A stretch of DNA of 64,000 nucleotides from Bryobacterales bacterium. GTDB taxonomy: Bacteria > Acidobacteriota > Terriglobia > Bryobacterales > Bryobacteraceae. Shown here in pieces: positions 1 to 64,000 of this stretch; position 1 is the first letter of the stretch; every line of letters begins with the position of its first letter. The stretch is taken from the NCBI GenBank assembly GCA_020847045.1, contig JADLCT010000020.1, positions 18,655 through 82,654 on the forward strand, given 5' to 3'. A program made the translations under genes and the position numbers. The notes under the pieces were generated by a model. The model was not told the DNA's origin. It made no database searches and saw only the letters and a program-made list of their open reading frames with translations.

Positions 1-1058
1 GTCGAGTCTGCCCCCGCAGGGGCGGATACCGCTTCTAAATGTCCCATCTCTTCACCCAACCCGGTGAGGCGGCTGAACCGAATACCCTCATGAACCGCCA
101 GAAGCAGTCCAAACGGGACGATGATCACAAAAGAGACCACCCACAACAGTAGCGCCACCCCGCTGGCGACCTCCATCGAGACGCGGAAGAGTTGTGTGAG
201 AATTACAACAGAAACGATCTGTGGACCACCGCCCACCCCGGGAATTTGCACAACACTACCAAAAGCGACAAACCCCACAAAGATCGACACATCCAGCAAA
301 GAAAGCGCCGCCGTCTGAGGGATCGCAAGGAACAGGCAATAATAGCATCCAATAATAAGTATCCATTCAAGTATTGAATAACCGATCACCTGCGCCACCG
401 CTGCTGGGCTGGACGTGGACCGGATTCCCTGGATGAACGAACTGATCATGCTTTGAACCCGCTTCTGGAACGAAGCCGGAACGGCGCCGGCGGCCTGGCG
501 GAGTCGTGTCTCGGCCCAACCCGAGAAGAGCCCGAACACGGCCAGAATGACGATGCAAACAGTTGCCAGCGCCCCCGCAGCATGGCCACCCAGCCGGAGG
601 ACCCAGGTGAGCGCCTCGCCGGCTTGCACTGTGGCAGAGTTCACCTGCACGAGGGCGACGCCGAAGATCAGCAGCGCCATGAGGAGGTCGTACAACCGTT
701 CCAGGAACCAGGCGCCGACCTGAGACGACACAGGTAGTTCTTCCTTCCGTGCGATCAGATAGGGCCGAACCATCTCACCCGGCCGCCCGAAGAGGACGAT
801 CGCCGTAAAGCCAATTGCCGTCGCCACGAAGAGTCTTCGGATGCTCGCATCTGGCTTCTGGTTGTGGATGAGGACCTTCCATCGCAGGGCGCGGCCCAGG
901 TAGGTGCTCAGGGCGAACAGGATGGAGCCCGCCATCCACAGCGGGTTCAACGTCCGGAACGTGGCGGCGAACTTACGCCAGTCGAAGGACTCCTCGCGCC
1001 AGGTGTCGAACAGGAAAAAAGCCAGGGCGAATAAAGCCAGAAAGGTGACGGGGAGCAC
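1..1058 (-). CDS. Lysylphosphatidylglycerol synthase TM region / UPF0104 flippase-like membrane protein (3' end cut by window edge)
   Basis: Manual minus-strand translation gives one open frame of hydrophobic helices (RWVLPVTFLALFALAFFLFDTW...GRPGEMVRPYLIARKE...VQIPGVGGGPQIVSVVILTQLF...); start uncertain (GTG at 1058 or slightly upstream). Confidence 0.7.
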   Translation of the reverse strand, partial: MLPVTFLALFALAFFLFDTWREESFDWRKFAATFRTLNPLWMAGSILFALSTYLGRALRWKVLIHNQKPDASIRRLFVATAIGFTAIVLFGRPGEMVRPYLIARKEELPVSSQVGAWFLERLYDLLMALLIFGVALVQVNSATVQAGEALTWVLRLGGHAAGALATVCIVILAVFGLFSGWAETRLRQAAGAVPASFQKRVQSMISSFIQGIRSTSSPAAVAQVIGYSILEWILIIGCYYCLFLAIPQTAALSLLDVSIFVGFVAFGSVVQIPGVGGGPQIVSVVILTQLFRVSMEVASGVALLLWVVSFVIIVPFGLLLAVHEGIRFSRLTGLGEEMGHLEAVSAPAGADS

Positions 1059-1505
1059 CCATCGAGGAAGCCGTCGAGCGTGAGGGGAGGGGGAGGGAAT
1101 TGGATGGCTCCTGAGGCTGCGGCCGGCAATGGACGCCCTTCCGGCGGCAGGCGAAATCCTGCTTCGCCGTGGGGGCACTCAGTTAGAATATAGGGCGGCT
1201 CCAGCAAAATCACCAACTTTGTTGAACTTCCGGGGACCAGACCTCGTAGTCCGGAGTGAATGGCGCAGCAGGCGCCGGCCGGACCGGATGCGAAGAATTC
1301 AACAGCATTCCTCCGAACGGGCGGCAGATGATACGACGGAGAAGTGAGGCCTGGTATGGCGACAGCCGCCGCGGTATGGCAGATCGGAAGTCCTGGGCGG
1401 AAGCGGGCTCCGGCTGAATACGGAGCCGGACGGCGGACGCCAGACAGCGCCACGCGGTCCCAGTGGGACGAGCGGCCGGTTGAGTGGGGTCAACGGGAAC
1501 GTACA

Positions 1506-2072
1506 TTGGACCAGGACGCCATTCTGGTGGAACGGTGCCTGAGCGGCGAAGACGCGGCTTGGGAAGAACTGGTGCGCGCGCATACACGGCGGGTTTACTC
1601 AATCTGTTACCGGTTCACGGGGGCTGATGGCGAGGCGCAGGATATCACGCAGGAGGTCTTCCTGCGGGTGTTCCAGAGTCTGCAAAGCTTCCGCTCGGGT
1701 GAGGGCTCCTTTTCGGTGTGGCTTTCGCGGCTGACGCGGAACCTGCTGATCGACAACTACCGGCGGGGGAAGATGCGGCGAGCCTCGGACTCTCTTGAGG
1801 ACAAGCTTGCTGGAATCGAGGAGACGTCGCCGGGCTACTCCAGGACAGACAGCCAGCTGCACTCGCGCGAGGCCTCCGAATGGATTCAGGCGGCGCTGCA
1901 ACGGCTTTCGCCGGAATTACGGGAGGCTGTCATTCTGCGCGATCTGGAGGAGCTGGAATACAGGGACATCGCGGAGGTTTTGAAGGTGCCAGAGGGCACT
2001 GTAAAATCACGCATTAACCGGGGCCGCGCGGAACTGGCGCGGGTTCTCAGGAAGTGGAAAGTAGCGCTATGA
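1506..2072 (+). CDS. ECF RNA polymerase sigma factor (sigma-70 family)
   Basis: Region 2 (RVYSICYRFTGADGEAQDITQEVFLRVFQSL) and region 4 (LSPELREAVILRDLEELEYRDIAEVLKVPEGTVKSRINRGRAEL); ORF open from 1344, TTG at 1506 is a likely start. Confidence 0.93.
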   Translation: MDQDAILVERCLSGEDAAWEELVRAHTRRVYSICYRFTGADGEAQDITQEVFLRVFQSLQSFRSGEGSFSVWLSRLTRNLLIDNYRRGKMRRASDSLEDKLAGIEETSPGYSRTDSQLHSREASEWIQAALQRLSPELREAVILRDLEELEYRDIAEVLKVPEGTVKSRINRGRAELARVLRKWKVAL

Positions 2073-2695
2073 AGTGCGCCGAGTTTGAAATTCTGCTCAG
2101 CGACTCGCTGGACGGCGCGATTACCGCCGCCGATCAGGCGCGCCTGGATGCTCACGCGGGCGTATGCGAGGCGTGCGCCGAACTGGCGGCCGATTGTGGC
2201 GCGGCGATGCCGTGGCTGGCGCGCGTGATCGAGGTGGAGCCGCCGGACGAACTGGTAAACCGGATTCTCTACCATGTCCCCACCGGACGCTCACCGGCGG
2301 CCGGGAGTGTTCCCAGAAGCAAGTGGGCGGCCGTGTTTGGCGGCTGGTTCAGCCCTCTTTTGCAGCCGCGTCTGGCGATGGGGATGGCGATGACGATTCT
2401 GTCGTTCTCCATGGTCGGGCGTGTGTTGGGCTTGCAGGAGAGGCAGATCACGATGGCCGACCTGGAACCGGCGCGCGTGGTGGCGACGCTGGATTGGAAG
2501 CTCCATCGTGTCTGGGACCGCGCGGTGAAGTATTACGAGAACGTGCGGCTGGTGTACGTGATCCAGACGCAGTTGCGCGACTGGAGCGCACAGGAAGAGG
2601 AAGACCGGAGAATGCAGTCGCAGCGGTCGACGATCGACGCCGGCGTTGTTCCGGCGGACGCGGGCGCCGGCAGGCAGAGGAGGGAGGCAAAATGA
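2069..2695 (+). CDS. Putative zinc-finger anti-sigma factor, membrane anchored
   Basis: Overlaps 3' end of sigma gene by 4 nt; N-terminal ...HAGVCEACAEL motif, central hydrophobic segment. Confidence 0.75.
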   Translation: MKCAEFEILLSDSLDGAITAADQARLDAHAGVCEACAELAADCGAAMPWLARVIEVEPPDELVNRILYHVPTGRSPAAGSVPRSKWAAVFGGWFSPLLQPRLAMGMAMTILSFSMVGRVLGLQERQITMADLEPARVVATLDWKLHRVWDRAVKYYENVRLVYVIQTQLRDWSAQEEEDRRMQSQRSTIDAGVVPADAGAGRQRREAK

Positions 2696-3387
2696 CGGCA
2701 GCAGCGTTCTGCAGACAGTGCGGCAAGCCGCTTACAGAGGGAGAGCAGGCTGACTCCTCGACGATCTATTGCGCGGTGTGCGCAGCGGCGCGCTCCCAGG
2801 CGGCCACACCCGCCGCGGCACACCAGCAGCGGCCTATTGCACCCGCCGGGGCCGCTGTGACAGACGCGGCCGGCGCGGGCATTTCGCCGGGACTCGCCTT
2901 CCTGCTGGGCATTCTGCCGGGGGTGGGCGCGATCTACAACGCCCAGTATGCCAAGGGTCTCATCCACGTGGTGATCTTCGGACTCCTGATCTCCATTGCC
3001 GGTTCGCCCGGCAGCAGCGAGGTAACGCCGGTATTCGTTGTCCTCATCCCCGCCTTCATCACCTACATGGCCTTCGAGGCGTATCACACGGCCAAGAAGC
3101 GAGCGGCGGGAATCAGTGTGGATGAGTTTTCCAGCCTGGTGCCGATGCGGCGGATTGGTTTTCCGGTGGCGCCCGTGTTGCTGATTGGCAGCGGCGTGGT
3201 GTTCCTGTTGAACAACCTGGGCGTGTTGCGGTTCAGCCAGTTGTTCCGCTGGTGGCCGCTGCTGTTGATCGGTTTGGGCGTTTATATGCTGCTCATGCGC
3301 CTGACGGGCGGCGCCGGGGAAGAGCAAACGCCCCCTTCAGGTGGCCTTGCGGCCGGGTACCAGGACGAGGTGCGCCATGAACAGTAA
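2692..3387 (+). CDS. Zinc-ribbon membrane protein with LiaI/LiaF-like TM region
   Basis: FCRQCGKPL...YCAVC zinc ribbon followed by TM helices; ATGA overlap with preceding gene. Confidence 0.75.
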   Translation: MTAAAFCRQCGKPLTEGEQADSSTIYCAVCAAARSQAATPAAAHQQRPIAPAGAAVTDAAGAGISPGLAFLLGILPGVGAIYNAQYAKGLIHVVIFGLLISIAGSPGSSEVTPVFVVLIPAFITYMAFEAYHTAKKRAAGISVDEFSSLVPMRRIGFPVAPVLLIGSGVVFLLNNLGVLRFSQLFRWWPLLLIGLGVYMLLMRLTGGAGEEQTPPSGGLAAGYQDEVRHEQ

Positions 3388-3589
3388 CCCGCCATTAATT
3401 CGCGCGCTACGCGGACCGGTGATGATGATGACTCTGGGCGCCATGCTGGTGGCCGATCACTTCACCCAATTTTCTTTCAGCCGCACGTGGCCCGTGCTGT
3501 TGATTGTCATGGGAATCATGAAACTGCTGGAGCGCGCCGGACAGGGCACGGGGCCCGAAAAATCCAGCGCGCCAATGGGAGGGAACTAG
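3376..3589 (+). CDS. Small membrane protein, LiaI-LiaF-like / DUF5668-like
   Basis: MNSNPPLIRALRGPVMMMTLGAMLVADHFTQFSFSRTWPVLLIVMGIMKLLE; translationally coupled context. Confidence 0.65.
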
Positions 3590-3591
3590 CC

Positions 3592-5061
3592 ATGCCGCGC
3601 GGATCCATCATCGGACCTGTCATTCTCATTCTGCTGGGCGGCCTGTTCCTTGTGAACAATGTGAGGCCGGACGTACCGGCGTTGCAACTGGTGGCCGACT
3701 GGTGGCCCTTTCTGCTGGTGGCCTGGGGGCTGATTCGCTTCGTCGAGATCCTGGCGTGGCACGGGCGGGGAAGGGCGCTGCCCGCTGCAGGCATCTCCGG
3801 TGGCGAATGGATGCTGGCCATCGTGCTTACCGTCCTGGGGTCCACGCTGTTTGTTGGCAAGGACCTGGCGAACCGGTTGCACCGCAGCCGGATCACGTAC
3901 CGGGGCCTGGAGCTGTTCGGCGAGCAGTTCGACTTTCCGCTAAACGGCGCGTTGCAGGCCGGCAAGACGCCGCGTATCCAGATTGAAAATCTGCGCGGCA
4001 ACGCGCGTGTGGTGGGCGCCGATGGCGAGGAGATCAAGGTGACCGGCCGCAATTCGGTCCGCGCCTTCGAGCGCAAGGATGCGGAGAAGACAAACGGCCA
4101 GTGCCGGTTGGAGATTGTGAAGCAGGGCGATTTGATCATCGTGCGCACGAATCAGGACAAGGCTTCGGGCGACCAGCGCGTGGAATCGGAGCTGGAAATT
4201 ATCGTGCCGCGCGGCGCGACGGTGCGGGGCCGCGGACGGTACGGTGATTTCGACATTTCGGGCATTGCCGGCGACACCGATATTGACAGCGACAACGCCG
4301 GCGTGCGCATCTCCGACGTGGGCGGGCAGGTGCGCGTGAACGTGCGTCGCAGCGACGTGGTGCGGGCGGTGAACGTGAAGGGCAACGTGGAGTTGCGCGG
4401 CCGCGGCGGTGACGTGGAGTTGGAGAACGTCGAGGGCGCGGTGACGGTGAACGGCGAATTCACGGGGGATTTGAACTTCCGCCGGATCGCCCGGCCGGTG
4501 CGCTTTGAAAGCTCGCGCACGGACCTGCGGCTGGAGAAGCTGGGCGGCTCGTTGCAGATGGGCGATGGCCAGCTATCGGCCGAGGACTTCACAGGTCCGT
4601 TCACCTTGCGCTCGAACTCCAAGGACGTGGATCTGCGGAACTTCACCGGCGTGGTGGATCTGCAGGTGGAGCGCGGCGATGTCGAGGTTCGTCCGGGACG
4701 CACGCCGCTGTCGATGATGAACCTGAACACGCGCGGCGGAAACATCGAATTGATCCTGCCGGAGAAGGCGCAGTTCACCTTGCATGCCGAGGTGGATAAG
4801 GGAGAGATCGACATGGGTCTGCCCGGACCGTGGCGTGTCGAAGAGGTTGGCGGCGGCCAGCGCGTGAATGGCGCCACCGGCAGTGGACCTGCGCTGACAC
4901 TGAACTCCCGGCGCGGGGAGATGCGCATCCGTTCCGGCGCGGCTGATGCGGGAGGCCGCACGCAACTCAAATTACCCGGCCCGAATGATGCGGAAGCCGC
5001 TCCGGAAGCGGGTGCGCCCGCGGGCGTACCGAAAAAGAACCTGCCCGTCGTCCAGCAGTAA
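3592..5061 (+). CDS. LiaI-like TM domain fused to DUF4097-type adhesin/beta-helix domain
   Basis: IIGPVILILLGGLFLVNNVRP N-terminus; repetitive beta-rich body (GDFDISGIAGDTDIDSDNAGVRISDVGGQVRVNVRRSD...). Confidence 0.75.
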   Translation: MPRGSIIGPVILILLGGLFLVNNVRPDVPALQLVADWWPFLLVAWGLIRFVEILAWHGRGRALPAAGISGGEWMLAIVLTVLGSTLFVGKDLANRLHRSRITYRGLELFGEQFDFPLNGALQAGKTPRIQIENLRGNARVVGADGEEIKVTGRNSVRAFERKDAEKTNGQCRLEIVKQGDLIIVRTNQDKASGDQRVESELEIIVPRGATVRGRGRYGDFDISGIAGDTDIDSDNAGVRISDVGGQVRVNVRRSDVVRAVNVKGNVELRGRGGDVELENVEGAVTVNGEFTGDLNFRRIARPVRFESSRTDLRLEKLGGSLQMGDGQLSAEDFTGPFTLRSNSKDVDLRNFTGVVDLQVERGDVEVRPGRTPLSMMNLNTRGGNIELILPEKAQFTLHAEVDKGEIDMGLPGPWRVEEVGGGQRVNGATGSGPALTLNSRRGEMRIRSGAADAGGRTQLKLPGPNDAEAAPEAGAPAGVPKKNLPVVQQ

Positions 5062-5072
5062 CCGGCCCGGTT

Positions 5073-5429
5073 CTACGCGGCGGAAGGATCCAAGACGCCG
5101 TGGCGTTCCAGCAGCGCTACGGCGTTCGTGTTTCCGGACTTGGCCGCGGCGCGTGCGTGCCGCCAGGCAGCGGCCGTGTCATCCCGAATCGCGTAGATTT
5201 CCGCGAGCGAAACGTGGGCTTCGGCGTGCCCGGGGTTCAGCCGGACGGCTTCCAGCAGCAGTCCGAGCGCTTCCTCCTGACGGTTTTGCGTGCGGTAGAG
5301 CTGAGCCAGGTGATAGTAGGGGCGGGCGTCGGAGGGGTCGCGCACGATCCAGGCCGCCTGTTCGTTGATCGCTTCGGCCGTGCCCGAGTCGAGGATCGGC
5401 TCGATCACCTCTTTACGCCAAAAGCTCAT
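5073..5429 (-). CDS. Tetratricopeptide repeat protein
   Basis: ARPYYHLAQLYRTQNRQEEALGLLLEAVRLNPGHAEAHVSLAEIYAI TPR pattern. Confidence 0.8.
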   Translation of the reverse strand: MSFWRKEVIEPILDSGTAEAINEQAAWIVRDPSDARPYYHLAQLYRTQNRQEEALGLLLEAVRLNPGHAEAHVSLAEIYAIRDDTAAAWRHARAAAKSGNTNAVALLERHGVLDPSAA

Positions 5430-5491
5430 CGCCACCATGGTAGCGGTGGAAGGGGAGGCGCCGCGCGGACGCATGGTACCCTCAGGGAGGC

Positions 5492-5568
5492 GGGCGCGTA
5501 GCTCAGTTGGTTAGAGCACCTCGTTTACACCGAGGGGGTCCGGGGTTCGAGTCCCTGCGCGCCCACCA
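5492..5568 (+). tRNA. tRNA-Val (anticodon TAC), CCA encoded
   Basis: Cloverleaf gggcgcgtagctcagttggttagagcacctcgtTTACACcgagg...ggttcgagtccctgcgcgcccacca. Confidence 0.97.
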
Positions 5569-5584
5569 ATGCCCTCCTGAATGC

Positions 5585-6193
5585 CTACGCCGGAGTGGGC
5601 AGCGCGATTCCCGGCGCCGTGTTCGCCAGCGAGTGGCGCGTGAAAAAGTTGCCTGAGCCGGGGACGTTAACCTGAGTGCCGGGATTGCGGCCAGGGGAGC
5701 TGCTGACGAATTCGCTGCCGCCCGCGATGTAGTTCACGATCTGGGGATGGCTGCCGAACCAGGCCGAAAGACTCGCGCCCGCGACAAGCGGGGCCGGGTT
5801 GATCGTGCTGGCGGGTATGCGCGTTTGCACCGATGCGTACGCGGCCAGACCGCCGCCCAGTGAATGACCGCAGAGCTGCAGGCTGGAGTAGAGCCGGCTG
5901 CAGCGGTTGGCCAGGCCGAGCGCCTGCGGGTATTGGATGGGCAGGACACCCACCACTTGCGCGCCATCGGCCACGACGTCGCGCACCGAGTCGGTACCGG
6001 CGAAGGCAAGAACGGCCCGGCCGGGCGTGCTGGCGGGACGGATCAGGATCGCCTTGAAGCCGGAAAACATCGTGGCCCAGGCGTCGATCACCTCCCAGAT
6101 GCCGCCGCCTTGAAATTTATAGCGCTCTCCGCTGCTGGCGTCATAGGCGAGGTAGCAGCAGGACTTTGTCTCCATGAGTGTCAGCATCGACAT
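5585..6193 (-). CDS. Lipase class 3-like alpha/beta hydrolase
   Basis: LCGHSLGGGLAAYA nucleophile elbow; AVLAFAGTDSVRDVVAD. Confidence 0.75.
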   Translation of the reverse strand: MSMLTLMETKSCCYLAYDASSGERYKFQGGGIWEVIDAWATMFSGFKAILIRPASTPGRAVLAFAGTDSVRDVVADGAQVVGVLPIQYPQALGLANRCSRLYSSLQLCGHSLGGGLAAYASVQTRIPASTINPAPLVAGASLSAWFGSHPQIVNYIAGGSEFVSSSPGRNPGTQVNVPGSGNFFTRHSLANTAPGIALPTPA

Positions 6194-6222
6194 GGTTGCT
6201 TCCTAACAGGGCGTTCTGTATT

Positions 6223-7125
6223 TCAGTCTAATTCCCATCGGCCGCGGACGACGGCTTCTTGAGGGTGCTCGTTCACATGAAGCCGGAAGATGTCGGGCCG
6301 TGCATAGTGGCCGGTGACGTCGAGGTCGAACCGGGCTTCGGCGATGCGCGCGGTGTCCACTTCGGCGGTGAGGATGGACTCGCGGTCATAGACGGGCCCG
6401 GCGAGCACCTCGCCGAGGGGGCCGACGATGACGCTGCCGCCGCGGATGATCTCCCGGGGCGAATCGCCCAGGCGGGCGTACTGGCACGCGGCGAGCACGT
6501 AGCAGCGGCCTTCCGTGGCGATGTGGCGCATGGAGCTTTGCCAAACCTCGCGGTCGTCCACGGTCGGCGCGCAGTAGAGTTGAATGCCCTTGCCATACAT
6601 CGTGGTGCGGAGCAGAGGCATGTAGTTTTCCCAGCAGATGACCGCGCCGGCGCGGCCGAAGCCGGTGTCGACCACCGGCAGCGTGGAGCCATCGCCAAAG
6701 CCCCACACCAGGCGTTCGAGCGCGGTGGGCATCAGCTTGCGATGCTTGGCGGCGAGCGTCCCGTCGGGCGCGAAGAAGAGCACGGTGCAATACAACGTGC
6801 CGCCGCCGCGTTCGATGACGCCGATGACCAGCCACATCGCATGCGCCCGAGCGGCCTCTCCCAGCCGTGCGGTGGCTGGCGAGGGCACGTCGATGGCGCT
6901 CTCGAAATATCTCCGGAACTCCTCCCGGCCTTCCTGGGTGCGTGAGCCGAGCAGCGTGCCAAACGAGGCGCCCTTGGGATAGCCGGTGAGAAACGCCTCG
7001 GGGAAGACGGCGAGCCGCGCGCCGGTGGCTGCGGCCTCGGCCAGAAGCCGTTCGGCGCTCCGCAGCCCCGCCTCGAGATCGTACAACGCGGCGCCCGCCT
7101 GAATTACGGCAACAGTTGTGGACAC
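6223..7125 (-). CDS. Carbon-nitrogen hydrolase / nitrilase family
   Basis: FPEAFLTGYP, KHRKLMPT and AVICWENYMPLLR catalytic E-K-C signatures. Confidence 0.92.
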   Translation of the reverse strand: MSTTVAVIQAGAALYDLEAGLRSAERLLAEAAATGARLAVFPEAFLTGYPKGASFGTLLGSRTQEGREEFRRYFESAIDVPSPATARLGEAARAHAMWLVIGVIERGGGTLYCTVLFFAPDGTLAAKHRKLMPTALERLVWGFGDGSTLPVVDTGFGRAGAVICWENYMPLLRTTMYGKGIQLYCAPTVDDREVWQSSMRHIATEGRCYVLAACQYARLGDSPREIIRGGSVIVGPLGEVLAGPVYDRESILTAEVDTARIAEARFDLDVTGHYARPDIFRLHVNEHPQEAVVRGRWELD

Positions 7126-7152
7126 GCCGGTAGTGTACCAGCGGGGGCGGCG

Positions 7153-8136
7153 TTACTCCACCAGGGACGGGCCGCGCCGTATCCCGCGGCCCCCTTGCTC
7201 CATCATCCACATGACGGCAACGGGGTTGTATATATAGGCCTCGTGCAAACACTCCAGGCAAAAAGCCGCCTCGCTCTCGTCGCCCGCGCTGTACACCGCC
7301 TCGGCCCGGGGCGGATTCTTGCTCAGTCCAGTCAGGTACTCGAAGACGTAACGGTTCGCGGCGCGCGCGTCTTTCAGGACCTTGCCTGCCTTGGCCTCAT
7401 TCTGGGACATCACCAACAGAAGGACCCTGGCGTACAAGAAGATGGCCGAGATCTCATTCTTGTACTTCTCCAACAACAGCGCGGCGCGATGCTGTTCTCC
7501 CATGCGGAGGTAGCGGCCCAGCAACTGATAGCGGACGCCCTGGTTGTCGTTTGGGCAGAGTTCGAGCATCTCCTCATAGTGGGATACACAGTCGAACATG
7601 CGGCCGCCCTCGGCGCAGGCCTCCGCGAGGGCCGCTTTGGCGCGCATATAGGGACGGGTGTCCTGGATCATCCAGAAGTGGCCCCTGTTCTTACTAAAGA
7701 ACGCGGCGCCGCCCAGCCGTTCCGCCGCCGTGCTCACGGCACGCTCCAGAATCGCGATGGCCTGTCCGGCTTACCTTGCTTCTCCCGCCTTGAAAACCAG
7801 GGCGCTCGTGCAATCGGGATCAAGCGCAAGCGCCTGCTTGTAAAGGCGTCTGGCGGCGGCCTCCGTGGGAGCGTCGATGGCGTCCCAGCACAACTCCTGC
7901 GCCTGGCGGCGAGGGTCCGTGGAGCCGGCTTGGGCGCGACGGGATGGCTTGAGCGTCCCGTCCTTCAATTGCTCCTGCAGAAAGGCGTTCATCTCATCGA
8001 TGCTTTCGAATTTACGTTCCGAAAGGAGCGTGTGAACCTGGTCCATCAGCCTTTCCATGTTCCCCCCGGAGGCTACATGTGGCGGAGTGCTGGAGTGGAC
8101 AAGCTTGGGTGTTGTGGGATCTGTTTTCCGCGCCAT
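7153..8136 (-). pseudogene. TPR/ST7-like repeat protein gene interrupted by one in-frame TAA (7771-7773); two ORFs 7771-8136 and 7153-7737 in the same frame
   Basis: ...LALDPDCTSALVFKAGEAR* AGQAIAILERA VSTAAERLGGAAFFSKNRGHFWMIQDTRPYMRAKAALAEAC...; same frame, 11 codons between the stop and the downstream GTG. Confidence 0.7.
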
Positions 8137-8280
8137 GAGAGTTGAGTATAATTCGCGGCGGTGGTGAAGGCGCGCCACGGATTGGGCGTAAACTAGGGAG
8201 GAATCCGCGTGCGCCAGGTCCGTGAGGGTCACGATTCGCCGGACGCGTTGCGCATGCCGCGGATGTGGGCAGGAGAACTC

Positions 8281-9738
8281 ATGCAAAAGGAAAGTTGCGA
8301 TATCGGCCTGATCGGGCTGGCCGTGATGGGCCAGAACCTGGTTCTGAACATGAACGACCACGGCTATAAGGTGGCGGTGTTCAACCGGACAGTCTCCAAG
8401 GTGGACGACTTTATTCAGAACGAGGCCAAGGGGACGAAGGTTGAGGGCGCTCATTCGATCCCGGAGCTGATCCAGCTTCTGAAACGGCCGCGCCGCGTCA
8501 TGCTGATGGTGAAGGCCGGCAGCGTGGTGGATGACAACATCGAGCAGCTTCTGCCGCATCTCGAACCGGGCGACATCATCATCGACGGCGGCAACTCGCT
8601 TTACACCGATTCCAACCGCCGCACGCAGGAACTGGCCAAGAAGGGCATCCTCTTCATCGGCACAGGCGTTTCCGGCGGCGAGGAGGGCGCGCGCAATGGC
8701 CCCTCGATCATGCCGGGTGGAAATCCGGCGGCCTGGCCCCATGTGAAGGAGATTTTCCAGGCGATCGCCGCCAAGGTGGACGATGGTACGCCCTGCTGCG
8801 ACTGGGTGGGCGAGGATGGCGCCGGGCACTACGTGAAAATGGTGCATAACGGCATCGAGTACGGCGACATGCAGCTGATCTGCGAGGCCTACCACCTGAT
8901 GAAGGATGCCCTGGGACTGTCCGCCGCCGAGCTGCACGAGGTGTTCGGCGAATGGAACAAGGGCGAACTGGACAGCTACCTGATCGAGATCACCACGGAC
9001 ATTTTCGCGAAGCTGGATGAGGACGGCCAGCCGGTGGTGGACAAGATCCTGGACACGGCCGGCCAGAAGGGCACGGGCAAGTGGACCGGCATCTCGTCGC
9101 TGGAGCTGGGCGTTCCGGTGACGCTGATTGGCGAGGCCGTCTATGCCCGCTGCCTCTCGGCCATGAAAGACGAACGCGTGGTGGCGTCGAAGGTGCTGAG
9201 CGGGCCGGCGAAGCAGGCCGCAGGAGACCGCAAGGCCTTCATCGAGGATGTGCGCCGGGCGCTGTATTGCTCCAAGATCATCTCCTACGCGCAGGGCTAC
9301 ATGCTGCTGCGCGAAGCGGCCAAGGAGATGAAGTGGAATCTCAACTTCGGGGGCATCGCCCTCATGTGGCGCGGCGGATGCATTATTCGCAGCCGCTTCC
9401 TGGGCAAGATCAAGGAAGCCTTCGACAAGAATCCGCAGCTGACCAACCTGCTGCTGGACGGCTTCTTCGCCGGGACTCTGCTGAAGTATCAGGACTCGTG
9501 GCGAAGCGCCATCGTGAAGGCCATCGAAGCCGGCGTGCCAACGCCCGCCTTCACCACGGCCCTTTCGTTCTTCGACGGCTACCGCACGGAGCGCCTGCCG
9601 GCGAACCTGCTGCAAGCCCAGCGCGACTACTTCGGCGCGCACACCTACGAGCGCCTGGACAAGCCGCGGGGCCAGTTCTTCCACACGAACTGGACCGGCC
9701 GCGGCGGCCGCGTCGCCTCGGGCACCTACAACGTGTAG
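8281..9738 (+). CDS. gnd: 6-phosphogluconate dehydrogenase, decarboxylating
   Basis: IGLIGLAVMGQNLVLNMNDHGY, GVSGGEEGARNGPSIMPGG, KMVHNGIEYGDMQLI. Confidence 0.97.
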   Translation: MQKESCDIGLIGLAVMGQNLVLNMNDHGYKVAVFNRTVSKVDDFIQNEAKGTKVEGAHSIPELIQLLKRPRRVMLMVKAGSVVDDNIEQLLPHLEPGDIIIDGGNSLYTDSNRRTQELAKKGILFIGTGVSGGEEGARNGPSIMPGGNPAAWPHVKEIFQAIAAKVDDGTPCCDWVGEDGAGHYVKMVHNGIEYGDMQLICEAYHLMKDALGLSAAELHEVFGEWNKGELDSYLIEITTDIFAKLDEDGQPVVDKILDTAGQKGTGKWTGISSLELGVPVTLIGEAVYARCLSAMKDERVVASKVLSGPAKQAAGDRKAFIEDVRRALYCSKIISYAQGYMLLREAAKEMKWNLNFGGIALMWRGGCIIRSRFLGKIKEAFDKNPQLTNLLLDGFFAGTLLKYQDSWRSAIVKAIEAGVPTPAFTTALSFFDGYRTERLPANLLQAQRDYFGAHTYERLDKPRGQFFHTNWTGRGGRVASGTYNV

Positions 9739-9768
9739 TTGCGCCGCACCTGATTGGGAGACCATGAC

Positions 9769-10851
9769 ATGAGCTATGGACTGAACATCCGCAAGGAGGC
9801 CGCCCTGGATTTCGCGGCCGTCGGCGCCCTCATCCACCGGTTGGATCCGGGCATCATCCCCTTCCGCAAGGCGTCGCACTGCGACATCCACGTCTCGGGC
9901 GGCGAGTTCAACGTCGCCGCCAACCTGGCCGACTGCTTCGGCATGAAGACGGGCGTGGTTTCGGCGATGGTCGATTATCCGATCGGCGATCTGATTGCCG
10001 AACGCGTGCGGGCGATGGGCGTGCACGGCTTTTACAAGCATTTCAAACACAACGGAGTGAACGGCCCGAACATGGCCACCGTGTACTCGGACCGGGGGCA
10101 GGGCGTGCGCGCTCCCGTGGTGTTCTACAACCGCTCGAACGAGGCCGCGGCGGCGCTCAAGCCCGGCGACTTCGACTGGGCGTCGATGTTCGCGGGCGGC
10201 GTGCGCTGGTTCCACTCCGGCGGCATCTTCGCGGCGCTTTCGGAAACGACCTCCGAGGTCATCATCGAAGGCATGAAAGCCGCCAAAGCGGCGGGCGCCA
10301 TCGTGAGCTTCGATCTGAACTTCCGCGCCAAGCTGTGGAACATCTGGGGCGGCGAGCAGAAGGCCGTCGAGGTGATCGCGCGGATTGTCGACAACGTCGA
10401 TGTTCTCGTCGGCAACGAGGAGGATTTGCAGAAAGGCCTCGGCATTCCGGGCCCGGAGATGGCGGCGAAGTCGAAGCTCGACCCGAGCACCTTCTTCGGC
10501 ATGATCGGCCAGGTGGTGAAGAAGCATCCCAAGGTGAAGATCGTGGCGACAACGCTGCGCGAAGTGCACTCGACCAACAGGCACTCCTGGAGCGCCGTGG
10601 CCTGGGTGGACGGCAAGACCTATCAGGCGCCGACGGCCGAGTTGGATGTGTTGGACCGTGTCGGTGGCGGCGACGGCTACGCGGCGGGCTTCATTTACGG
10701 CATCCTCACCGGCCGCGAACCGCAAGAGGCCGTGAACCTGGGCTGGGCGCACGGCGCCCTGCTGACCACCTTCCCCGGCGACACGACGATGGCCACCGTG
10801 GACCAGGTGGAGGCGTTCGCCAAGGGCGGGTCGGCGCGCATTCAGCGCTAG
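9769..10851 (+). CDS. PfkB family sugar kinase (2-dehydro-3-deoxygluconokinase-like)
   Basis: GGEFNVAANLA ...DVLDRVGGGDGYAAGFIYG (PfkB signatures). Confidence 0.88.
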   Translation: MSYGLNIRKEAALDFAAVGALIHRLDPGIIPFRKASHCDIHVSGGEFNVAANLADCFGMKTGVVSAMVDYPIGDLIAERVRAMGVHGFYKHFKHNGVNGPNMATVYSDRGQGVRAPVVFYNRSNEAAAALKPGDFDWASMFAGGVRWFHSGGIFAALSETTSEVIIEGMKAAKAAGAIVSFDLNFRAKLWNIWGGEQKAVEVIARIVDNVDVLVGNEEDLQKGLGIPGPEMAAKSKLDPSTFFGMIGQVVKKHPKVKIVATTLREVHSTNRHSWSAVAWVDGKTYQAPTAELDVLDRVGGGDGYAAGFIYGILTGREPQEAVNLGWAHGALLTTFPGDTTMATVDQVEAFAKGGSARIQR

Positions 10852-10895
10852 CGCGAAACTTCACGAAACGCGGGGAAGGGGGTGGACCGCGCGGC

Positions 10896-11909
10896 TCAAC
10901 CCTTTCCCGTGCGATGCGCCACGGCGATGGCGTCCCGCAGGCGGTCCCAGCTGAGGGCGGCATCCACGGTGCAGTCGGCGCCAAGAATGAACTGGCCCGG
11001 CGCGCTGTGGATGGCCCGCTTTACCTCGGCCTCCACCTGCGCGCTGGTTCCTTTGGCCAGGATACCGTGACGGTCCAGTCCGCCCATGCACGGTCTCCCG
11101 AAATGGCTGTTGATCTGCTGCCAGCTCAGTTGCCGAGTGGTGAGCTTGGGATTGCAGTTGACGGCATGGCCGGGGTAGTCGCGCACGGCATCGTAGTCCG
11201 CGTAGGGCGCGTTGTAATCGCACACGTGCAGAATGTTGAACGCGCAGGAGCGCTGCGCCTCGCGCATGGCAACGAGATCGGCCGGCTTCACATACTTCGT
11301 GAACAGATCCCGGTTGGCGAGCAGACCCGCCTCCGAACCTTGCGTGGACATATAGAAGCCGTCGACGCCCGCCTGAATGCAGGCCTTCACGAAGATCATC
11401 TGGCTTTCGGTGAGGACATCGAGCCCCTTTTTCACGGCGTCCGGATTCTCGGCCAGATGCTGCCGGAGCACGGGCGGCGTGGCGCACTGGCCGGCCGACA
11501 TATAGGGTGAGTAGAGCGTCATCAGTATGAGCGCATCCTTCTTGGCGCCGCGCACCAGGTCGCGCACGGTTACCAGAAGGGGCTCGTAAAACCCGATCTT
11601 GCGCAGCGTGAGTTTCGACCAGTCGGAAGGCTTCGCAAGAAAGGTTTGACGTTCGTACGCCTGCTCGAACTGGATCTTCACGAAGTCCATGTCCGTATGC
11701 CGGAAGAACTCCATGTGCCGCCGGGCGGCGGCGGAGCCGTTCTTGTAACCGGAGCCGAAATGGAGGAAAAAGGCGGCTGGGGTGTAGTGCGGGTCGGTGG
11801 CGCCGGCCAGCCACTGCATCATCCGCTCCCGCTTGTTGCGCGGCGCGGCGCTGGCTGCCAAAGAGGAAGCGGCAAAGGCCGCCGAGCGGAGGAAAAGTCG
11901 TCGTTTCAT
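10896..11909 (-). CDS. Uroporphyrinogen decarboxylase-family protein with N-terminal export signal
   Basis: MKRRLFLRSAAFAASSLAASAA leader; URO-D-like body (...GGLDRHGILAKGTSAQVEAEVKRAI...FILGADCTVD). Confidence 0.75.
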   Translation of the reverse strand: MKRRLFLRSAAFAASSLAASAAPRNKRERMMQWLAGATDPHYTPAAFFLHFGSGYKNGSAAARRHMEFFRHTDMDFVKIQFEQAYERQTFLAKPSDWSKLTLRKIGFYEPLLVTVRDLVRGAKKDALILMTLYSPYMSAGQCATPPVLRQHLAENPDAVKKGLDVLTESQMIFVKACIQAGVDGFYMSTQGSEAGLLANRDLFTKYVKPADLVAMREAQRSCAFNILHVCDYNAPYADYDAVRDYPGHAVNCNPKLTTRQLSWQQINSHFGRPCMGGLDRHGILAKGTSAQVEAEVKRAIHSAPGQFILGADCTVDAALSWDRLRDAIAVAHRTGKG

Positions 11910-12013
11910 GGCAGATCCTTCCACCGCCGCAATGGCGTGCAGGGCCGGTTGCGCAGCGGCAAGACAATCATACCGGAGGCCGCGCCACGGCGTGACGTAC
12001 ACTGCAAGGGTAA

Positions 12014-12940
12014 ATGAATCAACCGCGTTTTCCGCAGGGCATTCTGGTGAGTTGCGAGATTCCATGGGACGGCCGTGAAGAGCTGATCGAGGATCTCTTT
12101 CGAGACGAGGTGCGCCGGGCCATCCGCCACGGCTTCCGTCACCTCTATGTGTTTGGCACCGCCGGCGAGGGGCACGCCGTCGATACCCGGCGCTTCCGCC
12201 AGGTTGTGCAGGTGTTCGCTGAGGAGACACGGGACCCCGCGCTTACGCCGCAGGTTGGCGTGATTGCGCTTTCCACCGCCCAGTTTCACGAGCGCCTGCG
12301 AATTGCCTACGACGCGGGATTTCGCATGTTCCAGATCTCACTGCCCAGTTGGGGCGCGTTGACCGATCAGGAGGTCCTGACCTTCTTTCGCGACGTCTGC
12401 GGCGCATTTCCGGACGCGCGGTTTCTGCACTACAACCTGGCGCGGAGCAAGCGCGTCCTTACCGCCGGTGACTACCGCCGGCTGATCGATGAGATTCCGA
12501 ATCTCGTCGCCACCAAGAACACCGGGCTTACGCCGCGCGGGATCACCGAGATGCTGCGCAAGGCCGGCGCTTTGCAACACTTCGGCGCCGAGGACCAGTT
12601 CGCCACCGGCTGCCTTACGGGCGAGTGCTCGCTGCTGAGTTCATCCGGCAAAGCGTTCCCGGCAAAAGCACGGCGCTTTTTTGAGCTGGGCGTAACAAAG
12701 CAGTTCGGCGAGTTGTTTCCCATGCTGGCCGAATACCACAGGGTGATCGACGAGATCCTGCTGGAGCCCGCGGCGGGGTTGCAACTGATGGACGGCGCCT
12801 ACGATAAGGCGATGGTGCGGCTGGCCACTCCGGAATTTCCGCTGCGCCTGCTTTCGCCCTACTCGGCCATGCCGGACGAGGTGTTTGAAACCTGCCGCAA
12901 GACGCTGCACGAGCGATACCGTGACTGGCTGCGCTCTTGA
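12014..12940 (+). CDS. Dihydrodipicolinate synthase / N-acetylneuraminate lyase family
   Basis: DapA-type TIM barrel: GTAGEGHAV, HYNLARSKRVL, LVATKNTGL (Schiff-base Lys). Confidence 0.82.
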   Translation: MNQPRFPQGILVSCEIPWDGREELIEDLFRDEVRRAIRHGFRHLYVFGTAGEGHAVDTRRFRQVVQVFAEETRDPALTPQVGVIALSTAQFHERLRIAYDAGFRMFQISLPSWGALTDQEVLTFFRDVCGAFPDARFLHYNLARSKRVLTAGDYRRLIDEIPNLVATKNTGLTPRGITEMLRKAGALQHFGAEDQFATGCLTGECSLLSSSGKAFPAKARRFFELGVTKQFGELFPMLAEYHRVIDEILLEPAAGLQLMDGAYDKAMVRLATPEFPLRLLSPYSAMPDEVFETCRKTLHERYRDWLRS

Positions 12941-12965
12941 GATTTTCGAAGGACTGACTGAATAT

Positions 12966-13043
<78 letters not shown>

Positions 13044-13216
13044 ACTGGGTGGTGGCGCACCTTGCGGAGCAAAGCGCGCTTTTTCCAACATAGCACGGTG
13101 CGGCCGCCGGGCGCTACACTTGCAGACGATTCTGGAGAGGCCGGCGGACCCGGGCCGAAATGTTGACGCATTCCGGCCCGGAACCGAGCAGCTTTTACAG
13201 GTAGAGCGGGAGGGGT

Positions 13217-15358
13217 ATGCGGCTCGTCTTCTTTCTTCTCAGCGCCATGTTGCTCGAGGCGCTTCCTCTGCGGCAGGAATCAGGCACGTTCCTCGGAGGA
13301 ACGGCGGCGGACCTGGCCCAACATGTGCGCGCCGACTCCGAAGGCAACGTGATCGTGGCGGGCATCACCTCGGGCGGCGGGGCGCCGGTGACCAACTCGA
13401 CGCCGGTTGGCCCGGCTCGCATCGACCGCCTGTATGTGGCGAAGTTTTCACCGCAGGGGACGCTGCTGTGGTCGAATTACTACGGCGGCAACAACCGCGA
13501 GTTCCTGCACAACCTAGCCGTGGATGCCGAGGGCAATATCTACTTGGCTGGGCGTACGATGTCCACCGACTGGCCTTCGCCGTCGGACACCGGGCAAGGT
13601 CTGCTGCTGGCGCTGCGTAAAGACGGCACGGTGAAGTGGGCCAAGGGCTTCAGCGAGGTGGATCGCATCTGGGCCGTGGCGGTGTCGCCGGGCGGCGTCA
13701 TCTATGCCGCGGGGCAGTGCATCACCTTCCGGGAGCCTGTGAATGGCATGCAGGCCAGCTACGGGGGCGGCGAATACGACGCCTTCTTCTTCACCATCAC
13801 ACAGGCCGGCGCCATCACCTCACGATCCTATTACGGCGGCAATGGCAACGACGAGATCTGGGACATCAGCGTCGAGCCCGGCGGCAATCTCAGCGTGGCC
13901 GGCGTCAGCAGTTCCACCAATCTGCCCGCGGCCGCCGCCAACGGCGGCTCGGTGAACCTGTCGCCCGGACGCATGTTCTACGCGAGCATCAACCTGCCTG
14001 GGCGCGCCGTCGCGTTTTTGCGCTCGATTCCCGCGCTGACCGGACGGCCTTACCGCGTGGCCGCTGGAAAAACGGGCGTCTGGGTGGCTGGCTTTGCCGG
14101 GCCCAATCTGGCCATCACCGGAAATGCCTGGCAGAGCACGCTCACCAACACGGAGGACCATTTCCTGGTCCGGATCAACTACGCCGGCGGCGTCATTGGA
14201 TACGCCACCTATCTGCATCCCGTACAAGTTGGCTACGGTCCGGGGCTTTCGATCGACGAAAATGATCGCGCCTTTGTCACGGGGCACCTGCAAGGTCCTC
14301 CGCAGGCGAATCCCTGGCGCGTGACCGCCGACGCGCTGCAACCGGTTCACGGCGGGGCCACGGGCGACGCCTATCTCTTCGTGGTGAACCCAAGCGGGAC
14401 AGTGGACCATGCGACCTTCCTGGGAGGGCCGGGGTTGGAGCGCGGCAACGATGTGGCTTCGCTGGGCGGCGGAAAGTTCGCCTGGCTGGCCACGGCCTAC
14501 GCCGACGGGCTGCCCGTGACGAGTTCCGCGGCGCAGCCGCAGACGCGCGGGCAGGGTGATTTCTGGCTGGGCATCTTTCAGTTGGGCACTCCACCCACGC
14601 CACCGCCCACGCCCCCGCCTACACCACCCACGCCCCAGCCCACGCTCAGTCTGAGCGGAATCCTGAACGCGGCCAGTTATGCCGCGGGCGCGGTGGCGCC
14701 AGGCGAGATCATCACGGTGTATGTGCAAAACGCCGGACCGCCGGTGCTGGCCGGAGCCCAAGTAACGCCGCAAGGCCGCTTTGCCACCATACTCGGCGGC
14801 ACACGCGTGTTATTCGATGGCGTGGCCGCGCCCATGGTGTATGCGCAGAGCGGCCAGGTGTCGGCTATCGTGCCGTATGGTGTGTCGGGACGGAGCACAA
14901 CGGCGGTCCAGGTGGAGTACAAGGACACAAAGTCGAACACGGTGAATGTTCCCGTGGCGGCAGCCGCGCCCGCGCTGTTCACTCTGGATGGCAGACAGGC
15001 GGTAGCCTTGCTCGTCTCCGGGGCGGTGAACGGCCCGGCGGCGCCGGTGGAACGCGGAGGCATCCTCGTCCTCTATGCGACGGGTGAGGGAGACGCCACA
15101 CCGCGGCCGGCCGACGGCGCGGTGGCCAACTACAACACGCTCGCCGAATATCCCCGCCCGAATCAGGAGGTGAAGGTGTTTGCCGGCGGGAAACAGGCCG
15201 CCGTCCAGTACGCCGGGGCGGCCCCGGGGCTAGTGGCGGGTGTCATGCAAGTGAATGTCCAGTTGGACGCCGCGACGCCGGCCGGTGATGCCGTGCCAAT
15301 CACGCTCCAGGTGGGCGGAGCGATGTCGCCTTCCGGCGTCACCGTGGCGGTGCGGTAA
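13217..15358 (+). CDS. Secreted SBBP-type repeat protein with Pro-rich linker and TIGR03437-like C-terminal domain
   Basis: Repeated GGNGNDE.../DAEGNIYLAG-type motifs; TPPPTPPPTPPTP linker; ILNAASYAAGAVAPGEIITVYVQNAGP. Confidence 0.8.
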   Translation: MRLVFFLLSAMLLEALPLRQESGTFLGGTAADLAQHVRADSEGNVIVAGITSGGGAPVTNSTPVGPARIDRLYVAKFSPQGTLLWSNYYGGNNREFLHNLAVDAEGNIYLAGRTMSTDWPSPSDTGQGLLLALRKDGTVKWAKGFSEVDRIWAVAVSPGGVIYAAGQCITFREPVNGMQASYGGGEYDAFFFTITQAGAITSRSYYGGNGNDEIWDISVEPGGNLSVAGVSSSTNLPAAAANGGSVNLSPGRMFYASINLPGRAVAFLRSIPALTGRPYRVAAGKTGVWVAGFAGPNLAITGNAWQSTLTNTEDHFLVRINYAGGVIGYATYLHPVQVGYGPGLSIDENDRAFVTGHLQGPPQANPWRVTADALQPVHGGATGDAYLFVVNPSGTVDHATFLGGPGLERGNDVASLGGGKFAWLATAYADGLPVTSSAAQPQTRGQGDFWLGIFQLGTPPTPPPTPPPTPPTPQPTLSLSGILNAASYAAGAVAPGEIITVYVQNAGPPVLAGAQVTPQGRFATILGGTRVLFDGVAAPMVYAQSGQVSAIVPYGVSGRSTTAVQVEYKDTKSNTVNVPVAAAAPALFTLDGRQAVALLVSGAVNGPAAPVERGGILVLYATGEGDATPRPADGAVANYNTLAEYPRPNQEVKVFAGGKQAAVQYAGAAPGLVAGVMQVNVQLDAATPAGDAVPITLQVGGAMSPSGVTVAVR

Positions 15359-15381
15359 GGCGGGGTATACACTCTTCTCTT

Positions 15382-16380
15382 ATGCGCAAACTCGTCCTTG
15401 CCGCGGCTCTATCCGTGGCTATTTTTGCCCAGGATACGACGAACTTTCCCGTGCTGGGCAAGGTGGTGCGGCTCGATCCGAAATTGGATGAGCTGCTGGC
15501 TCCGGATGCCCGGCTGGAGGTGATCTCCTGCTGTTTCGACTGGTCCGAAGGACCCACCTGGGACCGCAAAGGTGGCTTCCTCCTGTTCTCCGACATCCCG
15601 CGCAACTCGGTGATGAAGTGGAAAGAGGGTGAGGGCATCAGCCTCTTCCTGAAGCCTTCCGGCTACACCGGCGCCGTACCGTATGGCAAGGAGCCCGGCT
15701 CCAACGGGTTGCTCATGGACCCTGAAGGCCGCCTCCTATCGGCCGAGCACGGCGACCGGCGCATTTCGATCCTCTATCCCGACGGCGGCAAGAGAACTCT
15801 TGCCGACAACTATCAAGGCAAGCGGCTGAACTCACCCAACGACCTGACGCGCCACTCCTCCGGCGCCATCTACTTTACCGACCCGCCCTACGGACTGCCC
15901 AACAACGTGAATGACCCGCGCAAGGAGTTGGACTTTCAGGGTGTCTTCCGCGTCACGCCCGGCGGGGCGGTGACGCTGCTCACCCGGGAGATGACGCGCC
16001 CGAACGGCATGGCCTTCTCGCCCGATGAAAAGACGCTGTATGTGGCTCAGTCCGATCCTGAAAAAGCGATCTGGATGGCCTTCCCCGTGAAAGACGATGG
16101 CACGCTCGGCCAGGGGAAGGTGCTCGCCGAGGTTACCGCCATGGTGGGCAAGATGAAGGGCCTGCCCGATGGGCTAAAGGTGGACCGCGCAGGGAATATC
16201 TGGGCCACCGCGCCCGGCGGCATTCACATCATCAGCCCCGAAGGCAGGACGCTAGGCCGCATCGAAACCGGAGAGGCTACCGCCAACTGCGCCTGGGGCG
16301 ACGATGGCTCCACACTGTACATCACCACCGACATGTACCTGACGCGGATCAGGACTCGGACGAAGGGCGCTGGCTGGTAG
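15382..16380 (+). CDS. SMP-30/gluconolactonase/LRE family protein, secreted
   Basis: EGPTWDRKGGFLLFSDIPRNSVMKW, SPNDLTRHSSGAIYFTDPPYGL, GLPDGLKVDRAGNIWATAPGGIHI. Confidence 0.92.
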   Translation: MRKLVLAAALSVAIFAQDTTNFPVLGKVVRLDPKLDELLAPDARLEVISCCFDWSEGPTWDRKGGFLLFSDIPRNSVMKWKEGEGISLFLKPSGYTGAVPYGKEPGSNGLLMDPEGRLLSAEHGDRRISILYPDGGKRTLADNYQGKRLNSPNDLTRHSSGAIYFTDPPYGLPNNVNDPRKELDFQGVFRVTPGGAVTLLTREMTRPNGMAFSPDEKTLYVAQSDPEKAIWMAFPVKDDGTLGQGKVLAEVTAMVGKMKGLPDGLKVDRAGNIWATAPGGIHIISPEGRTLGRIETGEATANCAWGDDGSTLYITTDMYLTRIRTRTKGAGW

Positions 16381-16594
16381 CCGGCCCGCTGGACTCCTTG
16401 CCGCCCATTACGCCAGACTTCTCGGCCTTCTCCTTGGCCCAGATGAGCAGCCGCTTAACCGGCGGAATGTAGTCGCCCAGAATGACCAGTCCTGGAATCA
16501 GGAACACCCAGCCCGGCATGATGGGCAGAAGCAGCCCGGCGATCCCCAGAAGGACCAGACCAACGCCGAGTGCCATTCGAAGCGCGTGACGCAT
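16349..16594 (-). CDS. PGPGW-type small transmembrane protein
   Basis: LVLLGIAGLLLPIMPGWVFLIPGLVILGDYIPPVKRLL; 3' end overlaps SMP-30 gene by 32 bp. Confidence 0.75.
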   Translation of the reverse strand: MRHALRMALGVGLVLLGIAGLLLPIMPGWVFLIPGLVILGDYIPPVKRLLIWAKEKAEKSGVMGGKESSGPATSQRPSSES

Positions 16595-17132
16595 AAGGGA
16601 AAAGTGGGGGAACCCTCCACCTCCATTATCCTCTGACTCCCGCCGCGCGCTGACCGTTTCCGAATCCAGTGGCGATTCGGAGACTCACGCCGTCTGTCAC
16701 CAGCGCGCGCCGTCGCTTTCCTATGCAAGATTCTTATAATCCGGCTGGCATTCGCAGAGGATGCCGAGCCATTCCCGATCGACGCACCGCTGACGCGCCG
16801 CACGGCTTTTTGCCCGGCAGCGATGACCACCGTCCAGCAAAAATAATGATTCAAAAGCGGTTATAGGCTAGGCTTTCAAATGGCACTCGTTGGCTTTCGA
16901 TCCTCGTGCACCACGAACCGCTGGAGAGAACAGGGAAAAAGTTAAAATATACGCAATATATTCGTACAATATTCGAAATTTCTTTGTCTACCCATAGGCT
17001 TACAGCTCCCGGAGCAGCCGCTTCCACTCTCTCACAGTTGTAAACGACAAAGCCCTTAGCATTGTGTTTACAAGCGAATACGAGCAGGCTCGATAGGACT
17101 GTAGTACTAGAACCTTGGTTCCGAAGGCATTC

Positions 17133-17157
17133 GGTCAAACTATTGACCCGTCCGGGT
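17133..17157 (+). promoter_or_regulatory. Two overlapping hairpins in leader of PilZ gene (possible attenuator)
   Basis: GGTCAA-acta-TTGACC (17133-17148) and ACCCG-tc-CGGGT (17146-17157) share ACC. Confidence 0.3.
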
Positions 17158-17178
17158 GAAACCCTTAGATTTAGGTTA

Positions 17179-17514
17179 ATGCAAGCAGACCAGCGAAAAT
17201 CCAAGCGGTTCGACCTCCGACTTCACATTGAGCTGATCCGCACCGGTAACGAGCCGATTAACCGCGTAACCGAAACCCGGAACGTCAGTTCCGGGGGCGT
17301 GCTGTTCGACAGCGAGAGCCAGTTGCCCGTCGGTGACCCGATCGAATACTTTCTAACACTTCCCACCAATGGTAAGGAAGGCAACAACGTCCGCTTGCAC
17401 TGCATGGGCACGATTATCCGCACCGAATCGAGCCAAAAGCGTAACAAGAAGGAAAAGCCTTTCCACGTGGCCGCCACGCTGGAACGCTACGAGTTCGTCC
17501 GTCACACGCGTTAA
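17179..17514 (+). CDS. PilZ domain protein
   Basis: QRKSKRFDLRLHIELIR ... TRNVSSGGVLFDSE (RxxxR and (D/N)xSxxG c-di-GMP motifs). Confidence 0.87.
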   Translation: MQADQRKSKRFDLRLHIELIRTGNEPINRVTETRNVSSGGVLFDSESQLPVGDPIEYFLTLPTNGKEGNNVRLHCMGTIIRTESSQKRNKKEKPFHVAATLERYEFVRHTR

Positions 17515-17618
17515 CACGCGCCCCTAACCCACCCGGCCACCGCCAGACGCCTGGCATACGATAAAATCTCGGTGTCCGCCCCCACTGCTTACCGCCCCGT
17601 CAGCCGATAAGCGAACAG

Positions 17619-19142
17619 GTGGAGCGCTTACTTTACGCCGCGACGAATTCCTCAGGTGCGCCCAGCATGGAGCTTGACGGTATCGAATCTTATCTTGGCC
17701 AACCCCTCATGGACGAGGCATCCATTGGCTTGGTGGTCACCGATGCGAGGGGAGACATTGTACGCGTGAACTCCGGCTTCACCGCGCTCACCGGGTACTC
17801 GCCCGAGGAGGTGCTGGGACGGAACCCGCGCATGTTGAAGTCCGACCTCACGCCCGTGGCCGTCTACCGGGAGATGTGGTCCACCATCTCCAACGGCCGC
17901 CCCTGGGTGGGTTATGTGGTCAACCGCAGGAAGAACGGCTCGGTGTATGCGGAGGAGATGAGCATCATCCCGTTTTCGCTGCCGGGGGGCGGAATCGCCC
18001 AGTATGTGGCCATTAAGCGCGACGTCTCGGAGAGGCGCCGGACGGAGACGTTGCACCGGCTGGTGTGGGAAGAGTCCACCGACGCCATGCGGCTGATGAA
18101 TGCCTCGGGTGTGACGGTGCGGGTAAACTCCGCTTACTGCCGCCTGGTGAACAAGCCCCGCCATGAGTTGGAAGGCCAGCCCTTCGCCGTCATCTATGAA
18201 GACCACCGGCGCGAGCAGATTTTCGCCCGCTTCCGGCAGAAGTTGGCGCGGAACGCCATCGCGCGAATCTTCGAGCGCGAACATGTGCTGTGGGACGGTT
18301 CGCGGCGCTGGCTGGAGGTGAACACCTCTCTGCTCCACCTGGACGGCCAGCAGATGTTGCTGAGTCTGATGCGCGACATCACGCCGCGCAAATCCGTCGA
18401 GGTGGAACTGCGCGAGGCCAAGCAACGCGCCGAAGTCGCCAGCCGAGCCAAAAGCGAGTTCCTGGCCAACATGAGCCACGAGTTCCGGACGCCCATGAAC
18501 GGCATTCTTGGCATGCAGTCGCTCGCGTTGTCCACCAGCCTCACCAAGGAGCAGCGGGAACTAATTGAAACCGCGAACGGCTCCGCGCAGCAGTTATTGG
18601 GCCTGCTCAACGACCTCCTCGACTTCAGCCATCTCGAAACGGACCGCATCGCCCTCAAGCAGGCCAGCTTTTCTCCCTCCGTGCTCTTCGATGAGGTCGT
18701 GACGGCTGGGCAATTCGAGGCCGCGCGGAAGGGCCTCGTATTATCGGGACTGATGCGGGAACAGTGCCCGCCCCGGCTGGAAGGCGACGCTCCCCGTCTT
18801 CGCCAGGTGATGAACAAGCTGGTGGCCAACGCCATCAAGTTCACCGACAGGGGTACGATCACCGTGAATGCCGGATGCCAGCCGGCTGGCGACGGATGGA
18901 CCGACCTCAACTTCTCCGTTCGCGACACGGGCGTGGGGATTCCCGACGGCGAGGTGGAGTCCATCTTCGACCCGTTTCATCAGGCCGACCGCTCCACGAC
19001 ACGGCGCTTCGGAGGCGCCGGCATCGGTCTGGCCATCTGTGCCCGGCTGATCCGTCTCATGGGAGGCCGCATCTGGGCCGAGTGCCCCGCCGGTGGCGGC
19101 AGCCTGGTCCAATTCACCGCCCGGCTCCGCCGCCCCGCGTAA
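17619..19142 (+). CDS. PAS-PAS sensor histidine kinase
   Basis: Two PAS domains; NMSHEFRTPMNGILG H-box; NKLVANAIKF N-box; VRDTGVGIPDG; GGAGIGLAI. Likely start 17667. Confidence 0.95.
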   Translation: MERLLYAATNSSGAPSMELDGIESYLGQPLMDEASIGLVVTDARGDIVRVNSGFTALTGYSPEEVLGRNPRMLKSDLTPVAVYREMWSTISNGRPWVGYVVNRRKNGSVYAEEMSIIPFSLPGGGIAQYVAIKRDVSERRRTETLHRLVWEESTDAMRLMNASGVTVRVNSAYCRLVNKPRHELEGQPFAVIYEDHRREQIFARFRQKLARNAIARIFEREHVLWDGSRRWLEVNTSLLHLDGQQMLLSLMRDITPRKSVEVELREAKQRAEVASRAKSEFLANMSHEFRTPMNGILGMQSLALSTSLTKEQRELIETANGSAQQLLGLLNDLLDFSHLETDRIALKQASFSPSVLFDEVVTAGQFEAARKGLVLSGLMREQCPPRLEGDAPRLRQVMNKLVANAIKFTDRGTITVNAGCQPAGDGWTDLNFSVRDTGVGIPDGEVESIFDPFHQADRSTTRRFGGAGIGLAICARLIRLMGGRIWAECPAGGGSLVQFTARLRRPA

Positions 19143-19222
19143 CGCCAGCACGGCATGGCCCAGCCCTAGCCGCCTCCCTTCGCCCGCTTGGCTCATCTCC
19201 CGTTTTCCTGTACGGTAGAGGC

Positions 19223-20413
19223 GTGACTGATCAACTCGCCCGGAACGTCCATGCCGCGCTCGACCGGTTTCAGATTGAGCTGCCCTCCTGGGGCTTTGCC
19301 AACACGGGAACGCGTTTCGGTAAGTTCCTCCAGAGCGCCGCCGCCACCAACCTGGAAGAAAAGCTAAGCGACGCGGGCTTCATCCACTCGCTGACCGGGG
19401 TGTGTCCCACCGTGGCGCTCCATGTGTTGTGGGACCTGCCGGCGGGCGCCGCCAGCGTGGACGATGTAAGCGCGGCGGCCGCGCGCCACGGCGTGCGCGC
19501 CGGGTCCATCAACCCCAACGTGTTCCAGGACCAGATCTACAAGCATGGTTCGCTGGGAAATCCCGATCCGGCCGTGCGCCGCGCGGCGCAGAACCACCTG
19601 CTTGACAGCGCCACCATCGCTCAGGGGCTCGGGTCGCGCGATCTGTCGCTGTGGTTCGCCGACGGATCGAACTACCCCGGCACGGCCAATATGCGCCGCC
19701 GGAAACACTGGTTTGCCGAGGGTCTGACGGCGGCTCACGCGCGGCTCATCGGAGATCAGCGCCTGCTGGTGGAGTACAAACCGTTTGAACCGGCTTTTTA
19801 TCACACCGACATCGCCGACTGGGGCATGGCTCTCGAGCTCGCCCGCCTGGCCGGACCTCGCGCCAAGGTGCTGGTGGACACCGGACATCACTACCAGGCG
19901 CAGAACATCGAACAGATTGTCGCCTGGCTGCTGGATCTGGAGATGCTGGGCGGCTTCCACTTCAATGACAGGAGGTATGCCGACGACGACCTCACGCTCG
20001 GCTCCATTGACCCCTATCAGGTGTTCCGCATCTTCCACGAGATCTTTTTCTATGCCTGGGAGACAGGCAAACAGCCCGACATCGCCTACATGATCGACCA
20101 GAGCCACAACCTGAAGGGCAAGATCGAGGCCATGATCCAGACGGTCACCACGGCGCAGGAGTTGTACGCCAAGGCCGCCCTGGTTGACCATGCGGCGCTG
20201 GCAGCCTTCCAGGAGCGCTCCGCCCTGGTGGAGGCCGAAACCTGTTTGAAGGACGCCTTCTCCACCGACGTTCGCCCGGCCATTCGCGAATGGGCGCGCA
20301 GCAAGGGCCTGCCGGAAGATCCCATGCGCGCCTTCCGTGAAAGTGGTTATCTGGAGCGCATCACGGCCGTGCGCGCCGAGCGCAACGCCGCCTCGGCCAC
20401 CAGCTACGCCTGA
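19223..20413 (+). CDS. Sugar isomerase, L-rhamnose isomerase-like
   Basis: Full-length TIM barrel (ALHVLWDLP, GSINPNVFQDQIYKHGSLGNPD, LWFADGSNYPGTANMRRR, FHFNDRRYADDDLTLGSIDPYQVF). Confidence 0.88.
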   Translation: MTDQLARNVHAALDRFQIELPSWGFANTGTRFGKFLQSAAATNLEEKLSDAGFIHSLTGVCPTVALHVLWDLPAGAASVDDVSAAAARHGVRAGSINPNVFQDQIYKHGSLGNPDPAVRRAAQNHLLDSATIAQGLGSRDLSLWFADGSNYPGTANMRRRKHWFAEGLTAAHARLIGDQRLLVEYKPFEPAFYHTDIADWGMALELARLAGPRAKVLVDTGHHYQAQNIEQIVAWLLDLEMLGGFHFNDRRYADDDLTLGSIDPYQVFRIFHEIFFYAWETGKQPDIAYMIDQSHNLKGKIEAMIQTVTTAQELYAKAALVDHAALAAFQERSALVEAETCLKDAFSTDVRPAIREWARSKGLPEDPMRAFRESGYLERITAVRAERNAASATSYA

Positions 20414-20461
20414 AACGGCCGGGCGATGGTGCGCCGCGGGCCCGGTGCTACGATATTGGCC

Positions 20462-21346
20462 ATGCATCGCCGTGATTTTCTCCGCGCCTCTGCGCTCGTT
20501 CCCATGGCCGGAGCACTGGCGCCCGCCATGGCCGCGCCCTACACATACCATCTGCGCTACGCGCCGCGCATGGGCTTTCTGAATGCTCCGGTGCCGGACC
20601 AGTTGCAGGCTTACGCGGACGCCGGCTTCCGGGCCTTTGAGTACAACGGTCTGCCGCGGCACTCCAACCAGGAGATCGCGTCGTTCCGGAAAAAAATGGA
20701 TGAGCTCGGCATGAGCATGGGCGTCTTCGTGGTGAACTCCGGCGGCTGGAAAGCCTCGGCCACCGTGGACAAGCAGTATCACGCCAAGTTCTTCGAGGAC
20801 GTGAAACGCGCCGTGGAGATCCACAACATGATCGGCAACGAATGCGCCACGGTCACCACCGGACTGGCCGTGCCCCAGTTGAGCTTCACCGAACAGACGG
20901 CCAACTGCGTGGAGGCCTTCCGCCGCGCGGCCGGGATGGTGGAGAAGACAAAGATGGTGCTGGTTTTGGAGCCGTTGAACATCCGCGTCGACCACGCGGG
21001 CTACTTCGTCGTCTTCAGCGATCACGGCGCCGAAATTGTCGAGCGTGTGAACCACCCGAATTTCCGGCTTCTGTTCGACATGTACCACCAGCAGATTTCC
21101 GAAGGGAACCTGATTGCCCACATTCAGAAACACTGGGACAAGATCGGCTACTTTCAGGTGGGCGACGTGCCCGGACGCCGTGAGCCAGGCACCGGCGAGG
21201 TGAACTGGAGCAACGTGTTCAAGGCGATTCACGCCAAGGGCTACAAGGGCATCCTCGGCATGGAGCACGGCTTGTCCGGCGGCGTGGGCCCGGCGGGGAT
21301 GCAGAAATGCTTCGAGGCCTACCGCAAGGCCGACCAGTGGAGCTGA
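20462..21346 (+). CDS. Hydroxypyruvate isomerase-like TIM barrel protein with export signal
   Basis: MHRRDFLRASALVPMAGALAPAMA leader; LVLEPLNIRVDHAGYF, LLFDMYHQQISEGNL, GYFQVGDVPGRREPGTGEVNW. Confidence 0.87.
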   Translation: MHRRDFLRASALVPMAGALAPAMAAPYTYHLRYAPRMGFLNAPVPDQLQAYADAGFRAFEYNGLPRHSNQEIASFRKKMDELGMSMGVFVVNSGGWKASATVDKQYHAKFFEDVKRAVEIHNMIGNECATVTTGLAVPQLSFTEQTANCVEAFRRAAGMVEKTKMVLVLEPLNIRVDHAGYFVVFSDHGAEIVERVNHPNFRLLFDMYHQQISEGNLIAHIQKHWDKIGYFQVGDVPGRREPGTGEVNWSNVFKAIHAKGYKGILGMEHGLSGGVGPAGMQKCFEAYRKADQWS

Positions 21347-21357
21347 GACGGTAACCG

Positions 21358-21948
21358 ATGAGCGCGAAAAAGCGCTGGTGTCCAGCCGCCGGCGAATCCA
21401 TTACCTCGCAGCAGTGCGGCCAGGACAGGGAGGAACGGTATCTGTGCCCCCTGGATTGCGAGTACTTGTTCGAGGCGCGCCGTCACGAGAAGCCGCCCGG
21501 CGTGGATCCCGCCTCGTTTCCCCACCGCGACGTGAAGGTGAGCGAGGAGTTCGTCCGGCGCAACCAGTCCCTTCTGGTGTTCACGGCGCGGACACTTGCC
21601 GCCGCCGCGCTGGAAGCCGATGCCACCGACGCGGACGTGCGCGAAGCCCTCGAAGCGCTGATCCAGACCTACCGGACGCGCGAGAGCGGACTCATCTATG
21701 ACACGCGCCCAGCCAATCCATACGCGGCGCGCATCTGCGAACGCTTGCGTGAGTCGTTCGGAAAACTGGACGAAGAGATCCGCCAGCAGACCGGGATGCA
21801 CACGTTGCGCGACGCCGACGTGCTCGGCATCCTGGTGTTCGTCCAAAGCCTGTGCATTCAGAATGACAACGGCCGCCGGCGTGGCCGCCGGTTCCAGGAC
21901 TTTCTGCGCAGCTATTTCCCCGCCGCGCCAGCACAGGCGGAACCGTGA
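21358..21948 (+). CDS. Conserved hypothetical with N-terminal Cys cluster
   Basis: CPAAGESITSQQCGQ...YLCPLDCEYLFEARRHEKPP; no family recognised. Confidence 0.6.
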   Translation: MSAKKRWCPAAGESITSQQCGQDREERYLCPLDCEYLFEARRHEKPPGVDPASFPHRDVKVSEEFVRRNQSLLVFTARTLAAAALEADATDADVREALEALIQTYRTRESGLIYDTRPANPYAARICERLRESFGKLDEEIRQQTGMHTLRDADVLGILVFVQSLCIQNDNGRRRGRRFQDFLRSYFPAAPAQAEP

Positions 21949-21955
21949 CCTTGCT

Positions 21956-22031
21956 TGGTGGGCCCTGTAGGATTCGAACCTACGACCAAGGGATTATGAG
22001 TCCCCTGCTCTCACCGCTGAGCTAAGGGCCC
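21956..22031 (-). tRNA. tRNA-Ile2 (anticodon CAT, ileX-like), CCA encoded
   Basis: GGGCCCTTAGCTCAGCGGTGAGAGCAGGGGACTCATAATCCCTTGGTCGTAGGTTCGAATCCTACAGGGCCCACCA; matches the ileX-type CAU tRNA (lysidine-modified) rather than Met. Confidence 0.93.
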
Positions 22032-22091
22032 ACTCGCACTAACGTAGCACGGCCTTGCGCGATGGCAGGCGCGCAGGTCTTCGATATGGTT

Positions 22092-22186
22092 TGGCGGGAA
22101 CCAGTTCGAGTCGAACGAACCAACGGCCGGTGAGACCGTTCAACGGTTTTGAAGACCGGGCCTGCCACCGGGCAGGATTGGCTCCC
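22092..22186 (-). tRNA. selC: tRNA-Sec (selenocysteine, anticodon TCA), CCA encoded
   Basis: 95 nt GGGAGCCA..CCTGCC-CGGT-GGCAGG (6-bp D stem)..CGGT-CTTCAAA-ACCG..long variable arm..GTTCG-TTCGACT-CGAAC..TGGTTCCC-G-CCA; 8-bp acceptor stem. Confidence 0.95.
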
Positions 22187-22195
22187 TCTGGGCTG

Positions 22196-24439
22196 CTACA
22201 CAAGCCTGGTCTTGCGCACGGGCAACTCCCGCACGCGCTTGCCCGTGGCGGCGAAGATGGCGTTGCAAATGGCCGGGGCGACCGGCGGCACGCCCGGCTC
22301 GCCCACGCCTGCCGGCGGCGCGGTGGAGGGCAGAATGTGCACATCCACCACGTGCGGCGCCTCGTCGATGCGCGCCACGGGATAGGTGTCGAAGTTCTTC
22401 TGCTGAATCACGCCGGCCTTGGCCGTCACCTCGCCGAGCATGGCGACGCTTGTGCCAAACACGGCCGCGCCTTCAAATTGCGCTTTCACGCGGTCCGGGT
22501 TGATCACCCGCCCGGGGTCGATCACATACGTGACGCGAGGAATCTTCACCTTCCCCGCCGCATCCACCTCCACCTCCACCATCGCCGCGATGTAGGAGAA
22601 AAAGCTGCGGTGCGCCACGATGCCGTACCCCTTGCCGCCGCCCGGCTTTTTATTGGCCCAGTTGGACCGGCTGGCGCACACCTCCAACACGCGGCGCAGA
22701 CGAGCCGTATCGATGGGGAACCGTGGGTCCGCCTTGTGGACGGCTCCCTGTCTGATGAGGTCCTGGTCGATCACGCGTCCGGGTCCAATCAGCTTCAGAT
22801 AGTAGTCCACGCGGTCCGTGCCCGCCGAGGCGGCGAGTTCGTCCACGAAGGAGTGCGTCGCGAAGGCATGGTAGATATGAGCGACCGAGCGCATCCAGCC
22901 GATTCGCACGTGGCACTCCGCCGGACCGTTCTCCGCCCGGAAATTGGCGATCGAGAAAGGATTGTCGATCCACCCCATGCCCATCTCGAAATCGGCGCCA
23001 TACCTGGAGTCCTTGGCGAACATGTTTCCAATGGAGGGAAAGACGCTGCGCTGCAACCACGCCGATGGCTGTCCGCCGTCGCCCACCGCGGCTTTCATGT
23101 ACATGCCAGCCACGGCGTGATAGTAATCGAACCGCAGGTCGTCCTCGCGGTTCCACACCACCTTCACCGGCTTGCCCACGGCTTTGGATAGCCTGGCCGC
23201 CTCCACCACATAGTCGGGTTTCGATTTGCGGCCGAAGCCCCCGCCCAGCAGAGTCACATGGCAAATGACGTCGGTCTTCCTGATCCCCAGCGCGGCCGAA
23301 ACCGCCTCCTGAACGGCCTGTGGATTCTGCGTGGGGGCGTGCGCGACCACCTTCCCGTTCTCAAACGACGCCACCGCCGCCGGAGGCTCCATGGCCGCAT
23401 GGGCGAGCAGCGGCACATAGTAGGACGCCTCCACCACCTTGCCGCCCTTGGCAAAGACGGCATCCACGTCGCCCGCCTTGCGCACCACCTTTTGCGGCTT
23501 GCGCGCCGTATCCAACAGCTCCGCCTTGTAGCGGTCCGAGTCGTAGGCCGCGTGAGGCCCAGCCTTCCAAGTGGCCTTCAATTTTTTGCGCCCCTCGAAG
23601 GCCGCCCACGTGTTGCCGGCGATGACCGCTACGCCGCCGAGCGCCTGGAAGAGGTAGGGCTGCGTGAGTCCTTCCAGCTTTACGGTGCGCGAAACGCCAG
23701 CTACCCTTCGCGCTTCGCTGTCGTCCACCGATTCGAGTTCCGCGCCCATCACCGGAGGCCGCTCGATGGCCGCATACACCATGCCCGGCATCGTGGCGTC
23801 GTAGCCGAAGATGGCCTTGCCGGTGACATGGCCGCCCACGTCCACCGTGGGCATGTCCTTGCCAATGTAGCGGTAGGCCGAAGGCGCCTTGCGCTTCACC
23901 TCGGACGGTTTCGGCAAGGGGAGCTTTGCGGCGTCCCCGGCCAGTTCGCCGTAGCCGGCCTTCCTGCCGCCGGGCCCGTGCACAAAATGATTCGAGGCCT
24001 TGCACTGCCCCGCCGCCACGCCCCACCGCTTCGCAGCGGCCCGCTCCAGCACCATGCGCGCCGATGCTCCGGCCGTGTGCATGGCCTCGGCAAAGTCGCG
24101 AATCGAGCACGACCCGTCGGTGTTCTGCGAGCCGTATTTCTCATCGCCAATGGCCTGTTCGATCTTCACTCTCGACCAGTCGGCTTCCATCTCATCGGCG
24201 GCGATCACGGGCAGCACGCTGCGAATGCCGGTACCCATTTCGGAGCGGTGCGCGACCAGAATCACCGTGCCGTCCTTCTCCAATCCCAGATACACGCTGG
24301 GATGCCAGGCGGACTGGGAGGCCTCGCCCGAGGCCAGCAGCGCGCCAGGCGTTACGCCAATGATCAGCGCCCCCGCGGTGAAAATCTCCTCTAGGAAACC
24401 CCGGCGCGAAACGGCGCCGATGCGGTCCTGGCGCGTCAT
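22196..24439 (-). CDS. Xanthine dehydrogenase-family molybdopterin-binding subunit (isoquinoline 1-oxidoreductase beta-like)
   Basis: [18 protein letters not shown] Tat-like leader; [53 protein letters not shown]. Confidence 0.93.
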
Positions 24440-24891
24440 GCCATCACCTTCGCGGCCATCTGTATGGCGGTGCGGATGCGTTGATAGGTGCCGCAGCGGC
24501 AGAGGTTGCCCCGCATCGCCGCGTCGATTTGGGATCCGGTGGGCTTGGGGGTCTTCCGCAACAACGACGCCGCCTGCATGATCTGGCCCGGCTGGCAGTA
24601 GCCGCATTGCGGCACGTTGGCCTCTCGCCAGGCTTTCTGCAGCGGATGTTCGCCGCTGCCCGGCAATCCCTCGATGGTTGTGATCTCCTTGCCCGCGGCG
24701 GCCTTCAGCGGCGTGATGCAACTGCGCGCGGCCACGCCATTGATGTGAACCGTACAGGCGCCGCACAGCCCCTGGCCGCAGGAGAATTTCGTGCCCGTCA
24801 GCTTCAGCACATCCCGGAGATACCACAGCAGCGGCATCTCCGGCGGACCGTCGAACCCGCGCTCGGCGCCATTCACTTTCAAAGTGATCAT
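24436..24891 (-). CDS. (2Fe-2S)-binding subunit of molybdenum hydroxylase (IorA-like)
   Basis: [18 protein letters not shown]...[16 protein letters not shown]...[14 protein letters not shown]; overlaps downstream gene by 4 nt. Confidence 0.95.
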
Positions 24892-24917
24892 CTAGACCTC
24901 ACGGGCCGCCCAGGCCC

Positions 24918-25937
24918 CTAATAGCCCTTCTGTTTGTCCACCACGTTGATCAGCGGCTTACCCTCGCCGAACCGCTTGATGTTTTCCTTCACCGTTCCCA
25001 GCATACGGCTCCGGTCCTGATCGCTCCGCCCGGCGATGTGCGGAGTCACGATGACGTTAGAGAACTTCCACAGGGAATTGCCCTGCGGCAGGGGCTCCGG
25101 ATCGGTGACATCCACGCCCGCGCCGGCCAGCCGGCCAGAGTCGAGGGCCTTGACGAGCGAGGGCAGGTCATACAGGCCGCCCCGCGAAACCGCGATGAAA
25201 TAGGAGTCCTTCTTCATCAGCTCGAACTGCGCCGGGCCCATCATCTTGTGGCTCAGCGGCGTGTGCGGAGCGGAGATGAACACGGCGTCGGCGCCGGGGA
25301 GCACCTCGTCCAACTGGTCCGGTTTCACCACCTTCTGCCAGAACGGAGACATCGGAATGTCCTCCGGGTCCACGCCCACCACGTTCATGCCGAAGGCCCA
25401 GGCGCGGATGGCGATCTGCTGGCCAATGCCGCCCAGTCCGATCACCACGGCGTTCTTGCCCCGCAGTTCGATGCCTTCGAAGCGCCCGCGCCGCCAGTTC
25501 TCCGTCAGCCGGTCGGCCGAATAGACATTCAGACGGCGGCTGAAGTAGAGCAGCATCGCCAGCGCGTGGTCGGCGATTTCAGGGCCCTGGACAATCTGGT
25601 TGTTGGTGACGACGATGCCGGAATCGCGGAGCGCCGTGGAGCCGGAGCGGTGCAGTACGTTCTCCACGCCGGCGCTGGTGATCTGCACCCACTTCAACTG
25701 CTTGCCCGCCTGCACCTGCGCCGGTGAGATCACGCCGACAAACGCGTCCGCGTCGCCGATCTCCTGCATCACCCGGTCCTGTGTGACGTTCACGATCTTC
25801 ACCTTGTTGGACGCGGACTGCCAGTCGGCAACCACCTCGGGCGGCTGGCCGACCGTGAGAATCTTCTTCACCTGCGCCTGGGCGGGGGAGCCCAGCACTA
25901 GGACAAACGAACAGAGCCAAACGGTTGCGCGCGCCAT
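24918..25937 (-). CDS. D-2-hydroxyacid dehydrogenase with signal peptide
   Basis: VIGLGGIGQQIAIRAWAFGMNVVGVDP Rossmann motif; HTPLSHKMMG; leader MARATVWLCSFVLVLGSPAQAQ. Confidence 0.9.
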   Translation of the reverse strand: MARATVWLCSFVLVLGSPAQAQVKKILTVGQPPEVVADWQSASNKVKIVNVTQDRVMQEIGDADAFVGVISPAQVQAGKQLKWVQITSAGVENVLHRSGSTALRDSGIVVTNNQIVQGPEIADHALAMLLYFSRRLNVYSADRLTENWRRGRFEGIELRGKNAVVIGLGGIGQQIAIRAWAFGMNVVGVDPEDIPMSPFWQKVVKPDQLDEVLPGADAVFISAPHTPLSHKMMGPAQFELMKKDSYFIAVSRGGLYDLPSLVKALDSGRLAGAGVDVTDPEPLPQGNSLWKFSNVIVTPHIAGRSDQDRSRMLGTVKENIKRFGEGKPLINVVDKQKGY

Positions 25938-25993
25938 GGAGATCTCCTTTGCCGGAAGTGGAAACTGGGAAGTGAGATTCTATCTCAGTAACG

Positions 25994-26827
25994 ATGCGAG
26001 CGGTAACGGATCGTCTGGCTCTGGGCGTGGAGGCGGCCATGCGGGCCTACCTGCGTCTGCGCAAGCGCGCAGCCATGCGCGCGGCGGCGCGGAATCCGCT
26101 GGCCTTCGCCGGCCTCAACGCGTCGCCGGTAACGGTGGAAAGCGATAGCCGGAAGCTCTCCTGCCTGCTTGCGCCCGGCGAACCGGGGCGCGGCGTCTGG
26201 CTGCTGGCGCACGGCTTGGGTGAGAATCGCTGGCAAATGGCGTCCCGGGCCGCCTGGTTCCGCGCGCGCGGCCACTCCGTCTGCCTGATGGACTTCCGCT
26301 CGCACGGACAAAGCGACTGGGGCCCCGTGGCGTTCGGCCGTTCCGAGGCCGCCGATGTCGATGCGGCTGTGGACTACCTGGAAAAGCATTTTCCGGGTGA
26401 GCCCATCTCGTTCTGCGGTGTGTCGCTGGGCGCGGCGGCGGGCGTTCTGGCGGCGTCGGCGGCGCGCTTTGACCGTGTCATCCTCGAACTGCTCTACCGC
26501 GCCCTGGAAGACGCCGTCATGGACCGCGCGCGCGTGTGGCTCTCGCGGGCCAGCTATCCCGTGGCGCGCGCCTATCTTCGGCGTCTCGAAGCCTCCTGCC
26601 CCGGATGCGATCCTCTGGACGCCATCACTCGGCTGCGCGGACGCGTCCTGCTTCTGGCGGGCGCGCGGGACCCTTTTGTGCCCCTGGCGCACGCGCGCCA
26701 GTTGGCGGAAGCCGCCGGAGCGTCTCTGGTCGAATTTCCCGGCGCGGGACACATGAACCTGCACCGCGTCGCCCGCGCCGAATGGCAGCGCGCCGTCCAG
26801 GCGTGGCTCGACGGGCCTTCCGTGTAG
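25994..26827 (+). CDS. Alpha/beta hydrolase
   Basis: VWLLAHGLGENRWQM, FCGVSLGAAAGVL, GARDPFVPL. Confidence 0.82.
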   Translation: MRAVTDRLALGVEAAMRAYLRLRKRAAMRAAARNPLAFAGLNASPVTVESDSRKLSCLLAPGEPGRGVWLLAHGLGENRWQMASRAAWFRARGHSVCLMDFRSHGQSDWGPVAFGRSEAADVDAAVDYLEKHFPGEPISFCGVSLGAAAGVLAASAARFDRVILELLYRALEDAVMDRARVWLSRASYPVARAYLRRLEASCPGCDPLDAITRLRGRVLLLAGARDPFVPLAHARQLAEAAGASLVEFPGAGHMNLHRVARAEWQRAVQAWLDGPSV

Positions 26828-26841
26828 GTTGCCCTCCGCGC

Positions 26842-27486
26842 TCAAAGGTTCATGAACCGCAGGCTGTGACTGCGAATATAGTCCAGCGAATCGATCAACT
26901 CGTGATCGGACTCCAGCTTGTGCAACTCCGCTTCCGGATGCAGACGCGCGAACTCCTCGGCGAACGCCAGCGGAACCACCTCGTCCCCGGTCCCATGAAA
27001 AATGATGGCCGGTTGCGTGGCGTCCGGGTACTCCTCGTAGGTGAGCGCGTCATCCATGAGCGCGTAGCCGAGGCTGGTTTCGCGCATCAGTCCATAGTGA
27101 AAGACGGAAAGCGAGTTTGACGCGCGCCAGGCGGCCATGGCCTCCTCGCCCAGTTCCGCCCGCCAGCGTGGGGCGAAACCGAACGCCGGGGCCATCAGAA
27201 TGAGCCGCTTCACACGGTCCGGATTGCGGGCGGCGTAGAGCGTGGCCAGGTAGCCGCCCATCGACGAGCCCATCAGCGTCACGGGCAACGCCGCAGGCCC
27301 CAGCTTTTGCAGCGTATCTTCCAGAATGGCAAGCTGGCCGGAAATCGTCAGGTGTTCGAAGTCTCCGCCATCCAGCTCCGGGATGCTGACGGTAATGCCC
27401 GCCTCGCCAAAGCTGTCGCGAAAAAATTGCGCCTTGCGCGAACTGGGGCTGGAGGCGAACCCATGAAGATAGATCAAGTGACTCAC
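26842..27486 (-). CDS. YqiA/YcfP-type alpha/beta hydrolase (esterase)
   Basis: MSHLIYLHGFASSPSSRKAQFF, LMGSSMGGYLATLYA. Confidence 0.87.
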   Translation of the reverse strand: MSHLIYLHGFASSPSSRKAQFFRDSFGEAGITVSIPELDGGDFEHLTISGQLAILEDTLQKLGPAALPVTLMGSSMGGYLATLYAARNPDRVKRLILMAPAFGFAPRWRAELGEEAMAAWRASNSLSVFHYGLMRETSLGYALMDDALTYEEYPDATQPAIIFHGTGDEVVPLAFAEEFARLHPEAELHKLESDHELIDSLDYIRSHSLRFMNL

Positions 27487-27507
27487 GATGCGTGGCTGTG
27501 CTCCCGT

Positions 27508-29616
27508 CTATTCGTTGATGCCGAGCGAATGCAGGATGAAGGCATAGGACTGCGCCACTTCCAGAATCCGGTCGTAGCGTCCCGATGCGCCGCCGTGCCC
27601 GGCGTCCACGTTCATCCGCAGAACAATCGTTGAATCGCCCTGGTTGGCGGCCCGCAGCTTCGCCGTCCACTTCAAGGGCTCCCAATAAGGCACCTGCGAA
27701 TCGTTCATGCTCGAAAAAATGTAGACGTCCGGGTAGCGCGCCGGCGCCGTGTTGTCGTAGGGCGAGTACGACTTCATGTACTCATAAAACTCCTGCCGCT
27801 TCGGACTGCCGAACTCCTCGGCGTCGGTTGTGGAAAGCGGAATGGTGTCGTCCAGTAATGTGCTCACCACGTCGACAAATGGAACGGCGGCGATGACGGC
27901 GTGGAACAATCCGGGCTTCATGTTCATCACCGCGCCCATCAGCAGGCCTCCGGCGCTGCCGCCTTCGATGGACAGCTTTTTCGGATGCGCGTACTTGTGC
28001 GCGATCAGGTATTCGGCGCAGGCGGCGAAGTCCTGAAAGGTATTCTTCTTTCGCAGCAGCTTGCCCGCCTCGTACCATGAGTAGCCCAGCTCCGTCCCGC
28101 CGCGGATGTGGGCAATGGCGTAGGCGAACCCCCTGTCCAGCAGGCTCAGCCGCGAGGCGCTGAACGTGGGCTGCATCGGAATCGCATAAGCGCCGTAGCC
28201 GTACAGGTGCACGGGCCGCGTGCCGTCTTTCGGAAATCCCTTCCTGTAGAGAATCGTCACCGGCACCATCGTCCCGTCATGGCTCCGCACGCGCTCCCGC
28301 TCCACCGTATAAAGCGATGGATCGTAGCCCGGAACCTCCTGCCGTTTCACCAGCGTCCGCTCGCGAGTCTCCATGTTGTAGTCGAAGATCGACTGCGGCG
28401 TCACCATCGAGGTGTAGGAAAAGCGCAGCACCGGCGTGTCGTAAACGCGGTTCACGCCAATCGACGCGGCATAGGCGGCCTCCTCGAACTGGATGTCGTG
28501 CTCGCGCCCGGTGCGCGTATCGGTGACGCGCAGCGTGTCCAGGCCCTCCACGCGCAGTCCATACACCATGAAGTGGCGGAACGCGTGCATTGTCTCGATG
28601 TAGAGCCCCTTCCGCGCCGGAATCACCTCTTTCCAGTTCGCCTCGCCGGGCGAGTCCTCCGGCATCGACACGACGCGGAAGTCCCGCGAGGTGTCGTTGA
28701 TCAGCAGGTACAGGCGGCCGTCGTGCGAGGTCATCTCATAGGTGATGCCCTCGCGGCGGGGAATCAGCACGCGAAACGGGCTGGACGGGTTCCGCGCATC
28801 GGCGTAGCGTACCTCCGAGGTGCTGCCGCTGGCGGCCGTGATGGTGAGGAACCGCCCCGATTCCGTCTTTCCGGGGTAGACATCGTAGCGCTCGTCCTTC
28901 TCCTCATAAATCAGCACGTCGCTGCTGGCGGGCTCTCCCAGCGTGTGGCGCCACACCTGGTACGACCGTTTCGTTTGCGGATGCTGCCGGCCATAGATCA
29001 CCGTCTTGCCATCCTCGGCCCACTCGACGCCCGAGACGCGCTCGATCACATCGGGCAGGTCCTTGCCCGTGGACTGGTCGCGCACATGGAAGTTGTATTC
29101 GCGGTAGCCGGTGGTGTCCACCTCGTAGCCGATGAGGTTGTGGTCCGGCGCCGGATCGGGACCTTTGTGCGAGTAGAACTTGTGGCCCTTGGCCATGGCG
29201 TTCACGTCGAACAGAATCTCCTCGGGGGCCTCCGCCACTGGTTTCTTGCGGCAGAAGATCGGGTACTGCTGTCCCTCCACCGTGCGCGAATAGTACAGGT
29301 AACCGCCGTCGGGATACGGCGGCGAAAGATCCGTCTGCTTGATATGGCTGAGAATCTCCTTGTTCACCTTCGCCACCAGCGGCTCAAACGGCGCAAATAC
29401 GGCGTCCGTGTAGGCGTTTTCGGCCTTCACGTAAGCCATCACGTCCGGGTTCGAACGGTCACGCATCCAGAAATACGGATCCTGGCGCGTGTCGCCGAAG
29501 AGTTTCATCTCATGAGGAACCCGTTTGGCGGTGGGGGGCTTTGGCGGTGCGGCTAAGCTGATGGACATGGCGAGTGGGAAGAGCGCAACGGCTCGCGCGC
29601 GAAAGGACATGCGCAT
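27508..29616 (-). CDS. S9 family prolyl oligopeptidase / oligopeptidase B
   Basis: DPYFWMRDRSNPDVMAYVKAEN; SIEGGSAGGLLMGAVMNMKPGLFHAVIAAVPFVDV. Confidence 0.95.
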   Translation of the reverse strand: MRMSFRARAVALFPLAMSISLAAPPKPPTAKRVPHEMKLFGDTRQDPYFWMRDRSNPDVMAYVKAENAYTDAVFAPFEPLVAKVNKEILSHIKQTDLSPPYPDGGYLYYSRTVEGQQYPIFCRKKPVAEAPEEILFDVNAMAKGHKFYSHKGPDPAPDHNLIGYEVDTTGYREYNFHVRDQSTGKDLPDVIERVSGVEWAEDGKTVIYGRQHPQTKRSYQVWRHTLGEPASSDVLIYEEKDERYDVYPGKTESGRFLTITAASGSTSEVRYADARNPSSPFRVLIPRREGITYEMTSHDGRLYLLINDTSRDFRVVSMPEDSPGEANWKEVIPARKGLYIETMHAFRHFMVYGLRVEGLDTLRVTDTRTGREHDIQFEEAAYAASIGVNRVYDTPVLRFSYTSMVTPQSIFDYNMETRERTLVKRQEVPGYDPSLYTVERERVRSHDGTMVPVTILYRKGFPKDGTRPVHLYGYGAYAIPMQPTFSASRLSLLDRGFAYAIAHIRGGTELGYSWYEAGKLLRKKNTFQDFAACAEYLIAHKYAHPKKLSIEGGSAGGLLMGAVMNMKPGLFHAVIAAVPFVDVVSTLLDDTIPLSTTDAEEFGSPKRQEFYEYMKSYSPYDNTAPARYPDVYIFSSMNDSQVPYWEPLKWTAKLRAANQGDSTIVLRMNVDAGHGGASGRYDRILEVAQSYAFILHSLGINE

Positions 29617-29646
29617 ATGGCCACGATAGCAGAGGGGCAGCGCCCG

Positions 29647-30609
29647 TCACGGTTTCGCGGGCTCAGGCTCGATGGGAATGAACTTGATATTGGCGTCGGC
29701 GGCGAACATCTGCCAGTCCGCGTAGCGCGCCAGGTTGTCGATGAGGAGCACGGGCGGTCCGGCGCTGGGCGGATGCTTCTTGTCCCCCGCCGTCAGATGC
29801 TGCGCCAGCTTCCGGTAGCGCACCAGGGACGGTAGCGGCACGCCGTAGCGCGATGACGCATAGTCGATGGCGGCGGCGTGGGTAACCAGCGAATCATACT
29901 CGGTGTTTTGCAGGGACAACGTGATGCGCAGCGGCACGCCACTTTCCGCGTTCACGGTGAGCGTGCCCTCCATGCGGACGCGCTCCAAACGCCGCGCGGA
30001 GTAGACGCGCGCCGCGTCGCCGGACCCCTCCTTTTGCCGCCATTCGATCACCACCGCCTCGTCGGCGCCGGAAAACTCGCGCCGCAGAAAGCGGAAGCCG
30101 TGCATGGCCAACTGGCGCGAGCGGAACAGGAGAATCGATTGCCCGAAGTCGGTCGCCGCGCCGATCTGGCCATACTTTTCAAACTCGCGGAGCAGCGTCA
30201 TGCGCCGGCGGTCGTCCTCGCTGGTCATGCCCTCGGCCAGCGTCTGCCGCGGATTCGACTTTGCCGCCATCACCTGGTGTCCGTCCACGGCCACCACCTG
30301 GCGGAATTCGCGAATCCATTCCGGATTGTCGCGCAACGCGGCAAAGCCATACTCGGACGTGATCTCGCGCGTGAACAAACGCACCCGGGGCGCTTCGCCC
30401 GGCGCGCTCCTGAGTCTTCGGCGCGGCTCCAGCCAGCCCTTGTGCGTCAGTGTTTCGCGGCCGACAATGCGCGGAGCCTTCTGATAGAAGACCTCGGCCT
30501 CCTCGGCCACGCGGCGCAGAAGCTTCTCCAAATCCGGTGGCGGAGCATTCTCTTGCGCGGCAAGCAGGAACGGAACCAGTAATGCCGCGACTGGAAGCCT
30601 CACGGGCAC
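29647..30609 (-). CDS. Hypothetical secreted protein
   Basis: Signal peptide MPVRLPVAALLVPFLLAAQ; continuous coding frame, no family recognised. Confidence 0.6.
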   Translation of the reverse strand: MPVRLPVAALLVPFLLAAQENAPPPDLEKLLRRVAEEAEVFYQKAPRIVGRETLTHKGWLEPRRRLRSAPGEAPRVRLFTREITSEYGFAALRDNPEWIREFRQVVAVDGHQVMAAKSNPRQTLAEGMTSEDDRRRMTLLREFEKYGQIGAATDFGQSILLFRSRQLAMHGFRFLRREFSGADEAVVIEWRQKEGSGDAARVYSARRLERVRMEGTLTVNAESGVPLRITLSLQNTEYDSLVTHAAAIDYASSRYGVPLPSLVRYRKLAQHLTAGDKKHPPSAGPPVLLIDNLARYADWQMFAADANIKFIPIEPEPAKP

Positions 30610-30617
30610 TAGTGTAG

Positions 30618-32183
<1,566 letters not shown>

Positions 32184-32194
32184 ACCGCAGCGGC

Positions 32195-32263
32195 AAGGCT
32201 GAGCCCGTGAGCCTTCCTTTCTTCGCCGCCGAGGCGCTGTCCGGGCGGTCGCCCTCGGGCTCA
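32195..32263 (+). other. Structured intergenic segment after guaB: possible three-way junction RNA or complex terminator
   Basis: TGAGCCCG (32200-32207)/CGGGCTCA (32256-32263) enclosing CGCC-gccga-GGCG and GGGCGgtCGCCC; alternative AAGGCT/AGCCTT hairpin. Confidence 0.3.
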
Positions 32264-32330
32264 GGCCGGTTTCCATTGGAACTTTCGCCCTTTCCGCCGA
32301 AAAGGACAGGGGAGGAACGAAACAGCGCAC

Positions 32331-32618
32331 ATGGTGTGGCAGAAGTACCTGGTGAGCGATCCGTCCGTACGGGACGGGCAACTCTGCGCCAAGGGAACGC
32401 GGATTGCCGTGGCGGACATTCTCGATGACCTGTCGGAGGGAGCCGGCGCCGAGGAGATCTTGCGGCGGCGTCCAGGGCTGGCGCTAACTCACATCGCGGC
32501 GGCTCTGGCCTATGCGGCCGCGCTGGCGGCGAGCCGTCACTGCTACAAGTGCGTCGCCGACGAGCTGGAAAAACCGGTGCGGCCACCGCGGCCCAGACGG
32601 AAGCCGCCCGCTCCCTAG
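32331..32618 (+). CDS. DUF433 domain protein (antitoxin-like)
   Basis: YLVSDPSVRDGQLCAKGTRIAVADILDDLSEGAGAEEILRRRPGLALTHIAAALAYAA. Confidence 0.8.
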   Translation: MVWQKYLVSDPSVRDGQLCAKGTRIAVADILDDLSEGAGAEEILRRRPGLALTHIAAALAYAAALAASRHCYKCVADELEKPVRPPRPRRKPPAP

Positions 32619-32644
32619 CCGCACCCGTACTCCTTCGGCGCTCG

Positions 32645-33997
32645 TCATTCGACGCTCGACACCTTCACCTTCAGCGCCCCCTTATGCAGGCGCACGGTGA
32701 GACTCTGCCGCGCGCGGGTGGCCGCCGAATCACGCACCACGGATCCGTCCCCGGCCTGCACGATGCTGTAGCCACGTTCGAGAACGGCCAGCGGGCTCAA
32801 CTGTAACAACGAGGCGTGCAGTGCCTCATGACGCCGCCGCGCCAACACCACACGCGCCTGCGCCGGGGACGCCAGCCGCCGCTCCAGCGTGTCGAGCCGT
32901 CCCGTTTGCCGCATCAGCAGCGGCCGCAGCGTGGCTTCCAGCCGCCCCTTCGCATCGGCCACGCGCTGCCGCAACCCCGACAGCCGCAATCGCGGATCGC
33001 CGCTCCGTACAACCGCCGCGCACTGCTCGATCAACCGCCGCAAACGGTTCACACGCTCGCGGGCCGCATCCCGCAAACGGAACTGCGTCTCGTCGAAGCG
33101 CTGTGCCGAACGCAGCACGCGATAGTGAATGGCCCGTTCCAGCCGCGCGGTCTGCGCCCCCACGCTTTCCCGCAGTGCGGCCGCGTCCCGGACGGCCAGT
33201 TCCGCCGCCGCCGATGGCGTTGGCGCGCGCAGATCGGCTACCCAGTCCGCAATGGTGACGTCGGTCTCGTGCCCCACCGCGGAGATCACGGGCACTGAGC
33301 AGGCAGCAATGGCGCGCGCCACCGCTTCCTCGTTGAAACTCCACAAATCCTCCAGGGAGCCGCCTCCGCGCCCGACAATCAACAGCTCCGGCCAGCCGGA
33401 GGAGGAGAAATATTCGATCCCCTCCACAATTGACGCCACCGAGCCAGGCCCTTGCACCTGGGCGGGGTAAAGGCGAATCTGCAAACCAGGGAAACGCCGC
33501 GTCAGTACATGCAACATGTCCTGAATCGCCGCGCCGGTGGGCGAGGTGACCAGGCCAATGCGGAGCGGAAACCGGGGCAGGGGCCGCTTGCGTCCCGCGG
33601 CGAAGAGGCCCTCCGCCTCCAGGCGGGCCTTCAACTGTTCGAAGGCCATCCGAAGCGCGCCTTCTCCTTGCGGCTCAAGGGTTTCCACGATGAGCTGGTA
33701 TTCGCCACGTGGCTCGTACACGTCAATTCGCCCGCGCGCCTCCACAGCCAAACCCTCCTGCGGCCGGAAGCGCTGCAGGCGCATGTTGCCTTTCCAGATG
33801 ACGCAACGCACCTGGGAATCGGCGTCTTTCAGTTGAAAGTAGGCGTGTCCGGAAGCCGCCAGTTTCAAGCCGGAGATCTCACCTGTAACCCAAATGCCGT
33901 CGTAGGCCGTCGTGAGGATCTCCTTAATCTCGCGCGTCAACGCGCCGACGGTGTACTGGCGTCTGAAGGGCTGTAAATCCAGTGAGGTTTGATCCAT
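32645..33997 (-). CDS. xseA: Exodeoxyribonuclease VII large subunit
   Basis: VTGEISGLKLAASGHAYFQLKDADSQVRCVIWKGN; IGLVTSPTGAAIQDML; RGGGSLEDLWSFNEEAVARAI; SAVGHETDVTIADWVADLRAPTPSAAAE. Confidence 0.97.
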   Translation of the reverse strand: MDQTSLDLQPFRRQYTVGALTREIKEILTTAYDGIWVTGEISGLKLAASGHAYFQLKDADSQVRCVIWKGNMRLQRFRPQEGLAVEARGRIDVYEPRGEYQLIVETLEPQGEGALRMAFEQLKARLEAEGLFAAGRKRPLPRFPLRIGLVTSPTGAAIQDMLHVLTRRFPGLQIRLYPAQVQGPGSVASIVEGIEYFSSSGWPELLIVGRGGGSLEDLWSFNEEAVARAIAACSVPVISAVGHETDVTIADWVADLRAPTPSAAAELAVRDAAALRESVGAQTARLERAIHYRVLRSAQRFDETQFRLRDAARERVNRLRRLIEQCAAVVRSGDPRLRLSGLRQRVADAKGRLEATLRPLLMRQTGRLDTLERRLASPAQARVVLARRRHEALHASLLQLSPLAVLERGYSIVQAGDGSVVRDSAATRARQSLTVRLHKGALKVKVSSVE

Positions 33998-34122
33998 GCG
34001 AGCGTGTGTCCCGGGTGATGCAACCGATCAAAATTTTCGATAAACGCCCCCCACATGCGTCTGCTATCCTTCTACTTTAATCCGCGCAGGCGGTTCCCCC
34101 CCAAATCCAATCTGGAGGTTCC

Positions 34123-35532
<1,410 letters not shown>

Positions 35533-35573
35533 ACAGCGGCGAATTCAGTAAACCCAGCCATGGGTTCCACCGG

Positions 35574-35609
35574 CCGGCTCTCCTTCGCGGGGGAGCCGGT
35601 TTTGTTTTT
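35574..35609 (+). terminator. Rho-independent terminator of glnA
   Basis: CCGGCTCtCC-ttcgcg-GGgGAGCCGG followed by TTTTGTTTTT. Confidence 0.85.
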
Positions 35610-35679
35610 ACAATCTCCGCCCCACATGCCCGCGCCGGCCTGTGCTATTCTTCGCCCACGGAGCAAGGAGCGATCAGCC

Positions 35680-36573
35680 ATGGAACGCAAGAACGCACGC
35701 GAGTATCCGCAAGAACTGCTGAATCTGTTCGACAAGTTCGTACACGGCGACATCGACCGCCGGGGTTTCCTCGACGGAGCGCAGAAGTATGCCGTGGGAG
35801 GTGTCACGGCGGCGGCGCTACTGGAAAGCCTTACGCCGAACTTCGCCTGGGCGCAACAGGTGGCCAAGGATGATCCGCGCATCAAAGCCGAGTATGCGAG
35901 CGTCTCCTCCCCCGAGGGCAACGGCAGCATCAAGGGCTACCTGGCGCGCCCCGCGAAGGCCGCTGGAAAGCTGCCCGTCATCCTCGTCATCCACGAAAAC
36001 CGCGGGCTGAACCCGTACATCGAAGATGTCGCCCGGCGGCTGGCCACGGAGAACTACATTGCCTTTGCTCCGGATGGCCTGACCAGCGCCGGCGGCTATC
36101 CCGGCAACGAGGACGAGGCGCGCGCGCTGTTTCCCAAAGTGGATGGCGCGAAGATGACCAATGATTTCGCCGCCTCGGCCCGCTGGCTGAAGTCTCGTCC
36201 GGACAGCACGGGCAAGCTGGGCGTGGTGGGCTTCTGCTTTGGTGGCGGCATGTCGAATAAGATGGCCGTGCTGCTCGGCCCCGATCTGGCCGCGGCGGTT
36301 CCTTTCTACGGAGGCGTGGCGCCGGCGGCCGACGTCCCGAAAATCAAAGCGGCGCTTCTGCTGCACTTCGCCGGATTGGACACGCGGATCAACGCCGGCT
36401 GGCCGGCCTATGAGGAAGCTCTCAAGGCGAACCACGTCAACTACAAGGCGTACATCTACGAGGGCGCCAATCACGGCTTCCACAACGACACCACGCCTCG
36501 CTACGACGAGGCGGCGGCCAAGCTTGCCTGGAAGCGCACGCTGGACCACTTTGCTCAGTTCGTCCGCGGCTGA
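35680..36573 (+). CDS. Dienelactone hydrolase family protein, Tat-type leader
   Basis: [23 protein letters not shown] leader; [30 protein letters not shown]. Confidence 0.93.
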
Positions 36574-36585
36574 GCAGCCCCCCGT

Positions 36586-39201
36586 TCAGAACGCCAGCTT
36601 CAACTGAAACCGGAAGGCCCGGCCGTCGTTCAACGTGTTCGTGATGAAGCCGAAGCTGGGACTGGACAACTCACGCCAGGGCTCGGCGAACTGCGGCGTG
36701 TTGAAGGCGTTCACCGCCTCGGCGCGCAGGTGCAACCGCCAGTCTCCATGCAGCGCGAAAGCGCGTTGCATGGAGAGGTTCACGTTGGCGATCCCCGCCT
36801 TACGGAACGTATTCGAGCCGAGATTCCCGCGGCTGCCGGTGGGCGTTATGTAGGAAAATGCGGTGGCCGGCAGCAGGGCGCGCGAGGTGTCCGGATGGCC
36901 GATGACGCGCCCCAGCACCGAAGGATCCACCACGTCCGGCCGGTCGCCCTGATCGCCATCGACATTGCCGTAGCCGGGCGCGTCGGAGCCCGTGAACACG
37001 GTGAATGGCGTGCCCGTCTTCACCAGGCCCACCGCCGAAACGTCCCAGCGTCCGGCGATTTTCGCCAGCAGCGTAGCCGCGGGCAGGCGCGGAGTCGCGT
37101 AGTTGCAGCGCAGCAAGAATGCATGGCGCTGATCGAAGACGCTGGGTCCCCGCATATCGCTCCATACGAAGAATTCGCTCTGCGCCAGTCCCTGCCGCCC
37201 GTCGTCGCCCGCGCCCGTGGACGTGTAGGAGCCACCCAGGTCAATCGCCTTGCTCCACCAGTAGGAGGCATCCACCGACAGCCCCCGCCAGGAAGGCATC
37301 ACCAGCGTGGCCCGGCCCGCATCGAAGTAGCCGCGCGAGCCGTTCACGATGCGCCGGTGGTCGAAGTACCGCGCATCCGGACGCCGGTCGTTGATGGTGG
37401 CCGTGGTTTGCGGAAGGCCCGGCGTGGGCGCCGCGCGGTTGGTGTACCACATGAATGGCAGTTTCTGCGAACGGCTGCCCAGATAGGCCAGTTGCAGCCG
37501 GAAAAGGCGGCCCAGCGAAGGCTCCCACAGCAGGTTGTACTGGTGCGCATAGGGGCTTCGCAGGTTCCGGTCGACATCGACAAACGTGCTGCGCGCGCCG
37601 GGCGTCACCGGGATATTCAACTGCTGGAAGGGAAGCAGCAGGTCCGGCGCCTGAATTTCAAACTTCTGATTGAGCGGCGGGTTGTAGCGCGTCTGGCCGT
37701 ATGTCACCGGGTAGATCTCGCCGTAATGGAGTCCATACGCGGCGCGCAGTGTTCCGCCTCCGCCGGGCAGCCGGAGCGCCAGAGCGAAACGCGGCGCGAA
37801 GTTGTTCCGGTCGCTCGGGTAGGGCACGGGCGTTAATCCGTGCGCCTCGCTCGGAGCGCCGGCCATCTCCCACCGCAAACCCGCGTGCAGGCTCAGCCAT
37901 GAGGCCGCTCTCCACTGGTCCCCCACGAACAGCGACGGCTCCCAGGTTCGGAACGCACGCACGGCGTTGCCCGTGGCGCCGCTGAAACGGCTGGGTATGC
38001 CGAGCAGGAAGTTCGTCATCACATCGCGGCCGAAGTCGTTCCGGAAATAGAGATTGCCGCGGTGCGACGAGGCTTCGAAGCCGTTCACCTGGCGGCGCGT
38101 CATTCCGCCTCCGGCATACCAGTTGTGACCTCCGCCCGGCTGCTGCAACCCGGCTGCCACGTGATAGCGGTTCTGCGCGCGGTCGATGGGAATCGAGGAG
38201 CCCGGCCCCAGCGTGGTGATCACGTTCGAGAAGTTCACCTGAGGCCCAACCGCGTTCGGCTCCGGCAGCAGCAGCGAAGTGACGCGGTCAAAGCCCGCGC
38301 TGGCCTGCGTCACGGTGGACGCGCCCCAGCGCCGGTTCCAGGTCACCACGCCCGTGTGCGCCCTGGTGGTCGTGTCGGGATTCTGCCCGGCCACCAGTTG
38401 GAAGGCGTCGACAAACTGCGACGTGAACTGGTAGCGCGCGTAGACATCGTCGCGCCGGCTTAAACGGCGGTCCAGCCGCAGCAAAGCGTTGCCGTCGTTA
38501 ATCGCCTGCGGAGCATTGGTGTTGAGAGCGCGCTCGTTCACGTCGCGCCGGTTCGGCAACTCGTCCGGAAAGCCGTCCAGAAACTTTCGGATCAACGCTC
38601 GCTTCACCGGGTCGGCCACCATCGGCGTCCGCTCGGAAGCCAGCGGCACAAGAACATTGCCGTTCACGAAGCCACGCATGCGGTTTTGTGACCCGTCCAA
38701 CGTCAGGTGCGTGGCCGCACCCAGCCGCAGCGTAACCGTGCCGCCGTACTGGTTCTCGTGCGCCGGTTTCAACCCGCCCACCGTGAAGAAGGAGCGCGCA
38801 TTAAATACGCTGTTGCCGTGCCAGTAGACGAGATTGCCGTGCCACGGTTCGCCCTTTACCGCGGCCGCGTGAAGCGCCACCGAGGGAGAGACGCCGAACT
38901 CGCTGCCAAAATAGCCGCGGCCAGCGCGAAACTCGGCGAAGGGAGTCGCCGTGGTGCCGGCGCGTGTATTCAACTCCTTCAGCGCGTTGTTGTCGATCAG
39001 GTTGAACTGTACGTTCTCGTTCCGGCGGCTCTCGCCGTTCTGCGCATTCGTGCGGCCGAGCAGGTTCAGATCCTGGCGCGGCGCCGGAGGCGCAGGTGTT
39101 TCGGCGGCGGGCTTTGCGGGTGGGGTTTCCTTGCCCTGCGCGGCCAGCGGCCCGGCGCACAGGAACACGGCGAGCAGCGCGGCCACCGGCAGGGGGAACA
39201 T
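36586..39201 (-). CDS. TonB-dependent receptor / Oar-like outer membrane protein
   Basis: Signal peptide; beta-barrel pattern (FAPRFALALRLPGGGGTLRAAYGLHYGE; QRHAFLLRCNYATP; C-terminal ...GRAFRFQLKLAF). Confidence 0.87.
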   Translation of the reverse strand: MFPLPVAALLAVFLCAGPLAAQGKETPPAKPAAETPAPPAPRQDLNLLGRTNAQNGESRRNENVQFNLIDNNALKELNTRAGTTATPFAEFRAGRGYFGSEFGVSPSVALHAAAVKGEPWHGNLVYWHGNSVFNARSFFTVGGLKPAHENQYGGTVTLRLGAATHLTLDGSQNRMRGFVNGNVLVPLASERTPMVADPVKRALIRKFLDGFPDELPNRRDVNERALNTNAPQAINDGNALLRLDRRLSRRDDVYARYQFTSQFVDAFQLVAGQNPDTTTRAHTGVVTWNRRWGASTVTQASAGFDRVTSLLLPEPNAVGPQVNFSNVITTLGPGSSIPIDRAQNRYHVAAGLQQPGGGHNWYAGGGMTRRQVNGFEASSHRGNLYFRNDFGRDVMTNFLLGIPSRFSGATGNAVRAFRTWEPSLFVGDQWRAASWLSLHAGLRWEMAGAPSEAHGLTPVPYPSDRNNFAPRFALALRLPGGGGTLRAAYGLHYGEIYPVTYGQTRYNPPLNQKFEIQAPDLLLPFQQLNIPVTPGARSTFVDVDRNLRSPYAHQYNLLWEPSLGRLFRLQLAYLGSRSQKLPFMWYTNRAAPTPGLPQTTATINDRRPDARYFDHRRIVNGSRGYFDAGRATLVMPSWRGLSVDASYWWSKAIDLGGSYTSTGAGDDGRQGLAQSEFFVWSDMRGPSVFDQRHAFLLRCNYATPRLPAATLLAKIAGRWDVSAVGLVKTGTPFTVFTGSDAPGYGNVDGDQGDRPDVVDPSVLGRVIGHPDTSRALLPATAFSYITPTGSRGNLGSNTFRKAGIANVNLSMQRAFALHGDWRLHLRAEAVNAFNTPQFAEPWRELSSPSFGFITNTLNDGRAFRFQLKLAF

Positions 39202-39209
39202 TCCATTGA

Positions 39210-40037
39210 TTATCGCAGGCGCTCAGTGCTTCCCCGCCCGGCGGCAAGGCTCGCGGGAACCCCCTCGCGGTAGCCGCGGTAGAGAAGACGAATACCCAAC
39301 TCCCGCCGTATGGCCGAGCCATCCACACGCCTGTTGGCGCGCCGCGTGTCGTCGCCGGGCAGACGTTCCGTGAACTCCGGCATGGGAACGCCCAGCAGCT
39401 CCGCGCAAAAGGCCGCCATCTCACCCGCCGGGCAGGGTTCCTCGTCGGCCACAGGGAAGCAGCCGGCTAACCCTGCGTCGAGGGCCGCCAGGCAGTGGGC
39501 GGCCAGGTCGTCCACATGAATCCGGCTGATCACGTTGCTTCCGTCGCCCGGCAGCCGGTAACGCCCCTGGCGCATCGACTCATGCACGCCACGCCCTGGC
39601 CCGTAGATGGCCGCCGGCCGGAGCACCAGCGTGCTCCAGGCGCCCTCGCCCAGGACGCGCTCCTCGTCCACGCGTAAAAGCTCGCGCTCGTGGCGGGGCG
39701 CGGGCGGCGTGTGCTCGTCCACAAGGTGCGTCTCGCCATACACGCCCGTGGTGGAAAGATACACCACCCGCGCCGCTTTCCGCAGCAAGGGAGCCACAAG
39801 CGGCGCCGTGGCCCGGTATCCCTCCGGCGTGCGCAGCACGGGCAGCGAGTACAGCACGCGCGCGCCCTCTTCCAGGCTTTCCGTTACGGAGCCGTACGTC
39901 GCGGCATCCAGTACGTCGAACCGGAGCGCGTCCGGCGCGGAGGCCCGCAGGCTCACCACGCGCTCGCCCCGCCGCTCCAACGCCCGCGCCACGCGCGAGC
40001 CGGTGTAACCCGCGCCCAAAATCACATAGCCCGGCAC
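39210..40037 (-). CDS. NAD-dependent epimerase/dehydratase (SDR, YeeZ-like)
   Basis: VPGYVILGAGYTGSRVARALERRG; YLSTTGVYGE; start GTG 40037 overlapping previous ORF. Confidence 0.87.
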   Translation of the reverse strand: MPGYVILGAGYTGSRVARALERRGERVVSLRASAPDALRFDVLDAATYGSVTESLEEGARVLYSLPVLRTPEGYRATAPLVAPLLRKAARVVYLSTTGVYGETHLVDEHTPPAPRHERELLRVDEERVLGEGAWSTLVLRPAAIYGPGRGVHESMRQGRYRLPGDGSNVISRIHVDDLAAHCLAALDAGLAGCFPVADEEPCPAGEMAAFCAELLGVPMPEFTERLPGDDTRRANRRVDGSAIRRELGIRLLYRGYREGVPASLAAGRGSTERLR

Positions 40038-40038
40038 G

Positions 40039-40458
40039 CTAGCGCGGCCTCTCGCCCGGCGGCTTCCACTCGCATGTCTCGGCGCCCATGATGCGTAAGC
40101 GGTTTCGAGCCACCCAGGCATACGCCGCGTCTCCCAGAGGATTCGACAACGGGGACAGTACGGCCGCCAGCGCCAGTCCGCAAACCGCTGCCGCGGTGGC
40201 CGCCGCCGCGCCCGCCAGAATCAGCCAGCCCGCCACGGCGGCCAGCCCAAGGTAGGTAGCCGGCGTCCAGGCCGCCATGCGCTTCACGGCCCGCCAGCCT
40301 CGATGTTCCCTCGTCCCATCCAGCAAAACGATGGCGCCTTGCGGCGTCGGAGACGGCGTCCACTCGAAGTGGCCCAGCCAGTCCAAACGCTCGCCCAGCC
40401 GCTTGGAGCGCGTGCAAAACCGGCATCCGGCATCGTAAAAAACCGTTGCTTTTCCCAT
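40039..40458 (-). CDS. DUF393 / DCC family thiol-disulfide oxidoreductase-like
   Basis: VFYDAGCRFCTRSKRLGERLDW. Confidence 0.82.
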   Translation of the reverse strand: MGKATVFYDAGCRFCTRSKRLGERLDWLGHFEWTPSPTPQGAIVLLDGTREHRGWRAVKRMAAWTPATYLGLAAVAGWLILAGAAAATAAAVCGLALAAVLSPLSNPLGDAAYAWVARNRLRIMGAETCEWKPPGERPR

Positions 40459-40556
40459 ATCCTGGCCTCACCATGGTGGCAACTCGCGTTGCGCGGCCCC
40501 CGTCCGGCTGATCTTGATCCCTCTAGTTTCGCGCGTGTTGGCTAGGAAGTTTCCGC

Positions 40557-42500
40557 ATGAAAATCACCATTGCCGCACTGTTGTTTCCGGTGCTTCTGGT
40601 GGCGCAACCCGCCTCCAAGCCCACAGACGTGTTCGCCCTGATCCGGGAAAACCGGATGGCCGAACTGGCAACCTGGCTGCAAACCAATTCGCCCGGCTCG
40701 TTCTCCGACAAGCTGGGAAACCAGCCGCTTCACTACGCGGCCCTCTACGGCTCGCCCGAATCGGTTCACATTCTGCTCCATGCCGGAGCCTCTCCGGACG
40801 CTCGGAACTCGGGCGGCGTAACACCTCTCATCTATGCTGCCACGGATGCGGCCAAGGTGCGGATGATGCTGGCCGGCGGAGCGGATGTGCGCGCATCCTC
40901 CCGGCAGGGACGCACCGCGCTCCACGTGGCCGCCGTTTCGACGCAGGGCTATGAGACGGCCCGGATGCTGCTGGACAAGGGCGCCGCCGTGGACGCCGCC
41001 GACGACCGTGGCGACACGCCTCTCACGGCCGCCAACGCCGGCAACACACCTCTGATGCGTCTGCTCATCGAACGGGGCGCCAACGTCCGGCACGCCAACC
41101 GGGACGGGATGACCGCGCTGATCAATGCCGCCGGGGCCAACAACACCGTCATCGTGAAACTGCTTCTGGACAAGGGCGCGGACGTGAACGCCGCCAACAC
41201 CGCCGCCGGACGCGTGCCGCGCGGGGAGATTGCTCTGAAGCAGTTGACGCCGCTCATGCTCGCCAGTCCCTACGGCTCTCCCGCCACGGTCAAGACTCTG
41301 CTCGACGCGGGCGCCCGCGTGAACATGCGGGACTCGCGCGGCATGTCCGCCTTGATGCTGGCCATGGCCAGCGATCACCAGTCCATCGAGTCGGTGAAAC
41401 TGCTGCTCGCCGCCGGAGCGGATGTCAACGCCAAGGATCAGGAGGGCGAGTCCGTTCTGGATTGGGCGCGCAAAAGCCCAAACCCGGCGCTGCTGCGGCT
41501 ATTGGAAGCGGCGGGCGCGAAAGCGGCCGTGGCGCCGCCGCCGGCCCCGCAACCTGGCGAGCCAGCCTCCCTGCGCGAGGCCATCCAGCGTTCCGTGCGC
41601 CTGATGGAGCGGTCCAACCCGGTCTTCTTCAAGGAAGGCGGCTGCGTAGCGTGCCACCACCAGGCCGCCTCGGGTATGGCGATGCAGGCCGTCCGCTCCG
41701 CCGGGCTCGACTATAACCGCGAGGCCGCCGCCGGCGAGGCCAAGCTCAGCACCATCCTCACCATCCCGTTCGGCGCGCAGATGCTCCAGGCGTTTGAAAT
41801 CGGGGGTACTACCGACACGGCCACCTTCACGGCGCTGGGCGCCATGGCGAATGGCGTCGAAGCCGGCCCGGCCTCCGATCTGCTGGCGCACTACATCGCC
41901 TCGCGCCAGAACCCCGATGGTTCCTGGAGTCTGCACGGCATCAGCCGCCCGCCCATGGAAGAGTCCGACATCACCCGGACCGCCTACGCGGTCAAGGTGC
42001 TGCAACACTACGGCTGGCCGGCCCGCCGGTCCGAGTTCGCCGCCCGCATGGCGCGCGCTCGCGCCTGGCTCGAATCGGCCAAACCCACCACGTCATACGA
42101 AGCGGCGGACCTCGCCATGGGCCTCCTCTGGACGCACTCGCCCAAGGCAACCGCGGCCGTGCGGCAGGTGATGCATCTGCAGCGCTCCAGCGGAGGCTGG
42201 GCGCAGACGGCCTACATGGAACCCGATGCCTATGCGACCGCGCTGGCGATTCAGGCTCTGCGCGAATCGGGCATGTCCCCCTCCAGCCGGCCCTATGAAA
42301 AGGGAACGGCATTCCTGCTGCGCACGCAAATGACCGACGGTTCCTGGTTCGTTCGCAGCCGCGCCGCCAAGTTCCAGCCCTACTTCCAAAGTGGCTTCCC
42401 GCACAATCATGACCAGTGGCTGTCGGCCGTCACCACGGCCTATGCCGTCCGGGTGCTGGCTCCGGCCGCGTCAGGAATCAAAATCGCCGCGTCCCGCTAG
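40557..42500 (+). CDS. Ankyrin repeat protein fused to CxxCH motif and prenyltransferase/squalene-oxidase-like barrel, secreted
   Basis: Multiple ANK repeats (GNQPLHYAALYGSPESVHILLHAGASPDARNSGGVTPLIYAA...); GGCVACHHQAASGMAMQ; QNPDGSWSLHG/RSSGGWAQT/QMTDGSWFV repeats. Confidence 0.87.
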   Translation: MKITIAALLFPVLLVAQPASKPTDVFALIRENRMAELATWLQTNSPGSFSDKLGNQPLHYAALYGSPESVHILLHAGASPDARNSGGVTPLIYAATDAAKVRMMLAGGADVRASSRQGRTALHVAAVSTQGYETARMLLDKGAAVDAADDRGDTPLTAANAGNTPLMRLLIERGANVRHANRDGMTALINAAGANNTVIVKLLLDKGADVNAANTAAGRVPRGEIALKQLTPLMLASPYGSPATVKTLLDAGARVNMRDSRGMSALMLAMASDHQSIESVKLLLAAGADVNAKDQEGESVLDWARKSPNPALLRLLEAAGAKAAVAPPPAPQPGEPASLREAIQRSVRLMERSNPVFFKEGGCVACHHQAASGMAMQAVRSAGLDYNREAAAGEAKLSTILTIPFGAQMLQAFEIGGTTDTATFTALGAMANGVEAGPASDLLAHYIASRQNPDGSWSLHGISRPPMEESDITRTAYAVKVLQHYGWPARRSEFAARMARARAWLESAKPTTSYEAADLAMGLLWTHSPKATAAVRQVMHLQRSSGGWAQTAYMEPDAYATALAIQALRESGMSPSSRPYEKGTAFLLRTQMTDGSWFVRSRAAKFQPYFQSGFPHNHDQWLSAVTTAYAVRVLAPAASGIKIAASR

Positions 42501-42617
42501 CCGGAGGCCTGTCCGCGGAACGGAATGCGGGGCTGCGGCGAAAGCGCCGAATCTGCTATCGTCGTGTCGAACCAGCACGGTTGGAGAAGCCCCGCATCCA
42601 GTTGAAACCCAAACCGG

Positions 42618-43310
42618 ATGGCGCGCGTCCTTCAAGCTGTTATGGCGGGCATAAGCGGTGTTCTTCCCATCCCGGTGGCCGGTTCCAAAGCGAAACCGAA
42701 AGCACGCGTGGACTACCAGAATTCCGAGGAGGCACTGCTTGTCAAGCGCGTCCAAAAGGGCGACGAGTTAGCCTTCCGGGAACTGGTAGATCGCTACCAA
42801 AGTAAAGTATTTTCTATAATTTACGGAATCCTCCGGAGCCGCAACGACGCCGAGGACATCTCCCAGCAGGTGTTCGCCAAGATCTACTTCTCCATCGGCA
42901 ACTTTGACTTTCGCTCCTCGCTCCTGACGTGGATCTACAAGATCACCGTCAACGAGTGCTACGACTATTTGCGGAAGAAAAAAGTGCGAAAGCTGGTATA
43001 CGAGAGTGACTTTTCCGAGGACGAGGCGCAGCGCATGGAGCGTTCCGAGCCCGCCGTGGAAGCCTCTGTGCCCATCGACCAAAAACTGGCCAACCGCGAC
43101 CTCATCGTGAAACTGCTCGACCGCGTTTCGGAAGAGGACCGGCAATTGTTGATGTTGAAAGAGGTTGAGGGCCACTCCGTGGAGGAGTTGGCGCGGATGA
43201 CGGGCATGAATGAGAACACGATCAAGGTAAAGCTCTTCCGGGCTCGCCAGAAGCTCGTGAAGGCGGCTCAGCGGCTCATGCCCCGCTGGACCGGATCCTT
43301 TGTGTTGTAG
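42618..43310 (+). CDS. RNA polymerase sigma factor, ECF/SigW-like
   Basis: ELVDRYQSKVFSIIYGILRSRNDAEDISQQVFAKIYFSI; EVEGHSVEELARMTGMNENTIKVKLFRARQKL. Confidence 0.95.
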   Translation: MARVLQAVMAGISGVLPIPVAGSKAKPKARVDYQNSEEALLVKRVQKGDELAFRELVDRYQSKVFSIIYGILRSRNDAEDISQQVFAKIYFSIGNFDFRSSLLTWIYKITVNECYDYLRKKKVRKLVYESDFSEDEAQRMERSEPAVEASVPIDQKLANRDLIVKLLDRVSEEDRQLLMLKEVEGHSVEELARMTGMNENTIKVKLFRARQKLVKAAQRLMPRWTGSFVL

Positions 43311-43499
43311 GAGCCAGGGACGAAGCTGTGGCGGGTCTCAGAGCGTTGGCGCGCCGCGGCGGGGCAGTTATAAGATAGTGGATGTAAACGGACGAAAGAT
43401 CCGTTACCATTTGAGCTTCCGGGCGGGGAAATTCGCCGTGATCTGGAAGCCGTAGTCGCGCTGGCCAAGGCTGGTGCGGGATTTTCGAGGGAAGAAGAG

Positions 43500-44000
43500 A
43501 TGGACCGGCATATTCAGGACCGGCTGGAACAGTTCTTGCAAGGTCTCGACCGTCGGCAATCCGAGCCGAACAACAGCGACTTCGAACGGCATCTGGCCGC
43601 GGCCGATGCCGGGACGCGGGAGCTGGTGGAGACAATGGCCGCGCAGTCCCGGATGCTGCGCCACCTGCGCGTTCCCGGCGAGGAAGCGGACGGCCTCATG
43701 CCCGCGCCGGGCTTCTACGCGCGCGTGATGCAGCAGATCGAGGCGCAGCGTCCCGCCTCCATCTGGAACCTGTTCGTTGAGCCGCGGTTTTTTCACCGCC
43801 TTGCGTTTGCGACCTTCTCGCTCCTGCTGCTGTTGGGGCTCACCTTCCTTTCTCCCAACCCGCAGCAGGAAGCGCCCATGCAGGCGCGTTCGGAGCCGGA
43901 AATGATTCTGGCCACTCCGGAACCGGCGCCGGTGACCTCCGTCAGCCAGTCGGAAGGGCGTGACGTGATGTTGCGCCAACTGACCGTCTACTCTGAGTAG
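43500..44000 (+). CDS. Probable single-TM anti-sigma-like protein
   Basis: Adjacent to sigma gene; soluble N-terminus then FHRLAFATFSLLLLLGLTFL TM helix. Confidence 0.6.
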   Translation: MDRHIQDRLEQFLQGLDRRQSEPNNSDFERHLAAADAGTRELVETMAAQSRMLRHLRVPGEEADGLMPAPGFYARVMQQIEAQRPASIWNLFVEPRFFHRLAFATFSLLLLLGLTFLSPNPQQEAPMQARSEPEMILATPEPAPVTSVSQSEGRDVMLRQLTVYSE

Positions 44001-44015
44001 GGTGGCCATCACGCT

Positions 44016-44408
44016 ATGACAGGATCGAGCGCCTCGCCGTCGCCCTGGCGCAATCCGAAGATCGTCCTGCTGCTGCTTTCCGTGTTTGTCTGCGGCGCCG
44101 TGGCCGGCGTGGTCGGAATGCGCATCAGCCAGCGCACGGTGTCGGCGAAGCAGATTCCTTATTACAAAGAGAGCGAGCGCGAGATCTCGCTGCAGCGCTT
44201 CAAGAAGGAACTCGACCTGACCAGCGAGCAGGCGGCTGAAATCGAGGTGATCCTCGACGATTTCATGATGTACTACCAGACGCTGCAGGCGCAGATGGAC
44301 GAGGTGCGTTCGCACGGCAAGGACCGCATCGAAACCATTCTCGACGAACGGCAGCGCGCAAAGTTCAACAAGATGTTGAGCGAGCTTCAGACGAAGCGGA
44401 TTCGCTGA
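44016..44408 (+). CDS. Spy/heavy-metal-sensor-like periplasmic protein
   Basis: TM anchor; LDLTSEQAAEIEVILDDFMMYYQTLQAQMDEVRSHGKDRIETILDERQRAKFNKML. Confidence 0.65.
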   Translation: MTGSSASPSPWRNPKIVLLLLSVFVCGAVAGVVGMRISQRTVSAKQIPYYKESEREISLQRFKKELDLTSEQAAEIEVILDDFMMYYQTLQAQMDEVRSHGKDRIETILDERQRAKFNKMLSELQTKRIR

Positions 44409-44423
44409 CGCCGCGCCCGGCGT

Positions 44424-46034
44424 TCAGGCCTTCCGGACCACGTCCCAATCCACAACGCCCACCTTCGCCGACCAGGCCTCCCACTTCGCCGACAACTCGG
44501 CCACCTTCGCCGGCTGGCTCGCCGCCAGGTCGTTCATCTCGGTACGGCCGGCGTCGATGTCGTAGAGTTCCCAGTTGCCGGGATAGCGGGAGACGAGTTT
44601 CCAGCGCCCTTGGCGGACAGCCCGGTTGCCCTCGTGTTCCCAGAAGATCTCGCCGTGCCCGCCGCGCCGCCGCCCCTCCAACACCGGCCGTAGCGATTTG
44701 CCCTCCAGCGGCGTAATCGTCCTGCCCTGGAACGCCGCGGGATACGCCGCGCCGCCCACATCGGCCGCCGTGGCCATCAGATCGATCAGGTGCCCGGGTT
44801 GATGCGTAAGGCGCCCCTTGCCGCGCACAACGCCCGGCCAGTGCGCGATGAGCGGCGATGAGATGCCGCCTTCGTGCACCCAATGTTTGTACCGGCGGAA
44901 AGGAGTGTTCGAGGCGTTGGCCCAGCCAATCCCGTAGCTTTGATAGTCATCGTCGTGTCCTGGCGGGATGGACGGGTTGTTGCCCACGCGGACCGTCCGG
45001 CCATCGCGCGTCCGTTTGGGAATATGCAGTCCCGTGGCCTTCTCCGTCAACACCTCGGCGCAGCCGCCATTGTCGGCGAGCATCAGGATGAGCGTATTCT
45101 CGAACTGCCCCGTCTTCTTGAGCGCCTCCACGATGCGGCCCACGTTCTGGTCCATGCGGTCAATCATGGCGGCGTATACGGCCATGCGGCGCATCTCCCA
45201 TTCCTTGTGGGGAGCATCCTTCCAGGCCGGCACATCCGGGTCGCGTGGCGTGAGCGGCCAGCGCCGGTCCACGAGCCCCAGCCGGATCATCTTCTTGTGA
45301 CGCTCCTCGCGCAAGGCGTCCCAACCGCCCTTGTATCGCGTTTTGTAGCGCTCCACATCGGCTTCGAGAGCGTGCAGCGGCCAGTGGGGCGAAGTGAACG
45401 CGGTGTAGCCGAAGAAGGGCTTGCCGGCGGCGGCGGCCTCCTCAATGTAGCGCGCGGCGTTCGCGCCAATCGCATCGGTGTAGTAGAAGTCCTTGCCCTC
45501 GGGTTGGATGGAGTTGTTGTCGCGAGTCAACGACACGGGATCGTAGAAACTGCCCGCGCCGTGAATCGTGCCGAAAAACTTGTCGAAACCCCGCTGCCGG
45601 GGCCAGTTGTGTTTGGACTGGTTCACGGGCGTGACGTGCCACTTCCCCGACATCCAGGTGTGATAGCCGGCCGCGCCCATCACTTCGGCAATGGTGACGG
45701 CGTTTGGGCTCAAGTCACCGCGATAGGCGGGGTATTTGCGGTCGTCCATCATGTGGCCAATGCCCGCCTGGTGCGGGTAGAGCCCGGTGAGCAGCGACGC
45801 GCGCGTGGGGCAGCACCGGGCCGTATTGTAAAACTGCGTGAACCGCAGGCCATTGGAGGCCAGCGCGTCGAGATGCGGCGTGCGGATCTCGCTGCCGTAA
45901 CAGCCCAGGTCACTGAAGCCCATGTCGTCGGCCATCATCAGCAGCACGTTGGGCCGCCGGGCCGGTTGCGCCTGCGCATTCGCGGGAAGAGCCGCCGCCG
46001 TCAGTGTGCCGAGGAAGGAGCGCCGCTGCATCAT
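44424..46034 (-). CDS. Arylsulfatase, secreted (sulfatase family)
   Basis: RPNVLLMMADDMGFSDLGCYG; CCPTRASLLTG (formylglycine CxPxR); ADNGG. Confidence 0.95.
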   Translation of the reverse strand: MMQRRSFLGTLTAAALPANAQAQPARRPNVLLMMADDMGFSDLGCYGSEIRTPHLDALASNGLRFTQFYNTARCCPTRASLLTGLYPHQAGIGHMMDDRKYPAYRGDLSPNAVTIAEVMGAAGYHTWMSGKWHVTPVNQSKHNWPRQRGFDKFFGTIHGAGSFYDPVSLTRDNNSIQPEGKDFYYTDAIGANAARYIEEAAAAGKPFFGYTAFTSPHWPLHALEADVERYKTRYKGGWDALREERHKKMIRLGLVDRRWPLTPRDPDVPAWKDAPHKEWEMRRMAVYAAMIDRMDQNVGRIVEALKKTGQFENTLILMLADNGGCAEVLTEKATGLHIPKRTRDGRTVRVGNNPSIPPGHDDDYQSYGIGWANASNTPFRRYKHWVHEGGISSPLIAHWPGVVRGKGRLTHQPGHLIDLMATAADVGGAAYPAAFQGRTITPLEGKSLRPVLEGRRRGGHGEIFWEHEGNRAVRQGRWKLVSRYPGNWELYDIDAGRTEMNDLAASQPAKVAELSAKWEAWSAKVGVVDWDVVRKA

Positions 46035-46090
46035 CGCTTCAGATTGTACAGAAGCGGGACTATAATGAGGCGCGAAGGAGTTCCTCGTCC

Positions 46091-47278
46091 ATGTCTGATT
46101 CGCTTGCTGCCGCATCCCGCCGCACTCTTCTCAAAACAGTGGCCGCCGCCCCGCTCTATATCCCTTATTCGGCGTTCGGCGCCAACGACAAAGTGAACTA
46201 TGCCTGCATCGCCACCGGCGGCCGCGGGCGCTATCTGATGAGCAAGTTCAAAGCGCTCGGGGCCGAATGCACCGCCATCTGCGACGTGTACGAGCCGAAC
46301 CTCGATAAGGCCGCCGAAATCGCTCCGGGCGCCAAACGCTACCTCGACTACGGCGAACTGTTGGCCGCGCACAAGGATCTCGACGCCGTCGTGCTCGCCG
46401 GCCCCGATCATCACCACTGGCCGATGCTGAAGGCCGCCTTGCAGGCCAAGAAGGACGCCTACGCCGAAAAGCCGCTCTCCTACACGCTCGAGCAGAGCCA
46501 GGAGATGGTTGCCGCCGTGAAAGCCTCCCGGCAAATCGTGCAGGTCGGCATGCAGCGGCGCAGCGCCCCGGCGATCCACAAGGCCAAGAAACTGGTGGAT
46601 GACGGCGTTCTCGGCCGCATCACGGTGGTGAAGCCGCAATGGCACTGGAACGTCTCGGCGCCCCTGGACAACTCGCCGCTGCCCGGCAAACTCGACTGGA
46701 AACGATTCCTGGGCACTGCCCGGCAGCGTCCCCTGGAGCCCATGCGCTTCCGCCGCTGGCGCTACTTCTTCGATTACGCCGGCGGCAACATGACCGACCA
46801 GGGAACCCACCTGATGGACGTCGTGCAGTGGTTCACCAACAACGGCGCGCCGCGTTCGGCCGTGGCCCAGGGATATGTGGCTAAAATGACCGGCTCGGAA
46901 CACCCCGATGTTTTCAGCGCCGTATTCGAATACCCGGGCCTGATTGTGAACTGGACGCTCGACTACGCGAACTCCTATCACAATGGCTGGTCGATCACCT
47001 TCCTGGGCGACAAAGGCACGATGATTCTCGACGAGGAAGGCTACCGCGTCTACGCCGAGCCGTGGAAGGCGTCGAATCCTCCCATTTTCGAGGAAAAGGC
47101 CCCGGTTCCTATGGAGGCGCACATTCAGAACTTCCTCGATTGCCTCAAGTCCCGCCAGCAGCCGAACTGCACCGTGGACATCGCCGCCGCGGCCGTCGCC
47201 GGGCCCCACCTGGCGAACCTGGCTATGTTTCAAGGTAAGAAGGTGCGCCTGGAAAATGGCATGCAGGTGAGCGGCTGA
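46091..47278 (+). CDS. Gfo/Idh/MocA family oxidoreductase, Tat-type leader
   Basis: SRRTLLKTVAAAPLYI leader; VLAGPDHHHWPMLKAALQAKKDAYAEKPLSYTLEQ. Confidence 0.95.
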   Translation: MSDSLAAASRRTLLKTVAAAPLYIPYSAFGANDKVNYACIATGGRGRYLMSKFKALGAECTAICDVYEPNLDKAAEIAPGAKRYLDYGELLAAHKDLDAVVLAGPDHHHWPMLKAALQAKKDAYAEKPLSYTLEQSQEMVAAVKASRQIVQVGMQRRSAPAIHKAKKLVDDGVLGRITVVKPQWHWNVSAPLDNSPLPGKLDWKRFLGTARQRPLEPMRFRRWRYFFDYAGGNMTDQGTHLMDVVQWFTNNGAPRSAVAQGYVAKMTGSEHPDVFSAVFEYPGLIVNWTLDYANSYHNGWSITFLGDKGTMILDEEGYRVYAEPWKASNPPIFEEKAPVPMEAHIQNFLDCLKSRQQPNCTVDIAAAAVAGPHLANLAMFQGKKVRLENGMQVSG

Positions 47279-47371
47279 GGCTGCCCCCCGGGCCGAAGAG
47301 CCGCGACTTTCTCTTCCGCCTTCGACTTTTTTCCGTCGGGCCGCGTCTTCTCGGGTAGCGTCTTTCCCGCG

Positions 47372-48586
47372 ATGCCCGCCAACTTTCATTTCCGCGCCAT
47401 GACCACGGACGGCAAGCTCCGCGCCGGCGTCATCGCGGGCGAAACCGAACGTTATGTCGCCTCGGAGTTGCGGCGGCAGGGCCTGACGCCCGTCTACATC
47501 GGCGCGCAGGCGCAGCGAAGCGGTTTTTCAATCGAACTGCCCGACCTCGGCAACCGGAAGCGCCGCAGCGTCCTGTTCTTCACCCAGGAGATCTCCACAC
47601 TACTGAACGCGACCGTGCCGCTGGACCGCGCGCTGTTCATCACAAGCGAGCTGACCGAGCAGAAGGATTTCCGCCCCGTCGTTCAGGACGTTCTGCGGAC
47701 GCTGAAAGGCGGCAAATCATTCGCCGACTCTCTGGCCACCCATCCGAAATTCTTCAGCGACCTGTATGTGAACATGGTGCGCGCCGGCGAGGCGTCCGGT
47801 TCGCTGGCCACCGTGTTCGAGCGTTTAAGCGAGTTCGAGCGCACGCGCGACGACCTGCGCAACTTCATCATCGGCGCGATGATCTACCCGGCGCTGCTCG
47901 GCGTGGTGGGCCTCAGCAGCATTCTCCTGCTGATGTACTATGTGGTGCCGCGGTTCGCCCAGGCGTTCGAGGCGTCCCAGTTGCAGATTCCCGCGCCGAC
48001 ACAGGCCATGCTCGACGTAAGCACGTTCGTGCAGAACTACGGCGTCTTTTTCATCGGGGCGGCGGTGTTGGGCGTGGGCGCCCTGCAGGCCTACATCCGC
48101 ACCACGCCCGGCCGCCTCTGGTTCGACAACCTGCGCCTGCGGCTTCCGCTGCTGGGCGATGCTCTGCGCAAGGCCGAAACGGCGCGCTTCGCCCGCGCCA
48201 TGTCAACGCTGATCGCCAATTCCGTGCCGCTCGTGCAGTCGCTCGGCATCGCCCGTGCGATTCTCAACAACCGTGTCATCGCCAACGCGCTCGAACAGGT
48301 GTCGCTCGGCGTGAAGCGCGGTGAGGGCATCTCGAAGCCGCTCGACAAGACGGGCGTATTTCCGCCGCTGGCCGCCCACCTGCTGGCCGTGGGCGAGGAA
48401 ACCGGCCGCCTGGACGCCATGTTCTCCCGCATGGCGGACATCTATGAAACCGATACGCGCAACGCCATCAAGCGGTTCACCAGCGTGTTCGAGCCCATCG
48501 TGATTCTCGTGATGGGACTCATCGTCGGCGCGCTCATCCTCAGCATGATGCTCGCCATCACCTCGGTGAACGAAGTGGCAATTTAG
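47372..48586 (+). CDS. gspF: Type II secretion system inner membrane protein GspF
   Basis: FTQEISTLLNATVPLDRAL; FVNMVRAGEASGSL-type repeat; VFEPIVILVMGLIVGALILSMMLAI. Confidence 0.95.
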   Translation: MPANFHFRAMTTDGKLRAGVIAGETERYVASELRRQGLTPVYIGAQAQRSGFSIELPDLGNRKRRSVLFFTQEISTLLNATVPLDRALFITSELTEQKDFRPVVQDVLRTLKGGKSFADSLATHPKFFSDLYVNMVRAGEASGSLATVFERLSEFERTRDDLRNFIIGAMIYPALLGVVGLSSILLLMYYVVPRFAQAFEASQLQIPAPTQAMLDVSTFVQNYGVFFIGAAVLGVGALQAYIRTTPGRLWFDNLRLRLPLLGDALRKAETARFARAMSTLIANSVPLVQSLGIARAILNNRVIANALEQVSLGVKRGEGISKPLDKTGVFPPLAAHLLAVGEETGRLDAMFSRMADIYETDTRNAIKRFTSVFEPIVILVMGLIVGALILSMMLAITSVNEVAI

Positions 48587-48590
48587 AACA

Positions 48591-49061
48591 ATGGCAACTC
48601 CGGAGAAACCCATGATGCTCACCCCGTCCCGGCGGCGCGCCGCCCGCCGCCGTTCGCAACGAGGACTCACGCTGATCGAGATGATCGTGGTGGTTACGAT
48701 TATCGCCATGTTCGCGGCCCTGGTGCTGCCGCGTTTTCTTGGCCAGGCCGACAAGGCCCGCGTCACCGCCGCCAAGACGCAAATCAACGGTTTCATGACG
48801 GCGCTGGGCGCCTATAAGCTCGACACCGGCGTCTTCCCCAGCACCGAGATGGGGCTGGCCGCGCTGCGCACCGCGCCTCCCAACGTCCCCTCCTGGCAGG
48901 GTCCGTATCTGCCCAAGGAGGTTCCCAAGGACCCCTGGGGCCGCGACTACGCCTACCGTTATCCCGGCGAGCATGGCGACGAACCCGACCTGGTCAGCTT
49001 CGGCGCCGACGGGCAACCGGGCGGCGATGGGATCAATGCCGATATCGTCAGTTGGAAATAG
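48591..49061 (+). CDS. gspG: Major pseudopilin GspG
   Basis: SQRGLTLIEMIVVVTIIAMFAALVLPRF; LDTGVFPSTEMGLAAL; DPWGRDYAYRYPG. Confidence 0.97.
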   Translation: MATPEKPMMLTPSRRRAARRRSQRGLTLIEMIVVVTIIAMFAALVLPRFLGQADKARVTAAKTQINGFMTALGAYKLDTGVFPSTEMGLAALRTAPPNVPSWQGPYLPKEVPKDPWGRDYAYRYPGEHGDEPDLVSFGADGQPGGDGINADIVSWK

Positions 49062-49572
49062 ACGGCCCGGCGCGGTGTCCCGCTCGCGGCAACGCGGCGT
49101 GACGCTGGTGGAGATGATCGTCGTGGTGGCGCTGGTCGCCCTGGCGGCGGCCATCAGCTTTCCCGCCGTCACCTCCGGCATCGACTCGCTGCGGATGCGC
49201 CAGGCCTGCGACACCATCGTGAGCGTGCTGAACCAGTGCCTGCAGCGCGCCGACCGCCAGCAGACCCCGGTGGAGCTCACGCTGAGCCTCCGCGACAACG
49301 CCCTGTACGTCCGCGGCGCGGGTCCGGGCGTGGAAAAACGCATTCCCATGCCGGACGGCGTGACCATCGCCGCCATACTGCCCCCTTCGCCCATCGGCGG
49401 CGAGGCCATGCGGCATGTGCTGCTGGTTCCCGGAGCCGCCGCGCCGCGGGTGGGCGTTCTGCTGGTCAACCGGAAAGGGCAGCGGCGCATCGTCAGCGTC
49501 AATCCCATAACGGGCGCGCCTGTCGTGGAGACGCCGCCGCCGGGCGCATTTCCGCTGGGAGCCCCGCGATGA
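49036..49572 (+). CDS. gspH: Minor pseudopilin GspH-like
   Basis: RQRGVTLVEMIVVVALVALAAAISFPAV; overlaps gspG 3' end. Confidence 0.82.
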   Translation: MPISSVGNRRPGAVSRSRQRGVTLVEMIVVVALVALAAAISFPAVTSGIDSLRMRQACDTIVSVLNQCLQRADRQQTPVELTLSLRDNALYVRGAGPGVEKRIPMPDGVTIAAILPPSPIGGEAMRHVLLVPGAAAPRVGVLLVNRKGQRRIVSVNPITGAPVVETPPPGAFPLGAPR

Positions 49573-49991
49573 AACGGCGCCGCCGTGGCGGCTTCACGCT
49601 GCTCGAAGTGCTGATCGCCGCCACCATCATGGCCATCGCCATCGGTACGCTTCTCGGTTCACTGCAAACCTCGCTCGCCAACGCCTCGCGCCTCGGTGAA
49701 CGCGACCGCGCCACGCTGGAAGCCAAGCGTCTGCTCGACGAGATCCTGGTCGATCAGACGATCCGTCCCGGCGCGGAGATGGGTGGCGTGGTTGCGCCCG
49801 TCGTGGGTCTGCCCGCAGGCGCCTGGCGCGCCCAGGTGAGCCGTTTTGAGACGGGTCCGGGCGGTCCCGGCAGCCGGCAACTGGAGCGTGTGGCGGTGGA
49901 GATCACCTGGCGCACGGGCAACACGCCGCGCCGCGCTTTCCTGGAAGGCTTCCGGATCGGAAAGCCGGACACACCGGGAGCAGCGCCATGA
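49569..49991 (+). CDS. gspI: Minor pseudopilin GspI-like
   Basis: RGGFTLLEVLIAATIMAIAIGTLLGSL; ATGA coupling. Confidence 0.85.
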   Translation: MKRRRRGGFTLLEVLIAATIMAIAIGTLLGSLQTSLANASRLGERDRATLEAKRLLDEILVDQTIRPGAEMGGVVAPVVGLPAGAWRAQVSRFETGPGGPGSRQLERVAVEITWRTGNTPRRAFLEGFRIGKPDTPGAAP

Positions 49992-50740
49992 AACGCCAGC
50001 GGCGCGCCCGCGCGCGAGGCGTCACGCTGCTCGAACTGGTCGTGGCCATGACGCTGCTGGGCCTGCTGTCGGTGGGCATCCTGATGGCCCTGCGCGTGGG
50101 GTTGAACGCCATGGAGCGGTCCAGCGACCGGATGAACCTGAACCGCCGCATCGCGGGCGTCTACCGCATTCTCGACAACCAGGTGGCCGGCATCATCCCG
50201 GCGCTGGTCACCTGTGGCGGACCCGGCAGCCCGAAAACGGTGTTCTTTCAGGGCGAGCCCGCGCTGATGCGCATGGTCAGCACTTATTCGCTGTCGGAGG
50301 CGGCGCGGGGCTATCCGCGCCTGCTCGAGTTCATGGTGGTGGCGGGCGAAAAGGGCGAGGGCGTGCGCCTGGTGCAGAACGAGTTGTACTATGCCGGGCC
50401 GTCCACCTTCACGCCCATCTGCCTGGGAGGAGGACCGCTGCCCGGCGGAGGCGTGAAGCTGCAGTTGACGCCGCCGCAGACCGGACCGGGAACGTTCATT
50501 CTGGCCGACAAGCTGGCCGGTTGCACGTTTTCCTATTTGCGCGAGGCGCCCGGAACGTCACGGCGCGAATGGGTGCCGTCGTGGAGCGAGCGCGGGCTTC
50601 CCCTTGCCATCCGGATTCACATGCAGCCGCTGCGCCCGGACCCCTCGCGCGCCCAGTTCCGGACCATGACTCTGCCCGTGCGCGTGAACCGCGATCCCTA
50701 CATGCCGTATGAAGACTATGAGCCGCCGCCGAAACAATAA
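49988..50740 (+). CDS. gspJ: Minor pseudopilin GspJ-like
   Basis: ARGVTLLELVVAMTLLGLLSVGILMALRVG. Confidence 0.85.
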   Translation: MKRQRRARARGVTLLELVVAMTLLGLLSVGILMALRVGLNAMERSSDRMNLNRRIAGVYRILDNQVAGIIPALVTCGGPGSPKTVFFQGEPALMRMVSTYSLSEAARGYPRLLEFMVVAGEKGEGVRLVQNELYYAGPSTFTPICLGGGPLPGGGVKLQLTPPQTGPGTFILADKLAGCTFSYLREAPGTSRREWVPSWSERGLPLAIRIHMQPLRPDPSRAQFRTMTLPVRVNRDPYMPYEDYEPPPKQ

Positions 50741-51731
50741 CCGCGCCCGCCGCGGAAGCGCGCTTCTGGCCGTGCTCTGGCTGACCGCGGCTCTGGGCGC
50801 AATCGCCTTCGCCGTCGCGATGAACGTGCGCGGCGAGGTGGATCGCAGCTCCACCTTCAGCGAAGGGCTGCGCGCGCAGTACCTGGCCGAAGGCGCGGTG
50901 AATCGCGGGATTCTGCACATTCTCTGGGGTCCTGGACAACGCAAGGAGGATGGAACGCCGCGATTTTTCGAGCCGGGGCTCTCGGGCGCGTTCATGGAAT
51001 TTCCCGGCGGGGTGGCCGTCACCGAATATGTGAGCGACGCCTCACGCCTGAACCTGAATCTGGCGCAGCCTGCCGACTTTGAGCGCTTGCTGCTGGTTCT
51101 GGGGGCCAACCCGGCGCAGGCGCAGGCCATTGCGGCAGGGATCATCGACTGGCGAACGCCCGCCGCGCCTGGCGGGGCCGGGCTGCTGGGCCGCGTTAAT
51201 TTCGCCCTCCTTCCGTCTTTCCAGCCGCGCCACGCGTCCATAGAGGAGACCGAGGAACTGCTCTACTTGACCGGCATGACGCCCGAACTCTTTTACGGAT
51301 CCTACCGCCGTGACCCGCAGGGCCGTCTGGTACGCCTGGGCGGGTTCCGCGACTGCGTGTCGCCCAAGGGAGCGGTGGGCGCCTTCGACGTGAACACGGC
51401 CGAACCGGCGCTGCTGTTGAGCATCGGCGTGCCTCCGCAAGGCGTGGACGAGATTGTCCGCCTGCGCCGCATGCGCCCGCTCCGGATGCAGGATCTGGCG
51501 GCGCTGCGCATGATGGCTGGACCGGCGGCCCAAAAACTGCGCGCCGGTGGCTACACGCGGTACACCGTACGGGCGACGGCGCGCCTGCGTCTGCCCGGCG
51601 GCGGGTTGAGCGATGTCCGGCGGACGGCCTCGGCCACGGTGAAGTTTTTTGTCGACTACCGCTCGACGCGCCCCTACGAAATTCTACGCTTCGATACCAA
51701 TTCCTCCTCCGAGGTTGCCCAGTGGAATTGA
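50709..51731 (+). CDS. gspK: Type II secretion minor pseudopilin GspK
   Basis: RRGSALLAVLWLTAALGAIAFAVAMNVRGEVD; DASRLNLNLAQPADFERLLLVLG; FDVNTAEPALLLSIGV. Confidence 0.92.
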   Translation: MKTMSRRRNNNRARRGSALLAVLWLTAALGAIAFAVAMNVRGEVDRSSTFSEGLRAQYLAEGAVNRGILHILWGPGQRKEDGTPRFFEPGLSGAFMEFPGGVAVTEYVSDASRLNLNLAQPADFERLLLVLGANPAQAQAIAAGIIDWRTPAAPGGAGLLGRVNFALLPSFQPRHASIEETEELLYLTGMTPELFYGSYRRDPQGRLVRLGGFRDCVSPKGAVGAFDVNTAEPALLLSIGVPPQGVDEIVRLRRMRPLRMQDLAALRMMAGPAAQKLRAGGYTRYTVRATARLRLPGGGLSDVRRTASATVKFFVDYRSTRPYEILRFDTNSSSEVAQWN

Positions 51732-53101
51732 GCCTGCTCGGCGCCGGACTGACCGGCGGCCTCGCGCCCGGACTGGCGCTCGCCGTGGGCGCCACGGGCT
51801 GGCGCAAGGTGCTGGCCGTGGGTACGGGCATCGGCGTCGAGCTGCGGCCCGGCGGCATGCGCGCCGTGGCGGTGCGGGTACGCCCCGGCGGCGCCGAGTT
51901 CCTGGGACAGCGCGTGATCGAAGGCATTCAGGAGCGTCCGGCGGTCGAGTGGGGCGCCGAATTCAATGCCTTCGCCCGCCAGTTCGGCGCCGAACGGGTG
52001 CCGGTGGCGCTGCTGCTGCCCCGGCAGGAGGTGATTGTCCGCCACCTGACGCTGGCCGGTGTCAGCGAGCAGGATATGCCGGCGGCCGTGGCGTTCCAGA
52101 TCGAAGGCCTGCATCCGTTCCCGGAGGATGAGGCGGCATGGTGCTGGGCGCGCCTGGGAACGACGCCGCACGTGCTGGTTGCCATCGCGCGGCAGGAGAC
52201 CGTGAGCCACTATCGAACGATGTTCGCCGAGGCCGGAATTCCAGTGGCGACGGTCACCGTGTCGGCGGCGGTGCTCTACACCGCGCAGCGGCTTTTCCGC
52301 ACGCCGGAGCCGAATGGATTTCTCTCGGTGATCCCGTTCGGCGGCGGCTACGAGGTATACGGCGAAAGCCCGGCGCGCCCGGTGTATTCGACACTCTTCG
52401 ACACATCGCCCGAGGTCGCGCGGCGGGCCGCGTTGAGCGAACTGCGGCTGGACCCGGCCACGGAACCCTGCTCCTCCGAGCGCTTGGCGCCGCCGCCGGT
52501 CCGCGCCAGGGAGGAGGCCACGCCGGAATCGCTGTTCGCCTATGCGGCCGCGTTGACGTCGGCCGTTCCAGGGCTCTCTCTCGAAGCCAATCTGATTCCA
52601 GAGGCCGAGCGGCAGGCCCGCTCCAAGCTGCAGTACATTCCTACGGCGGTCCTGCTTGCCCTGCTGGCCGTGGCCGGATTCCTGCTGCTGACGCAGGACT
52701 CGCGCGACCAGGCCCGCTACCTGGCCGAACTGAACACGCAGATTACGCAATTGGAAAAGCAGGCCCGCAAGGCCGAGCAACTCGACAAGGAAACCGTGGA
52801 TGCGCGCGCGCGCGTCGCTCTGCTCGATCAGTTCCGCCGCCGCACGCTCGCCGACATGGAGGCTCTGCGCGAGGCGACCATGCTGATTTCGCCCCCGGCC
52901 TGGGCAAACCAGATGGTCCTGAGCCGGACCACGCTCACTCTGCAGGGCGAAATCGACCAGGCCGCGCCGCTGCTGCAAAAGTTCGACCAGTCCCCGTTGT
53001 TCGTCAATTCGGACCTCGCCGCCGTGCAACCGAATCAGGGCGGCGAAGCGTTCACGCTGCGCACCAGCAGGGAAGCCGCGGCGCCGGAGGCCGCGAAATG
53101 A
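51722..53101 (+). CDS. GspL/PilM-like assembly protein
   Basis: VPVALLLPRQEVIVRHLTLAGVSEQDMPAAVAFQIEGLHPFPEDEAAW; single TM; position in T2SS operon. Confidence 0.82.
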   Translation: MELSLLGAGLTGGLAPGLALAVGATGWRKVLAVGTGIGVELRPGGMRAVAVRVRPGGAEFLGQRVIEGIQERPAVEWGAEFNAFARQFGAERVPVALLLPRQEVIVRHLTLAGVSEQDMPAAVAFQIEGLHPFPEDEAAWCWARLGTTPHVLVAIARQETVSHYRTMFAEAGIPVATVTVSAAVLYTAQRLFRTPEPNGFLSVIPFGGGYEVYGESPARPVYSTLFDTSPEVARRAALSELRLDPATEPCSSERLAPPPVRAREEATPESLFAYAAALTSAVPGLSLEANLIPEAERQARSKLQYIPTAVLLALLAVAGFLLLTQDSRDQARYLAELNTQITQLEKQARKAEQLDKETVDARARVALLDQFRRRTLADMEALREATMLISPPAWANQMVLSRTTLTLQGEIDQAAPLLQKFDQSPLFVNSDLAAVQPNQGGEAFTLRTSREAAAPEAAK

Positions 53102-53694
53102 ACATGACCGAACGGGACCGCCGCGCGCTGATGCTGCTGGCCGGCTGCGCCGTACTGTTCCTGGCCATCTATTTTTGGCCGTCGCACGACGCCTCCACCG
53201 AGGTGGTGACTCCGGACGCCACATCGATTCCGGCGGCCGAACGGCGGCTGGCGCGCCTGCGGGACCTGGCCGCCACCGTGCCCGCCCGGCAGAAGGTGCT
53301 GGATGAGGCGAGGAAGGAGTTGGCCCAGCGCGAGAACGGAATTTATAAGGGAGAAACCGCTCCGCAGACCGCCGCCGGCATCCTGCAGCACCTGCGCAAA
53401 CTGGCGCGGGCGCAATCTCCCCCCATCGAGATTCAACAGACCGAACTGGGCCCGGCCGAGCCGCTGGGCAAGGACTACGGCGAATCGATTGTCACCGTGA
53501 ACTTCACCTGCCGCATCGTGCAGTTGCTGAACCTGCTGGGCGACATCAGCGCGCAGCCCGAGCTTCTGGCCACGCGCGACTTCACCATCCGCGCACTCGA
53601 CCCGAAGCAGAAGACAATGTCCGTGCGGTTGACCGTTTCGGGTGTGGTGGGACGCCAGTTGGTGCCCAAACGTAAGGAATTTGGCTCGCTATGA
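53098..53694 (+). CDS. GspM/PilO-like protein
   Basis: TERDRRALMLLAGCAVLFLAIYF N-terminal TM; operon position. Confidence 0.75.
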   Translation: MNMTERDRRALMLLAGCAVLFLAIYFWPSHDASTEVVTPDATSIPAAERRLARLRDLAATVPARQKVLDEARKELAQRENGIYKGETAPQTAAGILQHLRKLARAQSPPIEIQQTELGPAEPLGKDYGESIVTVNFTCRIVQLLNLLGDISAQPELLATRDFTIRALDPKQKTMSVRLTVSGVVGRQLVPKRKEFGSL

Positions 53695-54458
53695 ACCGCA
53701 AGCTCATCTGGTTGAACGTTCTGATGGTGGCCGTTCTGGGCGCCGCGGGATATCAATGGCGGCAGATGACGCGCAAGTCCGCCGAGCAAACCAAGGCGTT
53801 TCTTTCGCAGCCGCCCCGTCCGCAACAGGTGCCCGTCTATGTGCCGGCGCAGCCCGTGGCGGCCGTGCCCCCGGCCAACTATCTTCCCGCCGCGCAGCAA
53901 CTGCTGTTTGCCAAGGATCGCAACCCGGACGAGATCATCGACGTGAAGCCGCCCGATCCGCCCAAACCGGTGCCGCCGTTTCCCGCCGCCTTTGGCGTCA
54001 TCTCGATGTTCGGCGATACAACCGTGCTGCTGGCCGAACCGGGCAAGGCGGACCAGAAGGGGTATCGCGTGGGCGAGAAGGTGGGTCCGTTTCTGCTCAC
54101 CAAGATCACACAGGATGAGATCACGCTGGCCTGGGAGGACAAGACCTTCACGAAGCGCCTGGCCGAGTTGACGCCGAAGGAAGCCGCGCCCGCGCGGCAG
54201 GAGGCCGCCGCCAACGCCGCTCCCGCGCCGCCGCCCGCGATCCCCGTGAACAAGGCGGCCATCACCAGTCCCGAAATCGTGAAGAAGACCCAGGAAGCAA
54301 CCCCCGGACTGCCGGGTATCGACACCGGCGCCGGCGACATGCTGGTGTGCGCGGCGGGCGACGACTCCCCGTCGGGCACCGTGCGCGGCGGTTGGCGGAA
54401 GGTGATCACCAGGGGACCGTTTGGAAACATGTGCCGTTGGACCCGCGTGGGTCCGTGA
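53691..54458 (+). CDS. GspC/PilP-like protein (HR-type domain)
   Basis: N-terminal TM; FGVISMFGDTTVLLAEPGKADQKGYRVGEKVGPFLLTKITQDEITLAWEDKTFTKRL. Confidence 0.7.
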   Translation: MNRKLIWLNVLMVAVLGAAGYQWRQMTRKSAEQTKAFLSQPPRPQQVPVYVPAQPVAAVPPANYLPAAQQLLFAKDRNPDEIIDVKPPDPPKPVPPFPAAFGVISMFGDTTVLLAEPGKADQKGYRVGEKVGPFLLTKITQDEITLAWEDKTFTKRLAELTPKEAAPARQEAAANAAPAPPPAIPVNKAAITSPEIVKKTQEATPGLPGIDTGAGDMLVCAAGDDSPSGTVRGGWRKVITRGPFGNMCRWTRVGP

Positions 54459-54473
54459 GAAAGGAGACCGACG

Positions 54474-54992
54474 ATGACGTACCGCTGGATTGGAGTTCTC
54501 TCCCTGAGCCTGATCGCGGCCTTGGCCGCCGAGGGACAAACCAGAAAGCCGGCCGCCGGGGCGAAGACGGCTACTGGGAAACAGGTGGCTAAGCCCGCCG
54601 CCGCCAAACCGGCCGCCAAAAGCGGGCAGGAGAAGGCGCCCGGAAAGCAGGGCGAAGGTTCCGCGGCACAGGTGTACACGCCTACGCTGCCGCCGCTGCC
54701 GGAAGGCGCCGTGCAGTTCGAAGCCAACGCCTGGCGCGTGACGGAGAAGGATGGCAAGGCATGGATCTACCGGCGGACGCCCTTCGGGTTCTCGCGGTAT
54801 CAGGAGGGTTCGCTGCCAGCCGAGGAGCCCCTGACGGGCCTGGTGGCGGCCGACAAAGGCGACACGGTGGAGTTCCAGAGGAAGACGCCGTTCGGCGTGT
54901 CCAAGTGGACCAAGAAGAAGGACGAGTTGGACGCCAATGAGCTGGCCGCGCTGAAGAAGGCCGCCAGCGGCAAGAAGGACTCGCAGGAGTAA
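54474..54992 (+). CDS. Secreted hypothetical protein with repeated RxTPFGxS motif, in T2SS operon
   Basis: Signal peptide, Ala/Lys-rich linker, YRRTPFGFSRYQ and QRKTPFGVSKWTK. Confidence 0.7.
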   Translation: MTYRWIGVLSLSLIAALAAEGQTRKPAAGAKTATGKQVAKPAAAKPAAKSGQEKAPGKQGEGSAAQVYTPTLPPLPEGAVQFEANAWRVTEKDGKAWIYRRTPFGFSRYQEGSLPAEEPLTGLVAADKGDTVEFQRKTPFGVSKWTKKKDELDANELAALKKAASGKKDSQE

Positions 54993-54998
54993 CCGCGA

Positions 54999-57209
54999 AT
55001 GAAGCGCATCGCCACGACGATCTTTTGCGCGCAGTTTGCCCTGGGCACGCTGTTCCCGCAGGCCCCGGCGGCCGCTCCGCCCGCGGCGCAACAGGCTCCT
55101 CCACCGCCGCAGACGGCCTCCCCCGCGCCGGTGATGACCGGAAGCCTGAACCTGACCCGCGCCTCGCTGGTGGAGGTGGTGGACGTACTCTGCCGGCAGC
55201 TCAAGATCAACTACATGATCGATCCGAAGGTAACCGGATCGGTTTCCTTAAGCACCTACGGCGAGACGCGCAGCATAGACGCACGCGAACTGCTGAACAT
55301 GATCCTGCGCATCAACGGCTTCACGATGGTGAAGGTGGGCGACATTTACCGCATTGTGCCGATGGCCGACGCGCTGCGCCTGCCGCTGCCGATGACCAAG
55401 GATCCCTCGACGCTGACCGAGGACGAATCGACGGTGCTGAGCCTGATCTTCCTGAAGTACGCCACGGCGCCGGAGGTGGGCAAACTGGTGGAGCCCTTCA
55501 TCGGCGCGGGCGCCTCGGTGACGGTGTACCAGCCCGCCAATCTGATTTTCCTGATGGATTCGCGGCGGAACGCGCGGCGCGTCATGGAGCTGATCTCCAT
55601 GTTCGACAGCGACATGCTCGCCAATCAGCGCGTGAAGATCTACAACTTGAAGAACGGGTCGCCCGACGACGTCAGCAAGGAGCTGGAGAGCATTCTGAAG
55701 TCGATCTCCCTCAGTGAGAAGACCTCGCACATCCGCTTCCTGCCCGTGGAGCGGTTGAACATTCTGATCGCCGTGGCGCCGAACCCCGGCGTTTTCGAAG
55801 AAATTGACAAGTGGGTGGAGAAGCTCGACACCGAAGTGAAGGTGTCCTCCAACGGCCTGGGCAATTACATCTACCGGGTGAAGTACAGCCGCGCCGAAAT
55901 CCTGGCGGGGTCCATCACCATGCTGTATGGCGGTTACCCGATGTTCGGGGGCATGGGCGGCATGGGTGGATTCGGCGGGATGGGCATGGGTATGGGAGGC
56001 GGTTATGGCATGGGCGGGATGGGCGGAGGCTATGGCATGGGCGGCTACGGCGGCATGGGCGGTGGCGGCGGCTACGGGATGGGTGGCATGGGCGGCTATG
56101 GCATGGGTGGTGGCTATGGCAACTACGCCATGGGCACGGGCGGCTACCAGCAAGCCTCGGCCGGCTTTCCCGGCATGGGCGTGGCCGGTTTCCTGCAACC
56201 CGGACAGTCGGCGTTCAACCAGGGAGGAGCGGCCGTATCCGGAGCCGGCGTGGGACAAACCAGCGCGGACCAGTCCGGCAGCTACATGTCCGGCATGGGC
56301 ATGATGGGCGGCAGAATTCCGCGCATCATTCCCAACCAGATCGACAACACGCTGCTAATCCAATGCACGCCGCAGGAGTGGTCGCAAATTGAAAAGCTGC
56401 TGAAGGACCTCGACATTCCGCCGCGCCAGGTGCTGGTGGATGCGAAAATTTTTGAAGTCTCGCTCACTGGCGCCTTTGCCAGCGGAGTCGCCGCCTATTT
56501 CCAGAAACGCAGCAACTCGGAGCGCAACCTCCTGGGCACGCTGAACGCGGGCGTCACCAACCTGTCCATGGGCATGCTGGTGGGGCAGAGCCGGGAACTG
56601 CTGGCCTTCCTGCAACTGGCCGAGAACCAGTCGCGGACCAAGGTGATTTCAGCGCCCAGCGTGATTGCCACCGATAGCGTCGGCGCGAGCATCATGGTGG
56701 GCCAGGACGTGCCCACTTTGAGTTCACAAGGCGTGGCCGGAGGCGTGCAAAGCGGCGGATCGAGCGTATTCGCCAACCAGATCGCCAATCGCAGCGCAGG
56801 CGTGCAGTTGAGCGTGAACGCGCGCGTAACTCCGAGCGGCGTGGTGACCATGACGATCAGCCAGGAGGTGAGCGCGCCGCAGGCGCCGGCGGCGGGCGCC
56901 ATCCAATCGCCGTCGTTTTCACGGCGCAACGTGCAGACGCAGGTGACCGTGCAGGACGGCGATACGATCGCCATCGGCGGCATCATTACGGAAAGCAACA
57001 CGTCGAGCTCAGCCGGCATTCCGGGACTGCACAAGCTGCCGATCGTCGGCTCCGTGTTCGGCAGCCGCAGCTACTCGAAAGAGCGCTCCGAGTTGATCAT
57101 CTTCATGACGCCGCGCGTCATCTACGACACCAATCAGGTGGTGGAGGCCAGCGATGAGCTGCGCAACAAGCTGCGGCGGCTGCAGAAGGTGATCCGGCAA
57201 AACGAGTAG
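54999..57209 (+). CDS. gspD: Type II secretion secretin GspD
   Basis: LKINYMIDPKVTGSVSL N-domain; KVISAPSVIATDSVGASIMVGQDVPTL; VQTQVTVQDGDTIAIGGIITES; LHKLPIVGSVFGSRSYSKERSELIIFMTPRVI. Confidence 0.96.
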   Translation: MKRIATTIFCAQFALGTLFPQAPAAAPPAAQQAPPPPQTASPAPVMTGSLNLTRASLVEVVDVLCRQLKINYMIDPKVTGSVSLSTYGETRSIDARELLNMILRINGFTMVKVGDIYRIVPMADALRLPLPMTKDPSTLTEDESTVLSLIFLKYATAPEVGKLVEPFIGAGASVTVYQPANLIFLMDSRRNARRVMELISMFDSDMLANQRVKIYNLKNGSPDDVSKELESILKSISLSEKTSHIRFLPVERLNILIAVAPNPGVFEEIDKWVEKLDTEVKVSSNGLGNYIYRVKYSRAEILAGSITMLYGGYPMFGGMGGMGGFGGMGMGMGGGYGMGGMGGGYGMGGYGGMGGGGGYGMGGMGGYGMGGGYGNYAMGTGGYQQASAGFPGMGVAGFLQPGQSAFNQGGAAVSGAGVGQTSADQSGSYMSGMGMMGGRIPRIIPNQIDNTLLIQCTPQEWSQIEKLLKDLDIPPRQVLVDAKIFEVSLTGAFASGVAAYFQKRSNSERNLLGTLNAGVTNLSMGMLVGQSRELLAFLQLAENQSRTKVISAPSVIATDSVGASIMVGQDVPTLSSQGVAGGVQSGGSSVFANQIANRSAGVQLSVNARVTPSGVVTMTISQEVSAPQAPAAGAIQSPSFSRRNVQTQVTVQDGDTIAIGGIITESNTSSSAGIPGLHKLPIVGSVFGSRSYSKERSELIIFMTPRVIYDTNQVVEASDELRNKLRRLQKVIRQNE
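55926..56152 (+). repeat. Gly/Met-rich low-complexity coding repeat inside gspD
   Basis: ggcatgggcgg-type units encoding GGMGGMGGFGGMGMGMGGGYGMGGMGGGYGMGGYGGMGGGGGYGMGGMGGYGMGGGYG. Confidence 0.92.
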
Positions 57210-57277
57210 CGCGCGGCGGGCATCGCGGCCGGTGGCGGCGGGCCGCTCGTCCCCCGGCGCGATATTCTGTGGGGACG

Positions 57278-58756
57278 ATGATAAACCGCCGCTCGTTCCT
57301 CGGCGCGCTTGCTTCCAGCCCCGCGGTTGTGGCGCAGCGTCCCGCCCGCAGGCCCAACGTTCTGTTTCTGTCCGTGGACGATATGAACGACTGGGTGGGT
57401 TGCCTGGGCGGCTACCCCGGCGTGAAGACGCCCCATATCGACTCGCTGGCCCGCCGCGGAGCCCTGTTCGCCGACACGCACTGCGCGGCGCCCATCTGCA
57501 ACCCTTCGCGCACATCGCTGCTGACGGGGCAGGCCCCTTGGCGCACGGGCATCTATAACAACGATCAGCCCTGGCCTCCGCACATGCCTGGCGTGAGGAC
57601 GCTGCCCGGTTACTTTCGCGAGAACGGCTACTATGTGGCCGGCGCCGGCAAGGTGTTCCATCATGTCGTGGGACACAACCCGCCGTCGCAGTGGAACGAG
57701 TTTCAACTGCAGAAGTTCGACGACCCCTGGTACCGGCGTCCCGAGTGGTATCCGTGGAATGTGAAAGTGCCGCCTCCCCCCGGCCATCCGTTTAATGACC
57801 TGCCTGGCTTCCAGGGTGAGTTCGATTGGGGTGTTCCGCCTGGACGCGCCGAGGACGCCTATGGCGACATGGCCGCCGTGCAATATGGGCGGCAGTTTCT
57901 TGAACGCGAGCACGACAAACCGTTCTTCCTGGCCGTGGGACTTTGGCACCCGCACATCCCCTTGTATGCTCCGGACAGCTACTACGCGATGTATCCGCCG
58001 GAGAACGTGCGGCTGCCCGAGGCTCCCGAGGATGACCTGGACGATGTTCCGGAGGCCGGGCGAAAGTTCGCCGCCGCCCGGTTCGCAGAGTATGACCGCA
58101 TCCGCAAGGAGGGCAAATGGCGCGATGCCGTGCGGGCATACCTGGCCTGCCTCAGCTTTGCGGACCGCATGATCGGCTACATGATCGAAGCGTTGGAGGC
58201 GAGCGCGTACGCCAGCAACACCGTGATCGTCTTCTGGAGCGACAACGGCTGGCATCTGGGCGAGAAGCGCCACTGGCACAAGACCACGCTCTGGCAGCGC
58301 TCCACGCATGTGCCGCTGATCTTCGCCGGGCCGGGCGTCGAACAGGCGGGACTGTCCAGACAGGCGCCGGTGTCGCTGCTGGACATCTATCCGACGCTGG
58401 TGGAGCTGTGCGGCTTGCCCGGCCGCCAGGACCTGGACGGGCGGTCTCTGATGCCGCTGCTGCGCGACGCCGGCGCGAACAGGGAAGCGGCCGTGAGTAC
58501 ATTGATGGGCGACAATCACGCCGTCGTGTCACACCGCTGGCGGTACATCCGCTATGCGGATGGCGCCGAGGAGTTGTACGACCGCGTAACGGACCCGGGC
58601 GAATTTCACAACCTGGCCGGGGCGGCGCGCTTCGCCGATGTGAAGCGCACGCTTGCGGCCAGACTGCCGAAGACCGTTGCCCCGAATGCGCCCGAGCGGC
58701 AAGACTACGATTTCAACTTCGAGACCTACACGTTCCGGCCAAAGACTCGTCCGTAA
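57278..58756 (+). CDS. Sulfatase (iduronate-2-sulfatase-like), secreted
   Basis: RPNVLFLSVDDMNDWVGCLGGYPGVKTPHID; CNPSRTSLLTG; WSDNGWHLGEKRHWHKTTLW. Confidence 0.95.
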   Translation: MINRRSFLGALASSPAVVAQRPARRPNVLFLSVDDMNDWVGCLGGYPGVKTPHIDSLARRGALFADTHCAAPICNPSRTSLLTGQAPWRTGIYNNDQPWPPHMPGVRTLPGYFRENGYYVAGAGKVFHHVVGHNPPSQWNEFQLQKFDDPWYRRPEWYPWNVKVPPPPGHPFNDLPGFQGEFDWGVPPGRAEDAYGDMAAVQYGRQFLEREHDKPFFLAVGLWHPHIPLYAPDSYYAMYPPENVRLPEAPEDDLDDVPEAGRKFAAARFAEYDRIRKEGKWRDAVRAYLACLSFADRMIGYMIEALEASAYASNTVIVFWSDNGWHLGEKRHWHKTTLWQRSTHVPLIFAGPGVEQAGLSRQAPVSLLDIYPTLVELCGLPGRQDLDGRSLMPLLRDAGANREAAVSTLMGDNHAVVSHRWRYIRYADGAEELYDRVTDPGEFHNLAGAARFADVKRTLAARLPKTVAPNAPERQDYDFNFETYTFRPKTRP

Positions 58757-58763
58757 CGCTCCG

Positions 58764-59831
58764 TTACTTCTTGGAGGCAGCCGCCGGTTTCGCGGCGGCG
58801 CCATCGGCCACGGCGGCCGGGGCCTGCTCGGGGGCCGTCACCAAGCCGAGCTTGGACCGGACTTCGCGGTCGAGCTTGGCCAGAATGTCCTGGTTGTCCT
58901 TTAAGAACTGGCGCGAGTTGTCGCGTCCCTGGCCGATCCGCTCTCCGCTATAGCTGAACCAGGACCCGGATTTTTCCACGATGTTATGAGCCGTGGCCAG
59001 ATCGAGCAGGTCGCCTTCGCGCGAGATGCCCTGGCCGTAGAGGATGTCGAACTCGGCCTCGCGGAAGGGCGGGGCGCATTTGTTCTTCACCACCTTGATC
59101 TTTGTGCGGTTGCCCACCACCTGCTCGCCGTCTTTGATGGCGGCAATGCGGCGGATATCCAGGCGGACGCTCGAATAGAATTTCAGCGCGCGGCCGCCCG
59201 TCGTGGTTTCCGGGCTTCCGAACATGACGCCGATCTTTTCGCGGATCTGATTGATGAAGATGAGGCAGCCCTTGGATTTCGCGACAATGCCCGTTAGTTT
59301 GCGCATGGCCTGCGACATGAGACGCGCCTGCACGCCCACAAAGCTATCGCCCATTTCGCCGTCGAGCTCGGCCTTGGGCACAAGAGCGGCGACCGAATCG
59401 ACCACCAGAATGTCCACCGAATTCGAACTGATCAGCGCGCTGGTGATCTCCAGAGCCTGTTCGGCATAGTCGGGTTGCGAAACAAGCAGGTTGTCCACGT
59501 CGACGCCGAGCCGGGCCGCATAGATCGGATCGAGAGCGTGCTCCACATCGACAAAGGCCGCCACGCCACCATTCCGCTGGGCTTCGGCCACGGCCTGCAA
59601 CGCGACGGTGGTCTTACCTGATGATTCCGGCCCGTAGATTTCGCTGATGCGGCCCCGGGGAAAGCCGCCAATGCCGAGCGCGTAGTCCACGGAGATGGAT
59701 CCGGTGGAGATGGCCTCGATGGGCATCACCGCTTCACGGGAGCCCAGCCGCAGAATGGAGCCCTTGCCGAACTGCTTCTCAATGTTGCCGAGCGCCGCGG
59801 CAAGCGCGCGCGCCTTTTCCTTGTCATCCAT
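58764..59831 (-). CDS. recA: Recombinase A
   Basis: [61 protein letters not shown]. Confidence 0.97.
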
Positions 59832-59891
59832 TCGGGTGAACCTCCGGGATTCGATGTGGGGGAGAGACTTTATTATAGCCTTGCGGCGGGA

Positions 59892-61025
59892 TCAGAAGCC
59901 GCATGCGGCCTTGCTTTCTTCGCCCCGAGTTCGCATCGCTTCATCGAGGGCGTCGAAGCCCAACCGCTCACGCAGCTCTGACGCCAGCCGCCGGGCGGGT
60001 TCCGGGTGCTGCCGCAGCCAGCCGCGCGCTTCCTCGCGTCCGGTGCCCAGTAGAGTGGAACCACAGGTTAAGCCGGCGCCAGTTCGGCGCACCAGACCAG
60101 CCTCGATACCAAGATCGAGCAGTTCTCCCTCGTGGGAGATGCCCTGCCCGTGGAGGAGGTCGAATTCCGCCTCCCGGTGCGGCTGCGCGCAGCGGTTCTT
60201 CAAAACGCGGGCGCGGATGCGCCGGCCAATTGTCTGCTGGCCGCGCAGAATCGCAGCCCCGGGGGAAAGCTCCATGCGAACGCTCGCATAGAACCGCAGC
60301 GAGCGCCCTCCCGCCGTGAGTTCCGAATTGCCCGCTGTGGGGGCAAACTTGTCGCGGAGCTGGTTCAGAAACAGGAGAGATGTGTTGGAGCGGGCCACCA
60401 CCCCGGCCAGTTTGCGCAATCCGTTCGACATCACTCGGGCCAGCTCTCCCGGCGCATTCTCGTTCAGTGATGTCTCCAGTTCAGCTTGGGGAACCAGCGC
60501 GGCGACCGAATCGACCACCACGACATCCACGGCGTGCGAATTGATCAACGCGATCATGACGTCCATGGCCTGCTCCGCGGAGCGTGGCTTCGACAGGACG
60601 AGAGTGCCAATATCCACACCTGTCCGGCGTGCGTAGCTGAGGTCGAGAGAATGCTCGGCATCGACAAAAACGGCATGGCCGCCTTGGCGCTGGGCCTCGG
60701 CAATGACATGAAGCGCGAGCGTCGTCTTTCCGCACGAATCTGCGCCGTAAACCTCCGAGATGCGTCCCCGGGGGAACCCTCCGACGCCGAGCGCCCGGTC
60801 GATGGCCATTGAACCACTGGGGATCACGTCAACCGCCAGTACCGATTCGCCGTTCCCGAGGTGAATGGCGGTTCCGATGCCGAAAAAGCGATTGACCGCG
60901 GTAACCATGCAACCGAGCGCCAGCCGTTTCATTTCAGCAGACAATGGGGGTTTCAACCCATAGGTGGGGGCGCTTTTTGGTCCCTGTTCCGCTGGATTGC
61001 GGGGATAGCTGACTTCGTCGCTCAT
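59892..61025 (-). CDS. Divergent RecA paralog
   Basis: EVYGADSCGKTTLALHVIAEAQ; VDAEHSLDLSYA; LNQLRDKFAPTAGNSELTAGGRSLRFY; tandem with recA, 60 bp apart. Confidence 0.93.
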   Translation of the reverse strand: MSDEVSYPRNPAEQGPKSAPTYGLKPPLSAEMKRLALGCMVTAVNRFFGIGTAIHLGNGESVLAVDVIPSGSMAIDRALGVGGFPRGRISEVYGADSCGKTTLALHVIAEAQRQGGHAVFVDAEHSLDLSYARRTGVDIGTLVLSKPRSAEQAMDVMIALINSHAVDVVVVDSVAALVPQAELETSLNENAPGELARVMSNGLRKLAGVVARSNTSLLFLNQLRDKFAPTAGNSELTAGGRSLRFYASVRMELSPGAAILRGQQTIGRRIRARVLKNRCAQPHREAEFDLLHGQGISHEGELLDLGIEAGLVRRTGAGLTCGSTLLGTGREEARGWLRQHPEPARRLASELRERLGFDALDEAMRTRGEESKAACGF

Positions 61026-61094
61026 GGAGTGGGCGCACCCACAATCTAGTGTCCGTGGGGGGAGCGACATTCTCAGCGGAGTTAAGCGGCGATA

Positions 61095-61100
61095 TATAAT
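61095..61100 (+). promoter_or_regulatory. Possible -10 element upstream of Gfo/Idh/MocA gene
   Basis: TATAAT in gatatataatct, 83 nt upstream of the ATG; no clear -35. Confidence 0.3.
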
Positions 61101-61182
61101 CTATCTCATCGCTATGGCGTGTAAAGTGCCTGGAGATCCGGAGTATGCGCCAAGAGTGTATGCGCGTGCGGGAAAGGACAAC

Positions 61183-62289
61183 ATGGAGCTGAAACGCAGG
61201 TCATTTCTTTTAGGCTCGACGGCGGCCGCGAGCTTGCTGGCGCAAGAGGGGGAACGCGTAACAACGGCCGTCATCGGCACCGGGAACCGTGGTTCGTACC
61301 TGTTGTCAGGCGTGCTCGATCAGCCCAACGCGAAAGTCGCCGCGGTTTGCGACATCAAACCCGATCGGTTAGATAAGGCCGCAACCGCCGCCGCCAAGGA
61401 CAACCCCGCCACTTATTCGGACTGGCGCAAGGTGATCGACCGGAAGGATATTCAAGTCGTTTTCGTGGCCACGCCGCCGTATTTGCACGCTGAAATGGCC
61501 ATTGCCGCATTGCAGGCCGGCAAACACGTCTACTGCGAAAAGCCGATCGGTGTGACGGCCGCGCAGGTTCGTGATCTCGTTCGCGTGGCCAAGGCCAGCA
61601 AGCGTGTGTTTATGGCTGGGCAGCAGATGCGTTCGTACCGCCAGATGGGCGCCGCGGTAAAGCGCATCCGTGAGGGTGCGATCGGCGACGTGATCTGGGT
61701 AAAGGCGCAACGCCACGCGACGGCCGATCTGGCGCATGATGGCAGCTCGGGCGACTGGTATTTCGACGTGACCAAGTCCGGCGGGTATCTGATTGAGCAG
61801 TCCGTGCACAATTTGGATGCCTGCAACTGGGCGATTGGGGAGCATCCCTTGCGTGCCTGTGGATTTGGCGCCACGCAGCTCTATAAGAATGACCCGCCCG
61901 GACGGACGATTTTCGACTGCTCCAGCCTTACTTACGAGTATCCCAATGGCGTGAAGCTCTCCTTCACGCAGAATGTATTTCACCCCCGGAATATGCCTTC
62001 GGGCGGCCAGTACATTTATGTGTATGGCACCAAGGGAGCCGTGGACCTGATGACCAACGCGATGATGTACCCGCTGGAAGCCGGGGGGACCCCCTCGGTG
62101 CTGGCCGAAAAGCAGGACGAATACCGTCATGCGCACATCACGGCGCTCTACGACTGCATCACAAAGGGGGCGGCCTCGCCTGCGGACATAACGGTGGGAG
62201 CCACCGCGGCGCTGACGGCGATCCTGGGCCATGAGGCGATGACGCGGCAAGCCGTGACGAAGTGGAGCGATTTCGGGATCGAACTGTAG
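61183..62289 (+). CDS. Gfo/Idh/MocA family oxidoreductase with export leader
   Basis: MELKRRSFLLGSTAAASLLAQ leader; AVIGTGNRGSYLLSGVLD; KHVYCEKPIGVTAAQVRDLV. Confidence 0.95.
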   Translation: MELKRRSFLLGSTAAASLLAQEGERVTTAVIGTGNRGSYLLSGVLDQPNAKVAAVCDIKPDRLDKAATAAAKDNPATYSDWRKVIDRKDIQVVFVATPPYLHAEMAIAALQAGKHVYCEKPIGVTAAQVRDLVRVAKASKRVFMAGQQMRSYRQMGAAVKRIREGAIGDVIWVKAQRHATADLAHDGSSGDWYFDVTKSGGYLIEQSVHNLDACNWAIGEHPLRACGFGATQLYKNDPPGRTIFDCSSLTYEYPNGVKLSFTQNVFHPRNMPSGGQYIYVYGTKGAVDLMTNAMMYPLEAGGTPSVLAEKQDEYRHAHITALYDCITKGAASPADITVGATAALTAILGHEAMTRQAVTKWSDFGIEL

Positions 62290-62352
62290 ACTGCGGCGGG
62301 TCCCATCCGAGGACGCACGGCGGATTCAGGTATACTGAGGTGACTCTCAGAA

Positions 62353-62391
<39 letters not shown>

Positions 62392-62527
62392 CCCCTCTTT
62401 AGTTTCAATGACTTACAGGGCATGGTGTCCTGTTTGGTGTCCGTCTTTTGGCGGGCCGCAAACTGAGATTTGGCTTCTCGTCCCGACCCCCTCTTCACGA
62501 TCCTAAAGCACCCGTCAAGACATTGGC

Positions 62528-62572
62528 GGTTCCTCTTAAAACGCTCGCATACTTCGAGCGTGAAGAGGAACC
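62528..62572 (+). promoter_or_regulatory. Large inverted repeat overlapping integrase Shine-Dalgarno
   Basis: GGTTCCTCTT-aaaa-CGCTCG-catactt-CGAGCG-tg-AAGAGGAACC immediately before ATG 62574; GAGGAA lies in the 3' arm. Confidence 0.7.
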
Positions 62573-62573
62573 C

Positions 62574-63827
62574 ATGGCCCGCGTCAACATCGTCAAGAAG
62601 ATCAAAATCGATGGCGTCTGGAAATTGATCGCCATCCCCAGAACCTCCAAAGGCACCTACGACTGGAATTCTCTTCCGGAGGGACTATACCTCATCGAAT
62701 GGCGCGCCGGAGGCAAGCGCCGCCGGGAGGTTGCTGGCGTAACCGCCTCGCAAGCACTCGAGGCTCAGAGGCAGAAGAAGCACGCGCTCGAAGGACGCGC
62801 CCTCGGGTTACCCGGCTTCGAAAAGGCTGGGGAGACAGTGAAACAGGGACCGTTGCACATCGCTGTTGAGAAGTACCTTGACGAGACGGAGGCGCTGAAG
62901 AAACCGAATACGCTCCGCAAGTACAAGGCAGTGCTCGAACGCTTCCTCGAATATTTTCAGAACGCCCCTTCGATCGACCAGATCGGCGGAGAGGATCTCA
63001 CACGCTTCGTGATCTGGCTCAAAAAGCACGAGCAGCTCGGAGCCAATACCATTCGCCACAACGCCATCATCGTTGCGCAGTTCTTCAAACGTCAGGGCCG
63101 CGAAAACATCACCCGGCAACTACAATTGCCCGACCGCATCGATCCTTTGCCACGCGAGTACTCGACGGCGGACCTGGAGAAATTCTTCCAAGCTGCCTAC
63201 GACGCCGAGCAAATTCTCTTCGGTACCTTCCTGCTGACGGGATTACGCGAGATGGAAGCCGTCCACCTATTCTGGCCCGACATCAACCTTGAGCGAATGA
63301 GAATCAGTGTGACCGCAAAACCTGAGCTCGGCTTCTATCCCAAGCGGTGGGAGGAGCGGGCAGTGCCGATCCCGGTTCAGCTCATTGGCCTCCTCAAGCA
63401 ACACCGTCCGCGGCCCGGAAGCAATTTCGTATTCCCGTCCCCAGCAGGCAACCGCGAGTACCATATGCTCGACCGGTGCAAGGCGATCGCGGCGCGCGCC
63501 GGCCTCGATCCCGAGGTGTTCGATCTCAAGACATTTCGTTCGACGTTTGCGACGCGCTCCCTCCGCGCCGGGTTTGATGTCCGTACAGTCCAGGAGTGGA
63601 TGGGCCACAAGTCCCTCGAAACCACGATGCGGTATCTGGTTCCCAATTCCGATGTGCACGATCGTCTGGATCAGGTGACGATTCCTGGATTGAACTCTTC
63701 TGAGCTACGGAAGCAAGAGGCGACCAAGGCGACACCAACCCGTGGCCGGAATCGAAAACAAGCCAAAGCGAAGCCTCCTGACAAAGAGACCGTGGCCGCA
63801 ACTCCGCGAGCCAGAGCTGCCAACTAA
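62574..63827 (+). CDS. Tyrosine recombinase / site-specific integrase
   Basis: SAM-like N domain; TGLREMEAV Arg box; KTFRSTFATRSLRAGFDVRTVQEWMGHKSLETTMRYL. Confidence 0.96.
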   Translation: MARVNIVKKIKIDGVWKLIAIPRTSKGTYDWNSLPEGLYLIEWRAGGKRRREVAGVTASQALEAQRQKKHALEGRALGLPGFEKAGETVKQGPLHIAVEKYLDETEALKKPNTLRKYKAVLERFLEYFQNAPSIDQIGGEDLTRFVIWLKKHEQLGANTIRHNAIIVAQFFKRQGRENITRQLQLPDRIDPLPREYSTADLEKFFQAAYDAEQILFGTFLLTGLREMEAVHLFWPDINLERMRISVTAKPELGFYPKRWEERAVPIPVQLIGLLKQHRPRPGSNFVFPSPAGNREYHMLDRCKAIAARAGLDPEVFDLKTFRSTFATRSLRAGFDVRTVQEWMGHKSLETTMRYLVPNSDVHDRLDQVTIPGLNSSELRKQEATKATPTRGRNRKQAKAKPPDKETVAATPRARAAN

Positions 63828-63871
63828 GAGTGTCGGCGGTGATGTTATGATCGGGGCGCAAGGAGCAAATC

Positions 63872-64000
63872 GTGCCATCGCAGGTCTTAACCAAGGGCGT
63901 AAGAGTGCTGCGGTTCCTGACCCCGTCAGCGCCTTGGAAGGAGCGCGTCGCCGATAAGGTCAGCCTGCCGGCCGAATGGCCGTTGCTGCTGATCGAAATC
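63872..64000 (+). CDS. Hypothetical protein, 5' partial (cut by window end)
   Basis: aaggagcaaatc RBS then GTG; open to window end: VPSQVLTKGVRVLRFLTPSAPWKERVADKVSLPAEWPLLLIEI. Confidence 0.55.
   Translation, partial: MPSQVLTKGVRVLRFLTPSAPWKERVADKVSLPAEWPLLLIEI

Follow-up and report, generated by a model that had tools for sequence, protein, structure and literature searches.

The gene at positions 40557-42500 (+ strand) of the window, which here means the whole stretch of 64,000 nucleotides analysed from a Bryobacterales bacterium, most likely encodes an exported protein that carries a single c-type heme on an alpha/alpha toroid and may act in the periplasm as a redox relay or redox enzyme alongside cytochromes of the planctomycete type (PSCyt). 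The fold and the heme-binding motif are both known, but they occur here in a combination that is unreported in the papers and in the Pfam and NCBIfam models searched.

Domain organisation of the window protein

The gene is a complete open reading frame for 647 residues, as indicated by the reading frame itself, Pfam and AlphaFold2, with exact boundaries and a Shine-Dalgarno-like AGGAAG upstream of its ATG. The full-length architecture runs from a signal peptide through ankyrin repeats and a CxxCH motif into an alpha/alpha toroid. The protein had been proposed to be secreted, and a clear signal peptide was indeed found at approximately residues 1-20 (MKITIAALLFPVLLVAQPAS; 40557-40616, + strand), seen in the sequence and as a leader of low pLDDT in the model; a hydrophobic leader, judged by eye, was present in all full-length relatives listed. 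The N-terminal run of ankyrin repeats was also recovered, with matches far over the Pfam cut-offs for both Ank (145.5 bits versus 21.1, E 8.9e-44) and Ank_2. According to Pfam and AlphaFold2, this domain comprises a capping unit and about eight repeats (approximately residues 24-324; 40626-41528, + strand), and its helix pairs reached pLDDT values above 90 in the full-length model.

The toroid module of about 300 residues (approximately residues 339-646; 41571-42494, + strand) was delimited by AlphaFold2, Foldseek and alignment A1. It opens with GGCVACHHQ, whose C363 and C366 are the sole cysteines of the whole protein. Together with H367 they form the putative heme c attachment motif CVACH (41643-41657, + strand), assigned from conservation and located where the module's second helix begins. 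The original prediction had placed this CxxCH in the middle of the protein; the motif itself stood, and it proved to be part of the toroid module, not an independent element. The DGSW and GGW motifs reported for the C-terminal half were present as PDGSW, TDGSW and a single SGGW. Among the loops of the family, conservation in the alignments was highest in R-A-A-KFQPYFQSGFPHNHDQWLS (residues 602-623; 42360-42425, + strand), which contains H618 and was of low confidence in both structural models. A Pfam search of the window protein gave no match to PF07635 (PSCyt1).

Predicted fold of the C-terminal module

The expected barrel was supported by structure prediction. AlphaFold2 returned an all-helical toroid for the C-terminal module (29-sequence alignment; pLDDT 87, pTM 0.88), and the full-length model was of similar quality (27-sequence alignment; pLDDT 88.8, pTM 0.88). 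In a Foldseek search against the PDB, class II terpene cyclases ranked first (8pak, E 4.9e-7, TMq 0.64), followed by the thioester-containing domains (TED) of complement and alpha-macroglobulins (C3d/C4/TED). The A1 profile also matched class II terpene cyclases, as well as a cytochrome c555 construct (profile positions 16-49, E 1.5e-7); the latter resemblance was local and consisted mostly of the motif.

Leaving aside the C-terminal tail, the lowest confidence inside the module was observed in both models at the CxxCH loop (block pLDDT 61-65) and the QPYF..GFP loop (block pLDDT 59-75). The CxxCH loop lies just before the first inner helix and the R..KFQPYF.SGFP..HDQW loop just before the last one; thus, by topology, the two would be expected to meet at the mouth of the barrel. 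The low pLDDT of both would fit a cofactor missing there.

Matches of the full protein to Pfam SQHop_cyclase_N/C and Prenyltrans were weak and just under the cut-off, and with the isolated C-terminal half SQHop_cyclase_N rose just over it (28.2 versus 26.2 bits). The NCBIfam cyclase models remained under their cut-offs (TIGR01507, 19.6 versus 431.1 bits; TIGR01787, 37.1 versus 322.7 bits). The catalytic DxDD, already noted as not seen, was absent from the window protein: in the HMMER alignment with the squalene-hopene cyclase (SHC) profile (1gsz/2sqc domain 5), D-A-Y-A-T (residues 557-561; 42225-42239, + strand) stood opposite D374-x-D376-D377-T, without the central acids. A D.DD sequence was found in one of 130 modules, away from the aligned site. 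On the basis of DAYAT at the aligned position and the lack of DxDD, the identity as a terpene cyclase was rejected.

Conservation of the CxxCH motif and of other residues

Conservation of the CxxCH in orthologs had, like the barrel, been set in advance as a point on which the prediction could fail. Both cysteines and the histidine were invariant in all 29 modules of alignment A1, and in a wider set of 130 complete modules, drawn from several phyla, 128 retained CxxCH. One more module, on the minus strand of contig L106, carried the CX3CH variant CAGACH, and the last copy (L122) read CFGRH, lacked the middle of the barrel and looked decayed. This conservation is far above chance, and no other feature of the family is as well conserved. 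Many of the 130 modules came from a contig scan that used C-terminal peptide patterns and not CxxCH, so the conservation of the N-terminal motif in these was not built in.

The second x of the motif was restricted to S, G, A, T and, in one case, M across the 130 modules; residues of this type are usual at heme c sites. No cysteine besides those of the motif was present in 83 of the 130 modules, and the C, C and H were the only invariant residues among possible metal ligands family-wide. Alignment A1 also contained the conserved stretch R..K.QPYF...FP..H.QW.S, and R464, D557 and Q620 were conserved polar residues. All of the first 30 close relatives had His at the H618 position; it was His in 68 of 72 proteins of the ankyrin-toroid type and in 77 of 130 modules overall, and elsewhere, including the other architectures, it varied among K, E, P, D, N, Y, R, F and G. 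The wider alignment therefore ruled out H618 as a universal distal ligand, and among the 130 modules neither a second family-wide His, Met or Lys nor another candidate column was found. As far as the alignments can tell, a fixed distal ligand throughout the family is not supported.

Distribution and domain shuffling

The proposed check of domain architecture placed the protein in a large and apparently unnamed family, in which the order of the domains is swapped between members and a known cytochrome domain is fused to some of them. When 200 genomes of the same bacterial family were sampled, 130 (65%) gave a match to the module; some had several, up to 11, and the window's own genome had one. 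The module was sparser in a sample of the phylum (at least 8 of 297 genomes by profile search) and in the phylum to which the Rubripirellula MAG L099 belongs (at least 18 of 294), both being lower bounds with seven candidates scored per genome at a threshold of 1e-20. Relatives include MAGs of Bryobacterales, Solibacteraceae, Planctomycetales, Roseibacillus and Chthonomonas, and the plasmid collection gave no match.

Several arrangements recurred besides the ankyrin-toroid architecture of the window type and the toroid alone. The toroid-ankyrin order was found in L116-L120, L170, L176, L186 and L196, and PSCyt1-ankyrin-toroid in L047, L091, L093, L099, L102, L103, L107 and L193-L195, where PSCyt1 was confirmed by Pfam in L047 and L099 and the other assignments were judged from a second, upstream CxxCH. 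In L180 the PSCyt1 lies on the C-terminal side of the toroid; close relatives thus include covalent fusions to PSCyt1 at either terminus (N-terminal in L047 and L099). In L111 (8793-10894) a PSCyt1-ankyrin gene shares an ATGA overlap with a separate toroid gene, and both products have a leader of their own; this pair is a split counterpart of the proteins fused in other genomes. Toroid-HEAT-CxxCH proteins of about 1070 aa were also present (L127, L130). Within the same bacterial family, L127, L130, L132 and L141 encode proteins of up to about 1070 aa in which a CxxCH-toroid is combined with HEAT repeats and another CxxCH (CVHCH) lies on the C-terminal side, apparently a further undescribed architecture with heme motifs.

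Decayed toroid copies were seen in L107 (885-1559; CSSHNN) and in L122 (CFGRHH). The former shares its contig with an intact PSCyt1-ankyrin-toroid gene, which suggests recent duplication and loss. The L106 contig (1688-6448 and a minus-strand ORF) holds three genes of the family, one of them a toroid-ankyrin gene with CX3CH.

In a tree of 76 modules, the ankyrin-bearing modules grouped together and the toroid-ankyrin modules stood apart from the rest. The window type was nested within the PSCyt1-ankyrin-toroid branches, and L111 was placed next to one of these. Since its relatives bear PSCyt1, the simplest history is that the window lineage probably lost an N-terminal, second heme domain, in a tree whose rooting is not firm, whose support is SH-aLRT only and in which several deep forks are open.

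Genomic neighbourhood

Upstream and divergent from the window gene lies a gene for a DCC1-like thiol-disulfide oxidoreductase (40039-40458, - strand), kept in two congeners (L036, L037). The downstream neighbour encodes an ECF-type sigma factor (42618-43310, + strand) and is adjacent in two congeners; both neighbours are treated here as context. The segment 42618-44408 of the window contains this sigma factor followed by two small proteins (166 and 130 aa) without Pfam matches, an order that is kept downstream of the toroid gene in congeners; a sulfatase gene (44424-46115) is convergent to this cluster. Across 80 loci, no neighbour family recurred at a fixed position as an operon partner.

Pairs of DUF1501 with DUF1549-DUF1553 or of DUF1552 with DUF1592 were found close to the module in L047, L206, L212, L213/L214 and L216. 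DUF1501 is a family typical of planctomycetes, and these DUF1501- or PSD-adjacent loci belong to Planctomycetota and Verrucomicrobiota. We gave this adjacency little weight because in the seven such genomes counted the number of DUF1501 genes per genome was 46-88, with some of the figures being lower bounds. The window's own genome, which is acidobacterial, has 25 DUF1501 matches. It also encodes three Cytochrom_C_asm proteins over the cut-off (heme c assembly) and a separate full hopene cyclase (653.5 bits, over the family cut-off).

Proposed function and alternatives

The conservation of CxxCH, the barrel, the absence of DxDD and the separate SHC agree with the original view that the protein is a scaffold or enzyme bearing heme and not a hopanoid cyclase, the heme itself being deduced from the motif. 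Heme c is favoured by the export of the protein, the assembly system of the genome, the spacer residues, the scarcity of other cysteines, the tolerance of CX3CH, the similarity to cytochrome c555 and the PSCyt1 fusions. Heme is probably attached at the CxxCH; it would be bound covalently via C363 and C366 with H367 as the proximal ligand, and its carrier would be a terpene-cyclase-like alpha/alpha toroid and not a cytochrome c fold. The last inner helix would close the ring beside the first, so that the CxxCH and the conserved loops face each other across the barrel mouth and enclose the heme; this position, suggested by the topology of the model, is about evenly balanced. H618 would be a candidate distal ligand in the window subfamily, and the ankyrin domain could dock the module to a partner.

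PSCyt proteins are of unknown function; a role in carbohydrate metabolism has been proposed (PMC5615132) and redox reactions have also been suggested (PMC2754498). We therefore read the window protein, with moderate confidence, as a periplasmic redox protein that works with such cytochromes, be it a relay or an enzyme. The redox role with PSCyt-type partners, taken on its own, is plausible but a little on the doubtful side.

The main rival to the redox-relay reading is an enzyme or sensor, in which the same heme toroid would be five-coordinate and its cavity would serve catalysis or gas or redox sensing instead of electron relay. It would accord with a proposed carbohydrate role of PSCyt proteins (PMC5615132), and the chemistry envisaged is peroxidase-like or otherwise oxidative, on a hydrophobic or carbohydrate substrate. 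The distal ligand is not universally conserved, and R464, D557 and Q620 are conserved in a fold whose interior normally forms a cavity for the substrate. However, substrate, operon and pathway gave no clue, and the near-invariant His618 of the window subfamily (68/72) could occupy the sixth site, so we regard this alternative as unlikely. In a broader form, the toroid cavity would be the periplasmic oxidative active site of a new class of hemoenzymes, shuffled with ankyrin, HEAT and PSCyt1 domains in Acidobacteriota and the PVC phyla, which we consider rather unlikely.

A catalytic zinc at C363/C366/H367 would fit the overall fold class and the finding that C, C and H are the only invariant possible metal ligands. 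Cys/Cys/His is the zinc ligand set of LanC cyclases and Cys/His/Asp that of protein prenyltransferases, both alpha/alpha toroids, but the zinc ligands of LanC and FTase are spread over separate helices and not gathered in one CxxCH as here. The limited choice at the second x, the recurrent fusion to a cytochrome domain and the export suit heme c better, and no match to Pfam LANC_like was reported for the full protein or its C-terminal half. A zinc site is therefore quite improbable.

To our knowledge, AnkB of P. aeruginosa and Cj1386 of C. jejuni, supporters of catalase, have neither CxxCH nor toroid. They illustrate that bacterial ankyrin proteins tied to heme enzymes exist (PMC7567364, PMC11442138), and the window protein could by analogy be a heme chaperone or docking protein; this is very unlikely, as a covalent site suits a fixed cofactor and not transfer, and no catalase was present among the genes scanned beside the window gene.

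The remaining two alternatives are hardly tenable. A class II terpene or hopanoid cyclase would account for the fold and the QW-like motifs but not for D-A-Y-A-T in place of DxDD, NCBIfam cyclase models all under cut-off, export, and the hopene cyclase (653 bits) that the genome encodes elsewhere. An internal thioester joining the Gln of CHHQ to the second Cys of the motif, suggested by the Foldseek matches to C3d/C4/TED, weak TED_complement matches in a few members and CH-x-Q in 80 of 130 modules, is contradicted by the absence of the Gln from the other 50, by TED matches that miss the motif (L155, 221-304; L190, 168-265) and by the invariance of the first Cys and the His, for which it leaves no reason.

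The toroid protein of this soil-type acidobacterium thus probably functions in redox reactions and not as a terpene-making enzyme, and a label such as 'squalene cyclase-like' would misdirect its annotation to terpenoid metabolism. Should it indeed bind heme, the protein would carry the cofactor covalently on a scaffold familiar otherwise from terpene cyclases, prenyltransferases and complement, and it would represent a family found in 65% of the genomes sampled from one acidobacterial family, in many cases with more than one copy per genome. Among the papers searched we found none that joins the toroid fold with heme c or names this domain, and no Pfam or NCBIfam model that covers the module properly; an unpublished name, or one listed only in nr or InterPro, may exist. 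Because the toroid is fused to them, it also offers a handle on PSCyt proteins, which are abundant in planctomycetes and their relatives and whose function is unknown (PMC5615132).

Comparison with known systems

AnkB and Cj1386 are ankyrin proteins of bacteria with links to heme proteins (PMC7567364, PMC11442138). The TED of complement and alpha-2-macroglobulin shares the alpha/alpha toroid, but the window protein has CxxCH in place of the conserved CGEQ. In TED domains an inner helix begins with the reactive cysteine motif. The PSCyt1 (PF07635) proteins with DUF1549, DUF1553 or DUF1592 have in common with the window protein the CxxCH, the export and overlapping phyla; here, however, the toroid itself holds the heme site and no PSCyt1 domain is present. 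Class II terpene cyclases (SHC, 8pak, 8paj, drimenyl diphosphate synthase 7xq4 and MstE 6sbb) share the toroid and the QW-like PDGSW/GGW motifs at about 19% identity, whereas the window protein lacks DxDD, consists of a single barrel, is exported and bears a CxxCH at its first inner helix.
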